64,000 bases of DNA from Leptotrichia sp. oral taxon 218 (GTDB taxonomy: Bacteria; Fusobacteriota; Fusobacteriia; Fusobacteriales; Leptotrichiaceae): NCBI RefSeq assembly GCF_018128225.1, contig NZ_CP072377.1, forward strand, positions 1,426,001 through 1,490,000. The letters are read 5' to 3'. The notes under the pieces are model-generated. The model made no database searches and was not told the DNA's origin. It saw only the letters and a list, made by a program, of their open reading frames with translations. The position numbers and the translations under genes were made by a program. Of the stretch, positions 1-64,000 are shown in pieces; positions within the stretch are counted from its first letter, which is position 1, and each line of letters starts with the position of its first letter.

Positions 1-1
1 A

Positions 2-247
2 TCCATTTTTCTTACAATAATGTGTATAAAGTTTATCCCACATCGACCCTGCTGTTCCAATATATATTGTTTTATCTATATCATAATGTTTTTCTAATAC
101 CGATGTTACAAAATATTCATCTCTATAAATTTTATATTCTCCTGTTTCTTCAATTTTTATTTTATAATCCGCTTTTCTGTAATCTCTTTCTTCACTATTA
201 CGATCTATCATCCCTTTTCCCAACCCTGCTATCAATATTTTAGCCAT
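2..247 (-). CDS. CRISPR-associated CARF protein, TM1812/Csx2 family (N-terminal part)
   Basis: The reverse strand stays open from an ATG at 247 to the window edge (82 codons), so only the N-terminus is visible. It begins MAKILIAGLGKG, followed by a YRKADYKI segment, FVTSVLEKHYDI and then IYIGTAGSMWDKLY. This is the opening beta-strand, glycine-rich turn and GTxGSMW pattern of TM1812/Csx2 proteins. Members have a CARF domain that senses cyclic oligoadenylate made by type III CRISPR complexes. A GGAG lies a few bases before the ATG. The nearby array at 3240-4090 has a type I-B/III-style repeat, which fits. The effector half and any further cas genes would lie to the left, outside the window. 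Confidence 0.75.
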   Translation of the reverse strand, partial: MAKILIAGLGKGMIDRNSEERDYRKADYKIKIEETGEYKIYRDEYFVTSVLEKHYDIDKTIYIGTAGSMWDKLYTHYCKKNG

Positions 248-352
248 CTTTTTCTCCTTCTAATTATAATTTTTCTTTCTCTAAATTATTCTCAATAATA
301 TTATTTTACCGCATTTATTTTAAAAATCAATACAACAACTAATTTAGTCCAA

Positions 353-401
353 GTTATTCCACTTTAAATTCCGAATGATTCTTCCTTCAAAATAGAACTA
401 C
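353..401 (-). repeat. Stem-loop, diverged copy 1
   Basis: An imperfect inverted repeat with arms near 353-368 and 386-401, several pairs being G-U type. It resembles the better hairpin at 525-579 in arms, loop and flanks at roughly three quarters of positions by eye. It lies just downstream of the 15-codon ORF. No U-tract follows, so it is not a simple terminator. Confidence 0.4.
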
Positions 402-409
402 CATTTTCT

Positions 410-457
410 CTAAAGATCTCCTCCTAAAATTACTAAACCTATTAGACACAACAACAT
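410..457 (-). CDS. Possible 15-residue hydrophobic peptide
   Basis: A short ORF reading MLLCLIGLVILGGDL, with its ATG at 457 and stop at 410-412. The only support is a strong Shine-Dalgarno sequence (GGAAGGTGATAAAT then ATG), very similar to the one before the neighbouring 66-aa ORF, and an entirely hydrophobic core like a membrane micropeptide. It could be a real peptide, a leader, or a decayed remnant of a duplicated small gene. Function unknown. Confidence 0.3.
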   Translation of the reverse strand: MLLCLIGLVILGGDL

Positions 458-524
458 ATTTATCACCTTCCTTTCTTTAATTGGTATTTTTAAAATTTTA
501 TTTTATATTTTAACAATCTAGCTT

Positions 525-579
525 GTAGTAATCCCATTTTAGATTCAGAATAATTCCTCCTCTAAAATAGAATTACTAC
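525..579 (-). repeat. Stem-loop, copy 2 (19-bp arms)
   Basis: Arms at 525-543 and 561-579 are complementary at 16 of 19 positions, with a 17-base loop that carries GGAGG on the minus strand. It starts about 13 bases beyond the stop of the 66-aa ORF. No U-run follows on either strand, so it is more likely an RNA structural or processing element than an intrinsic terminator. A diverged copy is at 353-401. Confidence 0.5.
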
Positions 580-591
580 TTTTACTAAAAA

Positions 592-792
592 TTACCAACA
601 AAAACTATCAAAAAAATTAGACACTTCGTTACAAAAATCTTCTGCCATATTTCCCATTGTTGTAAACATTTCATCTGCTGTATTCACTGTTTCGTTCAAT
701 AATTTTGCTGTTTCATTTACACCTTCTGCCACTGCAACTACGCCTGCTGTTACTAATAATACTGTGCCTACTGTTTCTTCAATTCCTGTCAT
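592..792 (-). CDS. Small hydrophobic protein of unknown function (66 aa)
   Basis: The ATG at 792 is chosen because AAAGGAGGTG ends 6 bases before it; the in-frame GTG at 801 lies inside that ribosome site. Residues about 6-25 are a hydrophobic Val/Ala/Gly segment (GTVLLVTAGVVAVAEGV). An amphipathic, Asn/Thr/Glu-rich stretch follows, ending in Phe/Cys/Trp (NFFDSFCW). It is probably a small membrane-associated protein. It sits immediately downstream of a YfjP-like GTPase in the same direction and may be a partner, since that GTPase also ends in a Gly-rich hydrophobic tail. No family is recognised. Confidence 0.6.
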   Translation of the reverse strand: MTGIEETVGTVLLVTAGVVAVAEGVNETAKLLNETVNTADEMFTTMGNMAEDFCNEVSNFFDSFCW

Positions 793-905
793 TTTTATCA
801 CCTCCTTTTTTATTTTAGATTCATTATATATTAATTCAATAACTTATTTATGTAATTTTTTCACCAACTTTTTATTCCCACCCACCCAAACCCTCTATTT
901 ATCTT

Positions 906-1910
906 CTAAAATATTCCTTCAAAAAAATCAACAAATCCATTAATTATATTTACTCCTACTCCAAATATTGCTCCACCTACTGTACCTATTACTCTTCCAA
1001 CTGTACCTAATCCTACTATATCTCCTATTGCTTGACCTATTGTTCCACCTATTGCCATTCCTCTTGTTACTGATTCCATAAATGTTTCTAAAATTCCTGC
1101 TCTGTAATCTTGTAAATCATCATTGTCTTTCCACATAGCTTCTTCTTTATTAATATTTTGTGCATAAACTAATCTTTTTTCTTCTGGCGTATGTTGTAAT
1201 ATGTAGTATAATAGTTTTGATAAATTGTACGGTTTTTGTTGCATATATCCTTCTTCTTTGTCTCCAGCACTATAATAAATCGGTTCGACATCTATTCCTG
1301 TAGCTTCTTTAATTCTTCTTCTCACTGATGCAACTTTATCTTCCAAAAAATCTTGTAGTTTTCTCTCAGGTCGATTTTCTTGTGCATTCCAATATTTTCC
1401 CTTCATCGCTACATCTGCCTGATTAATCGCCACTAATATTCTATTTTTCTTATTTTCCCCCAAATTTGGTATAATCACACTATTTATTAATTCATACGAT
1501 GTCCCTAAATCTCTACTGCTACCATCCAATATTACCAAAACCAAATCAATTAACAAATTCCCATTTCTATCTTTTTCATAAAGCTTATCAATTATTATTT
1601 TACTATGTCTGTTATCAGCTTCTCTTCCATCACCTAATCCTGGAGTGTCCCATATTACTAAATTATCCAACTCATATTTATCAATTCCCATTGTTTCTGG
1701 GTTTACACTTGTTCCTACTTTTGCTACTTCTTCTCCAAACAACGCATTAATAGTACTACTTTTCCCCACTCCTGTTGCACCTGTAACCATTAAATTAATT
1801 TGTTGCTCCTTCATTCTCAATAAATTACCCAATAATTTTTGTCTCGTAGTTTCATCCATTTGTTCATTCATCACTCTTCTTTCAATTTCCTTAAATATAT
1901 TTCTTGCCAT
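906..1910 (-). CDS. YfjP/YeeP-like GTPase with hydrophobic C-terminal tail
   Basis: A 334-aa P-loop GTPase of the TRAFAC/Era-like class. Visible motifs are G1 GATGVGKS (44-51), G3 DTPG (88-91) and G4 NQAD (163-166). The last 60 or so residues are Gly-rich and hydrophobic (GGTIGQAIGDIVGLG...), as in membrane-inserting or glycine-zipper tails. The ATG at 1910 is preferred over an upstream TTG because AAAGAGG lies 8 bases before it. E. coli relatives (YfjP, YeeP) occur in cryptic prophages, and their function is not firmly known. A second, shorter paralogue is at 2233-2925. The position between a CRISPR array and a CARF gene suggests an accessory or defence setting, which is inference only. Confidence 0.8.
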   Translation of the reverse strand: MARNIFKEIERRVMNEQMDETTRQKLLGNLLRMKEQQINLMVTGATGVGKSSTINALFGEEVAKVGTSVNPETMGIDKYELDNLVIWDTPGLGDGREADNRHSKIIIDKLYEKDRNGNLLIDLVLVILDGSSRDLGTSYELINSVIIPNLGENKKNRILVAINQADVAMKGKYWNAQENRPERKLQDFLEDKVASVRRRIKEATGIDVEPIYYSAGDKEEGYMQQKPYNLSKLLYYILQHTPEEKRLVYAQNINKEEAMWKDNDDLQDYRAGILETFMESVTRGMAIGGTIGQAIGDIVGLGTVGRVIGTVGGAIFGVGVNIINGFVDFFEGIF

Positions 1911-1940
1911 AATCAATACCTCTTTCTTTTATTTATTTTT

Positions 1941-1957
1941 ATTATAACTCTCTAACC
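1941..1957 (-). promoter_or_regulatory. Candidate promoter for GTPase 1 with GGTTAGAGAG motif
   Basis: On the minus strand TATAAT (1941-1946) is immediately preceded by GGTTAGAGAG (1948-1957). The same 10-mer lies just upstream of the TATAAT before the second GTPase gene (2986-2995), suggesting shared ancestry or control. The -35 region is not convincing. Confidence 0.4.
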
Positions 1958-1982
1958 ATAAACTATTTTTCAAAAATTTAGC

Positions 1983-2087
1983 CTATTTTTTGCTTGAATA
2001 CATCAATTTATTTCTTAAAATTTGTTTATCTCTTTTTATTTTAACTCCATAATATCTCATTTCATTTTCCCTAATCAATCTTCCCAT
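1983..2087 (-). CDS. Small basic protein (34 aa), unknown
   Basis: A 34-codon ORF starting MGRLIRENEMRYYGVKIK and ending in SSKK. GGAGG lies 8 bases before the ATG at 2087, and a TATAAT is at 2116-2121. The protein is strongly basic and probably helical. Its RYYGVKIKR segment vaguely recalls the N-terminus of the second GTPase (FKYYRKNDIEKK), so it could be a partner or a fragment of a former GTPase copy. It lies between the two GTPase genes in the same direction. Confidence 0.45.
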   Translation of the reverse strand: MGRLIRENEMRYYGVKIKRDKQILRNKLMYSSKK

Positions 2088-2232
2088 ATTTCATTCCTCC
2101 AAAAATCAAATTTTTATTATAACTTATGGTAACATTTTTAAATAACTCATTTTTCTTTTTATTTAACTTACAAAAATATTTTTTTTATCTAAATTTCAAT
2201 ATTTATCACTCCAAAAAAATTTAATATCTACA

Positions 2233-2925
2233 TTATGCTCTAACTAACGGTCTTCTCTCTACAATCATATTATCTATTATGAAATCTAATAATTTTTCTA
2301 TGTTATAACCATATTCTGCTGAATAGTATACTGGTTTTCTTATTGTTACTCCTGTTGCTTCTTTTACCCTATTTTGTATAGATAACGCTTGTCTTTCTAA
2401 AAAATCTACTAACACTTCATCTGGTCTATTTGTTTCCTTATTCCAATGTCTGCCTTTCATTGCCATATCCGCTTGATTAATCACTACCAATATTCTATCT
2501 GCCTGTATATTTGGAACTATTACCTCATTTAACAATGTATATGTACTTCCCATATCTCTATTCAAACCTTCTAAAACCACAATTGCCGAATCTATCCAAC
2601 CATAAATATTTCCATCTAATGAATAAGTTTTATACAGCAAATCCACCAATTTTCTTTTATGAATCTCATCATTCGCAACACCATCTCCTAATCCAGGAGT
2701 ATCCCACAATCTAAATACATCATTTAACGAATAAGAATCTAAATCCATTGTTTCAGGATCCACACCGTTACCAACCGTTGCCACATTTTTTTTAAAAATT
2801 GTATTTAATGTTGTCGATTTACCTGCTCCTGTTACTCCTGTTACCATCACATCCAAAGGTCTAAATCTAGCTTTTTCCAATTTCTTTTCTATATCATTTT
2901 TTCTATAATATTTAAAACTCGTCAT
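2233..2925 (-). CDS. YfjP-like GTPase, short form
   Basis: A 230-aa P-loop GTPase, paralogous to the one at 906-1910. Motifs are G1 GVTGAGKS (30-37), G3 DTPG (75-78) and G4 NQAD (150-153). Shared blocks such as the one around the P-loop and QADxAMKG are easily aligned. It stops soon after the GTPase domain (VERRPLVRA) and lacks the glycine-rich tail of its neighbour, so this one looks soluble. The ATG at 2925 is favoured by analogy with the paralogue; an in-frame TTG at 2931 with GGAG 5 bases upstream is an alternative. It is the first gene of the leftward cluster towards the CARF gene. Confidence 0.75.
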   Translation of the reverse strand: MTSFKYYRKNDIEKKLEKARFRPLDVMVTGVTGAGKSTTLNTIFKKNVATVGNGVDPETMDLDSYSLNDVFRLWDTPGLGDGVANDEIHKRKLVDLLYKTYSLDGNIYGWIDSAIVVLEGLNRDMGSTYTLLNEVIVPNIQADRILVVINQADMAMKGRHWNKETNRPDEVLVDFLERQALSIQNRVKEATGVTIRKPVYYSAEYGYNIEKLLDFIIDNMIVERRPLVRA

Positions 2926-2973
2926 AATCAATCACACTCCATATTTTTTATTCTCTTTCTCATTTACAAAATC

Positions 2974-2995
2974 ATTATACCTTTTCTCTCTAACC
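2974..2995 (-). promoter_or_regulatory. Candidate promoter for GTPase 2
   Basis: TATAAT at 2974-2979 on the minus strand, with the 10-mer GGTTAGAGAG at 2986-2995. The motif is shared with the promoter region of the other GTPase. Confidence 0.35.
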
Positions 2996-3116
2996 TATTT
3001 TTTCCTAAAAATAACTCTTTTTATTTTTAAATTTTAAAAATTTTTCTCTCTCATTCTTTACACAATAATTATATCCAATCCTTATAACTTATTTTTTTTA
3101 CTAATTAACTTATTTC

Positions 3117-3153
3117 CAAAAAAAAATCACAGTTTTATAACTTAACTGTGATT
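3117..3153 (-). terminator. Intrinsic terminator of the CRISPR transcript
   Basis: A perfect 10-bp stem (3125-3134 with 3144-3153, AATCACAGTT / AACTGTGATT) is followed on the minus strand by a run of T. It lies about 90 bases beyond the leader-distal end of the array, in the right orientation to end pre-crRNA transcription. Confidence 0.7.
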
Positions 3154-3239
3154 AAATATTTTTTTATTTTTTATCTTTATTTTAATAGAATTATTATTTC
3201 AACTTGAGTGCCACAATGACACCTGATACAAAATTTATG

Positions 3240-4090
3240 GTTTCAATCCTTGTTTTAATGGATAAACTACTTTAACCAACTATCAAACGACCTATGTTAT
3301 TTCGTTTCAATCCTTGTTTTAATGGATAAACTACTTTAACGATTACCACATTACACAGCTATCAGAAGAGCATTGAAGTTTCAATCCTTGTTTTAATGGA
3401 TAAACTACTTTAACATGTGTATGCTAATAGCAGATACGAAATTTTCAAGGAATTGTTTCAATCCTTGTTTTAATGGATAAACTAGTTTAACCTGCTATCT
3501 GTGTTTCGATAGCGATTGGGTATTCTCGTTGTTTCAATCCTTGTTTTAATGGATAAACTAGTTTAACAGCATTAGAATGTTCAATAGGAACTACTCTTTC
3601 CTGAATGTTTCAATCCTTGTTTTAATGGATAAACTAGTTTAACCCAAAACTCTAATAGAACGATTCTTTAAAACTTTCATAAGTTTCAATCCTTGTTTTA
3701 ATGGATAAACTAGTTTAACTTTCCCGAAAGGGGAAATTGATAGTAATGTCGTAGAGTTTCAATCCTTGTTTTAATGGATAAACTAGTTTAACCAAATGAA
3801 CTACAAAACACTTACGACAAGCAATTAGAGGGTTTCAATCCTTGTTTTAATGGATAAACTAGTTTAACTAATTCTAATTCACGGTTAGCATTAAAGTACA
3901 TCATGTTTCAATCCTTGTTTTAATGGATAAACTAGTTTAACATTAACTGAGCCTTTCTATATGGGAGAAGAATTAGTAGTTTCAATCCTTGTTTTAATGG
4001 ATAAACTAGTTTAACAGGAACAGAATATATTAAAACCGTAAAAGACTTGGAATGTTTCAATCCTTGTTTTAATGGATAAACTAGTTTAAC
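3240..4090 (-). CRISPR. CRISPR array, 12 repeats of 37 nt, 11 spacers
   Basis: Repeats start at 3240, 3304, 3378, 3455, 3531, 3607, 3683, 3756, 3832, 3905, 3979 and 4054. On the plus strand each begins GTTTCAATCCTTG and ends CTAGTTTAAC. Spacers are 36-40 nt except the leftmost (3277-3303), which is only 27 nt. The three leftmost repeats share one substitution (CTACTTTAAC), marking that side as the old, leader-distal end. Read on the minus strand the repeat ends in ATTGAAAC, the usual 8-nt crRNA handle of type I-B/III systems. A promoter and leader lie to the right and a terminator to the left, agreeing with leftward transcription. No cas operon is in the window apart from the CARF gene at the left edge. 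Confidence 0.97.
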
Positions 4091-4297
4091 CCGTACTTTC
4101 AAGAAAACCCTTTATTCATCAATGTTACAGAGATTTTTTCAGACATTAAAATTGCTTTTTTTTGCTTAATTTTTTTCAATTTTTGTCGTTTTTTTAGCAT
4201 TTTCCGTAACTCCTAATCCCCATTTTTACTGGCTTTGAATGGATTTTCTTAACACTTTTTTATTTCTTGTAGTGGTAGGAACTTTTTCTACAAACTT
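4091..4297 (-). promoter_or_regulatory. CRISPR leader
   Basis: About 200 bases of A/T-rich, gene-free sequence between the array and its candidate promoter, adjacent to the end whose repeats are all identical. The position is that of a leader, where new spacers are added. The weak plus-strand ORF across it is not credible as a gene. Confidence 0.6.
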
Positions 4298-4325
4298 ATT
4301 TTACCATATTTTTCTCTTTTTTCAA
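4298..4325 (-). promoter_or_regulatory. Candidate promoter of the CRISPR array
   Basis: On the minus strand, TTGAAA (4320-4325), a 16-base spacer and TAAAAT (4298-4303) with a TG just upstream. It directs transcription through the leader into the array. Confidence 0.5.
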
Positions 4326-4334
4326 AATTTTTTT

Positions 4335-4376
4335 ATAAAAAAAAGAAAAACTAAACAAAAAATTCAGTTTTTCTTT
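4335..4376 (-). terminator. Intrinsic terminator after proC
   Basis: An 11-bp stem (4342-4352 with 4366-4376) starting 8 bases after the proC stop, followed on the minus strand by a T-rich tract. It separates proC from the CRISPR promoter. Confidence 0.6.
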
Positions 4377-4383
4377 GTAAAAT

Positions 4384-5190
4384 TTACTTTTCTCCTGCCA
4401 TTTCTTTTGATTTTTCCGTACAAGCTACAACCGCTTCAATTACATTTCCACGAAAATTTCCATTTTCTAAAACTCTGACTGCTTCGATTGTCGTTCCAGC
4501 TGGAGAGCAAACTTCGTCTTTTAACTGTCCTGGATGTTTTCCTGTTTCAAGAAGCATTTTTGCTGATCCTGCTACAGTTTGAGCAACTATTTCGTATGCT
4601 TTATTTCTTGGCATTCCGCAAAGTACGCCACCGTCAGCTAGTGCTTCCATAAACATGTAGACATACGCTGGAAGTGAGCCGCTTATTCCCGTATATGCAT
4701 GCATCAATTTTTCTTCAATTTCTACACTTTTCCCAAAACTATTTAAAAGTTTAAAAATTATTTCTTTTTCAGAATTTTCAATATTTTTATTAAATGTAAC
4801 CGCTGTCATTCCTGAAAGTACTTGAGCAGGAGTATTTGGCATTGTTCTAACAACTTTTTTATCTTCTCCCAAAGTATTTTCAATCACGGAAATACTTATT
4901 CCAGCTGCAATTGTCAAAATAATTGTATCTTTTTTTACATTTCCACTCAAATTTTTTAAAACGATGGGAATAATATGCGGTTTTACTGACAAAATAATAA
5001 TATCACAATTTTTCGCCAGCTCTTTTTCACTATTTACGGCATTTACTCCGTATTCTTTGACTAAATTATTCACTTTGTCTTTGTCCAAATCGAAAATATT
5101 TATATTTTCATTTTCCTCAAATTTTGAAGACAAAATTCCTTTAATTATCGAACTTCCCATATTTCCTGTTCCAATAAATCCTATTTTCAT
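4384..5190 (-). CDS. proC: Pyrroline-5-carboxylate reductase
   Basis: 268 aa, the usual length. It catalyses the last step of proline synthesis, the NAD(P)H-dependent reduction of pyrroline-5-carboxylate. The Rossmann motif GFIGTGNMG is at the N-terminus, VKP follows beta-4, and VRTMPNTPA is in the middle. The C-terminal signature runs SGSLPAYVYMFMEALADGG ... SPAGTTIEAVRVLE, with the dimer-forming helices. GGAG lies 7 bases before the ATG. proA and proB lie further upstream on the same strand, separated by a TPR protein gene, so all three steps from glutamate to proline are encoded within 4.4 kb. Confidence 0.96.
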   Translation of the reverse strand: MKIGFIGTGNMGSSIIKGILSSKFEENENINIFDLDKDKVNNLVKEYGVNAVNSEKELAKNCDIIILSVKPHIIPIVLKNLSGNVKKDTIILTIAAGISISVIENTLGEDKKVVRTMPNTPAQVLSGMTAVTFNKNIENSEKEIIFKLLNSFGKSVEIEEKLMHAYTGISGSLPAYVYMFMEALADGGVLCGMPRNKAYEIVAQTVAGSAKMLLETGKHPGQLKDEVCSPAGTTIEAVRVLENGNFRGNVIEAVVACTEKSKEMAGEK

Positions 5191-5235
5191 CTTTTGCTCC
5201 TTTTTTTATTTATGATAAATTTAACTTTTCACATA

Positions 5236-6108
5236 TTATTTTTTGTCTTTAGTTTTCATATCATCGTATGCTTTAATTAAAAGCCCTGCAAATTCAATAG
5301 ATTTTAATTTTTCAAAATTTTCTTTATACAATTTAGAATTTTTATTTTTATACAGTTTCTCATTTTTGTCATACATCGCAACCAATAACTTATCTACATC
5401 GGGATAACCATTTTCTTTCATTTTAAAGAAAATATCGTCTTTGAAAAAGTCTATTGCATCAGTTAATTTATTTTGATCTAAATAATTATATATGATTATT
5501 TTCTGTGCATCCATAATATAATGTTCTTTTGCATCTTGAGTTATATACCAATAATCAAGTTTTTTTATCTTGTTATATTTTTCAATTGCTTTCTTCATAT
5601 ATTCAGTACTTTCAGAATATTTCTTTTCATCTGCCAATTTCAAAGCCCATTGATAGTAACCTTCTGGATATTCAGGAAACAACGACATAATTTTTTGAAT
5701 TGTTTCGTTAGATTTTTTCTTATCACCTAAATACGCATATGCGATTGCCATATTATTATAAGGTCTAGGATTTTTTGGATTTAATTTTATTGCTTTTTGA
5801 TAATATTCAATTGCTTTTTTGCTATCTTTATTAATCATTCTTTCGTATGTTCCAATATAAAGCATTGCAAGATAATTTTTCCCATCTAATTGAACTGCTT
5901 CTTCAAATGGTTTTTTTGACTTAGAAAAATCTACTTCCTGCATTTTAATTCCTTCAAAAGTTTTTTCAATTGATTTTTCATTTATCTTCAAATCTTTTAA
6001 TTCTTGCCTTGTAACTCTCATAATTTCTTCTTGACTTTCAGCAAAAATTTCAAAAGTTAACATAAAAAAAGCTAATAAAATCAAAATTTTAAAATACTTA
6101 TTTTTCAC
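5236..6108 (-). CDS. Exported TPR-repeat protein
   Basis: 290 aa starting with GTG at 6108 (AAGGAG lies 6 bases upstream). Residues 1-23 form a signal peptide (KILILLAFFMLTFEIFA then ES). The mature part carries tetratricopeptide repeats: residues about 75-175 include KAIEYYQKAIKLNPKNPRPYNNMA and a second unit ending FPEYPEGYYQWALKLADEKKYSEST. It is probably a periplasmic scaffold or protein-interaction factor. It lies between proA and proC in the same direction, but nothing ties its role to proline synthesis. Confidence 0.8.
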   Translation of the reverse strand: MKNKYFKILILLAFFMLTFEIFAESQEEIMRVTRQELKDLKINEKSIEKTFEGIKMQEVDFSKSKKPFEEAVQLDGKNYLAMLYIGTYERMINKDSKKAIEYYQKAIKLNPKNPRPYNNMAIAYAYLGDKKKSNETIQKIMSLFPEYPEGYYQWALKLADEKKYSESTEYMKKAIEKYNKIKKLDYWYITQDAKEHYIMDAQKIIIYNYLDQNKLTDAIDFFKDDIFFKMKENGYPDVDKLLVAMYDKNEKLYKNKNSKLYKENFEKLKSIEFAGLLIKAYDDMKTKDKK

Positions 6109-6206
6109 AATAATCTCCTTTTTTATAATTCTTAATTACAAAATCTAAACTTTTAATAATCAAAATTTTTTATATTCTGACTTCAATATTTTACACAAAA
6201 AATTTT

Positions 6207-7466
6207 TTATTCTCTAACTTGTCCATTCCCACGAATTACATACTTAGTCGTAGTCAATTCTCTCACTCCCATAGGCCCACGAGCGTGTAATTTTTGCGTA
6301 GAAATTCCGATTTCTCCACCAAATCCAAATTCTCCGCCGTCAGAAAATCTAGTTGACGCATTCAAATAAACCGCTGCTGAATCCACTTCATTCAAGAATT
6401 TTTCAGCATTTTGAATATTTTTTGTAATAATCGAATCCGAGTGATGTGTTCCGTGCTCATTGATGTAACAAATTGCTTCTTCCACATTGTCCACCAATTT
6501 TAGCGACAGCACCATATCCAAATATTCCATCCCAAAATCTTCATCTTGAGCCAATTTCACATCGCTTCTGTTTCCAACAATTTCAAGCGCTTCTTTGCTG
6601 TATCTAAGCTCAACTTTATCTTTTATCATCATATCCGTCAATTTTGGCAATATTTCACTTGCAATATTTTTATGAACCAAAACTGTTTCAATCGAATTAC
6701 AAGTGCTAGGTCTTTGAGTTTTTGCATTTTCAATTATTGGTAAAGCCATCTCAATATCTGCGCTTTCATCGACAAAAACATGACAAACTCCAGCTCCCGT
6801 TTCAATTACAGGAATTGTTGCATTTTCAATCATAAATTTTTTTAAACCTTTTCCGCCTCTTGGAATCAAAACATCAATATATTCGTTCAAAGTTATCATT
6901 TCTTTTACCAATTCCCGTTCTGGCTTTTCAATCAATTGAACTGAATTTTCAGGAACTCCCGCTTTTTTTCCAACTTCATTAAATAATTTATTCAAATAAA
7001 TATTTGAATTTATTGCATTTTCAGAACCTCTCAAAATTACTGCATTTGAAGATTTTAAACATAGCCCTGCTGCGTCAATCGTAACATTTGGTCTTGATTC
7101 ATAAATCATTCCTATCACGCCAAGTGGTACTCTTTTTTTCGCAATCGACATCCCATTTTTGTGATTCCATCCAGTTAAAATTTCTCCAATCGGATCAGTA
7201 AATGCCGCAATTTCTCTCAAACTTTGTGCCATCCCTTCAATTCTAGCGTCTGTCAATTCCATTCTGTCAAGTAACGCAAAACTAAGTCCTGACTTTTTCC
7301 CATTTTCCAAATCAATTTTATTTGCCGCTTTTATTTCTTCTTTTTTTTTAATCAATTCATCCGCAATAGCACAAAGTGCATTATTCTTAGTTTTTGTATC
7401 AAGCGTCAAAAGTTTTTGAGAAGCAATTTTTGCCTTTTTCCCCATTTCTTCAATATATTTATTCAT
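6207..7466 (-). CDS. proA: Gamma-glutamyl phosphate reductase
   Basis: 419 aa, typical length. It makes glutamate-5-semialdehyde from gamma-glutamyl phosphate using NADPH, the second step of proline synthesis. The ALDH-like fold is clear: VPLGVIGMIYESRPNVT near residue 113, the catalytic cysteine in RPSTCNSIETV, and the C-terminal stretch ASTRFSDGGEFGFGGEIGIST followed by RGPMG. GGAG lies before the ATG. It is downstream of proB with a 141-base gap that holds no other gene. Confidence 0.97.
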   Translation of the reverse strand: MNKYIEEMGKKAKIASQKLLTLDTKTKNNALCAIADELIKKKEEIKAANKIDLENGKKSGLSFALLDRMELTDARIEGMAQSLREIAAFTDPIGEILTGWNHKNGMSIAKKRVPLGVIGMIYESRPNVTIDAAGLCLKSSNAVILRGSENAINSNIYLNKLFNEVGKKAGVPENSVQLIEKPERELVKEMITLNEYIDVLIPRGGKGLKKFMIENATIPVIETGAGVCHVFVDESADIEMALPIIENAKTQRPSTCNSIETVLVHKNIASEILPKLTDMMIKDKVELRYSKEALEIVGNRSDVKLAQDEDFGMEYLDMVLSLKLVDNVEEAICYINEHGTHHSDSIITKNIQNAEKFLNEVDSAAVYLNASTRFSDGGEFGFGGEIGISTQKLHARGPMGVRELTTTKYVIRGNGQVRE

Positions 7467-7607
7467 AATTTTTTCTCCTATTCCAATTTATTAATATTAA
7501 TAATTTATAAAAATTTATTCAAATATACTTTACTTTATTTTATTTAAAAAAAAATCCTAAATACTTTGCATTAATGAATTATTTTTCAAAATTTTTTTAA
7601 ATTAAAT

Positions 7608-8750
7608 TTATACATTTTCAATCAAAACAATATTGTCCGCATGAATCACGACATTATCATACTTATGTCCCAATATTTTTTCAATATCTTCACTTTTTTG
7701 CCCTTTTATTAATTCAATTTCATCTGACGAATAGTTTGAAATTCCATTTGCAATAATTTTATTTTCAGCATTTTTTATCTCCAAGACTCCACCTCTGTCA
7801 AATGTTTCAAAAACTGATTTAATTCCTATTGGAAGCAAACTTTTTCCTGAAAGTAAAGCTTTTTCTGCACCTTCATCAACCACAACTTCACCTTTTTTAT
7901 TTGTTCCATAAGCAAGCCAATATTTTTTAGAACTAATTTTTTTATTTTTTCTTACAAACAATGTTCCGATATTTTCTTTTTCCACAACTCTTGAAATATT
8001 TCTCGGGTCATCTCCATTTACGATAACTAAATTTGTCCCAATTTTTGTTGCCATTTCTGCTGCCAATATTTTTGTAATCATTCCACCTGTTCCAAATTTT
8101 GAGCCATTTCCTCCAGCCATATTTTTTACATCTTCATTTATATCTCCAACAACTTCAATCAAATTGGCATCTTCATATTTCTTAGGATTTTTGTTGTAAA
8201 GTCCATCTATATCCGACAAAATAATTAATAAATCTGCATCAATCAGTCCTGAAACAAGCGCTGACATCGTATCATTATCTCCTACTTTAAGCTCATCTGA
8301 AACAATTGCATCATTTTCATTTATAATCGGAATTATTTTTTTATCCAAAAAGGCGTTACATACATTTCTTACATTCAAATACCTTTTTCTGTTTGAAAAT
8401 TCTCCTTTAGTCAAAAGAAGCTGTCCAATAAGTTTGTCATATTTTTTAAAAAAAGTCTGATAAACTTGCATAAGTGTCACTTGTCCAACTGCTGATAACA
8501 TTTGTTTTTCTGAAAGCAACTTTGGTCTTTCTTCGATTTCAAGAAGTCCCATTCCAGCTCCAACTGCTCCAGATGAAACAAGTATTACATCATATCCTTT
8601 ATCTTGAAGATTACTAATTTCCACAACTATTTTTTTCATTTTTTGCAAATTTAGTTGTCCATTTTCATCAGTAAGCGTAGAAGTTCCAACTTTTATTACT
8701 ATTCTTTGTATATCTTCTAAAATTTCTTCTCTTTTATTTTGCTTTTTCAT
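7608..8750 (-). CDS. proB: Glutamate 5-kinase
   Basis: 380 aa. It phosphorylates glutamate, the first and feedback-controlled step of proline synthesis. The N-terminal amino-acid-kinase domain has IVIKVGTSTLT and VSSGAVGAGMG, then INENDAIVSDELKVGDND and the GTGGMITKILAAEMAT block. The C-terminal hundred or so residues match a PUA domain (GVLEIKNAENKIIANGISNYSS). It is first in the proBA order, as is common. Confidence 0.96.
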   Translation of the reverse strand: MKKQNKREEILEDIQRIVIKVGTSTLTDENGQLNLQKMKKIVVEISNLQDKGYDVILVSSGAVGAGMGLLEIEERPKLLSEKQMLSAVGQVTLMQVYQTFFKKYDKLIGQLLLTKGEFSNRKRYLNVRNVCNAFLDKKIIPIINENDAIVSDELKVGDNDTMSALVSGLIDADLLIILSDIDGLYNKNPKKYEDANLIEVVGDINEDVKNMAGGNGSKFGTGGMITKILAAEMATKIGTNLVIVNGDDPRNISRVVEKENIGTLFVRKNKKISSKKYWLAYGTNKKGEVVVDEGAEKALLSGKSLLPIGIKSVFETFDRGGVLEIKNAENKIIANGISNYSSDEIELIKGQKSEDIEKILGHKYDNVVIHADNIVLIENV

Positions 8751-8776
8751 ATTTATAACTTTTCCTTTCTGTAATT

Positions 8777-8974
8777 TTACAGTCCGCTCTCATTTGCACT
8801 TTCTAACTTAGCATTTTTATTGCTATCTTTTTTATTTGTTAAATTTTTGCAAATATCAGTTTTTGTACAAGTATATCCTCCAGCAACAGCTCCTGCTCCA
8901 AGTGCAATTGCAGTGCAAGAATTAAGCGCTCCCACTAAGACTGATAATATTAATACTAATTTTATTTTTTTCAT
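8777..8974 (-). CDS. Small lipoprotein
   Basis: 65 aa. A short signal peptide with lipobox LNSC (Cys at about residue 20) is followed by a Gly/Ala-rich stretch (GAGAVAGGY), a possible disulphide pair (TCTKTDIC) and a Lys/Asn-rich tail. It is an outer- or inner-membrane-anchored lipoprotein of unknown role. Three similar exported or lipobox proteins lie further upstream on the same strand (10516-12335). Confidence 0.7.
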   Translation of the reverse strand: MKKIKLVLILSVLVGALNSCTAIALGAGAVAGGYTCTKTDICKNLTNKKDSNKNAKLESANESGL

Positions 8975-9057
8975 AATTTTTCTCCCTTAATTTTTTTCTT
9001 TAATTTTTTCCCTTTTAATTTCATTTTTTTATTTTTTTTGTTTTTTCATACTTTAAA

Positions 9058-10506
9058 TTATTGCTTTTTAGGTACCCAAACTGCAATTTTTTGCGCTTCA
9101 ACTCTAAATGCAGCATTTCCTTCTTCGTCAATTACTACATCTTCAAATCCGCTTCCTGTAACTTCTTCCCAAACTTGTCCAATTCTATCTTTTCCAACTT
9201 CAATAACTTTTTCTCCATCTTCATCATTGGATAAAATAGCTACACATCCTGTATTTATTTCATTTTCTCTACCTTTTCTATAAAAAGCTATTATATTTGG
9301 ATCATCAAAATAATTTATTTGTTCTCCATAAGCATTATTTTTTCTCACATGAAGAAGTTTGTCTATTACCCATCCATGCGGACTTTTATTATTTCCTACG
9401 CCGTAATAATCTCCATAAAATAAGCATGGGTAACCTTTTTCAGAAAGTAATATTATTGCATAGGCATGCGGAATAAACCAGCTTTCTATTTCAGATTCCA
9501 GTGCGCTTCCCTTTTGCGAATCGTGATTATCCACAAATGTTACCGCTTTAATTGGATCCATAAGCATTACTGAATTATCCAGTATTGTTGTTAAATCATA
9601 GTTTTCTTTTTCTACCGAAGCTTCATGAAAATTAAAATGAAGTCCCACATCAAATAAATCAGTTTCATATCCTATATTTTCTAAATAAGTTTTTAAAGTA
9701 TCCAAGTCACCTTTCCAATATTCTCCAACAGAATAAAATTTTTCTCCATAAACTTTTCTTACTTCAATTAAAAATTCCTTGATAAAATCTTCGCTTATAT
9801 GTTTTACAGCATCCATTCTGAATCCATCAAGATTTAATTCGTTTACAACCCATTTCCCCCAGTTTATAATTTCCTTTCTCACTTCAGGATGTGAATAATC
9901 GACATCAGCATTCATAAGATAGTCATAATTTCCAAGTTCAGAATCCACATTTTCTGCCCATCCTTTATTTTCACCAGCAATTTTATAAATTGCAGTTTCC
10001 CCTGTTAAATTATCGTAGTCAACTCCGCTAAAAAGAGTATAGTTCCATTCAAATTCAGAATATTTCTTATTTCTTCCAGGAAAAGTAAATTTTGTCCACC
10101 CTTCAATCTCTTTTGGTTCTGAAATTTCTTCATTTCTGTTTTCAGGGTCCACTTCTATTGCCAAAAATCTTTCTGTTTCGTCAGCACCTCCCTTATGATT
10201 AAGTACAGCGTCCAAATAGACATTTATTCCATATTTATGAAGTTCATTAATCGCATCAATAAGTTCTTCTTTTGTCCCATATTTTGTACGCACAGTTCCT
10301 TTTTGATTAAACTCTCCCAAATCCCACAAATCATAAACGCCGTATCCAACATCTCCTGAAAAAGTCCCTTTATAAGCAGGTGGAATCCAAACCGCCGAAA
10401 CTCCAATTTCTTTTAGATGAGCGGCATCATTTTTCAATCTTTCCCAATGTTTTCCATCATCTGCTAAATTCCACTCAAAATATTGTATCATTACTCCATT
10501 TATCAT
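9058..10506 (-). CDS. amyA: Intracellular alpha-amylase (GH13)
   Basis: 482 aa with no signal peptide, matching cytoplasmic GH13_5 amylases such as E. coli AmyA. It hydrolyses alpha-1,4 bonds of stored glucan or imported maltodextrin. The conserved regions appear in order: DAVLNHK (region I), GFRMDAVKHI with the Asp nucleophile, VGEYW with the acid/base Glu, and FVDNHDSQ with the third carboxylate. It starts MINGVMIQYFEWNL, with GGAG 6 bases before the ATG. The 10-base gap to the upstream small exported protein suggests shared transcription, though the link is probably incidental. Confidence 0.93.
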   Translation of the reverse strand: MINGVMIQYFEWNLADDGKHWERLKNDAAHLKEIGVSAVWIPPAYKGTFSGDVGYGVYDLWDLGEFNQKGTVRTKYGTKEELIDAINELHKYGINVYLDAVLNHKGGADETERFLAIEVDPENRNEEISEPKEIEGWTKFTFPGRNKKYSEFEWNYTLFSGVDYDNLTGETAIYKIAGENKGWAENVDSELGNYDYLMNADVDYSHPEVRKEIINWGKWVVNELNLDGFRMDAVKHISEDFIKEFLIEVRKVYGEKFYSVGEYWKGDLDTLKTYLENIGYETDLFDVGLHFNFHEASVEKENYDLTTILDNSVMLMDPIKAVTFVDNHDSQKGSALESEIESWFIPHAYAIILLSEKGYPCLFYGDYYGVGNNKSPHGWVIDKLLHVRKNNAYGEQINYFDDPNIIAFYRKGRENEINTGCVAILSNDEDGEKVIEVGKDRIGQVWEEVTGSGFEDVVIDEEGNAAFRVEAQKIAVWVPKKQ

Positions 10507-10515
10507 ATTTTTCTC

Positions 10516-11100
10516 CTAATTTGTTTCATAAAATTTATTTATATCATCTTCGTTATTTTCTAAAGATTTTTTTATTTTTTCTAAAAATATTTTTATAACT
10601 TCACTTTTAGTTTTTTTCTCCCCATCATAACTAACTAATTCTGAAATATCATCTAAATTATAATAATTTGTATAACTCCAATCTTTTTTTGCAAAACTAT
10701 TTTTTAAAATTCTGCTTTCTTTATTCAAAAAAGAAATAACTTCAACTTTTCCGCTAAATTTTTTCTTTTTTAAAGTATCAATTACTCTTTTTATAGTAGG
10801 TGTATCTTTGTCATCGAAATAAATCAATGTAACTTTATTCGCATTTTTAGATATTTGATTGTATATACTAGCCACATCATTGTCTACAGAAAAACTTCCT
10901 CCCATTATAACTGTCATTACCCCTTTTAAATCTCTTCTATTGCTCGTCCTTATCCCAATAGCTCTATCATAGTCATCATTTTCAATTTTTAAAACCGTTG
11001 AATATTTTCTTTTTTCATAAATTTCACTATTTTTATCTTTTTGCTCAGAAAATACGATAAAACTGGTAAATATTATCAAAAAAAGTATCAATTTTTTCAT
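10516..11100 (-). CDS. Exported protein of unknown function (194 aa)
   Basis: A signal peptide (KKLILFLIIFTSFIVFS) precedes a mixed alpha/beta domain with VMTVIMGGSFSVDND and VTLIYFDDKDTPTIKRVIDTL. The alternating strand/helix pattern looks thioredoxin- or DUF4174-like, but no CxxC is present and no family can be assigned. Its ATG overlaps the stop of the upstream lipoprotein gene (ATGA), so the two are translationally coupled. Confidence 0.7.
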   Translation of the reverse strand: MKKLILFLIIFTSFIVFSEQKDKNSEIYEKRKYSTVLKIENDDYDRAIGIRTSNRRDLKGVMTVIMGGSFSVDNDVASIYNQISKNANKVTLIYFDDKDTPTIKRVIDTLKKKKFSGKVEVISFLNKESRILKNSFAKKDWSYTNYYNLDDISELVSYDGEKKTKSEVIKIFLEKIKKSLENNEDDINKFYETN

Positions 11101-11669
11101 TGCTTACACCCTCTTTGCACATTATTTTTTTCCAAAATCATTTTTTCAAGTAAGTTTCCTTTTTCAGTTTCGCTTTCAATTCTAAAATAATCTCTTCTAT
11201 TCCCTTTTATAAAATATTCTTCTTTTGACTTCAAATCATATATCCCTTTTTTTGTGTCAAAATAACAAGGATATTCATCTTTTAAAAAATGAACAGGCAA
11301 TCCATAACCAGTTTCTTTATCAACCAACACATCTTTTTCTACAACTAAACCTTTAGGAAGTAAAATTTGTTCTGTATGGTAATCCGCATCCACAAAACCA
11401 GAAAAAAATGTCGTTTTTTCCCATTCCCTTTGTAAAATATCACTCATCAATTTGTCAATTCTATCTTTATATTCTTCGACTTTATAGGCACGATAACCTT
11501 CTCTATATTTCCCATACTCTGTCTCATCTTGTTTAGGAAGTAACTTACCAACTGCATAAAACGGTGCTCCTATAACTGCAACTGTCGCTTCTGTCAACGG
11601 TCTTATAACAAGAGCATGACAAGAATTTAAACAAATTATACTCAAAATTAATAAAAATGCTTTTTTCAT
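11097..11669 (-). CDS. Lipoprotein, GYGLP family
   Basis: 190 aa. Lipobox LNSC is at about residues 14-17 of the signal peptide. The mature part has a KTGYGLPVHFL-like block (KETGYGLPVHFLKDEYPC) and a second Cys near the C-terminus. The protein upstream (11697-12335) has the same architecture and a GYGLPIKFFTVSNPC block, so the two are paralogues. Function unknown; probably periplasm-facing. Overlaps the next gene by 4 bases. Confidence 0.7.
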   Translation of the reverse strand: MKKAFLLILSIICLNSCHALVIRPLTEATVAVIGAPFYAVGKLLPKQDETEYGKYREGYRAYKVEEYKDRIDKLMSDILQREWEKTTFFSGFVDADYHTEQILLPKGLVVEKDVLVDKETGYGLPVHFLKDEYPCYFDTKKGIYDLKSKEEYFIKGNRRDYFRIESETEKGNLLEKMILEKNNVQRGCKQ

Positions 11670-11696
11670 AATATTAATTCTCCAATCATTAATTTT

Positions 11697-12335
11697 TTAA
11701 TTATTTTCACAAATTTTTTCCATATCGTTTGCTTTTACAATTTTATCTACCAGCTCTTTTCCATCATAAGTGTAAGATTCTAAATAAAAATATTCATCTT
11801 TAAATATTTTTTTCAAATATTTATCTTTATATTCTTTATTTTTCCAGTCTTCCTGATTATTACAAGGATTTGAAACAGTAAAAAATTTTATTGGAAGTCC
11901 ATAGCCAGACTGTACATCTACCATTTCTATACCATTATCTATAACTTTTAATTCAACATTTTTAGGAACTGAAATTTGTATGTTTTTACCCAAAATATTT
12001 ATCATTTGTGTTGTCATTTCTCTATCTATCACTCGTAATGTTACACGACTTACAGATTCTTTATAACTTTTATTTGAGTAAGCCATGTATCTATTTTTTC
12101 TTTTTGGCTGATAATCTTCTATACTGTCAGAAATGCTTTTTATCGGCTCTGTCACAGGCCAAGTTAGTCCTTTAGCCACTTTTTTCGCAACCGAATCATC
12201 TGAATCGCAAGTTTTCATTTCCCCTTCAAAACACCCAAGTTCATAAGTCATTAAAAGTCCAGTCGCAACCGCAGTCGCTGCACAAGAATTTAAAAATAGC
12301 ACAGAAAAAATTAAAAACAATATTCTTCTTTTCAT
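11697..12335 (-). CDS. Lipoprotein, GYGLP family (paralogue)
   Basis: 212 aa from the ATG at 12335, chosen because AGAGG lies 8 bases before it; an in-frame GTG at 12344 is inside the ribosome site. Signal peptide with lipobox LNSC at residue 18 or so. The C-terminal part shares the GYGLP-strand-Cys arrangement with the protein at 11097-11669. Two Cys in CFEGEMKTCDSDD may form a disulphide. It lies just downstream of kdsB (about 40 bases) on the same strand. Confidence 0.7.
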   Translation of the reverse strand: MKRRILFLIFSVLFLNSCAATAVATGLLMTYELGCFEGEMKTCDSDDSVAKKVAKGLTWPVTEPIKSISDSIEDYQPKRKNRYMAYSNKSYKESVSRVTLRVIDREMTTQMINILGKNIQISVPKNVELKVIDNGIEMVDVQSGYGLPIKFFTVSNPCNNQEDWKNKEYKDKYLKKIFKDEYFYLESYTYDGKELVDKIVKANDMEKICENN

Positions 12336-12375
12336 GAAAAACACCTCTTTTAAAAAAATTTTATTAAAAATATTT

Positions 12376-13122
12376 TTATTCTAAAATAATCCCATTTTTG
12401 CTAATAAATTTTACAACTTCTTCCAAGTCCTCTTTTGTATCAACTCCAATAACTTTGGAATCCGTTTCCAAAACTTTAATTTTATAACCATTTTCCATAA
12501 ATTTTAACTGTTCAAGCGACTCCATTCTTTGCAAAATTCCATCTTTCAAATTACTAAGTTCATTCAAAAATTTTGTTGTATATCCATAAATCCCAATATG
12601 TCGATAATATTTAAAATTTTGTATTTTTTCCCGCTCAAACGGAATTGGAAGCCTGCTAAAATAAATTGCATTATCATAAAAATCTGTGATAACTTTTACA
12701 ACATTCGGATTTAAAATGTCACTTTTTTCAGCAATTTCTTGCTTTAATGTAATAATTTCAGACTTTTGGCTTCTATAATTATCAGCCAAAATATTTATAG
12801 ACTTAATATCTATTAACGGCTCATCTCCTTGAATATTTATTACAAAATCAAAATCTTTATATTTTTCTTTATTTATAACTTCAATTATTCTTGAAGTCCC
12901 ATTTTTGTGATTATTTGAAGTCATAACCACATTTCCGCCAAATTTTTTAACTGCGTCAAATATTCTTTTATCGTCAGTTGCAACAATTAATTCATCAATA
13001 TCTGCATTTTTAGCTCGTTTGTAAACCCATTCTATCATCGGATTTCCATTTATATCTTTTAATGGCTTTCCTTCAAACCTTGTTGAAGCAAACCTTGCTG
13101 GAATCACTCCCAATATTTTCAT
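12376..13122 (-). CDS. kdsB: 3-deoxy-manno-octulosonate cytidylyltransferase
   Basis: 248 aa. It activates KDO as CMP-KDO for LPS inner-core synthesis, so the organism should have an LPS-bearing outer membrane. Motifs: VIPARFASTRFEGKPL at the N-terminus, PMIEWVYKRA, INIQGDEPLI with the metal-binding Asp, and YRHIGIYGYTTKFL near the C-terminus. GGGAG lies 7 bases before the ATG. The tnpB element to the right inserted in its upstream intergenic region. Confidence 0.95.
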   Translation of the reverse strand: MKILGVIPARFASTRFEGKPLKDINGNPMIEWVYKRAKNADIDELIVATDDKRIFDAVKKFGGNVVMTSNNHKNGTSRIIEVINKEKYKDFDFVINIQGDEPLIDIKSINILADNYRSQKSEIITLKQEIAEKSDILNPNVVKVITDFYDNAIYFSRLPIPFEREKIQNFKYYRHIGIYGYTTKFLNELSNLKDGILQRMESLEQLKFMENGYKIKVLETDSKVIGVDTKEDLEEVVKFISKNGIILE

Positions 13123-13366
13123 ATTTTTCTCCCTTTTTAAATTTTATTTTACATTTAATTTTATCATATTTTTTAACAAAAAGATAGCAAGAAGTCTCCG
13201 ATTTCTATAAGTGGGAGATGAATTGCTTTTTTTGTAAAAAAAATTGAAAAAAAGATACTCTTATGATACAATTTTTGTATAAAATATCGAAGAGAAATCA
13301 TTAATGATAAAATCTCTAAATAAATAATTAAAAATAATATTCAAAATCAAAAGGAGGTGTAATTTC

Positions 13367-14464
13367 ATGAAATATAATTTAGCATTCAAATACAGAATTT
13401 ATCCAAATAAAGAGCAAGAATTATTGATAAATAAGACTTTTGGATGTGTTCGTTTTGTTTACAATACAATTTTGTACACTGCGAATAAATTTTATGAAGA
13501 AACTGGAAAAAATAAAATAATTACACCTGCTAGTTTGAAAAGTGAAAATAAATTTCTAAAAGAAGTAGACAGTTTGGCACTTTCAAATGCTCAATTGAAT
13601 GTAAAACGATCGTTTACAAATTTTTTTCAGAAGAGAGCGAAATTTCCAAGGTTCAAATCTAAAAAGAATAATGTTAAAAGTTATACAACAAATTGTGTGA
13701 ATAATTCGATACGAATTGAGGAGAATAAATATTTGGTCTTGCCAAAATTGAAAAGAATAAAATTAAAATATCATAGAGAAATACCGAAGGATTACAAGAT
13801 AAAATCAGTAACATTGACAAACAGTAATGGAAATTACTATATTTCTATTTTGACAGAATTTGAAAAAGAAATTCAAAAAATACCAAGTAGCGATAAAGTA
13901 ATTGGACTTGATTTTTCGATGTCTGAATTATTTGTCAGTTCTGAAAACCAAAGAGCTGATTATCCAAAATATTTTAGAATGTTGGAAGAAGAATTGAAAA
14001 AATTACAGAAATCATTATCGAGAAAAGTGAAATTTTCTAAAAATTGGTATAAACAAAAAATGAAAATATCAAAATTACATGAGTATATCAAAAATTGTCG
14101 AAGAGATTTTTTGCATAAATTGTCGAAAAAATTGTCTGAAACATATAATGCTGTGGTTGTCGAAGATTTGAATATGAAAGGGATGAGCCAGGCATTAAAT
14201 TTTGGGAAAAGTGTAGGAGATAATGGATGGGGAATGTTTTTGAGAATGCTTGAGTATAAGTTGATGTTTTCAGGAAAACAATTTTTGAAGATAGATAAAT
14301 GGTTTCCGTCATCGAAAACTTGCAGTAAATGTGGAAATGTTAAAGAGGAACTGAAATTATCAGAAAGAAGTTATGAATGTAAGTGCTGTGGAATTGAGAT
14401 TGATAGGGATTACAATGTGGCACTGAATATAAAAAACATTGGAAAATTGATGTTGGAATATTAG
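13367..14464 (+). CDS. tnpB: TnpB RNA-guided nuclease, IS605 OrfB family
   Basis: 365 aa and apparently intact. TnpB is an ancestor-type Cas12 relative that cuts DNA with a guide made from the element's right end. The RuvC-like acidic triad is visible: Asp182 in IGLDFS, Glu266 in VVEDLN, Asp348 in DRDYN. A Cys zinc ribbon lies between them (TCSKCG and ECKCCG). The N-terminus KYRIYPNKEQ...FGCVRFVYN is the usual OrfB helix-turn-helix domain. AGGAGGTG lies 9 bases before the ATG. It is related to the TnpB at 18537-19640 but clearly diverged. Confidence 0.93.
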   Translation: MKYNLAFKYRIYPNKEQELLINKTFGCVRFVYNTILYTANKFYEETGKNKIITPASLKSENKFLKEVDSLALSNAQLNVKRSFTNFFQKRAKFPRFKSKKNNVKSYTTNCVNNSIRIEENKYLVLPKLKRIKLKYHREIPKDYKIKSVTLTNSNGNYYISILTEFEKEIQKIPSSDKVIGLDFSMSELFVSSENQRADYPKYFRMLEEELKKLQKSLSRKVKFSKNWYKQKMKISKLHEYIKNCRRDFLHKLSKKLSETYNAVVVEDLNMKGMSQALNFGKSVGDNGWGMFLRMLEYKLMFSGKQFLKIDKWFPSSKTCSKCGNVKEELKLSERSYECKCCGIEIDRDYNVALNIKNIGKLMLEY

Positions 14465-14581
14465 GAAAATATAAAAAAAAACAGGGTAGGAACTACCCGA
14501 AGAGCTTGGTAAATATATTTGGCTAGTCATGCGCAGATACTTCCCAAGAAGCTTCCGCTTCTAAAAGCGGGAGTAGTTCAC
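14465..14581 (+). ncRNA. Probable omegaRNA scaffold and right end
   Basis: A non-coding tail after tnpB with stems GGGTAG/CTACCC (near 14483) and CCGCTT/AAGCGG (near 14555). By analogy with other TnpB elements, a guide RNA would cover the 3' part of tnpB and this region, with its guide being the 20 or so bases after 14581. Assignment is by position and analogy. Confidence 0.45.
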
Positions 14582-14598
14582 TAATTTACACAAAAAAA

Positions 14599-14641
14599 AC
14601 ACTCTCAAGAATATTAAATTTAAATTAATTCTTAAAAGTGT
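14599..14641. terminator. Bidirectional terminator
   Basis: Arms 14599-14612 and 14628-14641 pair with minor mismatches (ACACTCTCAAGAAT / ATTCTTAAAAGTGT). T-runs flank both sides, so it can end dacF-like transcription on the minus strand and tnpB readthrough on the plus strand. Confidence 0.65.
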
Positions 14642-14653
14642 ATTTTTTTTATT

Positions 14654-16165
14654 TTATGCCATTCCGAAAGTTACAAATCTCAAAACTTTTCCAAATAATG
14701 ATAATTGCTTGTAGTCGTTATTTGCAACTATATCAATTGTATTTACTACTTTATCATCATTTGACAACACTTGTAATTTACCGATTACATCTCCTTTTGA
14801 AATTCCATCTTTTTCTGCTGTAATTCTCAAATCTTTTACTTCAAATTTATAATCCGTATTATTTCCTAATTGATAGACATTATCAGCTAAAATTCCATTA
14901 ATTTCTTTTTTTTCAGCATTTTTTATTTTAAATTTATTTGCCACAACTTGTCCAGCTTTGTAAATTGGCACAAGATTTTTTTCTATCGCTTGAAATTCTT
15001 TTTTCTGACCTTCTGTTCTCTCAATATCGCTTTTATTTCCAAGCGAAACTGAAATTATCTCAAGATTTCCAAGTTTACTTGAAACTATCATATTGTATCC
15101 AGCTTGTTCATGAAATCCTGTTTTAAGTCCAAAAACTCCAAATTGTCCAAGCAAGTGATTACGATTATTGTAGACAACTTCTTCACCTTTGTCATTTAAC
15201 AACTCAAGTTCTTTTTCGCTCATCCATTCCCTAAGTCTTTCATCTTTAATCGCTTGACGCCCTAGTAAATACATATCGTATGCTGTAGAAACATCCATTT
15301 GCTTTTTAGTCATCGAAGTTGGAAGACCAGCTGGTGTAAAATACTGTGTATCCTTCATTCCAAACTCTTTTGCTTTTTCATTCATAAGTTTTACATAGTT
15401 GTCAAGATTTCCTTTTCCAATGTAAGAAGCAACCATATAAGCTGCATTATTTGCCGAATAAATTATTTCTGCACGAAGTAAATCTCTTAGTGTAAAACAA
15501 TCTCCTGCTTTTGCATTTAACCAGCTTCCACCTGTATCAACCACATCAGGCGTAAAGCAAACTTTGTCGCTTAATTTTACCTTTCCTTTATCGACTTGGT
15601 CAAGTGCGACCATGATATTCATAACTTTTGTAAGCGAAGCTATCGGATGTTTTTGTTTTGCATCTTCATTTTTTATAACTTTTCCATCTGTCGTAGCTAT
15701 AAATCTTATAACTTTTCCGTTATATTTTGAATCCCCTTCTTTTTCTTTTTCTACCGCTTTTACAATTTTTACAGGCTTTTTATTTTTTAAAGTTGATTTA
15801 ACTGAAGAAGTTGCTTTTGGTTTTGAATTTTCAACTTTTTTTGTGTTATTTAAACTGCTTGGTGTTTTTTCAGATGTACTTTTAGAAGATATCGTATGTT
15901 GTTCTACATCTTTTCTCACTTCTTTATTTTCTTTATTTTTATTTCTGTTAATATTTTTTGAAGATTTTTCTGAATGTTCACGAGAACTAGTATTCCCTCT
16001 TTTTGTTGCTTGATCTATCTCTTCTGAACTGCTTCTTACTTCTTTTACCGTTTCACTTTTACTACTTCCACTATCTTGTCTGTCGCTTGTTCCTTCTCCT
16101 TCCCCATACAGCAAAGCTGCAAAAAATACTGTTAAAATTAAAAATTTTTTCGTTTTACTAAACAT
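14654..16165 (-). CDS. D-alanyl-D-alanine carboxypeptidase (S11) with long linker
   Basis: 503 aa. It trims the terminal D-Ala of peptidoglycan stem peptides in the periplasm. A signal peptide (about residues 1-22) is followed by some 120 residues of Ser/Lys/Glu-rich low-complexity linker. The penicillin-binding fold then shows all three catalytic motifs: SLTK in HPIASLTKVMNIM, SAN in IYSANNAAYM, and KTG in FGLKTGFHEQAGYN. A PBP5-like C-terminal beta domain and a hydrophobic tail follow. The long charged linker is longer than in E. coli DacA and may let the enzyme reach the wall. Confidence 0.9.
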   Translation of the reverse strand: MFSKTKKFLILTVFFAALLYGEGEGTSDRQDSGSSKSETVKEVRSSSEEIDQATKRGNTSSREHSEKSSKNINRNKNKENKEVRKDVEQHTISSKSTSEKTPSSLNNTKKVENSKPKATSSVKSTLKNKKPVKIVKAVEKEKEGDSKYNGKVIRFIATTDGKVIKNEDAKQKHPIASLTKVMNIMVALDQVDKGKVKLSDKVCFTPDVVDTGGSWLNAKAGDCFTLRDLLRAEIIYSANNAAYMVASYIGKGNLDNYVKLMNEKAKEFGMKDTQYFTPAGLPTSMTKKQMDVSTAYDMYLLGRQAIKDERLREWMSEKELELLNDKGEEVVYNNRNHLLGQFGVFGLKTGFHEQAGYNMIVSSKLGNLEIISVSLGNKSDIERTEGQKKEFQAIEKNLVPIYKAGQVVANKFKIKNAEKKEINGILADNVYQLGNNTDYKFEVKDLRITAEKDGISKGDVIGKLQVLSNDDKVVNTIDIVANNDYKQLSLFGKVLRFVTFGMA

Positions 16166-16199
16166 TATATTCCTTTCTTTATATTCCTTTCTTTTTTAT

Positions 16200-16856
16200 T
16201 TATAAATCTTTATCTTTATTAACTAATTTTTGTCCATGTTTACAATATTTATTTATTTCGCACTCTGTGCATTTTGGTCTACGAGCCACACATTTGTCCC
16301 TGCCATGCAAAATCAAATAATGCGAATACTCAAACCAATATTTCTTTGGTACAAATTTCATAAGTTCTCTTTCAATAATTTCTGGATTATCGCTATCAAC
16401 AAATCCAATTAAATTTGAGAGCCTTTTAACATGTGTATCTACAACAATTCCTTGTCTAATATTCCACAAATCTCCCAAAATGACATTTGCCGTCTTTCTC
16501 CCAACTCCTGGTAAAATTAATAATTCTTCCATTGTTTTTGGTAATTTATCATTATACTTTTCTTTCATCATTTGAGCATTTAATTTTATATTTTTAGCTT
16601 TATTTCTAAAAAATCCTGTCGATTTAATGTATTCTTCAAGCGTTTTAATATCCATTTTTCTAATATCTTCTGGATTTTTAACAACTTTAAACAGCTCTTT
16701 TGTGACGATATTTACTCTTGCATCCGTACATTGCGCTGAAAGTATTACAGCTATCATAAACTGAAATGGTGTTTCGTAATTTAGAGCCGCTTTTGCTTTA
16801 CCAAATTTTTTTTCCAATATCGGAAACACTTTATCAAATCTTTCTTTTTTCGTCAT
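16200..16856 (-). CDS. nth: Endonuclease III
   Basis: 218 aa, the usual size. A bifunctional DNA glycosylase/AP lyase that removes oxidised pyrimidines. The helix-hairpin-helix LPGVGRKTANVIL has the catalytic Lys, and VDTHVKRLSNL has the catalytic Asp. A [4Fe-4S] loop of form C-x6-C-x2-C-x5-C is at the C-terminus (CVARRPKCTECEINKYC). It starts MTKKERFDKVFPILEKKFG. Confidence 0.95.
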   Translation of the reverse strand: MTKKERFDKVFPILEKKFGKAKAALNYETPFQFMIAVILSAQCTDARVNIVTKELFKVVKNPEDIRKMDIKTLEEYIKSTGFFRNKAKNIKLNAQMMKEKYNDKLPKTMEELLILPGVGRKTANVILGDLWNIRQGIVVDTHVKRLSNLIGFVDSDNPEIIERELMKFVPKKYWFEYSHYLILHGRDKCVARRPKCTECEINKYCKHGQKLVNKDKDL

Positions 16857-16896
16857 TTTATCACCTTATTATTTATTTTAACTCTCACTTTTCATA

Positions 16897-17565
16897 TCAC
16901 AGCTTTTTAAGTAAGAAATTTATTGTTTCTAAAATTAAAAAATGTATCGGATAAAATAGATAGAAAAAACATTTTAAACTTTTGCCTTTTTTTCCGTTAT
17001 AAAAAAATATAAAAATCAATGAAAATATTGAAAAAAATTGTATTTTAAATAACTCAAAAATATTTGGAAAAATTATAATTGTTAAATTTAATAAAAAAAA
17101 CGCTAAAAATAAAAATAATTTTTTGTTTCTAAATATATTAAAAATTATTATAAGCAAAATTCCATATATTCCATAATCAAATTTAAATTTTTTACTTATA
17201 TAAAAAATTAAAAATATCAAAAATATTTTTAAAAAAACAAAAATATATAAAGGCATTTTTTTATTTTTTAAATTTAAAATATAAATTGCAAGTAATCCAA
17301 AAAATAGCGTAAAAAATATATTTACTGGATAATTAAGTTTAAATAAAATTGCAGGAATTTGTATAATTATTGCAAAAATAAATAATCTAATTAAATATTT
17401 TTTTAAATTACTCGTATGAAAATATCCTTCATTAAGAGAAAATGCAAATATTGGAAAAGCCAACCTTCCAATTATGTTAAGAATCAAACTTCCACCAATT
17501 ACAAAATGATAATGGTCAATAAACATTGTTATTATGCCAATTATCTTTATCCAAAATAAATCCAT
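16897..17565 (-). CDS. TraX-family membrane protein
   Basis: 222 aa, very hydrophobic, with about seven membrane segments. The N-terminal pattern fits the TraX family: IIGIITMFIDHYHF, then IIGRLAFPIFAFSLNEGYFHTSN and KKYLIRLFIFA. TraX acetylates F-pilin in plasmids, while chromosomal homologues probably modify other exported substrates. No conjugation genes are nearby, so the substrate is unknown. Confidence 0.8.
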   Translation of the reverse strand: MDLFWIKIIGIITMFIDHYHFVIGGSLILNIIGRLAFPIFAFSLNEGYFHTSNLKKYLIRLFIFAIIIQIPAILFKLNYPVNIFFTLFFGLLAIYILNLKNKKMPLYIFVFLKIFLIFLIFYISKKFKFDYGIYGILLIIIFNIFRNKKLFLFLAFFLLNLTIIIFPNIFELFKIQFFSIFSLIFIFFYNGKKGKSLKCFFYLFYPIHFLILETINFLLKKL

Positions 17566-17585
17566 TTATTTGTCTATTTGTTTAT

Positions 17586-17867
17586 TTATTTTTTTATAAG
17601 CGTGACACTAAATTCAGAGTCTTCCATTGCAACTGCGCTTATAAAGTTTATCCCATCAAATTGTAAAATTTCTCCTGGCACTAAAACATGATTTTCTTTT
17701 TCGTTTAAAAAAACTTCCACTTTTCCTTTTAAAACTGTGAAAATAATTTCTTCATTTTCGTGATTATGTTTTTCAACTTTTTCACCTTTTTTTAATGCTT
17801 TCTTTACTAACATAAAATTGTCTTTTGAAAACATCAATCCAATCTCATTTTTTACATTTCCAACCAC
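17586..17867 (-). CDS. Cupin-domain protein
   Basis: 93 aa from a GTG at 17867, chosen because GGAGGG lies 6 bases upstream. A longer reading to 17915 would run through this ribosome site and a promoter-like TTGATT...ATAAAA. The single small cupin barrel has HNHENEEIIFTVLKGKVEVFL, giving the His/His/Glu metal ligands of motif 1, and LVPGEILQFDG in motif 2 where the usual His is missing. It is probably a small metal-binding or sensor protein; substrate unknown. Confidence 0.75.
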   Translation of the reverse strand: MVGNVKNEIGLMFSKDNFMLVKKALKKGEKVEKHNHENEEIIFTVLKGKVEVFLNEKENHVLVPGEILQFDGINFISAVAMEDSEFSVTLIKK

Positions 17868-17970
17868 TAAAATCCCTCCAATACTTTTTTTATATTTTGA
17901 TTTTATCAAATACACAAAAAAAAATCAAGGTAATTTTTATATTTTTACTAATTATATTTTTCTCTTGAAA

Positions 17971-18009
17971 TAAAAAAAATAGAGTAAATTTATTTTTAAA
18001 ATCTACTCT
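17971..18009 (-). terminator. Terminator of the IStron-split Spy-like gene
   Basis: Arms AGAGTA (17981-17986) and TACTCT (18004-18009), with a longer A/T stem possible inside, and a T-run on the minus strand after the stem. It follows the stop at 18017. Confidence 0.5.
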
Positions 18010-18016
18010 TAATTTT

Positions 18017-18424
18017 TTAATTTTCATCCAAAAACTTACTTTGTTCATCAGTCAAAACTGAACGAATTTTTTCATTTCTAATTTTTTTCAAATCTTCATA
18101 TTTTTGTGTAAACATTTCTACGCTCAATCTGTTGTTTTTCAGATTTTCTACATTTCTTTTAAAATCACGCTCAAATTTTAGAACTTTTGCTTTTTGCTGA
18201 TTTGTCAAATTTACATTGTCTTCAAGTTTTTTAATTCTGTCAATTTTTTCATTAAAATCCTTTTTTTTTGAATTTATATAAGAATTATATTGTTCTAATT
18301 GCTCGTTTGTCAAAATTTTTGCAATTTCTTCATATCTTTGAGTTTCTATTTTTCCAATTTTTTCTTTTTTTTCTTCAAATGTTATTAACTCTTTTTCAAC
18401 ATCTTTAGCTTTATTTTGATATTT
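18017..18424 (-). CDS. Spy/LTxxQ-like exported protein, 3' exon
   Basis: This is the second exon of a gene split by IStron A. It encodes 135 residues, KYQNKAKDVEKELITFEEKK through to SKFLDEN, in phase 0. Joined to the 5' exon (20208-20387) it gives a 195-aa periplasmic protein. Helical, Lys/Glu-rich, with repeated LTxxQ-type motifs: LTNEQ, LTNQQ and LTDEQ here and VTKNQQ in exon 1. This is the pattern of CpxP/Spy-type envelope-stress chaperones. The track-style start at 18313 is a TTG inside the exon and is not a real start. Without splicing this part is not translated from the gene's own start. Confidence 0.85.
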   Translation of the reverse strand, partial: KYQNKAKDVEKELITFEEKKEKIGKIETQRYEEIAKILTNEQLEQYNSYINSKKKDFNEKIDRIKKLEDNVNLTNQQKAKVLKFERDFKRNVENLKNNRLSVEMFTQKYEDLKKIRNEKIRSVLTDEQSKFLDEN

Positions 18425-18536
18425 CTGAACCTCTCACGACTGAAGTCGCGAGGTTCTTGGGTAGTAGTTGCTTTTTTTAGCCAACTAAATTTACCAAGCT
18501 ATCCCCATAGTTCCTACGGTTCATATATTTATATAT

Positions 18537-19640
18537 TTAAGCACTTTTTTCCAATATTCTTAGTCCTTCTTTTAGTATGTTTTTGGCTGCATTTTTATCT
18601 CTATTATGTACAGCTCCACATACTGGACAATTCCATTCTCTTACACTTAAATCTTTTACTTCTTCATTCTTATATCCGCAACAGTTACATATTTGACTAC
18701 TTGCAAAAAACTTATCTACTTTTACTATCGTTCTTCCATACCACTTCGCTTTATATTCCAGTATTCTACTAAATTCACTCCATGATACGTCTACAATATT
18801 TCTTGCTAATTTATGATTTCTTACCATATTTTTTACTTGCAAGTCTTCCATACAGATAATGTCATATTTTCTTATCAGTTCTGTCGATAATTTCTGCAAA
18901 AAGTCTTTTCTTTGATTTGTTACTTTTTCATAACATTTCGCTACTTTTATTCTAGCCTTATTTCTATTTGAACTGCCCTTTGTTTTTCGTGACAGTTTTC
19001 TTTGGCATAAAGCTAGTTTTTTCAAAGACTTCTGTAAATATTTTGGATTCTCTATTAAGGTTTCATCACTGGTAATCGCAAAGTTCTTTATACCTAAATC
19101 TATTCCAACATTTTTATTTGTGCTCTCTAGTTTTTTTATTTCTACATCTGTACAACATAAAGATATATAATATTTTCCACTAGGTACTTGTGTTATTGTT
19201 GCACTTAGTATCCTTCCTTGTGGTGTCATCTTATCTCTTATTTTTAGTTTTCCTAACTTAGGTACTTTTATCCATTTATCTAAAAACTCTATATTATTAT
19301 TAGTATAACTAGTTCTGTATGATTTTCTATTATCTTTCTTAGATTTAAACTTTGGATAACCCTTTCCACTAAAAAAGTTCTTATAGGCTTTATCTAAATC
19401 TTTTAAAGAATTTTGTAAAGAAAATTTATCTACATCTTTTAACCATTCTTTATCTTTCTTTAAAACTGTTAATTCTTTACTACACTCACTATATGACATA
19501 GACTTTTTCTCTGTATTATACAGCTTTTGTTTTAAACCTAAAAAATGATTATAGACATATCTAACACAACCAAAAGTACAATTTAACTTTTCTATTTGAG
19601 TTTTAGTTGGATAAAATCTGAACTTGTATGCTTTTTCCAT
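18537..19640 (-). CDS. tnpB: TnpB RNA-guided nuclease in IStron A
   Basis: 367 aa, intact. The RuvC-like residues are in GIDLGIK (Asp), CMEDLQ (Glu) and NRDKNAA (Asp). The zinc ribbon is complete (CNCCG and CPVCG). The N-terminus [14 protein letters not shown]...FGCVRYVYN is the usual DNA-binding part. GGAGGTG lies 8 bases before the ATG. A promoter with TATACT and a palindrome ACTTATACATAAGT (around 19658-19671) directly precedes it, possibly an operator. It is the only undamaged TnpB among the three IStrons, so it might serve the others in trans if ends are compatible. Confidence 0.92.
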
Positions 19641-19699
19641 TTGATTTCACCTCCATTTACTTATACATAAGTATACTATTTTTTATACTGTAAGTAAAT

Positions 19700-20207
19700 G
19701 AAAAAATAAAATTTTTCTAAATATATGAACCTACAAACTGACTTAGTCGTTTTAGAGGTTGTCGTTCACATAAGTACGCTACCACCTATGCAGTTCTCTT
19801 ATGAACTTCTTAATATTTCTATTAAGCACAGACTATATCTTATCCCACAGCTTTACCTGTTTGGGTCTACCCACTTCCACGAAGCTTTCCGTGTACTTCC
19901 CTCAGGAGGAATAGTCGTTGAACCTTACCTTTCGGTCTTGGCTGCTGATTGCCCATTGTCTTAACACTTAGGGTTTAACCTTATGTCATCTAGTATATTT
20001 TTTCTGCTTTCGCCACTTTCACATCTGTACTGTATTTATTTAGGTATTATGTTGTAGTTATACCAGCTTTAGGGGTTCCCAGCAATTCGAGTAGTATTGG
20101 ATAGCTTTTTTTAAGTTGCTATCTCCACATACATATTTCTATATATGCTGACTATACTTCTCGGTCTAACTCATTCCTTGCGTCACGAGTGTGCGACCGC
20201 ATTTTTA
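19700..20207 (-). ncRNA. Group I intron core of IStron A
   Basis: Conserved group I elements are readable on the minus strand in order: a GCTGGGAACC-type P/Q block (20074-20083), AATCAGCAGCCAAG (19937-19950), P7 5' strand GACTA within GTTCAACGACTA (19912-19916 complement), and the S element AAGATATAGTC (19831-19841), whose TAGTC pairs with it. P1 could form between exon TTTGAT and GTTAGA (20165-20170). The intron's 3' end is not here but at 18425, beyond tnpB, as in known IStrons. The short ORFs that cross this region on either strand are by-products of the RNA. Confidence 0.85.
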
Positions 20208-20387
20208 ATCAAATATTTTCTCCAATTTTTTCTGCTGATTTTTCGTTACATTCAATTTTTTAAAAATATCACCTTTTGAAACTTTTACGACATAAACTTT
20301 TTCATAATAATCTTCATAAGAATAAACAAAACTGCTCATTCCAAAAACCATCACTGAATAAATAATCAAATTTTTTATTTTTTTCAT
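20208..20387 (-). CDS. Spy/LTxxQ-like exported protein, 5' exon
   Basis: First exon, 60 codons. The ATG at 20387 has GAAAGG 7 bases upstream; the longer reading to 20408 ignores this. A signal peptide MKKIKNLIIYSVMVFGMSSFVYS is followed by YEDYYEKVYVVKVSKGD and LNVTKNQQKKLEKIFD. The exon ends TTTGAT at 20208. Without splicing the next codon is TAA inside the intron, giving a truncated 60-aa product; with splicing the frame continues into 18424 as KYQNK. guaB lies upstream on the same strand, with a strong hairpin between them. Confidence 0.85.
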
Positions 20388-20424
20388 TTTTTTCCTTTCA
20401 AAGTCCATTTAATCTTAAACTTCA

Positions 20425-20455
20425 GACTGTCTTAAAAATAATTTTTAAGACAGCC
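20425..20455. terminator. Strong hairpin after guaB
   Basis: A 15-bp stem with one mismatch (20425-20439 with 20441-20455) 10 bases beyond the guaB stop. The T-rich tail is best on the plus strand (20456 on), while the minus-strand tail is weak. It probably still blocks or attenuates guaB readthrough into the Spy-like gene. Confidence 0.5.
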
Positions 20456-20465
20456 TTTTATTTTT

Positions 20466-21941
20466 TTATTTATTTGAATTATTGTAATTTGGAGCTTCTT
20501 TTGTAATAATTACATCGTGCGGATGACTTTCTTTAAGTCCTGCTCCTGTAATTTTCACAAATTTTCCATTCAATTTCAAATCTTCAATTGTCGGAGTTCC
20601 GCAATACCCCATTCCTGAGCGAAGTCCTCCACAAATTTGATAAACCGTGTCTTTTAATGCACCTTTATATGGAACCATTGACTCTATTCCTTCTGGAACC
20701 AATTTTTCTGTAGCTGATTCCAATTGGAAATATCTGTCTTTACTTCCTCTTTTCATTGCTGCAAGTGACCCCATTCCAGCATAAGTTTTAAATTTTCTTC
20801 CGTTGTACAAAATTTCTTCTCCTGGTGCTTCATCAGTTCCGGCAAGCATTCCACCAAGCATTACGCAATCTGCTCCAGCGGCAATCGCTTTTACAACATC
20901 TCCAGATAATTTAATTCCACCATCAGCAATTACTCCAATTCCTTTGTCTTGGCAAACTTCAGCAACATCCATAACCGCTGAAATTTGTGGAACTCCTACT
21001 CCTGATACAACTCTTGTCGTACAAATTGATCCAGGTCCAACACCAACTTTTACGGCATTTACTCCAGCTTCAATTAAATCAAGTGCAGCTTCTTTTGTAA
21101 CAATGTTTCCACCGATAATATCCAATTTTGGAAATGCTTCTCTAATTTCTTTAATTTTATTTATAACTGCTTTTGAGTGTCCATGAGCTGAATCCACTGC
21201 AATTATATCAACTCCAGCTTCAACCAACGCTTGAACTCTTCTCACAGAATCAGGTCCAACACCAACTCCAGCTCCCACACGAAGTCGTCCTTGACTGTCT
21301 TTTGCGGCATTTGGATAATTTATTACATTGTCAATATCTTTTATTGTGATTAATCCTTTTAATTTTGTTCCTTCCACAATTGGCAATTTTTCAATTCTAT
21401 GTTGAAGCAATATTGTTTTTGCTTCATCCAATGTAGTTCCGACTGGTGCAGTTATTAAATTTTCTTTTGTCATAACTTCTGTAACTTTAGACGATAAATC
21501 TTCTCTATATTTTAAATCTCTATTTGTAATAATCCCTTTCAAATTTCCTTCTCCGTCAACAACTGGAAGTCCTGAAATTTTATATTCCTTCATAAGTTTA
21601 TTTGCATCTTCCAAAATAGCATCTTGACGCAATGTAACAGGATTTGTAATCATTCCGCTCTCATATCTTTTAACTCTTGCCACTTCCTCAGCTTGTCTTT
21701 CAATGGTCATATTTTTATGAATAAACCCAATTCCACCTTCTCTTGCAATAGCAATCGCAAGTTTTGATTCTGTCACAGTATCCATAGCTGCACTTAAAAT
21801 TGGCATATTTAATTCCAAGTTTTTAGTCAGCTTTGTCTTTAATACAACTTGATTAGGCGCTACTTCCGACGCTTGTGGAATAAGAAGCACATCATCAAAT
21901 GTCAATCCTTCAGAAATTACAATTTTGTTTTTTTTATCCAT
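20466..21941 (-). CDS. guaB: IMP dehydrogenase
   Basis: 491 aa. It oxidises IMP to XMP with NAD+, the committed step to GMP. The TIM barrel is split by a pair of CBS domains at about residues 95-205 (VTEVMTKENLITAPVGTTLDEA). The catalytic loop GPGSICTTRVV contains the active-site Cys, the flap is YAGMGSLAAMKRGSKDRYFQ, and the C-terminal SGMGYCGTPTIEDL is present. It starts MDKKNKIVISEGLTFDDVLLIP, with GGAGG before it. Confidence 0.97.
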   Translation of the reverse strand: MDKKNKIVISEGLTFDDVLLIPQASEVAPNQVVLKTKLTKNLELNMPILSAAMDTVTESKLAIAIAREGGIGFIHKNMTIERQAEEVARVKRYESGMITNPVTLRQDAILEDANKLMKEYKISGLPVVDGEGNLKGIITNRDLKYREDLSSKVTEVMTKENLITAPVGTTLDEAKTILLQHRIEKLPIVEGTKLKGLITIKDIDNVINYPNAAKDSQGRLRVGAGVGVGPDSVRRVQALVEAGVDIIAVDSAHGHSKAVINKIKEIREAFPKLDIIGGNIVTKEAALDLIEAGVNAVKVGVGPGSICTTRVVSGVGVPQISAVMDVAEVCQDKGIGVIADGGIKLSGDVVKAIAAGADCVMLGGMLAGTDEAPGEEILYNGRKFKTYAGMGSLAAMKRGSKDRYFQLESATEKLVPEGIESMVPYKGALKDTVYQICGGLRSGMGYCGTPTIEDLKLNGKFVKITGAGLKESHPHDVIITKEAPNYNNSNK

Positions 21942-22110
21942 TTTTTCTTTCCTCCTACTTTTAATTCATCACGATTTGTCCTATTTTTTATATTATATTA
22001 TTTTATCACAATTTTTACTAGAATTTCAATATTTTTTTTATTAACTAAATTAAAATTTACTAACATAATAAAAGAAGACATTAATTCTAATTGAAATAAA
22101 AATTTTACTA

Positions 22111-22824
22111 TTAAATATTTTCTGAACTCAATTCCAAAACTTTTTCTTTAGCAACTTTTACAAAATAAATATCACTTTTTTTTTCAGCGATTTCATTGTA
22201 AAATCTTCTTGCTTTTTTTAAGTTTCCAATTTGTTCATATACTTCTCCCAAACAAAATTTTACTTCTATCTTAGATAATTCTACTTTTTGTTTTAACAAT
22301 AATTTTTCAAGTTTAACAATTTTTTGTTCTGGATTATTTTCATAATTTAATAAAATTCCTAATAAGCTTTCTTCTTTTTTAATATTTTCATCAAATATTT
22401 TTCTAGCTTCACCCTTTTCATTTATGGACAATTTATACGCTGCTAAATTATAATAATAAACATATTTAACTTTTTTAGGCGTTTTTTTAGTTATTTCTAT
22501 AATATCTATATAGCTCAAAAAATCCTTTTCACTGTTTAAAAGGAGATATGCCGTAAATAAATTTATTAAAATTATATTTTTGCTTTCTTTCGTCAAAAGG
22601 AATTTAAAAATTCTCTTTAATCTTGAAATATACTTTTCCACTTTCAACTCGTTAACTAGCATATTATATGTTTCTACCCACAATAATATATAAAACATTA
22701 AAAATATAAATATAAATGGAAAAATATTAAAAAATGATGGTTTCTTAATAAATATAGATCCGTCATATATACCAAGAAATATTAAAACTCCATATCCTAA
22801 AATAAATTTAAACCTTGATTTCAT
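22111..22824 (-). CDS. Membrane-anchored TPR-like protein
   Basis: 237 aa. Two N-terminal membrane helices (about residues 7-25 and 33-52) precede a soluble, helical domain. Its last third looks like a tetratricopeptide unit (FCLGEVYEQIGNLKKARRFYNEIA). Unknown function. Its ATG is 3 bases after the pepT stop, with the ribosome site inside pepT's 3' end, so the two are one operon. Confidence 0.65.
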   Translation of the reverse strand: MKSRFKFILGYGVLIFLGIYDGSIFIKKPSFFNIFPFIFIFLMFYILLWVETYNMLVNELKVEKYISRLKRIFKFLLTKESKNIILINLFTAYLLLNSEKDFLSYIDIIEITKKTPKKVKYVYYYNLAAYKLSINEKGEARKIFDENIKKEESLLGILLNYENNPEQKIVKLEKLLLKQKVELSKIEVKFCLGEVYEQIGNLKKARRFYNEIAEKKSDIYFVKVAKEKVLELSSENI

Positions 22825-22827
22825 CGT

Positions 22828-24060
22828 TTATTCCCCTTCTCCATTCAATCTGACGATTTCCACAATGACATCAGCCGCTAAAATCATGCTCTCAAGCGCA
22901 ACAAATTCATATTTTCCGTGAAAATTTTCTCCACCTGCAAAAATATTCGGAGTTGGAAGACCCTTAAACGAGATTTTTGATCCATCTGTTCCACCACGAA
23001 TTGGCTCAATCACTGGCTTAACTCCAACATTTTTCATAGCTTTTTGAGCAATTTCTACAACATTCATATGATTTTTTATAATTTCTCGCATATTATAATA
23101 TTGATCTTTTATATCAACTTCTACAATTTTATCGCCATATTTTTCATTTATTTTTTTAGCAACTTTTTTTACAAATTCTTTTTTTGCTTCAAATTTTTCT
23201 CTATCGTGATCACGCAAAATATATGACATTTTCGCTTCTTCAATATTTGAAGTCATTTTTTCAAGCAAATAAAAACCTTCATAACCTTCTGTTTTTTCGG
23301 GTACTTCTTCTTTTGGAAAACTATTTGCAATTTCCATTGCTACAACATTTGCATTAATCATTTTATTTTTTGCCGTTCCTGGATGAACACTTTTTCCTTT
23401 TATTTTAAAAGTTGCCTGTGCCGCATTAAAACATTCATATTGAAGTTCTCCAACTGGTCCGCCATCCATTGTATATGCAAAATCTGCACCAAATTTTTTT
23501 ACATCAAAATTATCTGCGCCTCTGCCTATTTCTTCATCTGGACCAAAAGCTATTTTCACTTTTCCGTGCTTAATCTGCGGATTTTCAATCAAAAATTTCA
23601 TTGCTTCAATAATTTCCACAATTCCAGCTTTGTCATCAGCTCCCAAAAGCGTTGTTCCATCAGTCGTAATTAAAGTTTTTCCAATATAATTTTTCAAATT
23701 TGGAAATTCTTTTGCTGACAAAATTACTTTTAAATTTTCATTTAACAAAAGATCATTTCCGTCATAATTTTCAAAAACTCTTGGATTTACATTTTTTGCG
23801 TTAAAATCTGCTGTATCCATATGAGCGATAAATCCTATTGTTGGAACTTTTTCATCAAAATTGGCTGGAAGAGTTGCATTTACAAAACAAGCGCTGTCTA
23901 TGTTGACATCTTCTAGTCCTATTTCTTCTAATTCACGCTTTAGCATTTTGGCAAATTCGATTTGTGAAGGTGTCGATGGAATTGAAGTGCTATTTTCATC
24001 TGACCTTGTTTCAAATTTAACATATCTAAAAAATCTGTCTTTCAAATTTTTATATTTCAT
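22828..24060 (-). CDS. pepT: Peptidase T (tripeptide aminopeptidase)
   Basis: 410 aa, close to the 408 of E. coli PepT. A cytoplasmic dizinc M20 aminopeptidase that releases the N-terminal residue of tripeptides. Metal and catalytic motifs: GFIAHMDTADF (His, Asp), LLGADDKAGIVEI, GPDEEIGRGAD, YTMDGGPVGELQYE and the C-terminal RGGTDGSKISF with ENFHG. GAGGAG lies 7 bases before the ATG. Confidence 0.96.
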   Translation of the reverse strand: MKYKNLKDRFFRYVKFETRSDENSTSIPSTPSQIEFAKMLKRELEEIGLEDVNIDSACFVNATLPANFDEKVPTIGFIAHMDTADFNAKNVNPRVFENYDGNDLLLNENLKVILSAKEFPNLKNYIGKTLITTDGTTLLGADDKAGIVEIIEAMKFLIENPQIKHGKVKIAFGPDEEIGRGADNFDVKKFGADFAYTMDGGPVGELQYECFNAAQATFKIKGKSVHPGTAKNKMINANVVAMEIANSFPKEEVPEKTEGYEGFYLLEKMTSNIEEAKMSYILRDHDREKFEAKKEFVKKVAKKINEKYGDKIVEVDIKDQYYNMREIIKNHMNVVEIAQKAMKNVGVKPVIEPIRGGTDGSKISFKGLPTPNIFAGGENFHGKYEFVALESMILAADVIVEIVRLNGEGE

Positions 24061-24226
24061 AAAATTCTCCTCACTTTTATTTAATATATTTTACAATTTT
24101 TTTTATTTTTTTTCAACAAAAAAAGTTCGAAATAAAATTTTTGAACTTAAAAAAACTGGATAAAAGTGTTATAATAAAAATATAATATTTAAAATTTTTA
24201 AAAAAATAAATAGGAGATGATAATGA

Positions 24227-25723
24227 ATGTATAAAATTTTTGAAAATGTTGACTACAAAGTTTTTCACGAAGGAGAAACTTTTGAAATAAAAGGTATAGA
24301 ATATGATTCCAGAAAAATAGAAAATAACTTTGTCTTCATCGCTATGATTGGAAGTGTCGTTGATGGACACGAATTTATTCAAAGTGCAATTGACAAAGGT
24401 GCTAAAATGATTGTTGTTGAAAAAATGGTAAATCCTGAAAGATATGAAAATTCAAAAAATGTTACTTTTGTTTTCATCTCAAATATAAGAAAAAAATTAG
24501 GAATCATCGCTTCAAATTTTTATGATTTTCCACAAAATAAAATAAAAATAATCGGTATCACTGGAACAAACGGAAAAACTACATCAAGTTTCATTTTAGA
24601 AAATATTTTAGAAAAAACTGCTCGAATTGGAACTACTGGAAATCGTATTTTAAACGAAAATTTCCCAACTGTAAATACAACTCCAGAATCGCTTGAATTA
24701 ATAAAATTAATAGACAAAAGCGTAAAAATGGGTGCAGAATATTTTATAATGGAAGTGAGTTCCCATGCTCTTCAAATTGGACGAGTGGATATGTTAAGAT
24801 TTGACAGTGCAATTTTTACAAATTTAACTCAAGACCATTTAGATTTTCACAAAACGATGGAAAATTATTTTAATGCCAAGAAAAAAATATTTACACTGTT
24901 AAAAAATGATGGCGCTGGAATTATAAACATTGACGACAAATATGGAAAAATAATTTTTGAAGAAAATCGTGGAAGAAACTATATCTCATTTTCAAAAAAT
25001 GATAAAAGTGCCGATATTCACGGAGAAATTATCAATTACACAAATGACGGAATGAAAATAAAAATTAATGCTAAAAATTATTTTGAGAAAATTAATTCTA
25101 TTTCAAATGAATCTGAATATGTTGTGGAAGTAAACTTAATTGGAGATTACAATCTTTATAACATTTTAGGATGCGTTGCCAGTCTTTTATCAATAGGAAT
25201 TGACATCGACTACATTTTAGAAAAATTATCAAATATTTCTTCAATTCCAGGAAGATTTGAAACTATAAAAAATGATTTAGAAGCCAGAATTGTCGTAGAT
25301 TTTGCTCACACAGACGATGGACTTTTAAATATTGGAAAAACTTTACAAAAAATCACTGACAACAGAGTGATTACAATTTTTGGAGCAGGTGGAGACAGAG
25401 ATCACGATAAAAGACCAAAAATGGCAAAAGCTGCCGCAAAATTTAGCGATTTTATAATTTTAACTTCTGACAATCCCAGAACAGAAAACCCAATTTCAAT
25501 TTTAGCTGCTATTGAAAAAGGACTAGTTCAAATTGATTATCCATTTGACAAATATTTAATTATTTCTGACAGGGAAAAAGCGATAAGAAGAGGTATTGGA
25601 ATGCTTCGAAAAGGAGATAGCCTTTTAATTGCTGGAAAAGGTCACGAAACTTATCAAATAATTGGAAAAGAAAAAATTCATTTTGATGATAGAGAAATTG
25701 TAAAAAAATATTTAAAAAAATAA
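24227..25723 (+). CDS. murE: UDP-N-acetylmuramoyl-tripeptide synthetase MurE
   Basis: 498 aa. It adds the third amino acid to UDP-MurNAc-L-Ala-D-Glu. The ATP loop GITGTNGKTTSS is near residue 110, and NLTQDHLDFHKTM and RFETI are central. The C-terminal DNPRTENP contains the DNPR motif typical of enzymes that take meso-diaminopimelate or a close analogue, in line with dapB and dapH in this window. Some fusobacteria use lanthionine at this position, which this motif cannot exclude. An extended -10 (TGTTATAAT) precedes the gene. Confidence 0.93.
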   Translation: MYKIFENVDYKVFHEGETFEIKGIEYDSRKIENNFVFIAMIGSVVDGHEFIQSAIDKGAKMIVVEKMVNPERYENSKNVTFVFISNIRKKLGIIASNFYDFPQNKIKIIGITGTNGKTTSSFILENILEKTARIGTTGNRILNENFPTVNTTPESLELIKLIDKSVKMGAEYFIMEVSSHALQIGRVDMLRFDSAIFTNLTQDHLDFHKTMENYFNAKKKIFTLLKNDGAGIINIDDKYGKIIFEENRGRNYISFSKNDKSADIHGEIINYTNDGMKIKINAKNYFEKINSISNESEYVVEVNLIGDYNLYNILGCVASLLSIGIDIDYILEKLSNISSIPGRFETIKNDLEARIVVDFAHTDDGLLNIGKTLQKITDNRVITIFGAGGDRDHDKRPKMAKAAAKFSDFIILTSDNPRTENPISILAAIEKGLVQIDYPFDKYLIISDREKAIRRGIGMLRKGDSLLIAGKGHETYQIIGKEKIHFDDREIVKKYLKK

Positions 25724-25909
25724 TTTTATATAAAATTTATTTTCAAAAAAATTAAAAAGTGTGATATAAGTTACAGAATTTATTTTTAATTTATTATATA
25801 ATTTTTTTGTTGAAATAATAAAAAATTAATTTTAAAATTGTGGAGATTTTAAAATTAAATATTTCAAAATAAAAAAATAAAAAAATAAATTAAAAATGGA
25901 GAGAAAATT

Positions 25910-27568
25910 ATGAATAACATGTTTTGTTTTCAATGTCAGGAAACAAGTAGAAATCAAGGCTGCACAGTTATTGGAACTTGTGGAAAAAATGATGAAGTTT
26001 CGAACTTGCAAGATGTGCTTATTTTTGTTGTAAAAGGAGTTGCACTTTTTTCAAACAAACTTAGACAAAATAATAAAATTTATGAAAATGTAAATGAATA
26101 TTTATATCGTGCACTTTTTTCAACTATAACAAATGCAAACTTTGATGGAGAGGAAATCAAGGAATATATTTACGAAGGTATTAAATTAAGAAAATTTTTA
26201 GAACAAGAATTAGAAAATAACAAAATTTCATTTGATTCTAAATTTAAAAATACTAGACTTGCCACTTTTGAATTTGATGAAAGTTGTGACTTAGTGGATT
26301 TAGCTCGTGAAGTTGGAGTTTTGAGAACTAAAGATGAAGATATTCGTTCACTTCGTGAAATAATTTTATATGGCTTAAAAGGACTTTCTGCTTATGGTTT
26401 TCACGCATTAAACTTAAAATTTGAAAGCGATGAATTATATGACTTTTTTGAAAGAGCATTGGTTGCAACTGAAGATAACGACTTAAGTGCTGAAGAGCTT
26501 ACAAATCTTGTTTTTGAAACTGGAAAATTTGGTGTAGATGCGATGGCACTTTTAGACAAAGCAAACAATTCGGCTTTTGGTATGCCTGAAATGACAAAAG
26601 TAAATATTGGAGTTGGAAAAAATCCTGGAATTTTGATTTCAGGACATGATTTAAAAGATATAAAAGAGCTTTTGGAACAGACTGAAGGGACTGGAATTGA
26701 TATTTACACACATTCAGAAATGTTACCAGCTCATTACTATCCTGAATTAAAAAAATACAAACATCTAGTTGGAAATTATGGAAATGCTTGGTATCATCAA
26801 ACAACTGAATTTGAAACATTTAATGGACCTGTCGTATTTACTACAAACTGTTTAGTTCCACCTAAGAAAAATGCGACTTATAATGACAGAATATTTACAT
26901 TAAATGCAACAGGACTTCCTGGCTGGAAAAAATTGAAAACAGACGAAAATGGAAAAATTGATTTTAGTGAAGTTATAGAATTAGCAAAAAGATGTAAATC
27001 ACCAACTGAAATTGAAAGTGGAACAATCACAGGTGGATTTGCACACGGACAAGTATTTGCTCTTGCTGATAAAATTGTTGAGGCAGTGAAATCAGGAGCA
27101 ATTAAAAAATTTATCGTTATGAGCGGATGCGATGCAAGACAGACAACAAGAAAATATTATGCTGAATTTGCAAAAAGATTACCAAAAGATGTAGTAATTT
27201 TAACATCAGGATGTGCAAAATTTAGATATAACAAATTAAATCTTGGAGATATTGACGGTATACCTAGAGTGCTTGATGCTGGTCAATGTAACGATTCTTA
27301 TTCTTGGGCAGTCGTAGCGCTAAAATTAAAAGAAATTTTTAACGCAAACGATATAAACGACTTGCCAATCGAGTTTAACATCGCATGGTATGAGCAAAAA
27401 GCTGTAATCGTGCTACTTGCGCTGCTTTACTTAGGCGTTAAAAATATTCACATTGGTCCAACTTTACCAGCATTTATTTCTAAAAATGTTGCTACTCTTT
27501 TAAACGAGCAATTTGGATTGACTGGTATAACTGATGTTGAAAATGATTTACAAATATTTTTTAGTTAA
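25910..27568 (+). CDS. hcp: Hybrid cluster protein (hydroxylamine reductase)
   Basis: 552 aa, class with the N-terminal Cys motif [21 protein letters not shown] binding the iron-sulphur cluster. The hybrid-cluster ligands follow in [35 protein letters not shown] and QCNDSYSW. It reduces NO or hydroxylamine and protects anaerobes from nitrosative stress. GGAG lies 8 bases before the ATG. The 186-base upstream region is A/T-rich and holds no gene; regulator sites could not be assigned. Confidence 0.96.
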
Positions 27569-27596
27569 AAATATTGATAAATAAAGATTTTAAATA

Positions 27597-27640
27597 TAGT
27601 AAAGATAATAATAAATATTATTATCTTTACTATTTTTTTA
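27597..27640 (+). terminator. Terminator after hcp
   Basis: A long stem TAGTAAAGATAATA.../...TATTATCTTTACTA followed by ATTTTTTTA, 28 bases after the hcp stop. Confidence 0.8.
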
Positions 27641-27679
27641 TTAATTTCTTCTTATTTTTTTGTTTTTTTTAAATTATCA

Positions 27680-27708
27680 TTGCAAAGACTTTGAATATCT
27701 GTTATAAT
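27680..27708 (+). promoter_or_regulatory. Sigma-70-type promoter
   Basis: TTGCAA (27680-27685), exactly 17 bases, then TATAAT (27703-27708) with a TG extension. Drives the exported 143-aa protein gene that starts 65 bases on. Confidence 0.7.
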
Positions 27709-27773
27709 AACTATGATAAAATTTATATAACAGGTGTTATAATTAAAAAATTATAGAAAGAAGGAATGCTAAA

Positions 27774-28205
27774 ATGAAAAAAGGTATATTAGCAATGTTA
27801 ATTTTATTTTCTTTTGCAGCTTTTGCTGAAAAAACTCATGAAAAAACTGCAAAATTAGAAAAAGACGCTTATTGTAAAGCTCCAAAATCACACGGAGATT
27901 ATAAAAAAATTAATGATAAAGATAGTCGTGTAGATATCGACTTTGAAAACTGTGTATTTGATGGAGAAAATTATGAAAATGCAAAAGTTGGGATTTTAAT
28001 TCAAGACAAAGACAAATTTGAAAATTTTTTAAAAAAATATAAATTTATGCATTTAAAATCTGGAAAAGATTTAGTTAATAAAGATGGTAACTTCTTTTAT
28101 AGCGGTTCTTGGGCTTTTTCAAATGACAAATCTTATCCGAATTTAAACAATAATAATAACAAGAATAATAACAAAAATGTAAAAACTGCACCTGTAAAAA
28201 AATAA
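27774..28205 (+). CDS. Exported protein of unknown function (143 aa)
   Basis: A signal peptide (MKKGILAMLILFSFAAFA then EKT) is followed by a charged domain with two Cys (DAYCKAPK and FENCVFDG) that may form a disulphide. It ends in an Asn-rich, low-complexity tail (NNNNKNNNKN) and KTAPVKK. It stands alone between its own promoter and a terminator. No family is recognised. Confidence 0.75.
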   Translation: MKKGILAMLILFSFAAFAEKTHEKTAKLEKDAYCKAPKSHGDYKKINDKDSRVDIDFENCVFDGENYENAKVGILIQDKDKFENFLKKYKFMHLKSGKDLVNKDGNFFYSGSWAFSNDKSYPNLNNNNNKNNNKNVKTAPVKK

Positions 28206-28242
28206 AATTTAAATTATTTTTTTAAAACTTATTTTATAAAAA

Positions 28243-28276
28243 AATAGTGAAATTTAATAATCTCACTATTTTTTAT
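28243..28276. terminator. Bidirectional terminator between convergent genes
   Basis: Stem AATAGTGA (28243-28250) / TCACTATT (28263-28270), with A-run before and T-run after, between two genes that face each other. Confidence 0.7.
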
Positions 28277-28336
28277 TTTCTAATTTTTTATTATTTTGTT
28301 AATTTAATACTTTATTACTTTAATTAATTAATTATT

Positions 28337-29479
28337 TTATTTCATTGCTTGAACTTGTTTTAAAATTTCTGCCGCACCTTTTACTTTACCTTTTACAGCT
28401 TCTTCTAAAACTTTTACAGCTTCTGCTTTTTTACCTGCTGCTGCATAAACTTGTCCTAAAATTACTTTTGCTTCACTATTTTTATCTTCTGAAATTGATT
28501 TTTGTAAATATTTAACAGCTAAATCCGCAGCTCCAGCTTGAGCAAAATAAGTTCCGATTTCAGCGTTAGTCACTTTTGGAGTTCCTGATTTTAATTGGCT
28601 GTATGTTGAGTTTACTTTTGCTGTGTTATTTTGCATTTCATAAATTCCTAAAAGTAATACTTTTGCTTCTACATTTTTAGGTTCTGCAGCAACTGCTTTT
28701 GATAAAAATTGTTCAGCTTTTGTCGCATCTCCTTTTTGTAAATAGAAAGTTCCAAGCATTCCTAAAATTTGAGAATTTTTTCCACCTGCTGCTGTATTCA
28801 TTTCAGTTAAATATTTTTCAGCTTGAGCAGGATTTTTTTCTGACATAGCTATTTCAGCTAATAAGATTCCAGCTCCATTTACTTTTTGCGGCGCACCTGT
28901 GTATGCTTTTTGCAAATATGTTTTGGCTTGAGTTGTATTATTTTTTGTCAAATAATATTGTCCTACATTGTAGTTCACTTCTGAAACAAATGCTTTATCA
29001 GTTGATTTCATAGCTTTGTTATATCTTTCTGTTCCCTTTGATTGTTCATTGTTATCGAAGTAAAAAATAATTAAACTTGAAGTTATATCCGCATCTTTTC
29101 CATCTGTTTTTTCATCTGTCCAAAGAATATATTTTTCAGCTGATTCTTTATCTTTTTGAGCAATTCCAACTAGATATAATAATCTTGCTGATTCAGCACT
29201 GTAGCTGTTTACAACTTTTCCACCATCAAAAGCTGTTTCCAAATAAGGTTTTGCTTTAGCTATTTGATTTTGTTGTAAATAATAAGAACCTAATTCTAAA
29301 TTTGCTCTTTGTTTATATTCTGCATCTCCAGTTTTTGAAAGCGTTTCCAAAATTTTAACTGCTTCTGCTGTTTTCTTTTGTCCTGCTAAAGTTCTAGCTT
29401 TTTCATAATCTGCTTTTGAATCTGCAAATGACAAAGCTCCTGTAACTAATATTGCTCCTATTAGTAATAATTTTTTCAT
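28337..29479 (-). CDS. Exported TPR-repeat protein
   Basis: 380 aa. The signal peptide MKKLLLIGAILVTGALSFA ends in a typical A-x-A-like site. The remainder is almost entirely tetratricopeptide repeats, for example YEKARTLAGQKKTAEAVKIL, YYLTKNNTTQAKTYLQKAY, FYLQKGDATKAEQFLSKAVA and VYAAAGKKAEAVKVLEEAV. Presumably a periplasmic protein-interaction scaffold. It follows dapH on the same strand, 51 bases away. Confidence 0.85.
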   Translation of the reverse strand: MKKLLLIGAILVTGALSFADSKADYEKARTLAGQKKTAEAVKILETLSKTGDAEYKQRANLELGSYYLQQNQIAKAKPYLETAFDGGKVVNSYSAESARLLYLVGIAQKDKESAEKYILWTDEKTDGKDADITSSLIIFYFDNNEQSKGTERYNKAMKSTDKAFVSEVNYNVGQYYLTKNNTTQAKTYLQKAYTGAPQKVNGAGILLAEIAMSEKNPAQAEKYLTEMNTAAGGKNSQILGMLGTFYLQKGDATKAEQFLSKAVAAEPKNVEAKVLLLGIYEMQNNTAKVNSTYSQLKSGTPKVTNAEIGTYFAQAGAADLAVKYLQKSISEDKNSEAKVILGQVYAAAGKKAEAVKVLEEAVKGKVKGAAEILKQVQAMK

Positions 29480-29530
29480 AATTTCCTCCTAATTTTAATT
29501 TATCTATTTTGATAATTAAACGATAAATTT

Positions 29531-30229
29531 CTATAAATTTCTTAAAGCATCAACTAATTCAGTTTTTGAAGCTGTTTTAGCGTCAACTCCTTTTATAATT
29601 CTAGCTGGTGTTCCTGCAACTACGACACCTTCTGGAACATTTTGCGTAACTATTGCTCCTGCTGCAACTACTGAACCTTTTCCAACTCTGACTCCTTCTA
29701 AGACTACTGCATTTGCTCCTACAACTACATCGTCTTCGATCACAACTGGATCTGCTGAAGGTGGTTCGATAACCCCAGCTAATACTGCTCCTGCACCGAT
29801 GTGACAGTTTTTACCAACTTTGGCTCTTCCACCTAAAACAACATTCATATCAATCATTGTTCCTTCACCGATTTCAGCACCAATATTTATAACTGCACCC
29901 ATCATTATTACAGCTCTATCTCCAATGCTAACTTTATCTCTGATAAATACTCCTGGTTCAATTCTTGCATTAATATTTTTCATATCAAGCATTGGTACCC
30001 CAGAATTTCTTCTATCATTTTTTAAATAATAATTTTGTAAGTTATTTTCTTTTATGATTTTTTCTATTTCTTCCCAATCTCCAAAAATAACTTTTAATCC
30101 ATCTTTTCCAATAACTTTGCAAGAATAAGGATTTTTTATTTCTTCATCTGTGTAAAGTTCTACTGGAGTAGTCTTTTTCGCATCGGCGATATATTGAATA
30201 ATAGCTTTTGATTTTTCTAATTCTGTCAT
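29531..30229 (-). CDS. dapH: Tetrahydrodipicolinate N-acetyltransferase
   Basis: 232 aa. It acetylates tetrahydrodipicolinate using acetyl-CoA in the DAP/lysine pathway. The N-terminal DapH domain has [21 protein letters not shown] left-handed beta-helix of hexapeptide repeats follows ([46 protein letters not shown] in outline), then [12 protein letters not shown]. The acetylated route differs from the succinylated one of E. coli. It lies 92 bases downstream of dapB. Confidence 0.93.
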
Positions 30230-30321
30230 TTTCCCTCCATTTTCTCAAAATCTTTTTAATTTTAGTATATTATAATTTTCGTCTATTTTACCACTTTTTT
30301 ACAAATTTTACAACTAATATT

Positions 30322-31065
30322 TTATTTATTTATTCCCAAAACATCTCTCATAGTATATTTCCCAGCATCTTTGCCTTTTAAAAATTCTACCGCTTTTACT
30401 GCACCATCTGAAAACATTTTTCTTGACAACGCTTCGTGTTTTATTTCGATAATTTCATCATTTTTTGCATAAATAACAGTATGTTCTCCAACGATATTCC
30501 CACCACGAATTGCGTGAACTCCTATTTCTTTTTCAGCTCTTTTACTATATCCTTCTCTTCCGTAAACTGTTCTGTAATCATTTCCGTCATCTAAATTTTC
30601 TTTTACAATTTCAAGAAGTGTCGAAGCTGTCCCACTTGGAGCGTCAATTTTTCTGTTATGATGTTTTTCCACAATTTCAATATCAAAATCTTTTAATAAT
30701 TTTGTAGCAAATGCAACTATTTCATTTACTATATTTACTCCTAACGAAGTATTTGTCGCTTTAATCACAGGAATTAATTCTGCAGCTTTTTCAATTTTTT
30801 TTAATTGCTCTTCCGTATGACCAGTTGTCGCCACCAAAACTGGAACTTTTTTAGCAATTCCCGCTTCCAAGACATCGTCAATTAAGCTAAAATGTGAAAA
30901 ATCAATTATTGCATCATATTCCACATTAGCATTTTCCCCTTTTAAATTAATGAAATCTCCTTTTCCAAGCGGATCAACAAAACCCACAAATTCATTTTTA
31001 CTATTTATTATAGATTCTTTTACATATTGTGCCATAACTCCAGCACCATAAACTACTATTTTCAT
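30322..31065 (-). CDS. dapB: 4-hydroxy-tetrahydrodipicolinate reductase
   Basis: 247 aa. NAD(P)H-dependent reductase of the DAP pathway. The N-terminal Rossmann VVYGAGVMAQYV lacks one glycine of the classic GxxGxMG but is otherwise in place. The signature EKHHNRKIDAPSGTA contains the catalytic His/Lys. VHAIRGGNIVGEHTVIY and the C-terminal AVKAVEFL follow. First gene of a dapB-dapH-TPR leftward group. Confidence 0.95.
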   Translation of the reverse strand: MKIVVYGAGVMAQYVKESIINSKNEFVGFVDPLGKGDFINLKGENANVEYDAIIDFSHFSLIDDVLEAGIAKKVPVLVATTGHTEEQLKKIEKAAELIPVIKATNTSLGVNIVNEIVAFATKLLKDFDIEIVEKHHNRKIDAPSGTASTLLEIVKENLDDGNDYRTVYGREGYSKRAEKEIGVHAIRGGNIVGEHTVIYAKNDEIIEIKHEALSRKMFSDGAVKAVEFLKGKDAGKYTMRDVLGINK

Positions 31066-31208
31066 ATTTTCTCCTCTTCTTTTAAATAAACTTTTGAATA
31101 AAAATCACTTAATATATTATACTAAATTTTTAATGTTTTGTACAGTCGGTCAGTTTTTAAAAATAAAGATATGAAAAAAATTAATTTATAAAAAATTTAA
31201 ATTTATGA

Positions 31209-31214
31209 TATAAT
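31209..31214 (+). promoter_or_regulatory. recA -10 box
   Basis: TATAAT 44 bases before the recA start. No convincing LexA-type palindrome was recognised. Confidence 0.4.
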
Positions 31215-31257
31215 GTAAATTGAAAAAACTAAAAATAAAAAATAAAGGAGAGGTTAT

Positions 31258-32382
31258 ATGGCAAAGAAAAAAATTGACGAAAAAAACAAAGAAAATAAAG
31301 AGAAAATGTTAGATCTAGCACTAAAGCAAATACACAAAGACTTTGGTGACGGTGCTATTATGAAACTTGGGGAAAATCAAAAACTGAATATAAAAACCAT
31401 TTCTACAGGAAGCATAAACTTAGATATAGCACTTGGCGTAGGTGGTGTTCCAAGAGGAAGAATCGTTGAAATTTATGGAGCTGAATCTTCTGGAAAAACG
31501 ACTCTTGCACTGCATATCATTGCAGAAGCTCAAAAAGAAGGCGGAGTTGTAGGATTTATTGATGCTGAACATGCACTTGACCCAGTTTATGCAAAAGCAC
31601 TTGGAGTAAATATTGACGAACTTTTGATTTCTCAACCTGATACAGGAGAACAAGCTCTTGAAATTGCTGATATGCTTGTAAGAAGTGGAGCAATGGATGT
31701 AGTCGTAGTGGATTCAGTTGCAGCACTTGTTCCAAAAGCGGAAATTGAAGGCGAAATGGGAGACCAGCAAATGGGACTTCAAGCTAGACTTATGTCAAAA
31801 GCGCTTAGAAAATTGACAGGAAGTATTGCAAAATCTGATACGGTTATGATTTTTATCAATCAGATAAGAGAAAAAATTGGTGGATTTTCTTTTGTTCCAG
31901 GAGTTCAGACAACTACTTCAGGAGGTCGTGCACTAAAATTCTTTTCAACAGTGAGAATGGAGGTAAAAAGAGTTGGTTCAGTAAAACAAGGGGATGAAAT
32001 GGTTGGAAATGAAGTTTTAGTCAAAGTTACTAAAAATAAAGTTGCACCGCCATTTAAAGAAGCTAGATTTAATGTGATGTATGGACAAGGAATTTCAAAA
32101 ATTGGAGAAATACTGGACGCTGGAATTGATTTTGGAGTTATCTCAAAAAGTGGTTCTTGGTTTGCTTATGGAGATGAGAAATTAGGTCAAGGTCGAATTA
32201 ATGTTGAAAAAATGTTAAAAGAAAACACTGAGTTATTCTCACGAATCGAAGCTCAAGTTATGGAAAAAATTAGAGAAAAATTGGGACTTAATGCTGAAGA
32301 AGAAAACTCTGAAGAAATAAAAAATTCAGAAAATAATAACGATTCTAATGATTCCAATAATTCTAATGAAACGGAAGATTAA
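31258..32382 (+). CDS. recA: Recombinase RecA
   Basis: 374 aa. Strand exchange ATPase for homologous recombination and SOS signalling. Walker [10 protein letters not shown] is near residue 78; [21 protein letters not shown] holds Walker B and loop L1; [11 protein letters not shown] precedes L2. The C-terminal tail is unusually Asn/Ser/Glu-rich ([15 protein letters not shown]). GGAGAGG lies 6 bases before the ATG. Its stop overlaps the recX start (TAATG). Confidence 0.98.
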
Positions 32383-32995
32383 TGATTATAATAAAAATAT
32401 CAAGAAATAAACTATACTTGTCTACAGAAGAAATAATGGATGTAAGTCCATTTATAAGACAAAGATATGAATTAAAAGTAAATGATGATATTTCTAGCCT
32501 CTATGATGATATTTCATATGAGGCTTCTTTGGAAAAAGGAATTTTTCTGATTTCTTTAAAAGATCGAACAGAAAAGAAATTTATAAAAAATTATCAGAAA
32601 AATATCAAAATAAAGAAGCTGTAAAAAAAGCTGTAAAAAAATTAAAAGAACTTGGATATTTAAATGATTTAGACTACGCAATTTCTTATATAAAAAATAA
32701 AAAATATGGAAAAAATAGAATTTCTTATAATTTGTCTCAAAAGGGACTCGAAAAAAAGACAATCGAACTTGCTTACGAAAAATTAGAATCTGAAGGAAAT
32801 ATTGACGATAAAAGGCTTGAAATTTTAATTAAAAAAAATGAAAAAAAATTAGCACACAAAAATTCTAGTTTAACAAAAGAAGAATATTTAAAACAGTTAA
32901 AAGAAGAACAAAAACTGATACAATATTTGGCAAGACAAGGATTTTCACTTGATAAAATATTTGAAAAAATTAAAGAATATAAATCATTTTTATAA
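32382..32995 (+). pseudogene. recX: recX with a single-base frameshift
   Basis: RecX modulates RecA filaments. The first reading frame runs from the ATG at 32382 (overlapping the recA stop) to LKDRTEKK, then goes out of frame and stops near 32624. The next frame continues in perfect family style as EIYKKLSEKYQNKEAV, GYLNDLDYAISYIKNK and NLSQKGLEKKTIELAYEKL, ending at 32995. Adding one A to the AAAA at 32572-32575 joins the two halves into one protein of about 204 aa. Either a recent mutation, an assembly error, or translation by slippage. Confidence 0.8.
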
Positions 32996-33069
32996 AAAAT
33001 TTATGTTAAAATTTATAATAAACAAAAAAATATACTAAAAAATTTTTAATTTAATAAGGAGAGTAAAAA

Positions 33070-33813
33070 ATGAGAACAATATTTTACCATTTTATACTTG
33101 TGGGAACATTTCTATATGGAATGATTTTTAGAGCTCCGGCACTACTTTTTAAAAAAGGTCGAGATGCTCATAATTTTGCTCGTAAAGTTGGAGTAAATTG
33201 GGGAAAAAATTTAGTTTGGGCTTCAGGCAGTAAAGTAAAAGTTATTTACGAAAATGACTGTGAAAAAGAAATAAAAAAAATAAAAGAAACTGGAGAACCT
33301 ATCATTTTAATTTCAAATCATCAAAGTAATTTAGATATTCCAACTCTTCTTGGATATTTACCACTAGATTTTGCTTTTATTGCAAAAAAAGAAATGAAAA
33401 CTTGGCCATTAATCGGTGGCTGGATGAAAGCGTTAAACTGTATCTTTTTGGATAGAAAAAATGCTCGTCAAGGAATGAAAGATATGAAAAATGCGATTTC
33501 AAAAGTAGAAGATGGATATTCTTATGTAATTTTTCCAGAAGGAAGTCGAACTGAAAATGGAGAAGTTGGCGAATTTAAAAAGGGAAGTTTTAAACTTGCG
33601 AAAGATAGCAAAGTTAGAATTTTGCCAATAACAATTTGTGGAACTTACGAAGTTCAAAATAAAAAAAGTTTAAAAGTGAAAGGCAATAAAAACATTAAAG
33701 TAATAGTTGACAAACCTATTGATCCTGCTAATTTGCCAATTCAAGAACAAAAAAATATTCACAAAATCGTGAACGACATAATAAGAGAAAATTTGAAAAA
33801 ATATAAAATTTAA
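33070..33813 (+). CDS. plsC: 1-acyl-sn-glycerol-3-phosphate acyltransferase
   Basis: 247 aa. It makes phosphatidic acid from lysophosphatidic acid at the inner membrane. One N-terminal membrane segment is followed by the acyltransferase motifs ISNHQSNLDIP (HX4D), CIFLDRKN, FPEGSRTENGEVGEFKKG and the LPITICG block. GGAG lies 7 bases before the ATG. It starts the plsC-rdgB-alr run. Confidence 0.94.
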   Translation: MRTIFYHFILVGTFLYGMIFRAPALLFKKGRDAHNFARKVGVNWGKNLVWASGSKVKVIYENDCEKEIKKIKETGEPIILISNHQSNLDIPTLLGYLPLDFAFIAKKEMKTWPLIGGWMKALNCIFLDRKNARQGMKDMKNAISKVEDGYSYVIFPEGSRTENGEVGEFKKGSFKLAKDSKVRILPITICGTYEVQNKKSLKVKGNKNIKVIVDKPIDPANLPIQEQKNIHKIVNDIIRENLKKYKI

Positions 33814-33861
33814 ATTTAAAAAAATTACAGACATAAAAAGCAATTTTTAGGAGAAAATATA

Positions 33862-34458
33862 ATGAAAGTATTTTTAGCTACAAAAAATAAAGGAAAAATT
33901 AAAGATTTTGAAAAGTTGACTGAAGGAATGAATATTGAAATTTTATCAATTTTAGATGACATAGAAATACCAGATGTAGTGGAAGATGGTACTACTTTTG
34001 AAGAAAATTCACAAAAAAAAGCACTTGAAATTTCTAAATTTATAAAAATTACAACAATTTCTGATGACTCTGGTCTTTGCGTTGACGCATTAAATGGAGA
34101 TCCTGGAATTTTTTCAGCAAGATATGCGGGAGAAGATGGAAATGATAAAAAAAATAATGAAAAACTTTTACAAAATTTGAAAGATGTGCCAAAAGAAAAA
34201 AGAACAGCACATTTTATCTCAGTTGTAAGTATCGCTTTTCCAGATGGCAAAGTTGAATCTTTTTCTGGAAGAGCCGACGGAGAAATTTTATTTGAAAATT
34301 GTGGAGATGGAGGATTTGGATATGATCCGCTGTTTTATTCATATGATTTGAAAAAAAGTTTTGGAGTTGCTTCACCTGACGAAAAAAAATCTGTGAGTCA
34401 CAGAGGAAAAGCCTTTAGAAAATTAATTGAATCAAAAATTTTGGAAAGTAAAAAATAA
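33862..34458 (+). CDS. rdgB: Non-canonical purine NTP pyrophosphatase (Ham1/RdgB)
   Basis: 198 aa, standard length. It hydrolyses dITP, XTP and similar to keep them out of nucleic acids. Motifs: FLATKNKGKIKDF at the N-terminus, TFEENSQKKALE, ISDDSGLCVDALNGDPGIFSARYAG, and GFGYDPLFY with SHRGKAFRKL at the end. GGAG lies 8 bases before the ATG. Its stop overlaps the alr start (TAATG). Confidence 0.96.
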   Translation: MKVFLATKNKGKIKDFEKLTEGMNIEILSILDDIEIPDVVEDGTTFEENSQKKALEISKFIKITTISDDSGLCVDALNGDPGIFSARYAGEDGNDKKNNEKLLQNLKDVPKEKRTAHFISVVSIAFPDGKVESFSGRADGEILFENCGDGGFGYDPLFYSYDLKKSFGVASPDEKKSVSHRGKAFRKLIESKILESKK

Positions 34459-35624
34459 TGTTAGTAAATTTGAAAATAAATAACTCAAGCATAAAAAAAA
34501 ATTTGGAAAAAATTCGCTCGATTAATAAAAATATGATTTGTGTTATAAAAGATGATGCTTACGGTCTAAAAATAGAAAAGATTTTGCCTGTTTTGATAAA
34601 AAATAACTGTAATTATTTTGCAGTAGCTTATCTTGAAGAAGCTGTTAAAGTTTATAAAATTTTAAAAAATTTTAAAAATTTAAATAAAAAAAATAATTGC
34701 AATGTGATGACACTTAATTATGTGGAACCGAAAAAATTGGAAGTAGCGATTAAAAATGGAATTGAAATAACAATTTTTAGTAAAAAACAATTTTACGATT
34801 ATATCGATATTTTGAATAATTTTAAAAAAAATATCTGTTTAAAAATTCACATAAAAATAAATAGCGGAATGAATCGACTTGGATTTGATGAAAATGAAGT
34901 TTTTGAAATAATAAAAGAAATTAAAAAAATAAATTCTGAATTTTTGAAGGATAAAAAATTTAAATTGGAAATTATCTCGATTTTTTCACATATTTCTGAA
35001 GCTGAAAATAAAACCAAAACTGAAAAGCAAGTAAAAAAATTTGAAAAAATTTTAAAAATTTTTGACGATAACGAAATAAAATATAAATATAGACATTTAC
35101 AAGCAAGTCCGCTGTTATTTAAATATGAAAAAAAGTATAACTATGATTTTTGCCGTGTTGGAATGGCAATTTATGGTTTAGAGCCGCTTTCTTACGATGT
35201 CGGTTTGGAAAATGCCATTTTAGTGGAATCAAAAATTATAAATATTCGTGAAGTGAAAAAAGATGAAAAAGTTTCGTATGGAAATAAAGGAATTTTGAAA
35301 AGAGATTCAAAAGTTGGAATTGTCGCAATAGGTTATGCACACGGACTTCCAAAACAAATTGAGAATAAAAAAAATTGTGCGTATGTGCTTGTAAATGACA
35401 AAAAAGCAAATATTTTGGGTGAAATATGTATGGATATGATTTTTATTGATTTAACTGATATTCAAGATATAAAAATTGGAGATAAAGTTTTGATTGTTGG
35501 AAATAAGAAAAGCTGGAAAAATAAAATAACATTAAGACAGATGGCGAAATGGGGAAACACTATACAAGATGATGTTTTAACTAACTTTAAAATTGATAAA
35601 AAAAAGATTTTTATAATTAATTAG
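34458..35624 (+). CDS. alr: Alanine racemase
   Basis: 388 aa. PLP enzyme that makes D-Ala for peptidoglycan. The PLP lysine is in VIKDDAYGLKIE, a less usual form of the KANAYGHG motif. INSGMNRLGF, the RVGMAIYGLEP block and the C-terminal domain with the catalytic Tyr in VSYGNKG and IGYAHGLPK follow. CMDMIFIDLT is at the usual place. Overlaps rdgB and ends just before a terminator. Confidence 0.94.
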   Translation: MLVNLKINNSSIKKNLEKIRSINKNMICVIKDDAYGLKIEKILPVLIKNNCNYFAVAYLEEAVKVYKILKNFKNLNKKNNCNVMTLNYVEPKKLEVAIKNGIEITIFSKKQFYDYIDILNNFKKNICLKIHIKINSGMNRLGFDENEVFEIIKEIKKINSEFLKDKKFKLEIISIFSHISEAENKTKTEKQVKKFEKILKIFDDNEIKYKYRHLQASPLLFKYEKKYNYDFCRVGMAIYGLEPLSYDVGLENAILVESKIINIREVKKDEKVSYGNKGILKRDSKVGIVAIGYAHGLPKQIENKKNCAYVLVNDKKANILGEICMDMIFIDLTDIQDIKIGDKVLIVGNKKSWKNKITLRQMAKWGNTIQDDVLTNFKIDKKKIFIIN

Positions 35625-35654
35625 GATTAATTTTATAAATTAATCTTTTTTTTA
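35625..35654 (+). terminator. Terminator after alr
   Basis: Stem GATTAATT / AATTAATC (35625-35645) followed immediately by eight T. Confidence 0.75.
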
Positions 35655-35681
35655 TTTTTGTTTTTTCATTATTTTTACTTT

Positions 35682-35714
35682 TTTATAAAAAAATTGCTCT
35701 AAAATTAGAACAAT
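35682..35714 (-). terminator. Terminator after the HAD phosphatase
   Basis: On the minus strand ATTGTTCTAA / TTAGAGCAAT (35693-35714, one mismatch) followed by a T-run. It faces the alr terminator. Confidence 0.7.
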
Positions 35715-35749
35715 CTTTTCATTTTTTATATTTTTAGTTTTTTATTTTT

Positions 35750-36412
35750 TTAGTTCCAAAATAATTTATCAATTAAAGTTTTTCTCTTTGGCATTCCTTC
35801 TAAAATTTTACCCCTTTTTATCCAAAATTTTCGTTTTGCAATCTCATACAAAGGCTTGTCAGCAAGGCTATCAGAATAAAATTTCACTATTTCAATTTCA
35901 TAATTATTTTGCTTTGCCCATCTGTTTAATTTTTTTACTTTTTCGTCACCTTTATTATTTTTCCCATTAATTTGAGCAACAAATTTTTTTTGATTGTCAC
36001 CCACAAATCTTGTTCCAAAAACAATGTCATATCCTTGTGAAAGTAAGAACTTTTCAATTAAAAACAATGGACTTGCTGAAGTCACAATAACAAAATCAGC
36101 TTCTTTTCTATTTTTTTGTAACTCTTCTTTTACCCAAGGATAAATTTTATTTTTTTTCGTTTCCCAAAATTCATCAATCAAATCTTGAATTTCTTTTTTT
36201 GTGTGAGATTCTAAAAATTTAAAATATTTTTCTTTTATTTTTGTCAAATTTACAATTTTAAAAAGATACAAAAATAGATATCTGGAATAAGTAATCAAAA
36301 ATAAAATAGATTTTAGTGGATATTTTTTTAAATAAAATACCGAAAAATTAACTCCAGTTTCTCCATCATAAATTGTCTTGTCAAAGTCATACACAACTAA
36401 TTTTTTTTTCAT
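35750..36412 (-). CDS. HAD-IB family phosphatase
   Basis: 220 aa. SerB-like haloacid dehalogenase: motif I DFDKTIYDGET with the nucleophilic Asp, motif II VTSASP, motif III around KKFVAQINGKNNKGDEKVKK, and motif IV FYSDSLADKPL. Substrate unknown; relatives include phosphoserine and phospholipid phosphatases. It lies 14 bases after the IPP isomerase gene on the same strand. Confidence 0.85.
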   Translation of the reverse strand: MKKKLVVYDFDKTIYDGETGVNFSVFYLKKYPLKSILFLITYSRYLFLYLFKIVNLTKIKEKYFKFLESHTKKEIQDLIDEFWETKKNKIYPWVKEELQKNRKEADFVIVTSASPLFLIEKFLLSQGYDIVFGTRFVGDNQKKFVAQINGKNNKGDEKVKKLNRWAKQNNYEIEIVKFYSDSLADKPLYEIAKRKFWIKRGKILEGMPKRKTLIDKLFWN

Positions 36413-36426
36413 AAATCAGCTCCTTT

Positions 36427-37428
36427 TCATAAATTTTTATAATAATCTAATGTTTTTCCATACAAATAATATTTTACATTTTTTAATTCATTTAAATTTT
36501 TTGCATTTAAAGCGCACATTATCATTTTACACTCATGTTTCCAGCTATTCAAAATTTCTATAATTTCATCTGTAGAATATTCGCTCAAAAATTTTAAAAT
36601 TGTCCCTGAAATTCCAACGCCACTCGCTCCTAATACAAGGCATTTTATTACATCAAGTGGATTTCGCACTCCGCCACTTGCAACAATTTCAACTTTTCCA
36701 TCAAATTTTTTTGCATCCAAAAGTGCTTGAACCGTCGTCTTTCCCCAGTCATTCAAATATTTAAAATGATTTTTACGGCGCATATTTTCGATATAAGCAA
36801 AGTTTGTGCCGCCACGACCACTTATATCCACTGTTTTTATTCCCAACTCTATTGCTTTTTCAATAGTTTTTCTGTCCATACCAAAGCCAACTTCTTTTAG
36901 AACCAACGGAACTTTTATATTTTTTACAAAATCTCTTAAATTATTTTCCCACTCGTTAAAATTTCGGCTTCCTTCAGGCATTATAAGCTCTTGCATAAGA
37001 TTTATATGAATTTGTAAAAATATTGGATTTAAATCTTTTATCGCTTTTTGTCCACTTGTGAAATTTTTGTCAACTCCAATATTTGTTGCAAGTAATAAAT
37101 TTTCATTATTTTTTCGCACAATTTTGAAAGAATCATCATCTTTATTTTTTAACGCTGCGCTGTATGAACCAGTTACAAGCAAAATTTCACATTCATTTGC
37201 AATTTTAGCCAATTTTTCGTTTATATTTTTTCCAGCTTCACTTCCACCTGTCATCGCATTGATAAAAAACGGAAACTTAAAATTATGTCCCGCAAAATTT
37301 GTCGATAAATCAATTTCATCCAAATTATATTTTGGCAGTGAACTGTGCTCCAACTGAACATCATCAAAGCTATTATAATCACTTTTATATCGCAGAGCAA
37401 ACTTAATGTGATCATCTTTTCTTTTCAT
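36427..37428 (-). CDS. fni: Isopentenyl-diphosphate isomerase, type 2
   Basis: 333 aa. FMN-dependent interconversion of IPP and DMAPP, usually found with the mevalonate route. Signatures: RKDDHIKFAL at the start, FPFFINAMTGGSEAG, LLVTGSYSAAL, VPLVLKEVGFGMDR, DISGRGGTNFAYIE and VASGGVRNPLDVIKCLVLGAS. Downstream of phosphomevalonate kinase on the same strand, which supports the pathway assignment. Confidence 0.95.
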   Translation of the reverse strand: MKRKDDHIKFALRYKSDYNSFDDVQLEHSSLPKYNLDEIDLSTNFAGHNFKFPFFINAMTGGSEAGKNINEKLAKIANECEILLVTGSYSAALKNKDDDSFKIVRKNNENLLLATNIGVDKNFTSGQKAIKDLNPIFLQIHINLMQELIMPEGSRNFNEWENNLRDFVKNIKVPLVLKEVGFGMDRKTIEKAIELGIKTVDISGRGGTNFAYIENMRRKNHFKYLNDWGKTTVQALLDAKKFDGKVEIVASGGVRNPLDVIKCLVLGASGVGISGTILKFLSEYSTDEIIEILNSWKHECKMIMCALNAKNLNELKNVKYYLYGKTLDYYKNL

Positions 37429-37525
37429 ACAATAAATTTTTTCCTTTCTTTTATTTAATATTTAAATTTTTAAATTTTTTATTTTAATTTTTTTTAAATT
37501 TTAATTTATTTAATTTATCCATTTT

Positions 37526-38578
37526 TTATAATTTTCCAGAAAATATTGTCTCAATTTCCAATTTTTCCCATCTCTTAATCAATTCTTTACTGTCATTTTC
37601 ATCAAAAGAAATCGCAATTCCACAGTCGCCACCGCCAGAACCGCTACTTTTAGCACATATATCAAGTCCTTGTGTAGCTTGGACAAGTTTTATCAATTCT
37701 AAACTATAAATATTTTCATTTAATTTTTTCAAAATATTTCCATTATTTTCAATTAATTTTTTTATTTTTTCTTTTTCTCCGTTAATAATAGCTTCTCTCA
37801 AATTATTTACAATATCTTGAACTTCACTTAAAAATTTTTTATCTATTGAAGATTTCACAATTTTAATCATTTCACTAGAAATTGACGGCTTTTTCGTCCA
37901 GCCAACTAAAAAATCGCATTCAATTCCACATTTTATCTCTTCAATTCTATATCCCCAGTCCATCTCCAAAACTTCTTTTAAATCTTTTTTTTCAATAAAT
38001 TCTTTTATTTTTTCCCTGTCAAAAGATGTGTAAAATACCATATTTTCATAAGAAATGCAGGCTAAATCTCCCATTGAGCCATTATCTCCCAATTTTAACA
38101 ATGTATAAGCTGCCAATTTAAAAATTATTTCTTTTGAGAAAAATTTATTATTTAATTTTTTATAATATAACTCAAACATAGCTTTTATTACCAAAATTAC
38201 AACACTTCCACTTGATCCAATTCCATATTTTTTCCCATTTTTCTCCATTTTTCCAGTTATTTTTAAATCAATTGGTTCTGGATCAATTTTATTTAAAATC
38301 AAAAAATCATTTACATTTTTTATCGCATTTTGAATTAACGAATAGTTTTTATCGTATTTAAGTGTAACTAAATAATCAAACATATCTGAAAATATATGAT
38401 ATTCTGAATTTTTAGAAAAATTTATTTGTGCATTCATGAAAATATCAACATTTTTTATAATCGCACTATTTCCACAGTTTAATACGGCATATTCTCCAAC
38501 AATATAAAGTTTTCCACAAGTTTTTATATTTATTTTTTTATTTTTATCTCTATTTCCATTATTATTTCTATCTTCCAT
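37526..38578 (-). CDS. mvaK2: Phosphomevalonate kinase
   Basis: 350 aa, GHMP kinase fold. It phosphorylates 5-phosphomevalonate. The N-terminus CGKLYIVGEYAVLNCGNSAI is typical of bacterial PMK, the ATP loop GIGSSGSVVILVIKAM follows, and AKSSGSGGGDCGIAISFD near the end is GHMP motif 3. With fni it indicates a mevalonate pathway for isoprenoids. The remaining genes (mvaS, mvaA, mvaK1, mvaD) are not in the window. The first 14 or so residues are Asn/Asp/Lys-rich and may be extra. Confidence 0.92.
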   Translation of the reverse strand: MEDRNNNGNRDKNKKINIKTCGKLYIVGEYAVLNCGNSAIIKNVDIFMNAQINFSKNSEYHIFSDMFDYLVTLKYDKNYSLIQNAIKNVNDFLILNKIDPEPIDLKITGKMEKNGKKYGIGSSGSVVILVIKAMFELYYKKLNNKFFSKEIIFKLAAYTLLKLGDNGSMGDLACISYENMVFYTSFDREKIKEFIEKKDLKEVLEMDWGYRIEEIKCGIECDFLVGWTKKPSISSEMIKIVKSSIDKKFLSEVQDIVNNLREAIINGEKEKIKKLIENNGNILKKLNENIYSLELIKLVQATQGLDICAKSSGSGGGDCGIAISFDENDSKELIKRWEKLEIETIFSGKL

Positions 38579-38647
38579 CTAAAATTTTCACTTTCCAAAA
38601 AATTTAAATTATTTATAATATTTTACCATTTTAATATATTTTGTCAA

Positions 38648-39388
38648 TTATAATTTTTTAAAAACTTCTCCAATTTTATCGTGAATGACTAAATTTGCTA
38701 AATAATCTTTGTCAGTTGAACTTTTGTTGATTAAAACGAGATTTTTTCCATTAAAATATTGAATCAATGAAGCCGCTGGATGAACAATTAAAGATGTTCC
38801 GCCGATAATTAAAGTATCCGCATTTGAAATCTGTCTTATCGCTTCTGAAAAAATTTCCATATTTAGACTTTCTTCATAAAGAGTCACATCTGGCTTTATA
38901 ACTCCACCACATTTGGGACAATGTGGAATTTTTTCCTTTTCGCAAAAACTCAAAAACTCATCTAAATTATAAACTTTACCACATTTTGTGCAAATATTTC
39001 TATCAATTGTTCCATGCACTTTCAAAACATTTTTACTTCCAGCCATCTCGTGCAGACAGTCAATATTTTGAGTTACAACAGCACTCAATTTTCCTTCTTT
39101 TTCCAGTTTAGCCAAATAAAAGTGTGCAAAATTGGGTTTAGCTTCTTTATAAATTAAATTTTTTTTATAAAAATCATAAAAATCTTCTGGATATTTTAAA
39201 TACATCGTGTGTGAAATCAGCTCTTCAGGTGAAAAATGTCTATTTAACTTTTGATTATAAATTCCATTTGCACTTCTAAAATCAGGAATTCCAGACTCTG
39301 TGGAAACTCCAGCTCCTCCAAAAAACACAATTTTTTTACTTTCTTCTATTATTTTTTTTAATTCGTTTATTTTTTCTAAATTTTTCAT
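38648..39388 (-). CDS. cobB: NAD-dependent protein deacylase (sirtuin)
   Basis: 246 aa from the ATG at 39388. Longer readings (to 39454) would start inside the terminator at 39445-39465, so they are unlikely; an ATG at 39403 is a close alternative with AAGGAG directly abutting. Motifs: VFFGGAGVSTESGIPDFRS, TQNIDCLHEMAG, the catalytic His in VLKVHGTID, and two zinc pairs CTKCGK and CPKCGG. IIGGTSLIVHPAASL completes the NAD site. It removes acyl groups from Lys and so links NAD level to enzyme activity. Confidence 0.93.
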   Translation of the reverse strand: MKNLEKINELKKIIEESKKIVFFGGAGVSTESGIPDFRSANGIYNQKLNRHFSPEELISHTMYLKYPEDFYDFYKKNLIYKEAKPNFAHFYLAKLEKEGKLSAVVTQNIDCLHEMAGSKNVLKVHGTIDRNICTKCGKVYNLDEFLSFCEKEKIPHCPKCGGVIKPDVTLYEESLNMEIFSEAIRQISNADTLIIGGTSLIVHPAASLIQYFNGKNLVLINKSSTDKDYLANLVIHDKIGEVFKKL

Positions 39389-39434
39389 ATTTTCTGATTT
39401 CATCTCCTTTATCCACAATTTCACAATTAACTGA

Positions 39435-39465
39435 TAAAAAAAATGAGAGAACACTTTATTCTCTC
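39435..39465 (-). terminator. Terminator of the atp operon
   Basis: Perfect 7-bp stem GAGAGAA / TTCTCTC (39445-39465), 16 bases after the stop of the DUF4912 gene, followed on the minus strand by A then eight T. Probably the end of the atp transcript. Confidence 0.8.
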
Positions 39466-39480
39466 AAAATTAATTGCTCA

Positions 39481-40491
39481 TTAACTACTTCTAGATCCAC
39501 TCATATCAAGCCTATCTGGTTTTGATTTCAATGTTCTTCCTTTTAATGCTTCTTCTTCGACTAAAATTTCAGATGAACCAACTTTTCTTAATCTTCTTAT
39601 TATTTCATAAACAAATTCATCTCCTGTTTCACCTTCAAATTCTCCAGAAAGTTCCAAGAACTCTTTGTTTTCTGGTGTCATTACAGGAACATTTATATAT
39701 TTTATAAGTTGATTTGTATTTTCATCTTCTTTTACAGTTCCCCATAACAAATCTAAATTATCAGATATTTTATCATTTGGTGAAATTGCTTCAACTGAAT
39801 GTGCTACTTCAGAAAAGTTTCCATAAACATCTTCATATCCGATTGAAACTTCATAATGTTCATTTACATCAATATCAGTAATATAATGTGAACCTATTCT
39901 TTCATGTCTTACTATTTTTCTATATTCTTGTCCATTTTTAAACAATTTAATAATTACATTATCAATTACTCCATTGTCATTAGACAATCTTGTAAATGTT
40001 TCTTCTCTAATTTCCCAATAAACAAACAATGTTGTTGGATTTTTAGGCATAAGAACTATTTCATCTACAAAGTATGAATATGGAAGTGGTGATTTATCAA
40101 AATAAATATCTTCATGATTAGAATTTCCATCAAATTCTGTTCCTATCGCAAATTTTGACTGATTTATTTCTGTTTCAATGTGTCTTCTCTTTAACTGTTC
40201 CACTGTCATACCTTCATAATTAAAAGATATTTCTCTAAAAATTTTTCTATATTTTTGACCTAAATTTCCTATTAATTTTTTATTTATAAAATTTCTATAA
40301 AAAACTTTACTTCTTTTTATTTCAAAAATATTTTTTAAAAATTTTACTATCATCATTCGTTCAATTACTTCCATTGGAACGAATCTTGATATTTTTTTCA
40401 ATTCTTTTTCCATTTTTTTATTCATTGTAAATTTTTTGTTTACATAATTTCTATAATGTGTCCTTTTTGTCCTATAATTTTTTTGCATCAT
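39481..40491 (-). CDS. DUF4912-domain protein
   Basis: 336 aa from the ATG at 40491, chosen for GGAGG 10 bases upstream. An N-terminal basic stretch (YRTKRTHYRNYVNKK) and a helical part precede a beta-rich domain with LPYSYFVDEIVLMPKNPTTLFVYWEI, the DUF4912 signature. Function unknown; related proteins are common in Fusobacteria and Firmicutes. The gene follows atpC by 50 bases and precedes the terminator, so it is the last gene of the atp operon. Confidence 0.75.
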   Translation of the reverse strand: MMQKNYRTKRTHYRNYVNKKFTMNKKMEKELKKISRFVPMEVIERMMIVKFLKNIFEIKRSKVFYRNFINKKLIGNLGQKYRKIFREISFNYEGMTVEQLKRRHIETEINQSKFAIGTEFDGNSNHEDIYFDKSPLPYSYFVDEIVLMPKNPTTLFVYWEIREETFTRLSNDNGVIDNVIIKLFKNGQEYRKIVRHERIGSHYITDIDVNEHYEVSIGYEDVYGNFSEVAHSVEAISPNDKISDNLDLLWGTVKEDENTNQLIKYINVPVMTPENKEFLELSGEFEGETGDEFVYEIIRRLRKVGSSEILVEEEALKGRTLKSKPDRLDMSGSRSS

Positions 40492-40541
40492 GATAACACC
40501 GCCTCCCATAAATTTTTTTATACCTATATTTTACATTAAAA

Positions 40542-40931
40542 TTACTTTCTTGTCAAATTACTTTGAAGTCTTTTTTTAGTTCCTAAAATATCCCGTTCTT
40601 CTTGAATTTTGTGTTTCTTTGCAATTTCAATTGCCGCAATTCTCGCTCTTTTGACAGCTTCAGCTTTTGTCGATTCAACCAAAGTTTCTCCTAAAATTAC
40701 GACTTTATCTTGTCTTACTTCCAAAAATCCGCCTTCCAAATAATATGTGACCTCTTCTTTATCATTCTCTCTAACTACCATTTCTCCGGCACCGATTGGG
40801 GAAATAAAATTTATATGTTTGGCAAGAATCCCAATATCTCCGTTTTCTGTTCTAAGTTTCACAAAAGTAACAGGTTTTTCAAACACAAGACCTTCTGGAG
40901 TTACTGCTTTTAAAATAAATTCTGTAGCCAT
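40542..40931 (-). CDS. atpC: ATP synthase epsilon subunit
   Basis: 129 aa. Central-stalk subunit. N-terminal beta sandwich with TPEGLVFEKPVTFVKLRTENGDIGILAKHINFISPI, then the helical hairpin (AEAVKRARIAAIEIAKKH). GGAGGG is 6 bases before the ATG. Confidence 0.95.
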   Translation of the reverse strand: MATEFILKAVTPEGLVFEKPVTFVKLRTENGDIGILAKHINFISPIGAGEMVVRENDKEEVTYYLEGGFLEVRQDKVVILGETLVESTKAEAVKRARIAAIEIAKKHKIQEERDILGTKKRLQSNLTRK

Positions 40932-40966
40932 CTTCCCTCCTTTAACAACTAAAAAATTTTATAAAT

Positions 40967-41002
40967 ATGAAAAAGGAGCAAATTAAACACTCCTATTTTC
41001 AT
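40967..41002 (-). promoter_or_regulatory. Hairpin between atpD and atpC
   Basis: Arms ATGAAAATAGGAG and CTCCTTTTTCAT (minus strand), directly after the atpD stop. It is followed by a mixed A/T stretch rather than a clean T-run, so partial termination or mRNA processing/stability is as likely as a terminator. Confidence 0.4.
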
Positions 41003-41003
41003 T

Positions 41004-42404
<1,401 letters not shown>

Positions 42405-42443
42405 TTAATGTCGCTCTCCTTTCTCTTTATGTAAATTTAACTT

Positions 42444-43304
42444 TTACTGTACTCCTGATGAACCTCCAATTATTTCGGTTAATTCTTGTGTTATAAGTCC
42501 TTGACGCTCTCTGTTGTACTGCACTTCCAATTTTTTTATCATATCTGCAGCATTGTCATTGGCTTGTTTCATCGCTGACATTCTAGCTGAATGTTCACTT
42601 GCTGAATTTTCCAAAAGCGCTTGATACAATTTTATATTTAAAACTTGTGGAATAAAAACGTTTAACACTTCATCTTCCGATGGATCAAACATATATTCTT
42701 TTGTTGGAAGTCCTTCCTTTTTTTCAATTGGAAGCAATTTCTCAGTTTGAATATTATATTCTACCGCTGACACAAATTTTGAATAAATCAAATAAACTTC
42801 ATCATAGTAGTCATCCAAATAAAATTGTACAACATCTTCACTTATTTTTTTCGCTTTTTCAAACATTGTTTCAGGTATCATTTGTGTATATTCACTGTCG
42901 ACATCTATATTTCTAGTTTTACAATAATCTTTTGCCTTTTTTCCAATTGTAATTACAGAAATTTCTTTATTTTCTTTTTGAAATTTTTTTCTCATTTCTT
43001 CAAGTTTTCTATGCGTATTTGAATTAAAACTTCCGCAAAGTCCTCTATCTGAAGTCATCACAATAATTCCAACTTTTTTAACTTGAGTTTTTCCGTCAAA
43101 TATTACAAATTTATTACCTTTTAATCCCGCAACTAAGTTATCAAACGCTATATCTAGTGCCTGTGCATAACTACGAGATTTTAGCGTCAATATTTGAAAC
43201 TTTTTAAATTTTGTAGAAGAAACAATATTCATAGCATTTGTGATTTGACTTGTATTTTTTACGCTGTCAATTCTTTCTTTTATTTCTTTCATATTTGCAG
43301 CCAT
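42444..43304 (-). CDS. atpG: ATP synthase gamma subunit
   Basis: 286 aa. Rotating shaft of F1. N-terminal helix AANMKEIKERIDSVKNTSQITNAMNIVSSTKF, then MTSDRGLCGSFNSN, and the C-terminal helix RMSAMKQANDNAADMI ending QELTEIIGG. All three blocks are the family signatures. Confidence 0.97.
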   Translation of the reverse strand: MAANMKEIKERIDSVKNTSQITNAMNIVSSTKFKKFQILTLKSRSYAQALDIAFDNLVAGLKGNKFVIFDGKTQVKKVGIIVMTSDRGLCGSFNSNTHRKLEEMRKKFQKENKEISVITIGKKAKDYCKTRNIDVDSEYTQMIPETMFEKAKKISEDVVQFYLDDYYDEVYLIYSKFVSAVEYNIQTEKLLPIEKKEGLPTKEYMFDPSEDEVLNVFIPQVLNIKLYQALLENSASEHSARMSAMKQANDNAADMIKKLEVQYNRERQGLITQELTEIIGGSSGVQ

Positions 43305-43318
43305 ATTTTTTCACCTAC

Positions 43319-44824
43319 TTACCAGACATAATCTTCTTTAAACTCTTTAATAAAATCATTTAAAGAATTTTTGATTTCATCATCTATCTGTTTTTTCTCC
43401 AAAATTTGTTTCAAAATAATTGTTTTATTTGAAATTTCATCAATCAATTCCTTTTCAAATTGACGAACTTTTTCTGTTGGTACATCGTCAAAAAATCCGT
43501 TTGTTACACAGTAAAATGAAATTACTTGTTCTTCAACTTTATAAGGACTATATTGACCTTGCTTTAACACTTCCATAATTTTAGAACCACGATTTAACTG
43601 ATCTCTTGTCGCTTTATCCAAATCTGAACCAAATTGCGTAAATGCAAGTAACTCATTATATTGTGCAAGTTCCAATTTTACTTTTGAAGCAACTTGTTTC
43701 ATTGCTTTAATTTGAGCTGATCCACCTACCCTTGACACAGAAACTCCCGCATTTATCGCTGGTCTAAATCCTGAATTAAACAAATCAGTTTCCAAGAAAA
43801 TTTGTCCATCTGTAATCGAAATTACATTTGTTGGGATATATGCCGAAATATCTCCTGCTTTCGTTTCAATAATTGGTAATGCTGTAATTGATCCACCACC
43901 CAATTTGTCACTTAATTTTGCAGCTCTTTCAAGAAGTCTTGAGTGTAAATAGAATACATCTCCAGGGAATGCTTCCCTTCCTGGCGGTCTTTTAAGAAGC
44001 AATGACATTTCACGATAAGCTACAGCATGTTTAGATAAATCATCATAAATTATCAAAACACTCTTTCCATTATCCATAAAGTATTCTCCCATTGCGACTC
44101 CCGCATATGGTGCTAAATACTGAAGCGGTGCAGATTCCGATGCTGTTGCTGCTACAATTATCGTATAATCAAGTGCTCCTGTTTCTTCTAATTTTCTATA
44201 AATTTGTGCAACTGTTGATCTTTTTTGACCAATTGCAACATAAACACAAATTGTATCATTTTCTTTTTGATTTATTATTGCGTCAATTGCTATTGCAGTT
44301 TTTCCAGTTTGTCTATCTCCAATTATAAGTTCTCTTTGTCCTTTTCCTATTGGAAACATTCCATCAATTGCTTTTATTCCAGTTTGTAACGGCTCACTTA
44401 CAGGTTTTCTTGCAATGATTCCAGAAGCTTGTCTTTCAATTGGCATATATTTACTAGCTTTTATTTCACCTTTTCCATCAATTGGATTTCCAAGCGCATC
44501 TACAACTCTTCCAAGTAATTCTTCTCCAGCTGGTACTTGTGCAACTTTTCCTGTCCCTTTTACAAGGCTTCCTTCTTTTATTCCGACTGTTTCACCAAAA
44601 ATAACCGCTCCGATATTACTTTCTTCCAAATTTAACGCCATTCCGGTTGCACCATTTTCAAATTCTAATAGTTCTCCAGACATAGCATCACTTAATCCAT
44701 AAATTCTAGCGATTCCATCTCCAACTTCAAGAACTGTTCCAGTGTTGGAAATATCAATTTTATTTTTGTAATTTTCTATTTCGCTACGAATTATTTTACT
44801 TACCTCTTCTGGTTTAATCTTCAA
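43319..44824 (-). CDS. atpA: ATP synthase alpha subunit
   Basis: 501 aa from a TTG at 44824 ([16 protein letters not shown]), chosen because GGAGGTG lies 7 bases before it; the longer reading to 44839 includes that ribosome site. Length then matches B. subtilis (502). Non-catalytic nucleotide site [15 protein letters not shown], then [43 protein letters not shown] in outline and [15 protein letters not shown]. Confidence 0.97.
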
Positions 44825-44841
44825 AAAAAGCACCTCCATTT

Positions 44842-45366
44842 CTAAAAAACTTTTTTCATATCGCTTATTTGATTTTTTATTGAACCATCAATTATTTCAT
44901 CATTTACTTTTATGATTCCTCCACCAATTATACTTTTATCAACAACTAAATTCAATACAACTTTTTTGTTATATTTTTTTTCCAATTTTTCTGTTAATCT
45001 TTTTTCTTGATCATTTGATAATTTTTTTGCAAATATAGCTGTTACAGGGAGTTTATCATTTTCTTTATAATAAATTTCCAAAAATTTAGCTTTTATTTTC
45101 GCTACTGAAGATAATCTATCTTTTTTGACAATATACTTTATCACTTTAATTGACTCTGCACTAGCAAAACTAAAAGATTTTTGTAAAAACTCTTCTTTTT
45201 CAGAAATTTTAATCATCGGATTTTCCAAAATTCTTCTAAATTGCTCTTCTTCCGAATATTTTTCCATCAAAATATTAAGAACTTCTCGAATTTCATCAAT
45301 TTTATTAGAAGATTTTGCTACATCATAAATGGCTTGTGCATATGTTTTTGCGATTTCATCTTCCAT
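44842..45366 (-). CDS. atpH: ATP synthase delta subunit
   Basis: 174 aa. Peripheral-stalk cap. N-terminal helical domain ([22 protein letters not shown]) and C-terminal [27 protein letters not shown]. Its ATG begins one base after the atpF stop, so the two are coupled. Confidence 0.95.
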
Positions 45367-45367
45367 A

Positions 45368-45859
45368 TTAATCTCCTAATCCATCAATAAATTTATCAAT
45401 TGTCTTATCTTGATCTTTATCAATATTTTCTTTAATAATTTTTTCCGCAAGATCCACAGCCATTTCTCCGACTTCCTTTTGCAACTCAAATTTAGCTTTT
45501 TGTCGCATTTTTTCAATATCAGCTTCCGCTTTCATCATCATTCTTTCACGGTTATTCATAGCCAAATTTATAATTTGATCTTTTCTTTCATCAGCTTGTC
45601 TTTCAGCTTTTATCAAAATGTCATTAGCTCGTCGTTTTGATTCTTTTTTAAGTTTTTCAACATTTTTCTTTTTCTCTTCCAATTTTTCCTTCTCATTTTC
45701 GACGATTTCCATTTCAGATAATGCTATTTTCTTTCTATCTTCCAAAATTTTTCCAATTTTTTTTGAAAATGCCCGTGTGAAAAAATAGACTAATACTAAA
45801 AAATTTATTATTTGAATAGCCATTGTAAAATCAATGTTTACTAATTTTGATCCATCCAT
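45368..45859 (-). CDS. atpF: ATP synthase b subunit
   Basis: 163 aa. One N-terminal membrane helix (TMAIQIINFLVLVYFFTRAF) then a long charged coiled coil (KIGKILEDRKKIALSEMEIVENEKEKL...) forming the peripheral stalk. GGAG lies 7 bases before the ATG. Confidence 0.95.
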   Translation of the reverse strand: MDGSKLVNIDFTMAIQIINFLVLVYFFTRAFSKKIGKILEDRKKIALSEMEIVENEKEKLEEKKKNVEKLKKESKRRANDILIKAERQADERKDQIINLAMNNRERMMMKAEADIEKMRQKAKFELQKEVGEMAVDLAEKIIKENIDKDQDKTIDKFIDGLGD

Positions 45860-45885
45860 TTTTTCTCCTTATTTTCTAGTTATTT

Positions 45886-47067
45886 TTATTTTATATTTTT
45901 ACCACCCGTCAATTTTACATTTAAAATACCAGGTTGAAAAATAACTTCCTCTTCTTTTCCTTTTGCTTTTATCACAAATTTAAATAAATAACGATACTTT
46001 TTGTCACTTAAAGCAAACAAATCTTTTAATTTGGTAACTTTTACTTTTTCCAAATCAACTTTTGTATCTTTTAACACATTTTTCAAATTAACTGAACCTA
46101 TATTACTCGATTCTCCGCTCCAACTTATTAAATTACTTTCTTTTTCACTTCCAAATCCTTTTATTTTAGAAACTTTCCCAACTTCAGTTACCCATTCTTC
46201 CACAAAAGGTTTATTTTTTTCTCTTTTTTCTCTCTTTTCTGGAACTTTTGAAGAAATCAAAAGTTTTTCATTTCTTTCTGATGTAACTAAATAAACTTTT
46301 ACACTCTCCAATTCAATTTCAGTTTTTTTTACTTGAAATCCCAAAATAAAACTTGTATTTAACTTAGTGGACTTTGTAATTTCACCGCTTCCATCTGAAT
46401 TAGTTTCATTAATTCCAGTAAACAATATTTTATAATTATCAGTCGACACCATTGTTCCACCAGCCAAAATTTCTTCTGAATTCTTTGTAAAAGACAAAAC
46501 CTTCTCAGAATTTACCTTTGTTATTTTGTCTAATTTCACTCTGTCAACTCTTTCATCTTTTTTTTGTGAATCGTTTAAAAGTTTTGGATTTTCTTTTTCG
46601 GTATAAATCCCTTTTTCAATCGAATCTTTAGCTTTTCTTATTTTCTTATCAACTTCATTCAAATTTTCATCATTATTTGAATTTGGCAAATTATTTTTTT
46701 TTACAGATGTCTTTTTTATTTTTTTATTTTCTGGATTTTTTTTATCCACATTCTTTTTATCTAAAGTTTTAACTGGTTTAACTGGAGTTTTAGTTCCATT
46801 TAAATCTTTTGGCACTGGCTTTGTAATTTTATTGTCAGTTTTTTTTTGATTTTTAGGTGGAGTTTTTACAGTTTCTACTTTTTTTGTTATTTTTTTATTA
46901 TCTATTGCTTTAGACTTATTATCAACTTTTTTGGAAATTGGGGTTGCAGTTTTTGTCTTAGTAGTATCGGCCTTTTTCGGTTTATTATTTACCGCTCCAA
47001 AAGATACATTAAAAAATGTGATTAAATACAATCCTATTGCTATTTTTTTTAAATTTATGACAATCAC
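45886..47067 (-). CDS. Lys-rich exported protein inside the atp operon
   Basis: 393 aa, lying between atpE and atpF, where ATP synthase operons normally have nothing. A signal peptide (about residues 8-24, IAIGLYLITFFNVSFGA) is followed by some 130 residues of Lys/Pro/Thr/Asn low-complexity linker, then a folded, beta-rich C-terminal domain from about residue 190 (SEKVLSFTKNSEEILAGGTMVSTDNYKILFTG). The linker style resembles that of the dacF-like protein here. GTG at 47067 is used; GAAAGG is very close upstream, so the exact start is uncertain. No family recognised. Its role in or around the ATP synthase is unknown. Confidence 0.75.
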   Translation of the reverse strand: MIVINLKKIAIGLYLITFFNVSFGAVNNKPKKADTTKTKTATPISKKVDNKSKAIDNKKITKKVETVKTPPKNQKKTDNKITKPVPKDLNGTKTPVKPVKTLDKKNVDKKNPENKKIKKTSVKKNNLPNSNNDENLNEVDKKIRKAKDSIEKGIYTEKENPKLLNDSQKKDERVDRVKLDKITKVNSEKVLSFTKNSEEILAGGTMVSTDNYKILFTGINETNSDGSGEITKSTKLNTSFILGFQVKKTEIELESVKVYLVTSERNEKLLISSKVPEKREKREKNKPFVEEWVTEVGKVSKIKGFGSEKESNLISWSGESSNIGSVNLKNVLKDTKVDLEKVKVTKLKDLFALSDKKYRYLFKFVIKAKGKEEEVIFQPGILNVKLTGGKNIK

Positions 47068-47091
47068 AACCTTTCTTTAAAAATATAAGAA

Positions 47092-47337
47092 CTATCCTTT
47101 CAAGAAAATCAATAAGAATGCGATTACCAATGCATAAATTGCTGATGACTCAGTAATTGCCAATCCTGTAATTAGTGTTTGCATAATGTCTTGTTTTGCT
47201 TCAGGTTGTCTTGAAATAGCTTCTACCGCATATCCTGTTGCAATTCCTTGTCCAAGTCCTGCTCCAACTCCTCCTATTGCTGCTATTCCTGCTCCTAATA
47301 ATGCTGCTGCATTAATGATTTCTGGTGTTGCTGCCAT
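47092..47337 (-). CDS. atpE: ATP synthase c subunit, predicted Na+ type
   Basis: 81 aa, two membrane helices joined by the loop SRQPEAK. Helix 1 has GLGQG with Gln30, helix 2 has ITESSAIY with Ile61, Glu63, Ser64 and Tyr68. These align with Gln32, Val63, Glu65, Ser66 and Tyr70, the sodium ligands of the Ilyobacter tartaricus c ring. The enzyme is therefore predicted to use Na+. GGAGG lies 8 bases before the ATG. Confidence 0.96.
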   Translation of the reverse strand: MAATPEIINAAALLGAGIAAIGGVGAGLGQGIATGYAVEAISRQPEAKQDIMQTLITGLAITESSAIYALVIAFLLIFLKG

Positions 47338-47422
47338 TTTAAAATCCTCCTATTTTTTTAATTTTTTTGTTTTTTTAGTTTTTTTATTCTTTGTACTCTT
47401 TAGATACTTAAAATTTATTTTG

Positions 47423-48331
47423 TTACTCACTTTCCTCTTCTTCGCCCAGTCCTTCACCAATATAAACGGATGATAACACCGTAAAGACAAACGCTTGAAC
47501 GATTCCTATAAATAAATCCAAGTATAGTTGTAAAATTATTGTCCAACCTACTGCGAACGAGAAATTTCCTTTTAATAAATTATTTGTCACAGTTTGGAAC
47601 AACTGATGTCCTACAAGGCTGTATAAAAGTCCCACAATTACTAATCCTGCTAACATATTCCCAAATAAACGCATTGATGTATTCAAAACTTTTGAAAAAA
47701 TGTCGACAATATTTAGTGGAAACATAAACCACATTGGCTCAAACAACGATTTTAAATACGCTCTAAATCCGCCTTTTCTTATAGAAACCGTCAAAAACAG
47801 AACAATTACTACAAGTGATAATCCAATTGTCGTATTTGGGTCAGCTGTCGGTGTTCTAAAAAATGGTTTTACTTCCATTCCATGCTGTCCTTTTAAGACC
47901 ATTATTACAAATGGAAACAAAAATCCACATAAATTTGAAAACATTATAAAGGCAAACAGTGCCGCAAAAAACGGAACATATTTCTTTTTATATTTTCCAA
48001 AAGTTGTAAGAAATGTATTTTCAATAAAGTTATAATACTCTTCCATTACAATTTGCATCTTAGTTGGATTGGTAACACTTGCATTTTTTGTTCCCATATG
48101 CACTATAAACATTATTACAAGCATCAAAACCCAAGTGTTTAACACCGTTTGACTCAACGAAAAATTAAAACTTCCGATGACAAAATTAAAATAATGCGGT
48201 GGCTCTACAACTGAACTCGGTGATTCAAAATTAATCGGCAAAACTGTACTTACAACTGCCAAAATAACATTTACAATCACCATCATAAGAAATAAGAGTC
48301 CAATAAATTTAAAAACTTTATTTTTCATCAA
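47423..48331 (-). CDS. atpB: ATP synthase a subunit
   Basis: 302 aa, five or six membrane helices. The essential Arg of the ion path is in SMRLFGNMLAGLVIVGLLY. The C-terminal helix LQLYLDLFIGIVQAFVFTVLSSVYIGEG is typical. N-terminal signal-like helix is present. GGAGG lies 7 bases before the ATG and its own promoter lies upstream. Confidence 0.96.
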   Translation of the reverse strand: MMKNKVFKFIGLLFLMMVIVNVILAVVSTVLPINFESPSSVVEPPHYFNFVIGSFNFSLSQTVLNTWVLMLVIMFIVHMGTKNASVTNPTKMQIVMEEYYNFIENTFLTTFGKYKKKYVPFFAALFAFIMFSNLCGFLFPFVIMVLKGQHGMEVKPFFRTPTADPNTTIGLSLVVIVLFLTVSIRKGGFRAYLKSLFEPMWFMFPLNIVDIFSKVLNTSMRLFGNMLAGLVIVGLLYSLVGHQLFQTVTNNLLKGNFSFAVGWTIILQLYLDLFIGIVQAFVFTVLSSVYIGEGLGEEEESE

Positions 48332-48402
48332 TTTTCCTCCTTTCTTTTAAGAGTTCTTTTTTATTTTGGAGTAAAAAGATTAAAAACTTCACTCGTATAT
48401 TT

Positions 48403-48431
48403 ATTATACTCCAATTATTTTCTTTTTGCAA
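48403..48431 (-). promoter_or_regulatory. Promoter of atpBEFHAGDC
   Basis: On the minus strand TTGCAA (48426-48431), exactly 17 bases, TATAAT (48403-48408). It lies in the 223-base gap between the atpI-like gene and atpB, which holds no gene, so the structural atp genes can be expressed independently of the IStron-containing gene upstream. Confidence 0.7.
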
Positions 48432-48554
48432 ATTTTATTCTTTGTTTAAAATTTCACTTACGCTTGATTTCATTGAGTTTACATTATGCCAAAATCTTCT
48501 AATTTAGATATTTTTAATCTATTCTTTAATAAAAAAAACAGTATTTTATTAATT

Positions 48555-48944
48555 TTAAAATAATTTTTTTTTAATTTTTTTTGAACAATTTCTCAAAATA
48601 ATTGCAATTTTGTAATTTGTCGCTCCAATTCCAGTAAATAAAAGATTTGTCGACACATGATCCACAAAATATCTTTGGCTAATTTTCCCAACAAGAAACA
48701 TTCCAATACAAAAAATCAAAAGTCTTTTCCAAAGCTCAAAATTTCCTCGCAATTTTGCATTACTTTTAAAATACATAATTTTATTTATTCCTGAAATAAG
48801 AAGTCTGACATTTATTAGTGAAATTATTCCCCCAACAAAAAATCCAAAATAAAGTTCCACGATTTTAAAAACAAGTCCAATAAAAAATGCAATTATCGTA
48901 ATATAAATTGAAAGTTTGTAATTTTTTTTAATTTCGATAGACAT
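48555..48944 (-). CDS. atpI: ATP synthase subunit I-like membrane protein
   Basis: 129 aa with four membrane segments (SIYITIIAFFIGLVFKIVELYFGFFVGGIISLINVRLL in outline, then a second pair). Position before atpB and topology fit the AtpI/UncI family, which helps assemble the c ring. GGAGAGA lies just before the ATG, at the end of the atpZ region. Confidence 0.7.
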   Translation of the reverse strand: MSIEIKKNYKLSIYITIIAFFIGLVFKIVELYFGFFVGGIISLINVRLLISGINKIMYFKSNAKLRGNFELWKRLLIFCIGMFLVGKISQRYFVDHVSTNLLFTGIGATNYKIAIILRNCSKKIKKKLF

Positions 48945-48953
48945 ATTCTCTCC

Positions 48954-49333
48954 TTATTTTATATTATTAATCTGCTTAATCAAAGACCAGTATCCAGAAA
49001 CTGCACCTATCACAAGAAATACGACCAAAACTATCGGCTGATCAGTTTTAAACAAGAATTTTTTCAAAAGCATATAAAATCCCATCATAAGAAGTACTGG
49101 CACAGATAAAATATAAACCATATTTGTAGCTAGTGCAAAATATTTGATAAGTTTATTATTTCTTTTTCGATTTCTTTTCTCATTTTCATTATGCCGTCCA
49201 AGTTTTTTTTCAATTTCATAAATTCTTTTTTTCTTTTTTCTTCTTCGTCAATATTTTCTTTCTCTATATTTTTTCCATTCATATTTTTATCTGTATCTGT
49301 ATCTGTACTTTTTTTATTTTCTAACATATTCAT
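48954..49333 (-). pseudogene. atpZ: atpZ-like gene with a homopolymer frameshift
   Basis: The first frame (from 49333) encodes an acidic/basic N-terminus NIEKENIDEEEKRKK and stops at 49130. Another frame then gives RIYEIEKKLGRHNENEKR, KLIKYFALATNMVYILSVPV and a second membrane helix IVLVVFLVIGAVSGYWSLI, ending at 48954. One extra A in the run of seven A (about 49220-49235, minus strand) joins them into one protein of about 126 aa with the two-helix AtpZ/AtpI plan. Either a recent mutation, sequencing error, or slippage-dependent expression. Confidence 0.6.
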
Positions 49334-49345
49334 TTTCTCCCTAAC

Positions 49346-50051
49346 TTATATTTTTTTAAATACAAAAAATATTCTACTCTCTCCAAATTCAGGATTACTT
49401 GCCGTGTCAAATACTTCAAATCCATAATTTTTAGCAGTTTTAACTATCCATTCTAAATCATAAATAAATTTGTACTGAATATCGTTATATTTTCTAAATA
49501 AATTATCATTTAGATTTTCTCTGACAAATAAATCTATTTCCACAAGATGTTTTCTTTGTGAAAGTTTTTCATGACGCCAAATGCTCGTATATTCAGGTTC
49601 TTCATCCAAAAAAATATCATTTTCAAAAATTTCAGAAAAAATATCTTCTGTGACAGCGTCAAAAATCAAAAACCCATCTTTTTTCAAATTTTTAGAACAT
49701 TTTTCCAAAAACTTTTCAAATTCGCTTCCATTTTTCAAATAATTTACCGTGTCAAAATTACAAATAATATTGTCAACTTCGCAAATTTCTCCATTTTCAA
49801 AAGTATTTTCAAAATTTACAATATTTTCTTTTACAAGTTTAAAGTCGCAATTCTCAAGTTTTCTATCAGTTATTTTTTTCTTTGCAATTTCCAACATTTT
49901 CTCCGACAAATCAACTCCAGTTACTGAAAACCCATCTCTCAAAAACCTAACTAAAAACTCTCCAGTTCCACATCCCAAATCTAATAAAGTTCCTTTTTTC
50001 TTAATAAAACTCCTAAGAAAATTATACCAGCTGTCATAATCTACATGCTTC
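49346..50051 (-). CDS. SAM-dependent methyltransferase, 3' exon
   Basis: Main exon of a gene split by IStron B. With the 5' exon (51963-52003) it reads MEHKEFAEIYDVFMKHVDYD then SWYNFLRSFIKKKG, and then the SAM loop LLDLGCGTGEF. VTGVDLSEKMLEIAK gives the acidic residue of motif II, and motif post-I is DNIICNFDTVNYL. Total 248 aa, the size of small class I methyltransferases found in Firmicutes and Fusobacteria. The frame is phase 2 at the junction (AT plus G). The stop is 12 bases before the atpZ start, so it heads this operon. A start at 49978 would lose the N-terminal part of the fold. Confidence 0.85.
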
Positions 50052-50130
50052 CTGAACCTCCCACGACTAAAGTCGCAGGGTTCTAAAATCTTTAAAAATA
50101 TTTAAAAATTTTCTAAGAAGTTTGATAGCT

Positions 50131-51379
50131 TTACACTACCCTTATTCTTTTAGGCGTATTCAGCTCACCTCTATTGTATAGGACACTTAAGTCCACAACT
50201 TTACTTTTCCTTAATATGTTTAATGCTCCATTACAATCCGCATTTATAAGTTTACCTGCACTTGTTTGATATAGTCCTCTTTTTATCCTTTTTCCACTGA
50301 ATATATATTCTTGCGGATTCTCTTTATCATATATCGGAATTTCATCTCCATCAAAGAAACTTGCTTTTGATGTATAACTTTCTTCTTGCAGTTTAAATTC
50401 TATTCCATATAGTTTACATAGATATATTAATTTATCTCTTAATTTTCCATATGGTATATTTACAAAGTTTTGATTATTTATACTTCCAATATTTGAATTT
50501 CTTTGAAAATCTTCATTATATCCTAAAATTATTTTTCCTATATCATTATTAAGACAATAATTTACAATTATTCTTGCTGCTTTTGAAAGATAATCTTCGT
50601 ATACGATTATTTCTCTTTCTAGCTATTCTTTTTTGTCTTAATGTTGTCCGCTTAATCTTTTGCTTATCTTTAATGCTTTGCAATTTTGCATTTATCTTAT
50701 TATAGTATTGATTAATAGATTTTAATTTTCTACCATCTATTATGAATGATGCTCCATTATTAGTTACACAAGTGCAAAGATTGTCTATACCTAAATCAAT
50801 TCCTAGTGCATTTTCTTTATTTAATTCCCTTTGAACTTCTTCTACCTCATAAGTATATTGAATTTCAAAGTACCTAGAATGTTGTTTAGGTATTATTCTA
50901 ATTTCTTTTATCTTCTTGTCTTTTAATACTGGTGGTAGTTTTATTGCGATTTCCTTATGTGTCTTTCTAAATGAATTTGAATAAGGAACTATCAGCATAT
51001 CATCTTTTAATCTAACAAAACCTATAACAAGAGTTGTAAAACCATCTTTATCAAGATATTTAGGTAATTTTATATCTTTAAAATTATATTGACCATTCTT
51101 AGCAAGTTTTAAAAGTCCAAAAAATGATTTGAAACTTCCGTCTACTTCTTTTAGAATTTGCTGAGCCATATTAGAATTTAATTTTTTATAATTATCACTA
51201 TTTTTAAGCATTTTATAGTTTTCGTTATAACTTAAATACTTTTTATTTTGAAAATAGTGTTGTCTAATATTATATATAGCTTCATTAGTTAAGTTCTTGG
51301 CTATATGGCACAAATATTTTAAATTTCTAAACTCTTTTTTACTAAGATGTTTTACTTGTTGTTTTAAAGTTAAATACAT
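50131..51379 (-). pseudogene. tnpB: tnpB of IStron B, frameshifted
   Basis: Starts at the ATG at 51379 (AAGGAGGTG 6 bases upstream), reads MYLTLKQQVKHLSKKEF to LRQKRIARKRNNRI, then a single extra base (around 50618, compare the intact stretch in IStron C) shifts the frame. The lost part, including NYCLNNDIGKIVLGYNEDFQ with the RuvC Glu and NADCNGALNILRK with the last Asp, is still readable downstream to a stop at 50131. This lineage has no Cys zinc ribbon (SFFDGDEIP type). No functional nuclease is expected. Confidence 0.85.
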
Positions 51380-51479
51380 AGATATCACCTCCTTTTCATC
51401 AGAGATATTATACCATGTACTCTACATTTTATTTGTCAAAAAAGTAATATCTTTTATTTATTTTTAAATATTTTTAAAG

Positions 51480-51962
51480 TTTTTAAAACCCCACAACAGC
51501 GGGAAGCGTCGTTCACATAAGTACGCTACTACTTATGCAGTTCTCTCATGAACTTCTTGTTATCTCTAACAAGCACAGACTATATCTTATCCATATCCTA
51601 TTTCAAGGACTTAGGCGAAACCACTTCCAATACCTATCGCTTGTATTGTACTCCCCTCACGAGGGATAGTCGTTGAACTTTCCTTTTCAGGCTTAGCTGC
51701 TGATTGTCTATTATCATGATGTTTAGGATTTAACCTTGCACCATCTAGTATATTTTTTCTGCTTTCGCTACCTTCACACTTATACCATATTTTAACGAAG
51801 GTATTATGTTGTGGTCGTACTAGCTTTAAGAGTTCCCAGCAGTTCAGTTTCTTTGTTGCACGGTTTTGCTCCGTGTCTACATACAAGTTTCCCTATATGC
51901 TTACTAAAATTTTCGTACAATTCATCTCACGACTAAAGTCGCGAGTGTTCTTGTACTATTTA
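51480..51962 (-). ncRNA. Group I intron core of IStron B
   Basis: Conserved elements on the minus strand: CTGGGAACTC, AATCAGCAGCTAAG (51691-51705), GTTCAACGACTA with P7 5' strand (tagtc of the plus strand at 51667-51671) and the S element AAGATATAGTC (51578-51588). The core is well preserved although tnpB has decayed. The 91-residue ORF overlapping it is an artefact of the RNA sequence. P1 may form with GTGAGA of the left-end hairpin and exon TTTTAT. Confidence 0.85.
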
Positions 51963-52003
51963 ATAAAAACATCATAAATTTCTGCAAACTCTTTATGTTC
52001 CAT
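51963..52003 (-). CDS. SAM-dependent methyltransferase, 5' exon
   Basis: 13 codons plus two bases: MEHKEFAEIYDVF and AT. AAAGGTG lies 7 bases before the ATG. Read through without splicing it would end after two further codons at TAG in the intron. The -10 box TATAAT with TG extension is at 52042-52047. Confidence 0.8.
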
Positions 52004-52041
52004 ATTTTTCACCTTTCATTTTTCCTTTAAATTTTAAGTAT

Positions 52042-52047
52042 ATTATA
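52042..52047 (-). promoter_or_regulatory. -10 box for the methyltransferase-atpZ-atpI operon
   Basis: TATAAT (minus strand) in the context TGTGGTATAAT, about 40 bases before the start codon. No strong -35. Confidence 0.45.
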
Positions 52048-52206
52048 CCACAAAATTTTATTAAAAAATATGTTGAAGTTGAGAAATTTAATGATAATAT
52101 TGTATAATAAAAATACTCCGCTCATAATAAAATAAACAGAATATTTCTTTAATAATACTAAAAATTATTTGCTAAACTAGCCTTCAATTCTATCTTCAAG
52201 ATTGGA

Positions 52207-52308
52207 TTAATCATCTGGATCATTTGGATTCAAATCAGTTCCTAAGAAATTAGTCAAATCATCATCGGTTACTACTTTAGTTTCATCATCATCTTTATAT
52301 TTTGACAT
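52207..52308 (-). CDS. Small acidic protein (33 aa), unknown
   Basis: MSKYKDDDETKVVTDDDL to LNPNDPDD, with a strong ribosome site (GAGAGAGGTG, 8 bases before the ATG at 52308) and a possible TATAAT about 45 bases upstream. Very acidic (12 Asp/Glu of 33). It might be a small regulator or a peptide precursor, but nothing in the neighbourhood proves this. The rest of the 52017-52416 interval holds no other credible gene. Confidence 0.5.
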   Translation of the reverse strand: MSKYKDDDETKVVTDDDLTNFLGTDLNPNDPDD

Positions 52309-52416
52309 AGTAAATCACCTCTCTCAATGCTATTTATATTTTGTTTAATTATACCCTCCCACATTTGTTTTTTTCTTAGTTTATATTTTTTTTAACCTTT
52401 TAGTTTTTCTGTCATA

Positions 52417-52887
52417 TCATTCTTTATATTCATCCAAAATAAATTCCTCAATATAAAAATTAGAAATATGTGAAGAGAATCCTTTTATTTTCTGATATTT
52501 CTTTATTTTTCTTTTAGCTTCCAACTTTGACAGATAAACACCTAAAATTCTATGTTTTTCTTTTTCTTGAAAACCAACTGTATAATAAAAATGTGAAAGC
52601 AAATACAATTTTCGATTATTTGATTTAATATGTTTTTCTTCATTTTTCTTGTAATAAGTAGTAGTATAACCACCCTCCCACTGTGAATACTTATCAAGCG
52701 TATATTTTCCTATATAAAATCCGTCCAAATGAGAACAAAATCCCCTTATTTTCTTATATCTCAGCAATGCTTCCATCGCTTCTTTTTTAGTACAATATGC
52801 ACCTAAAAATCTAGTTTCTTCCTCCCATTTATATTTATTATAAACATCTCCGTATTCATAGCCATGCGACAAAATCCAAACTTCCAT
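52417..52887 (-). CDS. Tandem DUF7336-like protein
   Basis: 156 aa from the ATG at 52887 (GGAAAG 8 bases upstream; the longer reading to 52902 starts with TTG). Two similar units of about 70 residues: VWILSHGYEYGD...RFLGAYCTKKEAMEALLRYKKIRGFCSH and LYLLSHFYYTVG...RILGVYLSKLEAKRKIKKYQKIKGFSSH, each ending in F-Y-I-x-E/K-x-x-LD. Alpha/beta proteins of this kind often sit in accessory clusters, some next to toxins. Function unknown. Confidence 0.7.
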   Translation of the reverse strand: MEVWILSHGYEYGDVYNKYKWEEETRFLGAYCTKKEAMEALLRYKKIRGFCSHLDGFYIGKYTLDKYSQWEGGYTTTYYKKNEEKHIKSNNRKLYLLSHFYYTVGFQEKEKHRILGVYLSKLEAKRKIKKYQKIKGFSSHISNFYIEEFILDEYKE

Positions 52888-52920
52888 TTTTTCACTTTCC
52901 AAAACTCTTGTTAAATAAAT

Positions 52921-53148
52921 TTATTTCAAACATTTTGATATAAAACCTTTTGTATAGTAATCTTTTCCGACAATCATCGTTCTAATTTTAAATCCTTCTG
53001 GAAAATCCTTAAAACCTTTATCCAATTTCCTTTTTTCCATAATTTCTTTCGCCTTTTCTTTTGTTGAAAAAAATCCAATTAATTTTTCATCTCCCTGTTT
53101 TGTCCTATGATATAACATATATACTTTTTTTATTTCATTGATTTTCAT
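52921..53148 (-). CDS. DUF7336-like protein, single unit
   Basis: 75 aa: VYMLYHRTKQGDEKLIGFFSTKEKAKEIMEKRK in outline, then GFKDFPEGFKI, matching one unit of the next protein. GGAG lies before the ATG. It is 20 bases after the stop of the 314-aa gene, so co-transcribed. Confidence 0.7.
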   Translation of the reverse strand: MKINEIKKVYMLYHRTKQGDEKLIGFFSTKEKAKEIMEKRKLDKGFKDFPEGFKIRTMIVGKDYYTKGFISKCLK

Positions 53149-53168
53149 TTTTTTCTATCTCCATTACT

Positions 53169-54092
53169 TTAAATTTCTAAAACATAATTTTTGATTCTCA
53201 AAATATCAATTTCAGAAATTTTTATTTTTATTTTTTCAACAAAATGATAATTTTCATCTATCATTTTCAAATAAATATATTCATCAAATATTTCTTCAAC
53301 AATTCCAACTTTAGTTTCATCAAAATAAATATTGTCAATAAAAATAAATATTTTAAATCTCATACAAATTTCTAAAATATCCAAGAAATTTATACTAGAT
53401 ATATTTTGAAAATATTTTACTATATTCATATATTTAATTTTTTCTTCCCCACAAATTTCTGTTATCTCTTTGATATCTTGTTTTCTCACTATTGAAATAT
53501 AGCTATCATCAGAAAATTCTTTTATTTCTTTAAAAACAACAATTTTTTCTCTTTTATCTAGTAAATTTCCTTGAAAAATTTCTCCTGAAAATAATTCTAT
53601 TTTATTCAAAGAACTACAATTTTTTTCATTAATTATAGCATTTACGAAAATTCTTATTTTTTCAATGTAATTCACATCAAAAATTTCTTTAGAAATTACT
53701 TCTAACTCTTGATTTACTATTTCAAAATAGCAGTAATCAATCTCTTTTTTTACAAGATATCCTTTCTCAATATCTCCATTTTTTAAATTTAATAAAATAA
53801 GATATTTTCTTTTTATAATTTCTTCGCATACATCTTCAAATGAATTTATTTTTTCACTTAAATTTTCAAAATGTTGTGTAATTTTTTTTACATTCTCTAA
53901 TTTCTCAATATAATCAGCTTCCAAAATAACTCTTTTAATTTTTTCAATCAAAAAAATTTTTATTCCATCTTCCAAATTATCTGTTCCATACGATTTCAAA
54001 AATAAATAATTTTTAGAAACTTTAATTATTTTACCAATTGAAAGTATGCTATCTTCCAAATGATATATTCCTATTTTTTTATTTATTTGAGT
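53169..54092 (-). CDS. Repeat protein of unknown function, 3' exon (gene split by IStron C)
   Basis: 307 codons in phase 0, beginning TQINKKIGIYHLEDSILSIG. With the 7-codon 5' exon it gives a 314-aa protein. It shows several imperfect beta-rich units of the kind IGKIIKVSKNYLFLKSYGTD, DYCYFEIVNQELEVIS and VGIVEEIFDEYIYLKMIDEN, each ending in a KI...I-I-RI segment. This resembles tandem small-barrel (Sm/SH3-like) modules, but no family is claimed. The apparent TTG start at 54146 lies inside the IStron end and has no ribosome site. Confidence 0.75.
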   Translation of the reverse strand, partial: TQINKKIGIYHLEDSILSIGKIIKVSKNYLFLKSYGTDNLEDGIKIFLIEKIKRVILEADYIEKLENVKKITQHFENLSEKINSFEDVCEEIIKRKYLILLNLKNGDIEKGYLVKKEIDYCYFEIVNQELEVISKEIFDVNYIEKIRIFVNAIINEKNCSSLNKIELFSGEIFQGNLLDKREKIVVFKEIKEFSDDSYISIVRKQDIKEITEICGEEKIKYMNIVKYFQNISSINFLDILEICMRFKIFIFIDNIYFDETKVGIVEEIFDEYIYLKMIDENYHFVEKIKIKISEIDILRIKNYVLEI

Positions 54093-54171
54093 CTGAACCT
54101 CCCACGACCAAAGTCGCAGGGTTCTAAAATCTTTAAAAATATTCAAAAATTTTCTAAGAAGTTTGATAGCT

Positions 54172-55420
54172 TTACACTACCCTTATTCTTTTAGGTGTGT
54201 TCAGCTCACCTCTATTGTATAGGACGCTTAAGTCCACAACTTTACTTTTTCTTAATATATTTAATGCTCCGTTACAATCTGCATTTAATTGATAGCCTTT
54301 ACTTGTTTGATATAGTCCTCTTTTTATTCTTTTTCCACTGAATATATATTCTTTTTGATTTTCTTTATCATATATCGGGATTTCATCTCCATCAAAGAAA
54401 CTTGCTTTTGATGTATAACTTTCTTCTTGCAGTTTGAATTCTATTCCATATAGTTTACATAGGTATATTAATTTATCTCTTAATTTTCCATATGGTATAC
54501 TTACAAAGTTTTGATTATTTATACTTCCTAATATTTGATTTTCTTTGAAAATCTTCATTATATCCTAAAACTATTTTTCCTATATCATTATTAAGACAAT
54601 AATTTATAATTATTCTTGCTGCTTTTGAAAGATAATCATTTATACGATTATTTCTCTTTCTAGTTATTCTTTTTTGTCTTAATGTTGTTCGGGAGGTCTT
54701 TTGCTTATCTTTTATACTTTGTAATTTTGCATTTATCTTATTATAGTATTGATTTATTGATTTTAATTTTCTACCATCTATTATGAATGATGCTCCATTA
54801 TTAGTTACACAAGTACAAAGATTATCTATACCTAAATCAATCCCTAGTGCATTGTTTTCATTTAATTCCCTTTGAACTTCTTTTACTTCGTAAGTATATT
54901 GAATTTCAAAGTACCTAGAATGTTGTTTAGGTATTATTCTAATTTCTTTTATCTTCTTGTCTTTTAATACTGGTGGTAGTTTTATTGCGATTTCCTTATG
55001 TGTCTTTCTAAATGAATTTGAATAAGGAACTATCAGCATATCATCTTTTAATCTAACAAAACCTATAACAAGAGTTGTAAATCCATCTTTAGCAAGATAT
55101 TTAGGTAATTTTATATCTTTAAAATTATATTGACCATTCTTAGCAAGTTTCAAAAGTCCAAAAAATGATTTGAAACTTCCGTCTACTTCCTTTAGAATTT
55201 GTTGAGCCATATTAGAATTTAATTTTTTATAGTTCTCGCTATTTTTAAGCATTTTATAGTTTTCGTTATAACTTAAATACTTTTTCTTATTAAAATAATA
55301 CTGTCTAATATTATATATAGCTTCATTAGTTAAGTTCTTGGCTATATGAGATAAATATTTTAAATTCCTAAACTCTTTTTTACTAAGATGTTTTACCTGC
55401 TGTTTTAAAGTTAAATACAT
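54172..55420 (-). pseudogene. tnpB: tnpB of IStron C, frameshifted
   Basis: Starts MYLTLKQQVKHLSKKEF at 55420 and stays open through LSKAARIIINYCLNND and IVLGYNEDFQRKSN. It is then broken by one extra base around 54535 (ATTAGG where B has ATTGG). The rest, GSINNQNFVSIPYGKL to RGLYQTSKGYQLNADCNGALNILRK, continues in another frame to 54172. The lesion is different from that in IStron B, so the two copies decayed separately. Confidence 0.85.
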
Positions 55421-55519
55421 AGATATCACCTCCTTTTCATCAGAGATATTATACCATGTATTCTACATTTTATCTGTCAAAAAAGTAATATTTTTTATTT
55501 ATTTTTAAATATTTTTAAA

Positions 55520-56047
55520 GTTTTTAAACCCCCACAACAGTGGGAAGCGTCGTTCACATAAGTTCGCTACTACTTATGCAGTTCTCATGGCATATACACT
55601 CCTTAATAAATTAAGGAGATTAGCCTTGAACTTCTTGTTATCTCTAACAAGCACAGACTATATCTTATCCTTATCCTTATCCTATTTCCAAGGACTTAGG
55701 CGAAACCACTTCCAATACCTACCGCTTGTATTGTACTCCCCTCACGAGGGATAGTCGTTGAACTTTCCTTTTCAGGATTAGCTGCTGATTGTCTATTATC
55801 ATAATGTTTAGGATTTAACCTTGCACCATCTAGTATATTTTTTCTGCTTTCGCCACCATCACACTTATACCGTATTCTCACTTAGGTATTATGTTGTGGT
55901 TATACTAGCTTTAAGAGTTCCCAGCAGTTCAGTTTCTTTGTTGCACGGTTTTGCTCCGTGTCTACATACAAGTTTCCCTATATGCTTACTAAAATTTTCG
56001 TACAATTCATCTCACGACTAAAGTCGCGAGTGTTCTTGTACTATTTA
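55520..56047 (-). ncRNA. Group I intron core of IStron C
   Basis: Same order of elements as in IStron B: AATCAGCAGCTAAT, GTTCAACGACTA (plus-strand TAGTC at 55752-55756) and AAGATATAGTC (55656-55666). The extra hairpin CTCCTTAAT-AA-ATTAAGGAG at about 55600-55620 lies after the S element, in the peripheral 3' part of the core. The 61-residue ORF here is an artefact. Confidence 0.85.
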
Positions 56048-56068
56048 ATAAAAAAAATTTACTTTCAT
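56048..56068 (-). CDS. Repeat protein of unknown function, 5' exon
   Basis: Seven codons, MKVNFFY, with GAGAGG 7 bases before the ATG at 56068. Unspliced translation would stop at the next codon (TAA in the intron). Spliced, it runs into TQINKK at 54092. Confidence 0.7.
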
Positions 56069-56104
56069 TTTTCCTCTCTTTCTACTCTAAGTATAAACTT
56101 TATA

Positions 56105-56350
56105 TTAACAAAAATATATTTTTAAAACCCAAAAGAAAAAAAATAAATTTACAATTAAATTTAATACTTTATTTTTTTTATCCCCAAAAATTAACATCGT
56201 GTATTCAAGACTTATAAATTTCATATATGTCCATATTTCATATTCTTTTGAAGTGTTCAAAAAAGATGTAAAAAAAAGTAATTTAACTAAAATAAATATT
56301 CTTAAATAAAAAATTATTACAGTTGATATTTTTGTTTTTGATATTTTCAT
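56105..56350 (-). CDS. Small membrane protein (81 aa)
   Basis: Two hydrophobic segments (STVIIFYLRIFILVKLLFF and LNLIVNLFFFFWVLKIYF). AGGAG lies before the ATG, inside the end of the upstream gene. No family recognised. Confidence 0.5.
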   Translation of the reverse strand: MKISKTKISTVIIFYLRIFILVKLLFFTSFLNTSKEYEIWTYMKFISLEYTMLIFGDKKNKVLNLIVNLFFFFWVLKIYFC

Positions 56351-56353
56351 AAC

Positions 56354-56614
56354 TTAAACTCCTATTATAACTATAATTAAAATAAACATTGATATAACAA
56401 ATCTAACCAAATAATTTTTGATCTTTAATTTTTTATATGGTCCATAAATACCAAAAAACATCAAATACCATAAAAATACAATTCTTAAATCATCGAATTT
56501 TCTAAATAATTTTAATTTATAAAAAAAATATACTAGAATTAGACTTATTGATGAATATAGAGAAAAAAATATATATTCATTAGATTTTATATACTCAAAA
56601 ATTTTTTTAATCAT
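56354..56614 (-). CDS. Small membrane protein (86 aa)
   Basis: Three hydrophobic segments (IFFSLYSSISLILVYFFY, IVFLWYLMFFGIYG, FVISMFILIIVIIGV). Stops 3 bases before the next small membrane gene, so the pair is one unit upstream of the IStron C host gene. No family recognised. Confidence 0.5.
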   Translation of the reverse strand: MIKKIFEYIKSNEYIFFSLYSSISLILVYFFYKLKLFRKFDDLRIVFLWYLMFFGIYGPYKKLKIKNYLVRFVISMFILIIVIIGV

Positions 56615-56690
56615 TCTAACTTACAGTCCTTTCTAAATCTAAGATAATTAATCACTCTAAACTTATTTTTTTACTTTTTTTTATTTTATT

Positions 56691-56719
56691 AAAGAAAAAG
56701 ACTAGAATTTTATCTAGCC
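56691..56719 (-). terminator. Terminator after glmM
   Basis: Stem GGCTAGA / TCTAGTC (56700-56719, one G-U) followed on the minus strand by TTTTTCTTT, 22 bases after the glmM stop. Confidence 0.7.
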
Positions 56720-56741
56720 TATTTCCCATAATTCAACTAAC

Positions 56742-58103
56742 TTATCCCAAAACTTCTTCGACTTTTTCTGTCAACTCTTTGATATATTTATCCACAATTT
56801 CTTGTTTTTCTGCTTCAACCATCACTCTAATAAGCGATTCTGTTCCAGAAGCTCTCACTAAGATTCTACCTTTTCCAGCAATTTCTTTCTGTTTTTCTCT
56901 TATAAAATCTGTCAATTCTTTATTTGTTTCCCAAGTTGCTTTTTTCTCTTTAGAAACCATTATATTTTTAGAATCCTGTGGCCACAATTTTATATCTTTT
57001 ACTAATTCATTTAATGTTTTTCCACTTTCTAAAATTGCTGCAACTAGCTGAATCGAAGATAAAACTCCATCTCCAGTCGTGTTGTAATCCAGCATCAAAA
57101 TATGTCCAGACTGTTCTCCACCGACATTTAGACCATATTCTTTCATTTTTTCAAGAACATATCTATCTCCAACATTTGCTCTAATTAATCCAATACCTTG
57201 TTCATCCAAATATTTTTCAAATCCCATATTGCTTAGAACTGTTGTAACTACTTTGTTGTCGTTCAAAAGTCCTCTTTTTTTGAAATATTTTGCAATTATA
57301 GCAATTACTAAATCTCCATTAATTACATTTCCTTCGTGGTCAACTGCAATAAGTCTGTCCGCATCCCCATCAAATGCAAGTCCCAAGTCAGCTTTATAAA
57401 CTTTTACCACTTCCTGTAAAAGTTCTGGATGAGTTGAACCGCAATTTACATTTATATTTTTTCCGTTTGGAATATTATTTATTACAATAATATCTGCACC
57501 AAGTTTTTGATAAATTTTTGAAGCCACTCTATAAGCAGCACCATTTGCCGCATCAATTACAATTTTCAAACCTTTAAAACTTGTTTTTACAGTTGAAGCC
57601 AAAAAGTCCAAATAAATTCTCATATCGTCTTCAACATATTTAAATCTTCCTAGATCATCTCCAGCAATTTGATGTTTTAATAATTTTTCTCTGTCTTCCA
57701 TAAGCGCTTCTATTTCTTCTTCAACTTTATCAGGAAGTTTATAACCATTTGAGCTAAAAATTTTAATTCCGTTATCTTTTACTGGATTGTGTGAAGCAGA
57801 AATCATAATTCCTGCATCAGCTTTTAATTTTCTTGTTAAATAACAAACACCAGGTGTTGGAAGTACTCCTACAAAATCAATGTGAACTCCCATTGAATTT
57901 AAACCAGCAGATAGTGCCGATCTTATCATATATCCCGAAATTCTTGTATCAGTTCCCAAGATAATTCTTGGTTTTCCCGCTTTTTTTCTATGTTTTTTTA
58001 AATAATATCCAAGAGCAAGTCCCAAATTTCCAACTAAATCAATAGTTAAATCTTTGTTAGCTTCTCCACGCATTCCGTCTGTTCCAAAATATTTTCTAGC
58101 CAT
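56742..58103 (-). CDS. glmM: Phosphoglucosamine mutase
   Basis: 453 aa. It converts glucosamine-6-phosphate to the 1-phosphate for peptidoglycan and LPS precursors. Starts ARKYFGTDGMRGEAN; phosphoserine loop MISASHNPVKDNG; metal-binding FDGDADRLIAVD; sugar-specificity loop GGEQSGH; phosphate-binding RASGTESLIRVMVE. All typical. Confidence 0.97.
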   Translation of the reverse strand: MARKYFGTDGMRGEANKDLTIDLVGNLGLALGYYLKKHRKKAGKPRIILGTDTRISGYMIRSALSAGLNSMGVHIDFVGVLPTPGVCYLTRKLKADAGIMISASHNPVKDNGIKIFSSNGYKLPDKVEEEIEALMEDREKLLKHQIAGDDLGRFKYVEDDMRIYLDFLASTVKTSFKGLKIVIDAANGAAYRVASKIYQKLGADIIVINNIPNGKNINVNCGSTHPELLQEVVKVYKADLGLAFDGDADRLIAVDHEGNVINGDLVIAIIAKYFKKRGLLNDNKVVTTVLSNMGFEKYLDEQGIGLIRANVGDRYVLEKMKEYGLNVGGEQSGHILMLDYNTTGDGVLSSIQLVAAILESGKTLNELVKDIKLWPQDSKNIMVSKEKKATWETNKELTDFIREKQKEIAGKGRILVRASGTESLIRVMVEAEKQEIVDKYIKELTEKVEEVLG

Positions 58104-58209
58104 TCTTATTAATTTTATTCCTTTCTTTTCTTCAATTTTATTTTTCTTTTGTTTTTTAATTTTTTTGTTTTAATTCTTTATTTTATTTTTTTATTATAAT
58201 CTTTTATCT

Positions 58210-59769
58210 TTACTTTTTTTTAAAAAATCTAAAAAAAGAACTTGATTTTTCTTTTGTTTTATCATTTTTATTAGATTTCTCATTTTTAACTACAATTTCT
58301 TTTCCATTTATTGGCAAAACTATAGAAATTTTAGTCCCTTTTCCCATTTCAGAATCGATTTCTATTTTTCCATTATGAATTTCAATTATTCTTTTCACAA
58401 TTGCAAGTCCAAGTCCAGTTCCTCCAGTCGCTTTAGTTCTCGACAAGTCAACTCTGTAAAATCTGTCAAAAATTCGTTTCGCATCTTCTTTTGAAATTCC
58501 AACTCCTTCATCTCGAATTGAAATTACTCCATTTCCATTTCTTATTTCTGATTCAATATAAATATTCGTATTTTCTTCCGAATATTTTGTCGCATTTTCA
58601 ATTATTGCTCTAATTGCCTGTTGAAGTAAAGTTTCATCTCCGTTTATTTTAAAATTTTCTCCCTCTGTCAAATGAATCTTATGAGTTTTTGTTGAAACAG
58701 TCGTATCCGAATAAATCTGCTTAACCATTTCATTCGCATCAATTTCAATAAATTTTGTATTAATTTTCGTAATATCACCTTTTGCTAAAAATAACAACTT
58801 TTGAATTAAATTTCGCATGTTGTCAGTTTCATTTATAATCGAGTCAATTGATTCCTCAAAAATTTCTTCATTTGTAAGTCTACGCTTTTTAATTATTTCC
58901 GCATAACCTTTTATTATCGCAAGTGGCGTTCTAAGTTCGTGCGATGCATCCGACACAAATTTTTTCTGATTTCCAAAAGAAATTTCAATTCTATCTAGCA
59001 TTTCATTTATAATAAGAGTCAATGTCTGAAGTTCATCTTCACTTTTTGGCACTTCAATTCTTTGGCTCAAATCTTCACTTGTAATAGTTTTTGCTGTTTT
59101 TATTACATTTTTAACTGGTTTTAAAATTCTTCTGCTGACTATTTTTGAAACAATTGCTGTGAGAACTGCTCCTATTATTGTAAATAAAATTACAAGATAT
59201 TCCAGTCTTTTATAAATTTTATTTTCCTGTGAAATATTTTTTAACACATAGACATTGAAATCATAGTGTTTAATATTTCTTGCAACTTTAAATGCAAAAT
59301 ATTTATTTTCACTTCCTAAGTCAATAGTTTTTCCATTTGCATCATTTTTTTTCAAATTAAATTTTTCTAACATTTTTACTATTTCTTCGTTTGTGGCACT
59401 CGCTTCTTCCGTGTCAGTCCCACCAATTGTATTTATTGGAATTACACGACTATTATTTCTTTTCATCTCAAGAACATACAAATAACCTTCTTCTCCAGGA
59501 TTAAAAGGTTTTAGATAAATAATCTTTTTTCCTTCCATAACTTGTGGATTAAAATCAAATGTAAGTTCATTTGTTTTCTGCGAAAATACAGTAACTTTAT
59601 CCAAAAAACTATTTATGTCTTCAACCTTATTTTGTGCCAAAGACACCAAAGCCTTTTTTGACTGTCTTTGCAACGAGTACACTAAAATAATATTCGAAAA
59701 CAATATCAATACCAAAAATAGAAGAACATAGTTCAAAGAAATACGATCTTCTAATTTTAAATTTTTCAT
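58210..59769 (-). CDS. Sensor histidine kinase
   Basis: 519 aa. Membrane helix at about 15-33, an extracellular sensor region of some 150 residues, a second helix near 190-212, then a HAMP domain (SRRILKPVKNVIKTAKTI). H-box SHELRTPLAIIKGYAEI carries the phosphorylated His; N-box AIRAIIENATKYS; G1 IRDEGVGIS; G2 GGTGLGLAIVK. A Lys-rich tail follows. It starts 10 bases after its response regulator. Signal unknown. Confidence 0.93.
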   Translation of the reverse strand: MKNLKLEDRISLNYVLLFLVLILFSNIILVYSLQRQSKKALVSLAQNKVEDINSFLDKVTVFSQKTNELTFDFNPQVMEGKKIIYLKPFNPGEEGYLYVLEMKRNNSRVIPINTIGGTDTEEASATNEEIVKMLEKFNLKKNDANGKTIDLGSENKYFAFKVARNIKHYDFNVYVLKNISQENKIYKRLEYLVILFTIIGAVLTAIVSKIVSRRILKPVKNVIKTAKTITSEDLSQRIEVPKSEDELQTLTLIINEMLDRIEISFGNQKKFVSDASHELRTPLAIIKGYAEIIKKRRLTNEEIFEESIDSIINETDNMRNLIQKLLFLAKGDITKINTKFIEIDANEMVKQIYSDTTVSTKTHKIHLTEGENFKINGDETLLQQAIRAIIENATKYSEENTNIYIESEIRNGNGVISIRDEGVGISKEDAKRIFDRFYRVDLSRTKATGGTGLGLAIVKRIIEIHNGKIEIDSEMGKGTKISIVLPINGKEIVVKNEKSNKNDKTKEKSSSFFRFFKKK

Positions 59770-59779
59770 AATTTACTCC

Positions 59780-60463
59780 TTATTTAAAGATAAATCCAAT
59801 TCCTCTCACTGTTTGAATAAATCTTCTTTCGTAAGGTCTGTCAATTTTATCTCTCAAATATTTGATATATAAATCCAAAATGTTATCATTTCCAATATAA
59901 TCAAATCCCCAAACTTCTTCCAATATTTTATCTCTCGATAAAACAATCCCTTTATTCAGAACTAAAAAGTCAAGCAATTCAAATTCTCTTTTTGACAATT
60001 GAATCAGATCTTTTCCGTAACCTCTAAAAATTTCATAAGTCGAATAATTTATTGTCAAGTCTTCAAATTCAAATAGTCCTTTATGATCAACCGATTTTTT
60101 AGTTCTTCTTAATAATGCTTTTATTCTAGCAAGCAATTCTTCATTTGAAAATGGTTTAGTCATGTAATCATCAGCACCATAATCAAATCCAACAACCTTA
60201 TCACTTATTTCATCTTTAGCTGTAAGCATAATTATAGGAACTTGTGAAGTTTCCCTCACTCTTTTACAAACTTCCATTCCACTCATTTTTGGAAGCATTA
60301 CATCTAGCAAGATTAAGTCATATGATCCGTATTTAGCCATATTTAATCCTTCTTTACCGTCATATGCAAAAAACACATCAAAACCTTCAAATTTTAATTC
60401 AATTTCAAGAAGTCTTGAAATTTTTGGGTCGTCTTCCACAACCAATATTTTTTCTTTCATCAT
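59780..60463 (-). CDS. OmpR-family response regulator
   Basis: 227 aa. Receiver domain with acidic pocket VVEDD, phospho-Asp in LILLDVMLPKMSG, Thr in MLTAKDE and Lys in DYMTKPFSNEELLARI. A winged-helix DNA-binding domain follows (LSKREFELLDFLVLNKGIVLSRDKILEEVWG). Co-transcribed with the kinase. The 205-base upstream region is A/T-rich with no gene. Confidence 0.94.
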   Translation of the reverse strand: MMKEKILVVEDDPKISRLLEIELKFEGFDVFFAYDGKEGLNMAKYGSYDLILLDVMLPKMSGMEVCKRVRETSQVPIIMLTAKDEISDKVVGFDYGADDYMTKPFSNEELLARIKALLRRTKKSVDHKGLFEFEDLTINYSTYEIFRGYGKDLIQLSKREFELLDFLVLNKGIVLSRDKILEEVWGFDYIGNDNILDLYIKYLRDKIDRPYERRFIQTVRGIGFIFK

Positions 60464-60668
60464 TTATCACCACTTTTATTTTAATTTATTTTAATTCATT
60501 GTAGTTATTATACCTTATTTTTTAAAATTTGTATACACTTTTATCTTTTTTTTTAAACAATTTTTATATAAAAAATAATTATAATAAAATTAATATAGCT
60601 ATTTTTTTACGAATTTTACTTTTATTTTATTAAATTTTTAGTTAAATAATTATTATAAAAATTTAATT

Positions 60669-61937
60669 TTAAAAATTTTCTTTGTCCATATCACTATCTG
60701 ATTTTCCCTCAGGAAGTTTTATTCTAAGCAAGTCCATCGGTCCCATTTCAACATCAGTTTTGATAATTGCTATTGTATTTGGATTTACATGGTCTTCATA
60801 TTCTTCTTTTTTTGTATTAAAAAAGTTTTTCACTTTAAATTTCACAACTTCCGACTCTGGTCTTACAAGTTCCAATTCCTGTGTTGCAAAAACCTGATTT
60901 CTAATTTGAATTTTATATTTATTCGTATCTACTTTTTCTAGTACATTTGCAACCAATCTGTAAGTCTGGCTATAAGAAAGCCCTGTCTTATAATTTTGAT
61001 CCTTTTCAGTCGTAGGCCCTAAGAAAAATCCATTTGAATATTGTCTATGACTAATTGTTTTAAGTTCTTTTAACCAATCTTCATCATATTTATAATTTCC
61101 TGAATAATAAGAATCTAGTGCTCTTTTATACTGTTTTACAACAGTTGAATTATAATAAATACTCTTCATTCTTCCTTCAATTTTTAGAGAATCGACACCC
61201 GCTTCAATAATTTTATCAATAAATTCAATTGTACACAAATCTTTTGCATTAAACATAAATGTTCCATCTTCATTTTCTATAACATCATGCGCCCCTGTTT
61301 CTTCATGCCCTTCTGCAATAACTTTATAATTCCAACGGCAATCTTGCGCACAAATTCCACGATTTGAATCTCTTCCAGTAAAATAGTTGCTAAGCAGACA
61401 TCTACCCGAATAAGTCATGCACATCGCTCCATGAATAAACACTTCTATTTCAACATCTGGCACTTTTTCACGAATCTTTTTAATTTCGTTTAATGACATT
61501 TCTCTTGCCAAAATAACTCTTTTAGCTCCCATCTCTTTCCAAGTTTTTACACTCATCCAGTTTGTATTGTTAGCTTGTGTACTAACATGTATTCTCAAGT
61601 TTGGAGCATGTTCTCTAACTAGCTGAAAAACTCCAAGGTCTGCCACAATTGCCGCATCTGCTCCATATTCTTCCAATTTTTTAATAAATCTTGGCATATA
61701 TTCAATTTCTGCGTTATGCGCAAAAATATTCAGTGTCACATACACTTTTTTCCCCAAGCTATGAGCATAATCAATAGCTTGTTTTAATTCTTTGTTATTA
61801 AAATTAGAGGACATTCCTCTCAAGTTAAAGGCGTTTCCTCCAATAAAACAAGCGTCCGCTCCAAAATGAAAAGCACTTTTTAACTTTTCCATATTTCCAG
61901 CAGGTGCTAATAACTCCACTCTTTTTCTCTTTTCCAT
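60669..61937 (-). CDS. U32 family peptidase / tRNA-hydroxylation-type protein
   Basis: 422 aa. N-terminus VELLAPAGNMEKLKSAFHFGADACFIGG, then VFIHGAMCMTYSGRCLLSNYFTGRDSNRGICAQDC, which contains the U32 signature and Cys residues that could bind an iron-sulphur cluster. The C-terminal beta domain matches the larger U32 proteins. E. coli and B. subtilis homologues (TrhP/YegQ, YrrO) act in tRNA uridine hydroxylation rather than classical proteolysis; that role is inferred here. Confidence 0.9.
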   Translation of the reverse strand: MEKRKRVELLAPAGNMEKLKSAFHFGADACFIGGNAFNLRGMSSNFNNKELKQAIDYAHSLGKKVYVTLNIFAHNAEIEYMPRFIKKLEEYGADAAIVADLGVFQLVREHAPNLRIHVSTQANNTNWMSVKTWKEMGAKRVILAREMSLNEIKKIREKVPDVEIEVFIHGAMCMTYSGRCLLSNYFTGRDSNRGICAQDCRWNYKVIAEGHEETGAHDVIENEDGTFMFNAKDLCTIEFIDKIIEAGVDSLKIEGRMKSIYYNSTVVKQYKRALDSYYSGNYKYDEDWLKELKTISHRQYSNGFFLGPTTEKDQNYKTGLSYSQTYRLVANVLEKVDTNKYKIQIRNQVFATQELELVRPESEVVKFKVKNFFNTKKEEYEDHVNPNTIAIIKTDVEMGPMDLLRIKLPEGKSDSDMDKENF

Positions 61938-61980
61938 CTTTTCTCCTTAACTTTTTAATTATTTTCTGTTTGCAATTTTT

Positions 61981-63429
61981 TTATTCAGACGGCGGCAAAT
62001 GTTGTTCATCTTTTATATTCAAGAATTGTTGATATGAAGCTTCAAACGATAATTTTATCGTTCCAATCGGTCCACTTCTATGTTTTCCAATTATTAATTC
62101 CACTTCTTCACCTTTTTCATTTCCTTCACTACTGTTAGCGTTACTACCACTGCTATCATCAGAAGTTTCGCCTTGTTCTTCATCATCAAAATTATTTTTT
62201 TTGTAATAACTGTCACGATATAAAAACATCACTAAATCAGCATCCTGCTCTATCGCTCCAGATTCTCTCAAGTCAGACAGCATCGGTCTTTTATCATTTC
62301 TTTGCTCAACTCCCCTAGAAAGTTGCGATAAAGTTAAAATTGGTATATTCAATTCTTTTGCAAGAAGTTTTAACGAACGAGAAATTTCTGATATTTCCTG
62401 TTCCCTGCTTTTTCTATAACCTTCCTGCGGACTTATAAGCTGCAAATAGTCAATCAAAAGAAAATCTAATTTTCCTTCTGATTTTAATCTACGAGCTGTT
62501 GATTTTAATTCCATCATATTTACACTTGCAGAATCTGATATATAAAGTGGCATCTCAGTAATTTCACCAAAAATTTCACCCATTTTAAACATTTCTTCTT
62601 TTTTAAGCATATTATCTTTAAGCGATTTTAGTCTTATTCTTGCCATAATTGACAAAATTCTGTCAAATAGCTGCTCATTTCCCATCTCCAAACTGTAGAC
62701 TAAAACATGCTTATTTTGTTTTGCAACACTTATCGCAAGATTTAGTGCAAATGCCGTTTTTCCCATAGCAGGTCTAGCTGCAAGAATCATTAAGTCAGAA
62801 CCGTGCAGACCTCCTGTCATCTGATCAAAAGCAAAATATCCTGTAGGTATTCCACTCAACTCGCTTGTCGAATTCTGATATTCATCCAGTAACTTTATTT
62901 TTTGATCAGCTAATTCTGCAACTCTTATAATATCTTGATGCTGCTTTTTCTTGGAAATTTCAAAAATTTTCTTTTCAGCATCATCTATTATTTTTTCAAT
63001 ACTGCTGTAACTATTTTGCGATAATTTTATAATTTCTTCTCCAACATCAATAAGCTGTCTTTGAATTGATTTTTCTTTTATTATTCTGGCATAAGTTGTT
63101 GCATTTGCCGCTGTTGAAACAACTTCTGTAAAATCGTAAATGGTATCTTCTCCGCCAACTTCTTCCAAAAGGTTATTCTTTTTCAAAAGTTCAACAATTA
63201 CGAGAACTTCAATAATTTTTCCGTTCTCATGAGCTTTTTTCATCTCATTAAATAATATTTTATGACTTCCCTTGTAAAAATCTTCTTCATTTACAATTTC
63301 TAAAATTTCAGACATAATTTTGGGTTTTAAAAATATTGAACCAATTAAACCTTCTTCAGCTTTTATACTGTATGTTTTCTCAGGTAATCCCATTCTCTCA
63401 TCAGTCAAATTTAAATCGTCTATATCCAT
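61981..63429 (-). CDS. dnaB: Replicative DNA helicase
   Basis: 482 aa. N-terminal primase-interacting domain (PEKTYSIKAEEGLIGSIFLKP), linker, then the RecA-like domain: Walker A LAARPAMGKTAFALN, LLIDYLQLIS as Walker B, and TLSQLSRGVEQRNDKRPMLSDLRESGAIEQDADLVMFLYRD in outline. There is a Ser/Asn/Glu-rich insertion (GETSDDSSGSNANSSEGNEKGEE) near the C-terminus before the conserved KHRSGPIGTIKLSF. rplI lies just upstream, a common arrangement. Confidence 0.97.
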   Translation of the reverse strand: MDIDDLNLTDERMGLPEKTYSIKAEEGLIGSIFLKPKIMSEILEIVNEEDFYKGSHKILFNEMKKAHENGKIIEVLVIVELLKKNNLLEEVGGEDTIYDFTEVVSTAANATTYARIIKEKSIQRQLIDVGEEIIKLSQNSYSSIEKIIDDAEKKIFEISKKKQHQDIIRVAELADQKIKLLDEYQNSTSELSGIPTGYFAFDQMTGGLHGSDLMILAARPAMGKTAFALNLAISVAKQNKHVLVYSLEMGNEQLFDRILSIMARIRLKSLKDNMLKKEEMFKMGEIFGEITEMPLYISDSASVNMMELKSTARRLKSEGKLDFLLIDYLQLISPQEGYRKSREQEISEISRSLKLLAKELNIPILTLSQLSRGVEQRNDKRPMLSDLRESGAIEQDADLVMFLYRDSYYKKNNFDDEEQGETSDDSSGSNANSSEGNEKGEEVELIIGKHRSGPIGTIKLSFEASYQQFLNIKDEQHLPPSE

Positions 63430-63459
63430 TTTTTTCCTTTACTAAAAAATTTTAAAAAA

Positions 63460-63912
63460 CTATTTTGCTTCCACTTTCACTTTTATACTTCCTTTTACTT
63501 CCGAATGAAGTTTTAACTCAACTGTATGAAGTCCCAAATCTTTCACTCTTGTGCTAGTCGAAATTTTCTTTTTATCAATTTCAATATTTAATTGATCTTT
63601 TATTGCTTCAGAAATTTCCTTTGCTCCAATTGAACCAAAAACTTTTCCGTTTTCTCCAGCTTTAACTTTTAGTACAACTTCTTTTTTTGCAAGTATATCT
63701 TTCAATTCATTTGCTTCCTTTACATCTCTTGCATGATTTTTTTCTATCTTTTCATTTTTTTTCTGTAATTTATTAATGTTTTCTGGTGTTGCCAAAACTG
63801 CTTTATTTTTATTCAACAAAAAATTGTTGGCATATCCATCTTTTACTTCTATAATTTCATCTTTTTTCCCTATTCCTTTAATTGTTTCTGTCAAAATTAC
63901 CTTAATTTTCAT
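63460..63912 (-). CDS. rplI: 50S ribosomal protein L9
   Basis: 150 aa. N-terminal rRNA-binding domain VILTETIKGIGKKDEIIEVKDGYANNFLLNKNKAVLAT in outline with the L9 signature, a long central helix, and the C-terminal domain GKVFGSIGAKEISEAI. GGAG lies 8 bases before the ATG. The last 88 bases of the window are its upstream region. Confidence 0.97.
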   Translation of the reverse strand: MKIKVILTETIKGIGKKDEIIEVKDGYANNFLLNKNKAVLATPENINKLQKKNEKIEKNHARDVKEANELKDILAKKEVVLKVKAGENGKVFGSIGAKEISEAIKDQLNIEIDKKKISTSTRVKDLGLHTVELKLHSEVKGSIKVKVEAK

Positions 63913-64000
63913 TTTAAAAATCTCCTTTTATTTTTATTTTTTATTTATTTAATCTTTTTATTCTTGATTTTTTTGTTTCAAAATTTTTCCTTCGAAAAAT

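Follow-up and report, generated by a model that had tools for sequence, protein, structure and literature searches.

Group A IStrons, in the parts of the survey by Tourasse and colleagues devoted to them, are inserted after TTGAT, ATTAT or TTTAT without target duplication and end in TCAG; their IS part lies past the P9 domain, after a GAACGA-type motif and within an inverted repeat, and carries an ORF B of the IS200/IS605 type, ORF A being complete or lost (Tourasse et al., 2014; PMC4227781). These parts also report that 58% of insertions are intragenic, 54% of those being in frame, and give a maximum of 24 copies per strain. CdISt1 of Clostridioides difficile, also of group A, is present in 9–24 copies per strain, some of them with ORF A, and experiments by others, cited in the same survey, have shown that it splices. 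Five IStrons inserted after TTGAT were described in F. nucleatum subsp. polymorphum (PMC1924603, 2007), and the later survey lists FnISt1, FnISt2 and LbISt1, the last from Leptotrichia buccalis (Tourasse et al., 2014). The initial annotation of the locus studied here regarded a fusobacterial set of IStrons as unusual, which these reports contradict. A full-text literature search, with subscription papers mostly outside its reach, returned no later survey of fusobacterial or Leptotrichia IStrons.

The element that we analysed lies in a window of 64,000 nt (the whole stretch of DNA under study) from Leptotrichia sp. oral taxon 218, and it belongs to the published group A class. All six copies of its family in the genome (family 1) have the TTGAT target and the TCAG end, the GAACGA motif is found at 19762–19767, the inverted repeat is exact over 14 nt, and ORF B is present without ORF A (Table 1). 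Judged by their published descriptions, FnISt1 and LbISt1 resemble it: they too have a T-rich target (TTGAT, for example), end in TCAG and combine an IA2 intron with an ORF B of IS200/IS605 type and a truncated ORF A in 1.76–1.86 kb. They differ in number, with one copy of LbISt1 and three to five of FnISt1 against at least six family-1 and at least 28 family-2 copies here (Tourasse et al., 2014). This load of at least 34 IStrons in two families is also above the 9–24 copies given for CdISt1 and the published maximum of 24. ISDra2 (IS8301) also targets TTGAT, and its ends are homologous to those of CdISt1, but unlike our element it is a two-ORF IS without an intron part. The stand-alone Fusobacterium introns have a related IA2 intron at TTGAT but neither the IS part nor the inverted-repeat stem (Tourasse et al., 2014). 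As the class itself is established, what seems to us worth keeping is the copy load and the contrast, within one genome, with TnpB elements that have no intron.

We hold with high confidence, from the sequence and its comparison with relatives, that this IStron, inserted after TTGAT in a conserved Spy/LTXXQ-like gene, is spliced out so that codons 60 and 61 are joined. Splicing in vivo is very likely because covariation, uninterrupted homologues, a bias in sense and frame over 34 copies, the contrast with intron-less elements and the copies in topA and gmk all point to it.

Table 1. Features of the IStron and of the interrupted gene (window coordinates)
Feature	Position	Strand	Evidence
5' exon, codons 1–60 of the Spy/LTXXQ-like gene, ends TTTGAT	20208..20387	-	gapless 60-residue alignment to 12/12 congeneric homologues, ending directly before the 3' piece
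Whole IStron, 1,783 bp, ends GGTTCAG	18425..20207	-	same target and outer ends in 6/6 family-1 copies; absent at the site in 12/12 homologues
P1: exon TTTGAT (20208–20213) with internal guide GTTAGA (20165–20170), U.G at the splice site	20165..20213	-	sequence
Left-end subterminal palindrome ACTCGTGACGCAAGGAATGAGT, IS200/IS605 type	20169..20190	-	sequence
Group I core	19764..20094	-	structure drawn on this sequence, counted on 23 sequences
P3	20089–20094 with 19867–19872	-	drawn structure
P block; Q; R; S	20075–20087; 19940–19950; 19912–19923; 19831–19841	-	drawn structure
P7 (GACTA/TAGTC pair)	19912–19916 with 19831–19835	-	drawn structure
P9 and P9.1	reaching 19764	-	drawn structure
Inverted repeat around the IS part, 5' arm GGTTCATATATTTA	19718..19731	-	exact reverse complement of 18518–18531
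tnpB (ORF B), 367 aa, intact	18537..19640	-	Pfam and structure-chain matches
Inverted repeat around the IS part, 3' arm TAAATATATGAACC	18518..18531	-	exact reverse complement of 19718–19731
Right end: predicted omegaRNA scaffold, terminal GGTTCAG, omega-G 18425	18425..18536	-	97–100% identity in 6/6 family-1 copies including this one
Right-end palindrome CTCGCGACTTCAGTCGTGAG	18433..18452	-	sequence
3' exon, codons 61–195 and stop	18017..18424	-	homologues in register; PF07813 at 22.2 bits, below cut-off

The host gene is read on the minus strand from an ATG at 20387 through 60 codons to TTTGAT (20208), and its remaining 135 codons and stop (18424–18017) follow the element in the same phase, making a single joined frame of 195 codons. 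Read on from the 5' exon, the element begins with an in-frame TAA. The coordinates, motifs and length of 195 aa in the initial annotation proved exact to the base, as did its statement that removal of the element restores the frame: the 60 and 135 codons are in phase and align gapless and in register with all 12 homologues. It had also called for comparison with related genomes, and here the gene is uninterrupted at the insertion site in all 12 congeners, with sequences that fit the predicted junction. In each of them the 5' piece aligns to this locus as well and ends exactly where the 3' piece begins, the two pieces abutting with no residue gained or lost. Searched alone in 13 genomes of the genus including the source genome, the 3' piece is encoded in all 12 others; in one locus (L098) its local alignment begins at residue 2, in register. 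The frame is fully open in 11 of the 12 congeners; in the twelfth (G008) it changes at a different point, further downstream. At the junction in the closest genome nothing lies between the two flanks, which are identical to those of the source genome at 184/198 and 363/408 nt, and comparison with the uninterrupted homologues shows that insertion occurred without target duplication. Values of dN/dS against this closest genome (0.03 for the 5' piece and 0.12 for the 3' piece) indicate that the gene is under constraint, a signal that may come largely from its history before the insertion. The earlier label of the gene as Spy-like is weak: the 3' piece scores 22.2 bits with PF07813 (LTXXQ), against a cut-off of 24.3, and no Pfam family exceeds its cut-off on either exon piece. 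The product is probably exported.

The core of the intron part is of group IA and complete, and its helices show compensatory changes. Group I introns share consensus blocks named P, Q, R and S, which read here AATTGCTGGGAAC (P), AATCAGCAGCC (Q), GTTCAACGACTA (R) and AAGATATAGTC (S). The group I core proposed in the initial annotation is thus present in its Q, R and S blocks and its P7 pairing, and it is supported by covariation over 23 sequences. These were hand-chosen for spread from 57 distinct core sequences of the source genome and its relatives, leaving out the 5'-truncated L122; the expected IA layout was written by hand onto the top row of their alignment, and the pairs were then counted over all 23. 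The drawn pairs are formed in 97.4% of 1,531 cells (69 pairs, 23 sequences), compared with 33–42% when the drawing is slid along the alignment, both-sided changes occur in 25 of the 69 pairs, and the covariation score is 0.303 against 0.031–0.064 in the slid versions. P3, pseudoknotted with P7, is paired in 23 of 23 sequences, with both-sided changes in four of its six pairs and zero mispairs. P7 is likewise paired in every sequence; it is invariant, as is P4, and both are therefore silent on covariation, which also holds for P1, whose exon motif is invariant in family 1. The omega-G is at 18425. The extra helices of the IA2 subgroup P7.1, P7.2, P9 and P9.1a each show both-sided changes (P9.0 and P9.2 were not drawn). 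The drawing fits less closely at the innermost pair of the helix in columns 152–156/194–198, missed by 11 of the 23 sequences, and at the inner P8 pair, missed by ten; the second P8 helix is represented in only about half of the rows. The count of further pair types goes against the fold (40, with a shuffle mean of 47.3 and 500 of 500 shuffles as high). None of the shuffle results can be read as a probability, the structure being hand-drawn on the first row and the sequences related. The covariance-model search that the initial annotation had advised came back empty, as Rfam gave no group I match at gathering score in the 64,000-nt window, nor any with E up to 5 within 18000–20500. Rfam was thus dropped as proof of the intron in favour of the drawn structure and its covariation; the miss reflects the coverage of the library and not a class-defining feature.

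The TnpB protein matches PF12323, PF01385 and PF07282 above cut-off. Its closest natural solved chains are 8bf8 and 8h1j (E 2.9e-105), which we take to be ISDra2 TnpB, with TTGAT presumably the TAM of that nuclease; the one better match, 9yyg, is a designed nuclease. The protein is predicted to be an RNA-guided nuclease that cuts beside a TTGAT TAM. No tnpA (ORF A) was found in the element, none of the four Y1_Tnp matches of the genome lying inside it. A stretch of 23 nt spanning the left-end palindrome matches elements with tnpA elsewhere in the genome, at 87 and 91%, and the last 54 nt of the IStron match three elements of the genome at 81–87%, with 55 nt matching a fourth at 89%. Two Y1_Tnp matches sit in elements whose last 54 nt are 85–87% like those of the IStron and which have a matching left-end palindrome; both tnpA elements examined appear to sit after TTTAT, not TTGAT. 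Such tnpA-bearing IS605 elements with similar ends might mobilise the IStron in trans. Mobilisation in trans by another IStron was judged unlikely in the relevant part of the survey of Tourasse et al. (2014; PMC4227781), on the ground that genomes with truncated copies have no copy with an intact ORF A. Two apparently non-autonomous elements of about 250 bp (L150, ~1515–1779, and L151, ~1957–2214) have left and right ends of IS605 type that resemble the ends of the elements with tnpA.

The genome encodes 58 TnpB domains, and the intron core is present at 34 places at least: six, including this one, at 95–100% identity (family 1) and 28 at 73–79% (family 2). These come from a match list of 46 rows, 12 of which are second pieces of the same copies, with the best 40 of 54 candidates scored. 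Family 1 follows TTGAT in six of six cases and family 2 follows TTTAT in 27 of 28; the remaining family-2 copy (L046, G000 1788870) has an extra T before the element (TTTATT, then TAAATAG). All 34 listed copies end in TTCAG, the motif by which the end was located. Could the locus instead represent a stand-alone group I intron that came to lie beside an unrelated tnpB element through two adjacent insertions? Stand-alone introns of the same sequence family, lacking tnpB, do exist in the genus: G007, G011 and G012 each have a pair of them in a single gene. However, each of the 34 listed intron copies has a tnpB downstream, not always intact, together with an end of the same type, and the inverted repeat and GAACGA motif place the IS part where it is described for group A (Tourasse et al., 2014; PMC4227781). 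We therefore rejected two insertions as extremely improbable.

The stand-alone introns (L127 1–2000, L130, L136, L125 and L131) lie in a gene that by eye resembles a precorrin reductase, in three species, and both introns of this gene follow an in-frame codon pair ...ID. Intron DNA matches were obtained in 8 of 13 genomes of the genus and 10 of 98 genomes of the phylum, the source genome counted in both; one of the latter (G042) extends over 26 bases only and is probably due to chance. The search of the 98 genomes scored at most six candidates per genome and so yields no copy numbers, and such searches, working by DNA similarity, would overlook diverged relatives, among them the published Fusobacterium ones. 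A search for TnpB relatives gave 17 loci, none of them titled Leptotrichia or Fusobacterium (near records may be left out), and a scan of these found a loose P/S motif in one (L115) and a Q/S motif in another (L122). The latter, from a Lachnospiraceae MAG of sheep rectum, is a truncated relative (3220–4100) with an intron core, a frame that looks tnpA-like by eye and the first part of a tnpB.

Two family-2 IStrons following TTTAT lie elsewhere in the window, on the minus strand (50052–51962 and 54093–56047), with broken tnpB genes having open frames of 163 and 130 aa; the first is in frame near the start of a gene named by eye as methyltransferase-like. The best internal guide of family 2, also chosen by eye, is GAUGAA (for example at 51900–51967), in which U(−1) pairs with A and the U.G wobble falls at +1, that is one base inside the intron, an arrangement reported for group B IStrons. 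The frames of the 11 in-gene family-2 copies nonetheless demand splicing after TTTAT. The window also has a CRISPR array at 3240–4090 on the minus strand, with 12 repeats matching CRISPR-DR7.

The frames around the listed copies bear on whether the introns are active. In six of six family-1 and 11 of 28 family-2 copies the 5' and 3' flanks each keep the same phase open for at least 30 codons; moving the 3' flank by one base leaves one and three such copies, respectively, and moving it by two bases leaves none and two. A second control, in which flanks were mispaired between copies, gave means of 4.5 of 6 and 8.3 of 28 (maxima 6 and 13, against 6 and 11 observed) and does not discriminate, because the copies share phases. 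Given this failure, the argument is carried by the shift control together with the homologues and the elements that have no intron. All 17 in-phase copies (six of family 1 and 11 of family 2) are in sense. Antisense frames are open around two copies of each family at 30 codons, and around none and one at 50, and every copy with an antisense frame also has a sense frame, leaving no antisense-only copy. Counts of target sites put the share of sense sites among in-gene sites at 65% for TTGAT and 37% for TTTAT, from which an all-sense outcome has P values of 0.07 and 1.8e-5. The other family-2 copies are intergenic or near gene ends, including one near an end (390 codons before, four after) in phase 1. 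This phase is absent from the 11 in-phase family-2 copies, compared with 22% of TTTAT sites (P 0.06), and an insertion in it would allow translation to run further into the intron.

The genome itself supplied a control in 24 TnpB elements without this intron, 19 of which had both ends placed while the other five were dropped, their ends being unplaceable. This comparison is blind to frame, since the ends are known only to within a few bases. Sense frames of at least 40 codons on both sides surround 17 of 34 IStrons and none of the 19 intron-less elements (Fisher P 1.1e-4); the corresponding counts are 16/34 and 0/19 at 50 codons (P 1.6e-4) and 15/34 and 0/19 at 60 codons (P 3.5e-4), and at 30 codons a single one of the 19 counts (36 and 44 codons). 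Insertion into an antisense frame occurs once among the 19. The contrast is direct comparative evidence that the intron makes insertion into genes tolerable.

The interrupted genes could be named in part. Flank pieces of 13 of the 34 copies, 20 in all, were run separately against NCBIfam; 17 pieces matched, mostly below whole-protein cut-offs as expected of fragments, and three had no match. The genes so identified include topA, dprA, recJ, sbcC and those for mannose-1-phosphate guanylyltransferase, a secretin, a nucleotidyltransferase, a ClpB-type ATPase and a sigma-70-type factor. The copy that splits topA has an intron 95% identical to the one studied here, and this topA is single in the genome, all three matching rows falling within its two pieces. 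One family-2 copy (L044, G000 ~449178–451089) follows AT and precedes G, immediately ahead of the gmk reading frame. It apparently splits the gmk start codon, which by sequence would be restored only by exact splicing, and this gene is the only guanylate kinase of the genome above cut-off. Both topA and gmk are essential in most bacteria. If they are needed here in the same way, the IStron copies in them make splicing in vivo close to obligatory.

One could still suppose that the element is a plain IS605-type transposon whose intron has decayed or become inactive, that the Spy-like gene is broken, and that the in-frame layout arose by chance. Some published IStron copies have mutated ribozymes, according to the part of that report dealing with them (PMC1924603), and the gene may be non-essential, one of its 12 relatives (G008) having a frame change. 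We nevertheless consider such decay very unlikely. The core of the intron is complete and pairs throughout, six of six family-1 copies are in genes and in phase, intron-less TnpB elements avoid sense frames (none of 19 at 40 codons), and the copy with the 95%-identical intron interrupts the only topA.

The preferred reading, an active intron, would operate as follows. The intron would fold in the transcript, its internal guide GTTAGA pairing with the exon sequence UUUGAU; a guanosine would attack after U20208, and the freed 3' hydroxyl of the exon would attack after omega-G 18425, joining codon 60 to codon 61. The TAA at the first base of the element would halt ribosomes ahead of the ribozyme. 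The initial annotation pictured a self-splicing element sitting silently in a coding gene, and the element would indeed be self-splicing and silent on this scheme. By the known biology of ISDra2-type TnpB, the first bases of the 3' exon would form the guide. TnpB would be guided by an RNA made of the right end and these bases and would cut the empty site beside TTGAT, after which the element would be restored from a sister copy. Without a tnpA of its own, its mobility could come in trans from IS605 elements of the same genome that carry tnpA and have similar ends.

Splicing at 18425/18424 would part the scaffold from the guide, so that one transcript could serve one fate only. Splicing might be inefficient, making the element a switch between a truncated protein of 60 aa and the full protein, or mainly a source of guide RNA for TnpB. 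The phosphodiester between 18425 and 18424 is both the 3' splice site and the predicted boundary of scaffold and guide, and the two outputs would accordingly compete; such a conflict between intron splicing and guide RNA is reportedly the subject of a 2024 paper. The genes named above are functionally unrelated, however, which does not suggest a chosen switch, and we regard this alternative as improbable, if less so than decay of the intron. The copies in topA and gmk offer clean loci at which to study the competition between splicing and the TnpB guide RNA.

The genome as a whole can serve as a test bed, since two families of IStrons (at least 34 copies) lie beside 24 TnpB elements without the intron; at 40 codons IStrons do lie in sense frames, and none of the 19 of those 24 elements that could be compared does. 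Tentatively, and with rather less than even confidence, we suggest that this bacterium may have become dependent on ribozymes. About half of the 34 IStrons are in genes; one of them splits the only topA, another apparently the start codon of the single clear gmk, and growth would then need continuous splicing. As splicing would destroy the guide RNA of TnpB, the needs of the host and the retention of the element could be opposed genome-wide, while elements lacking tnpA could spread through the tnpA of IS605 elements acting in trans. If this is true, growth of the organism would require group I splicing at many loci at once.
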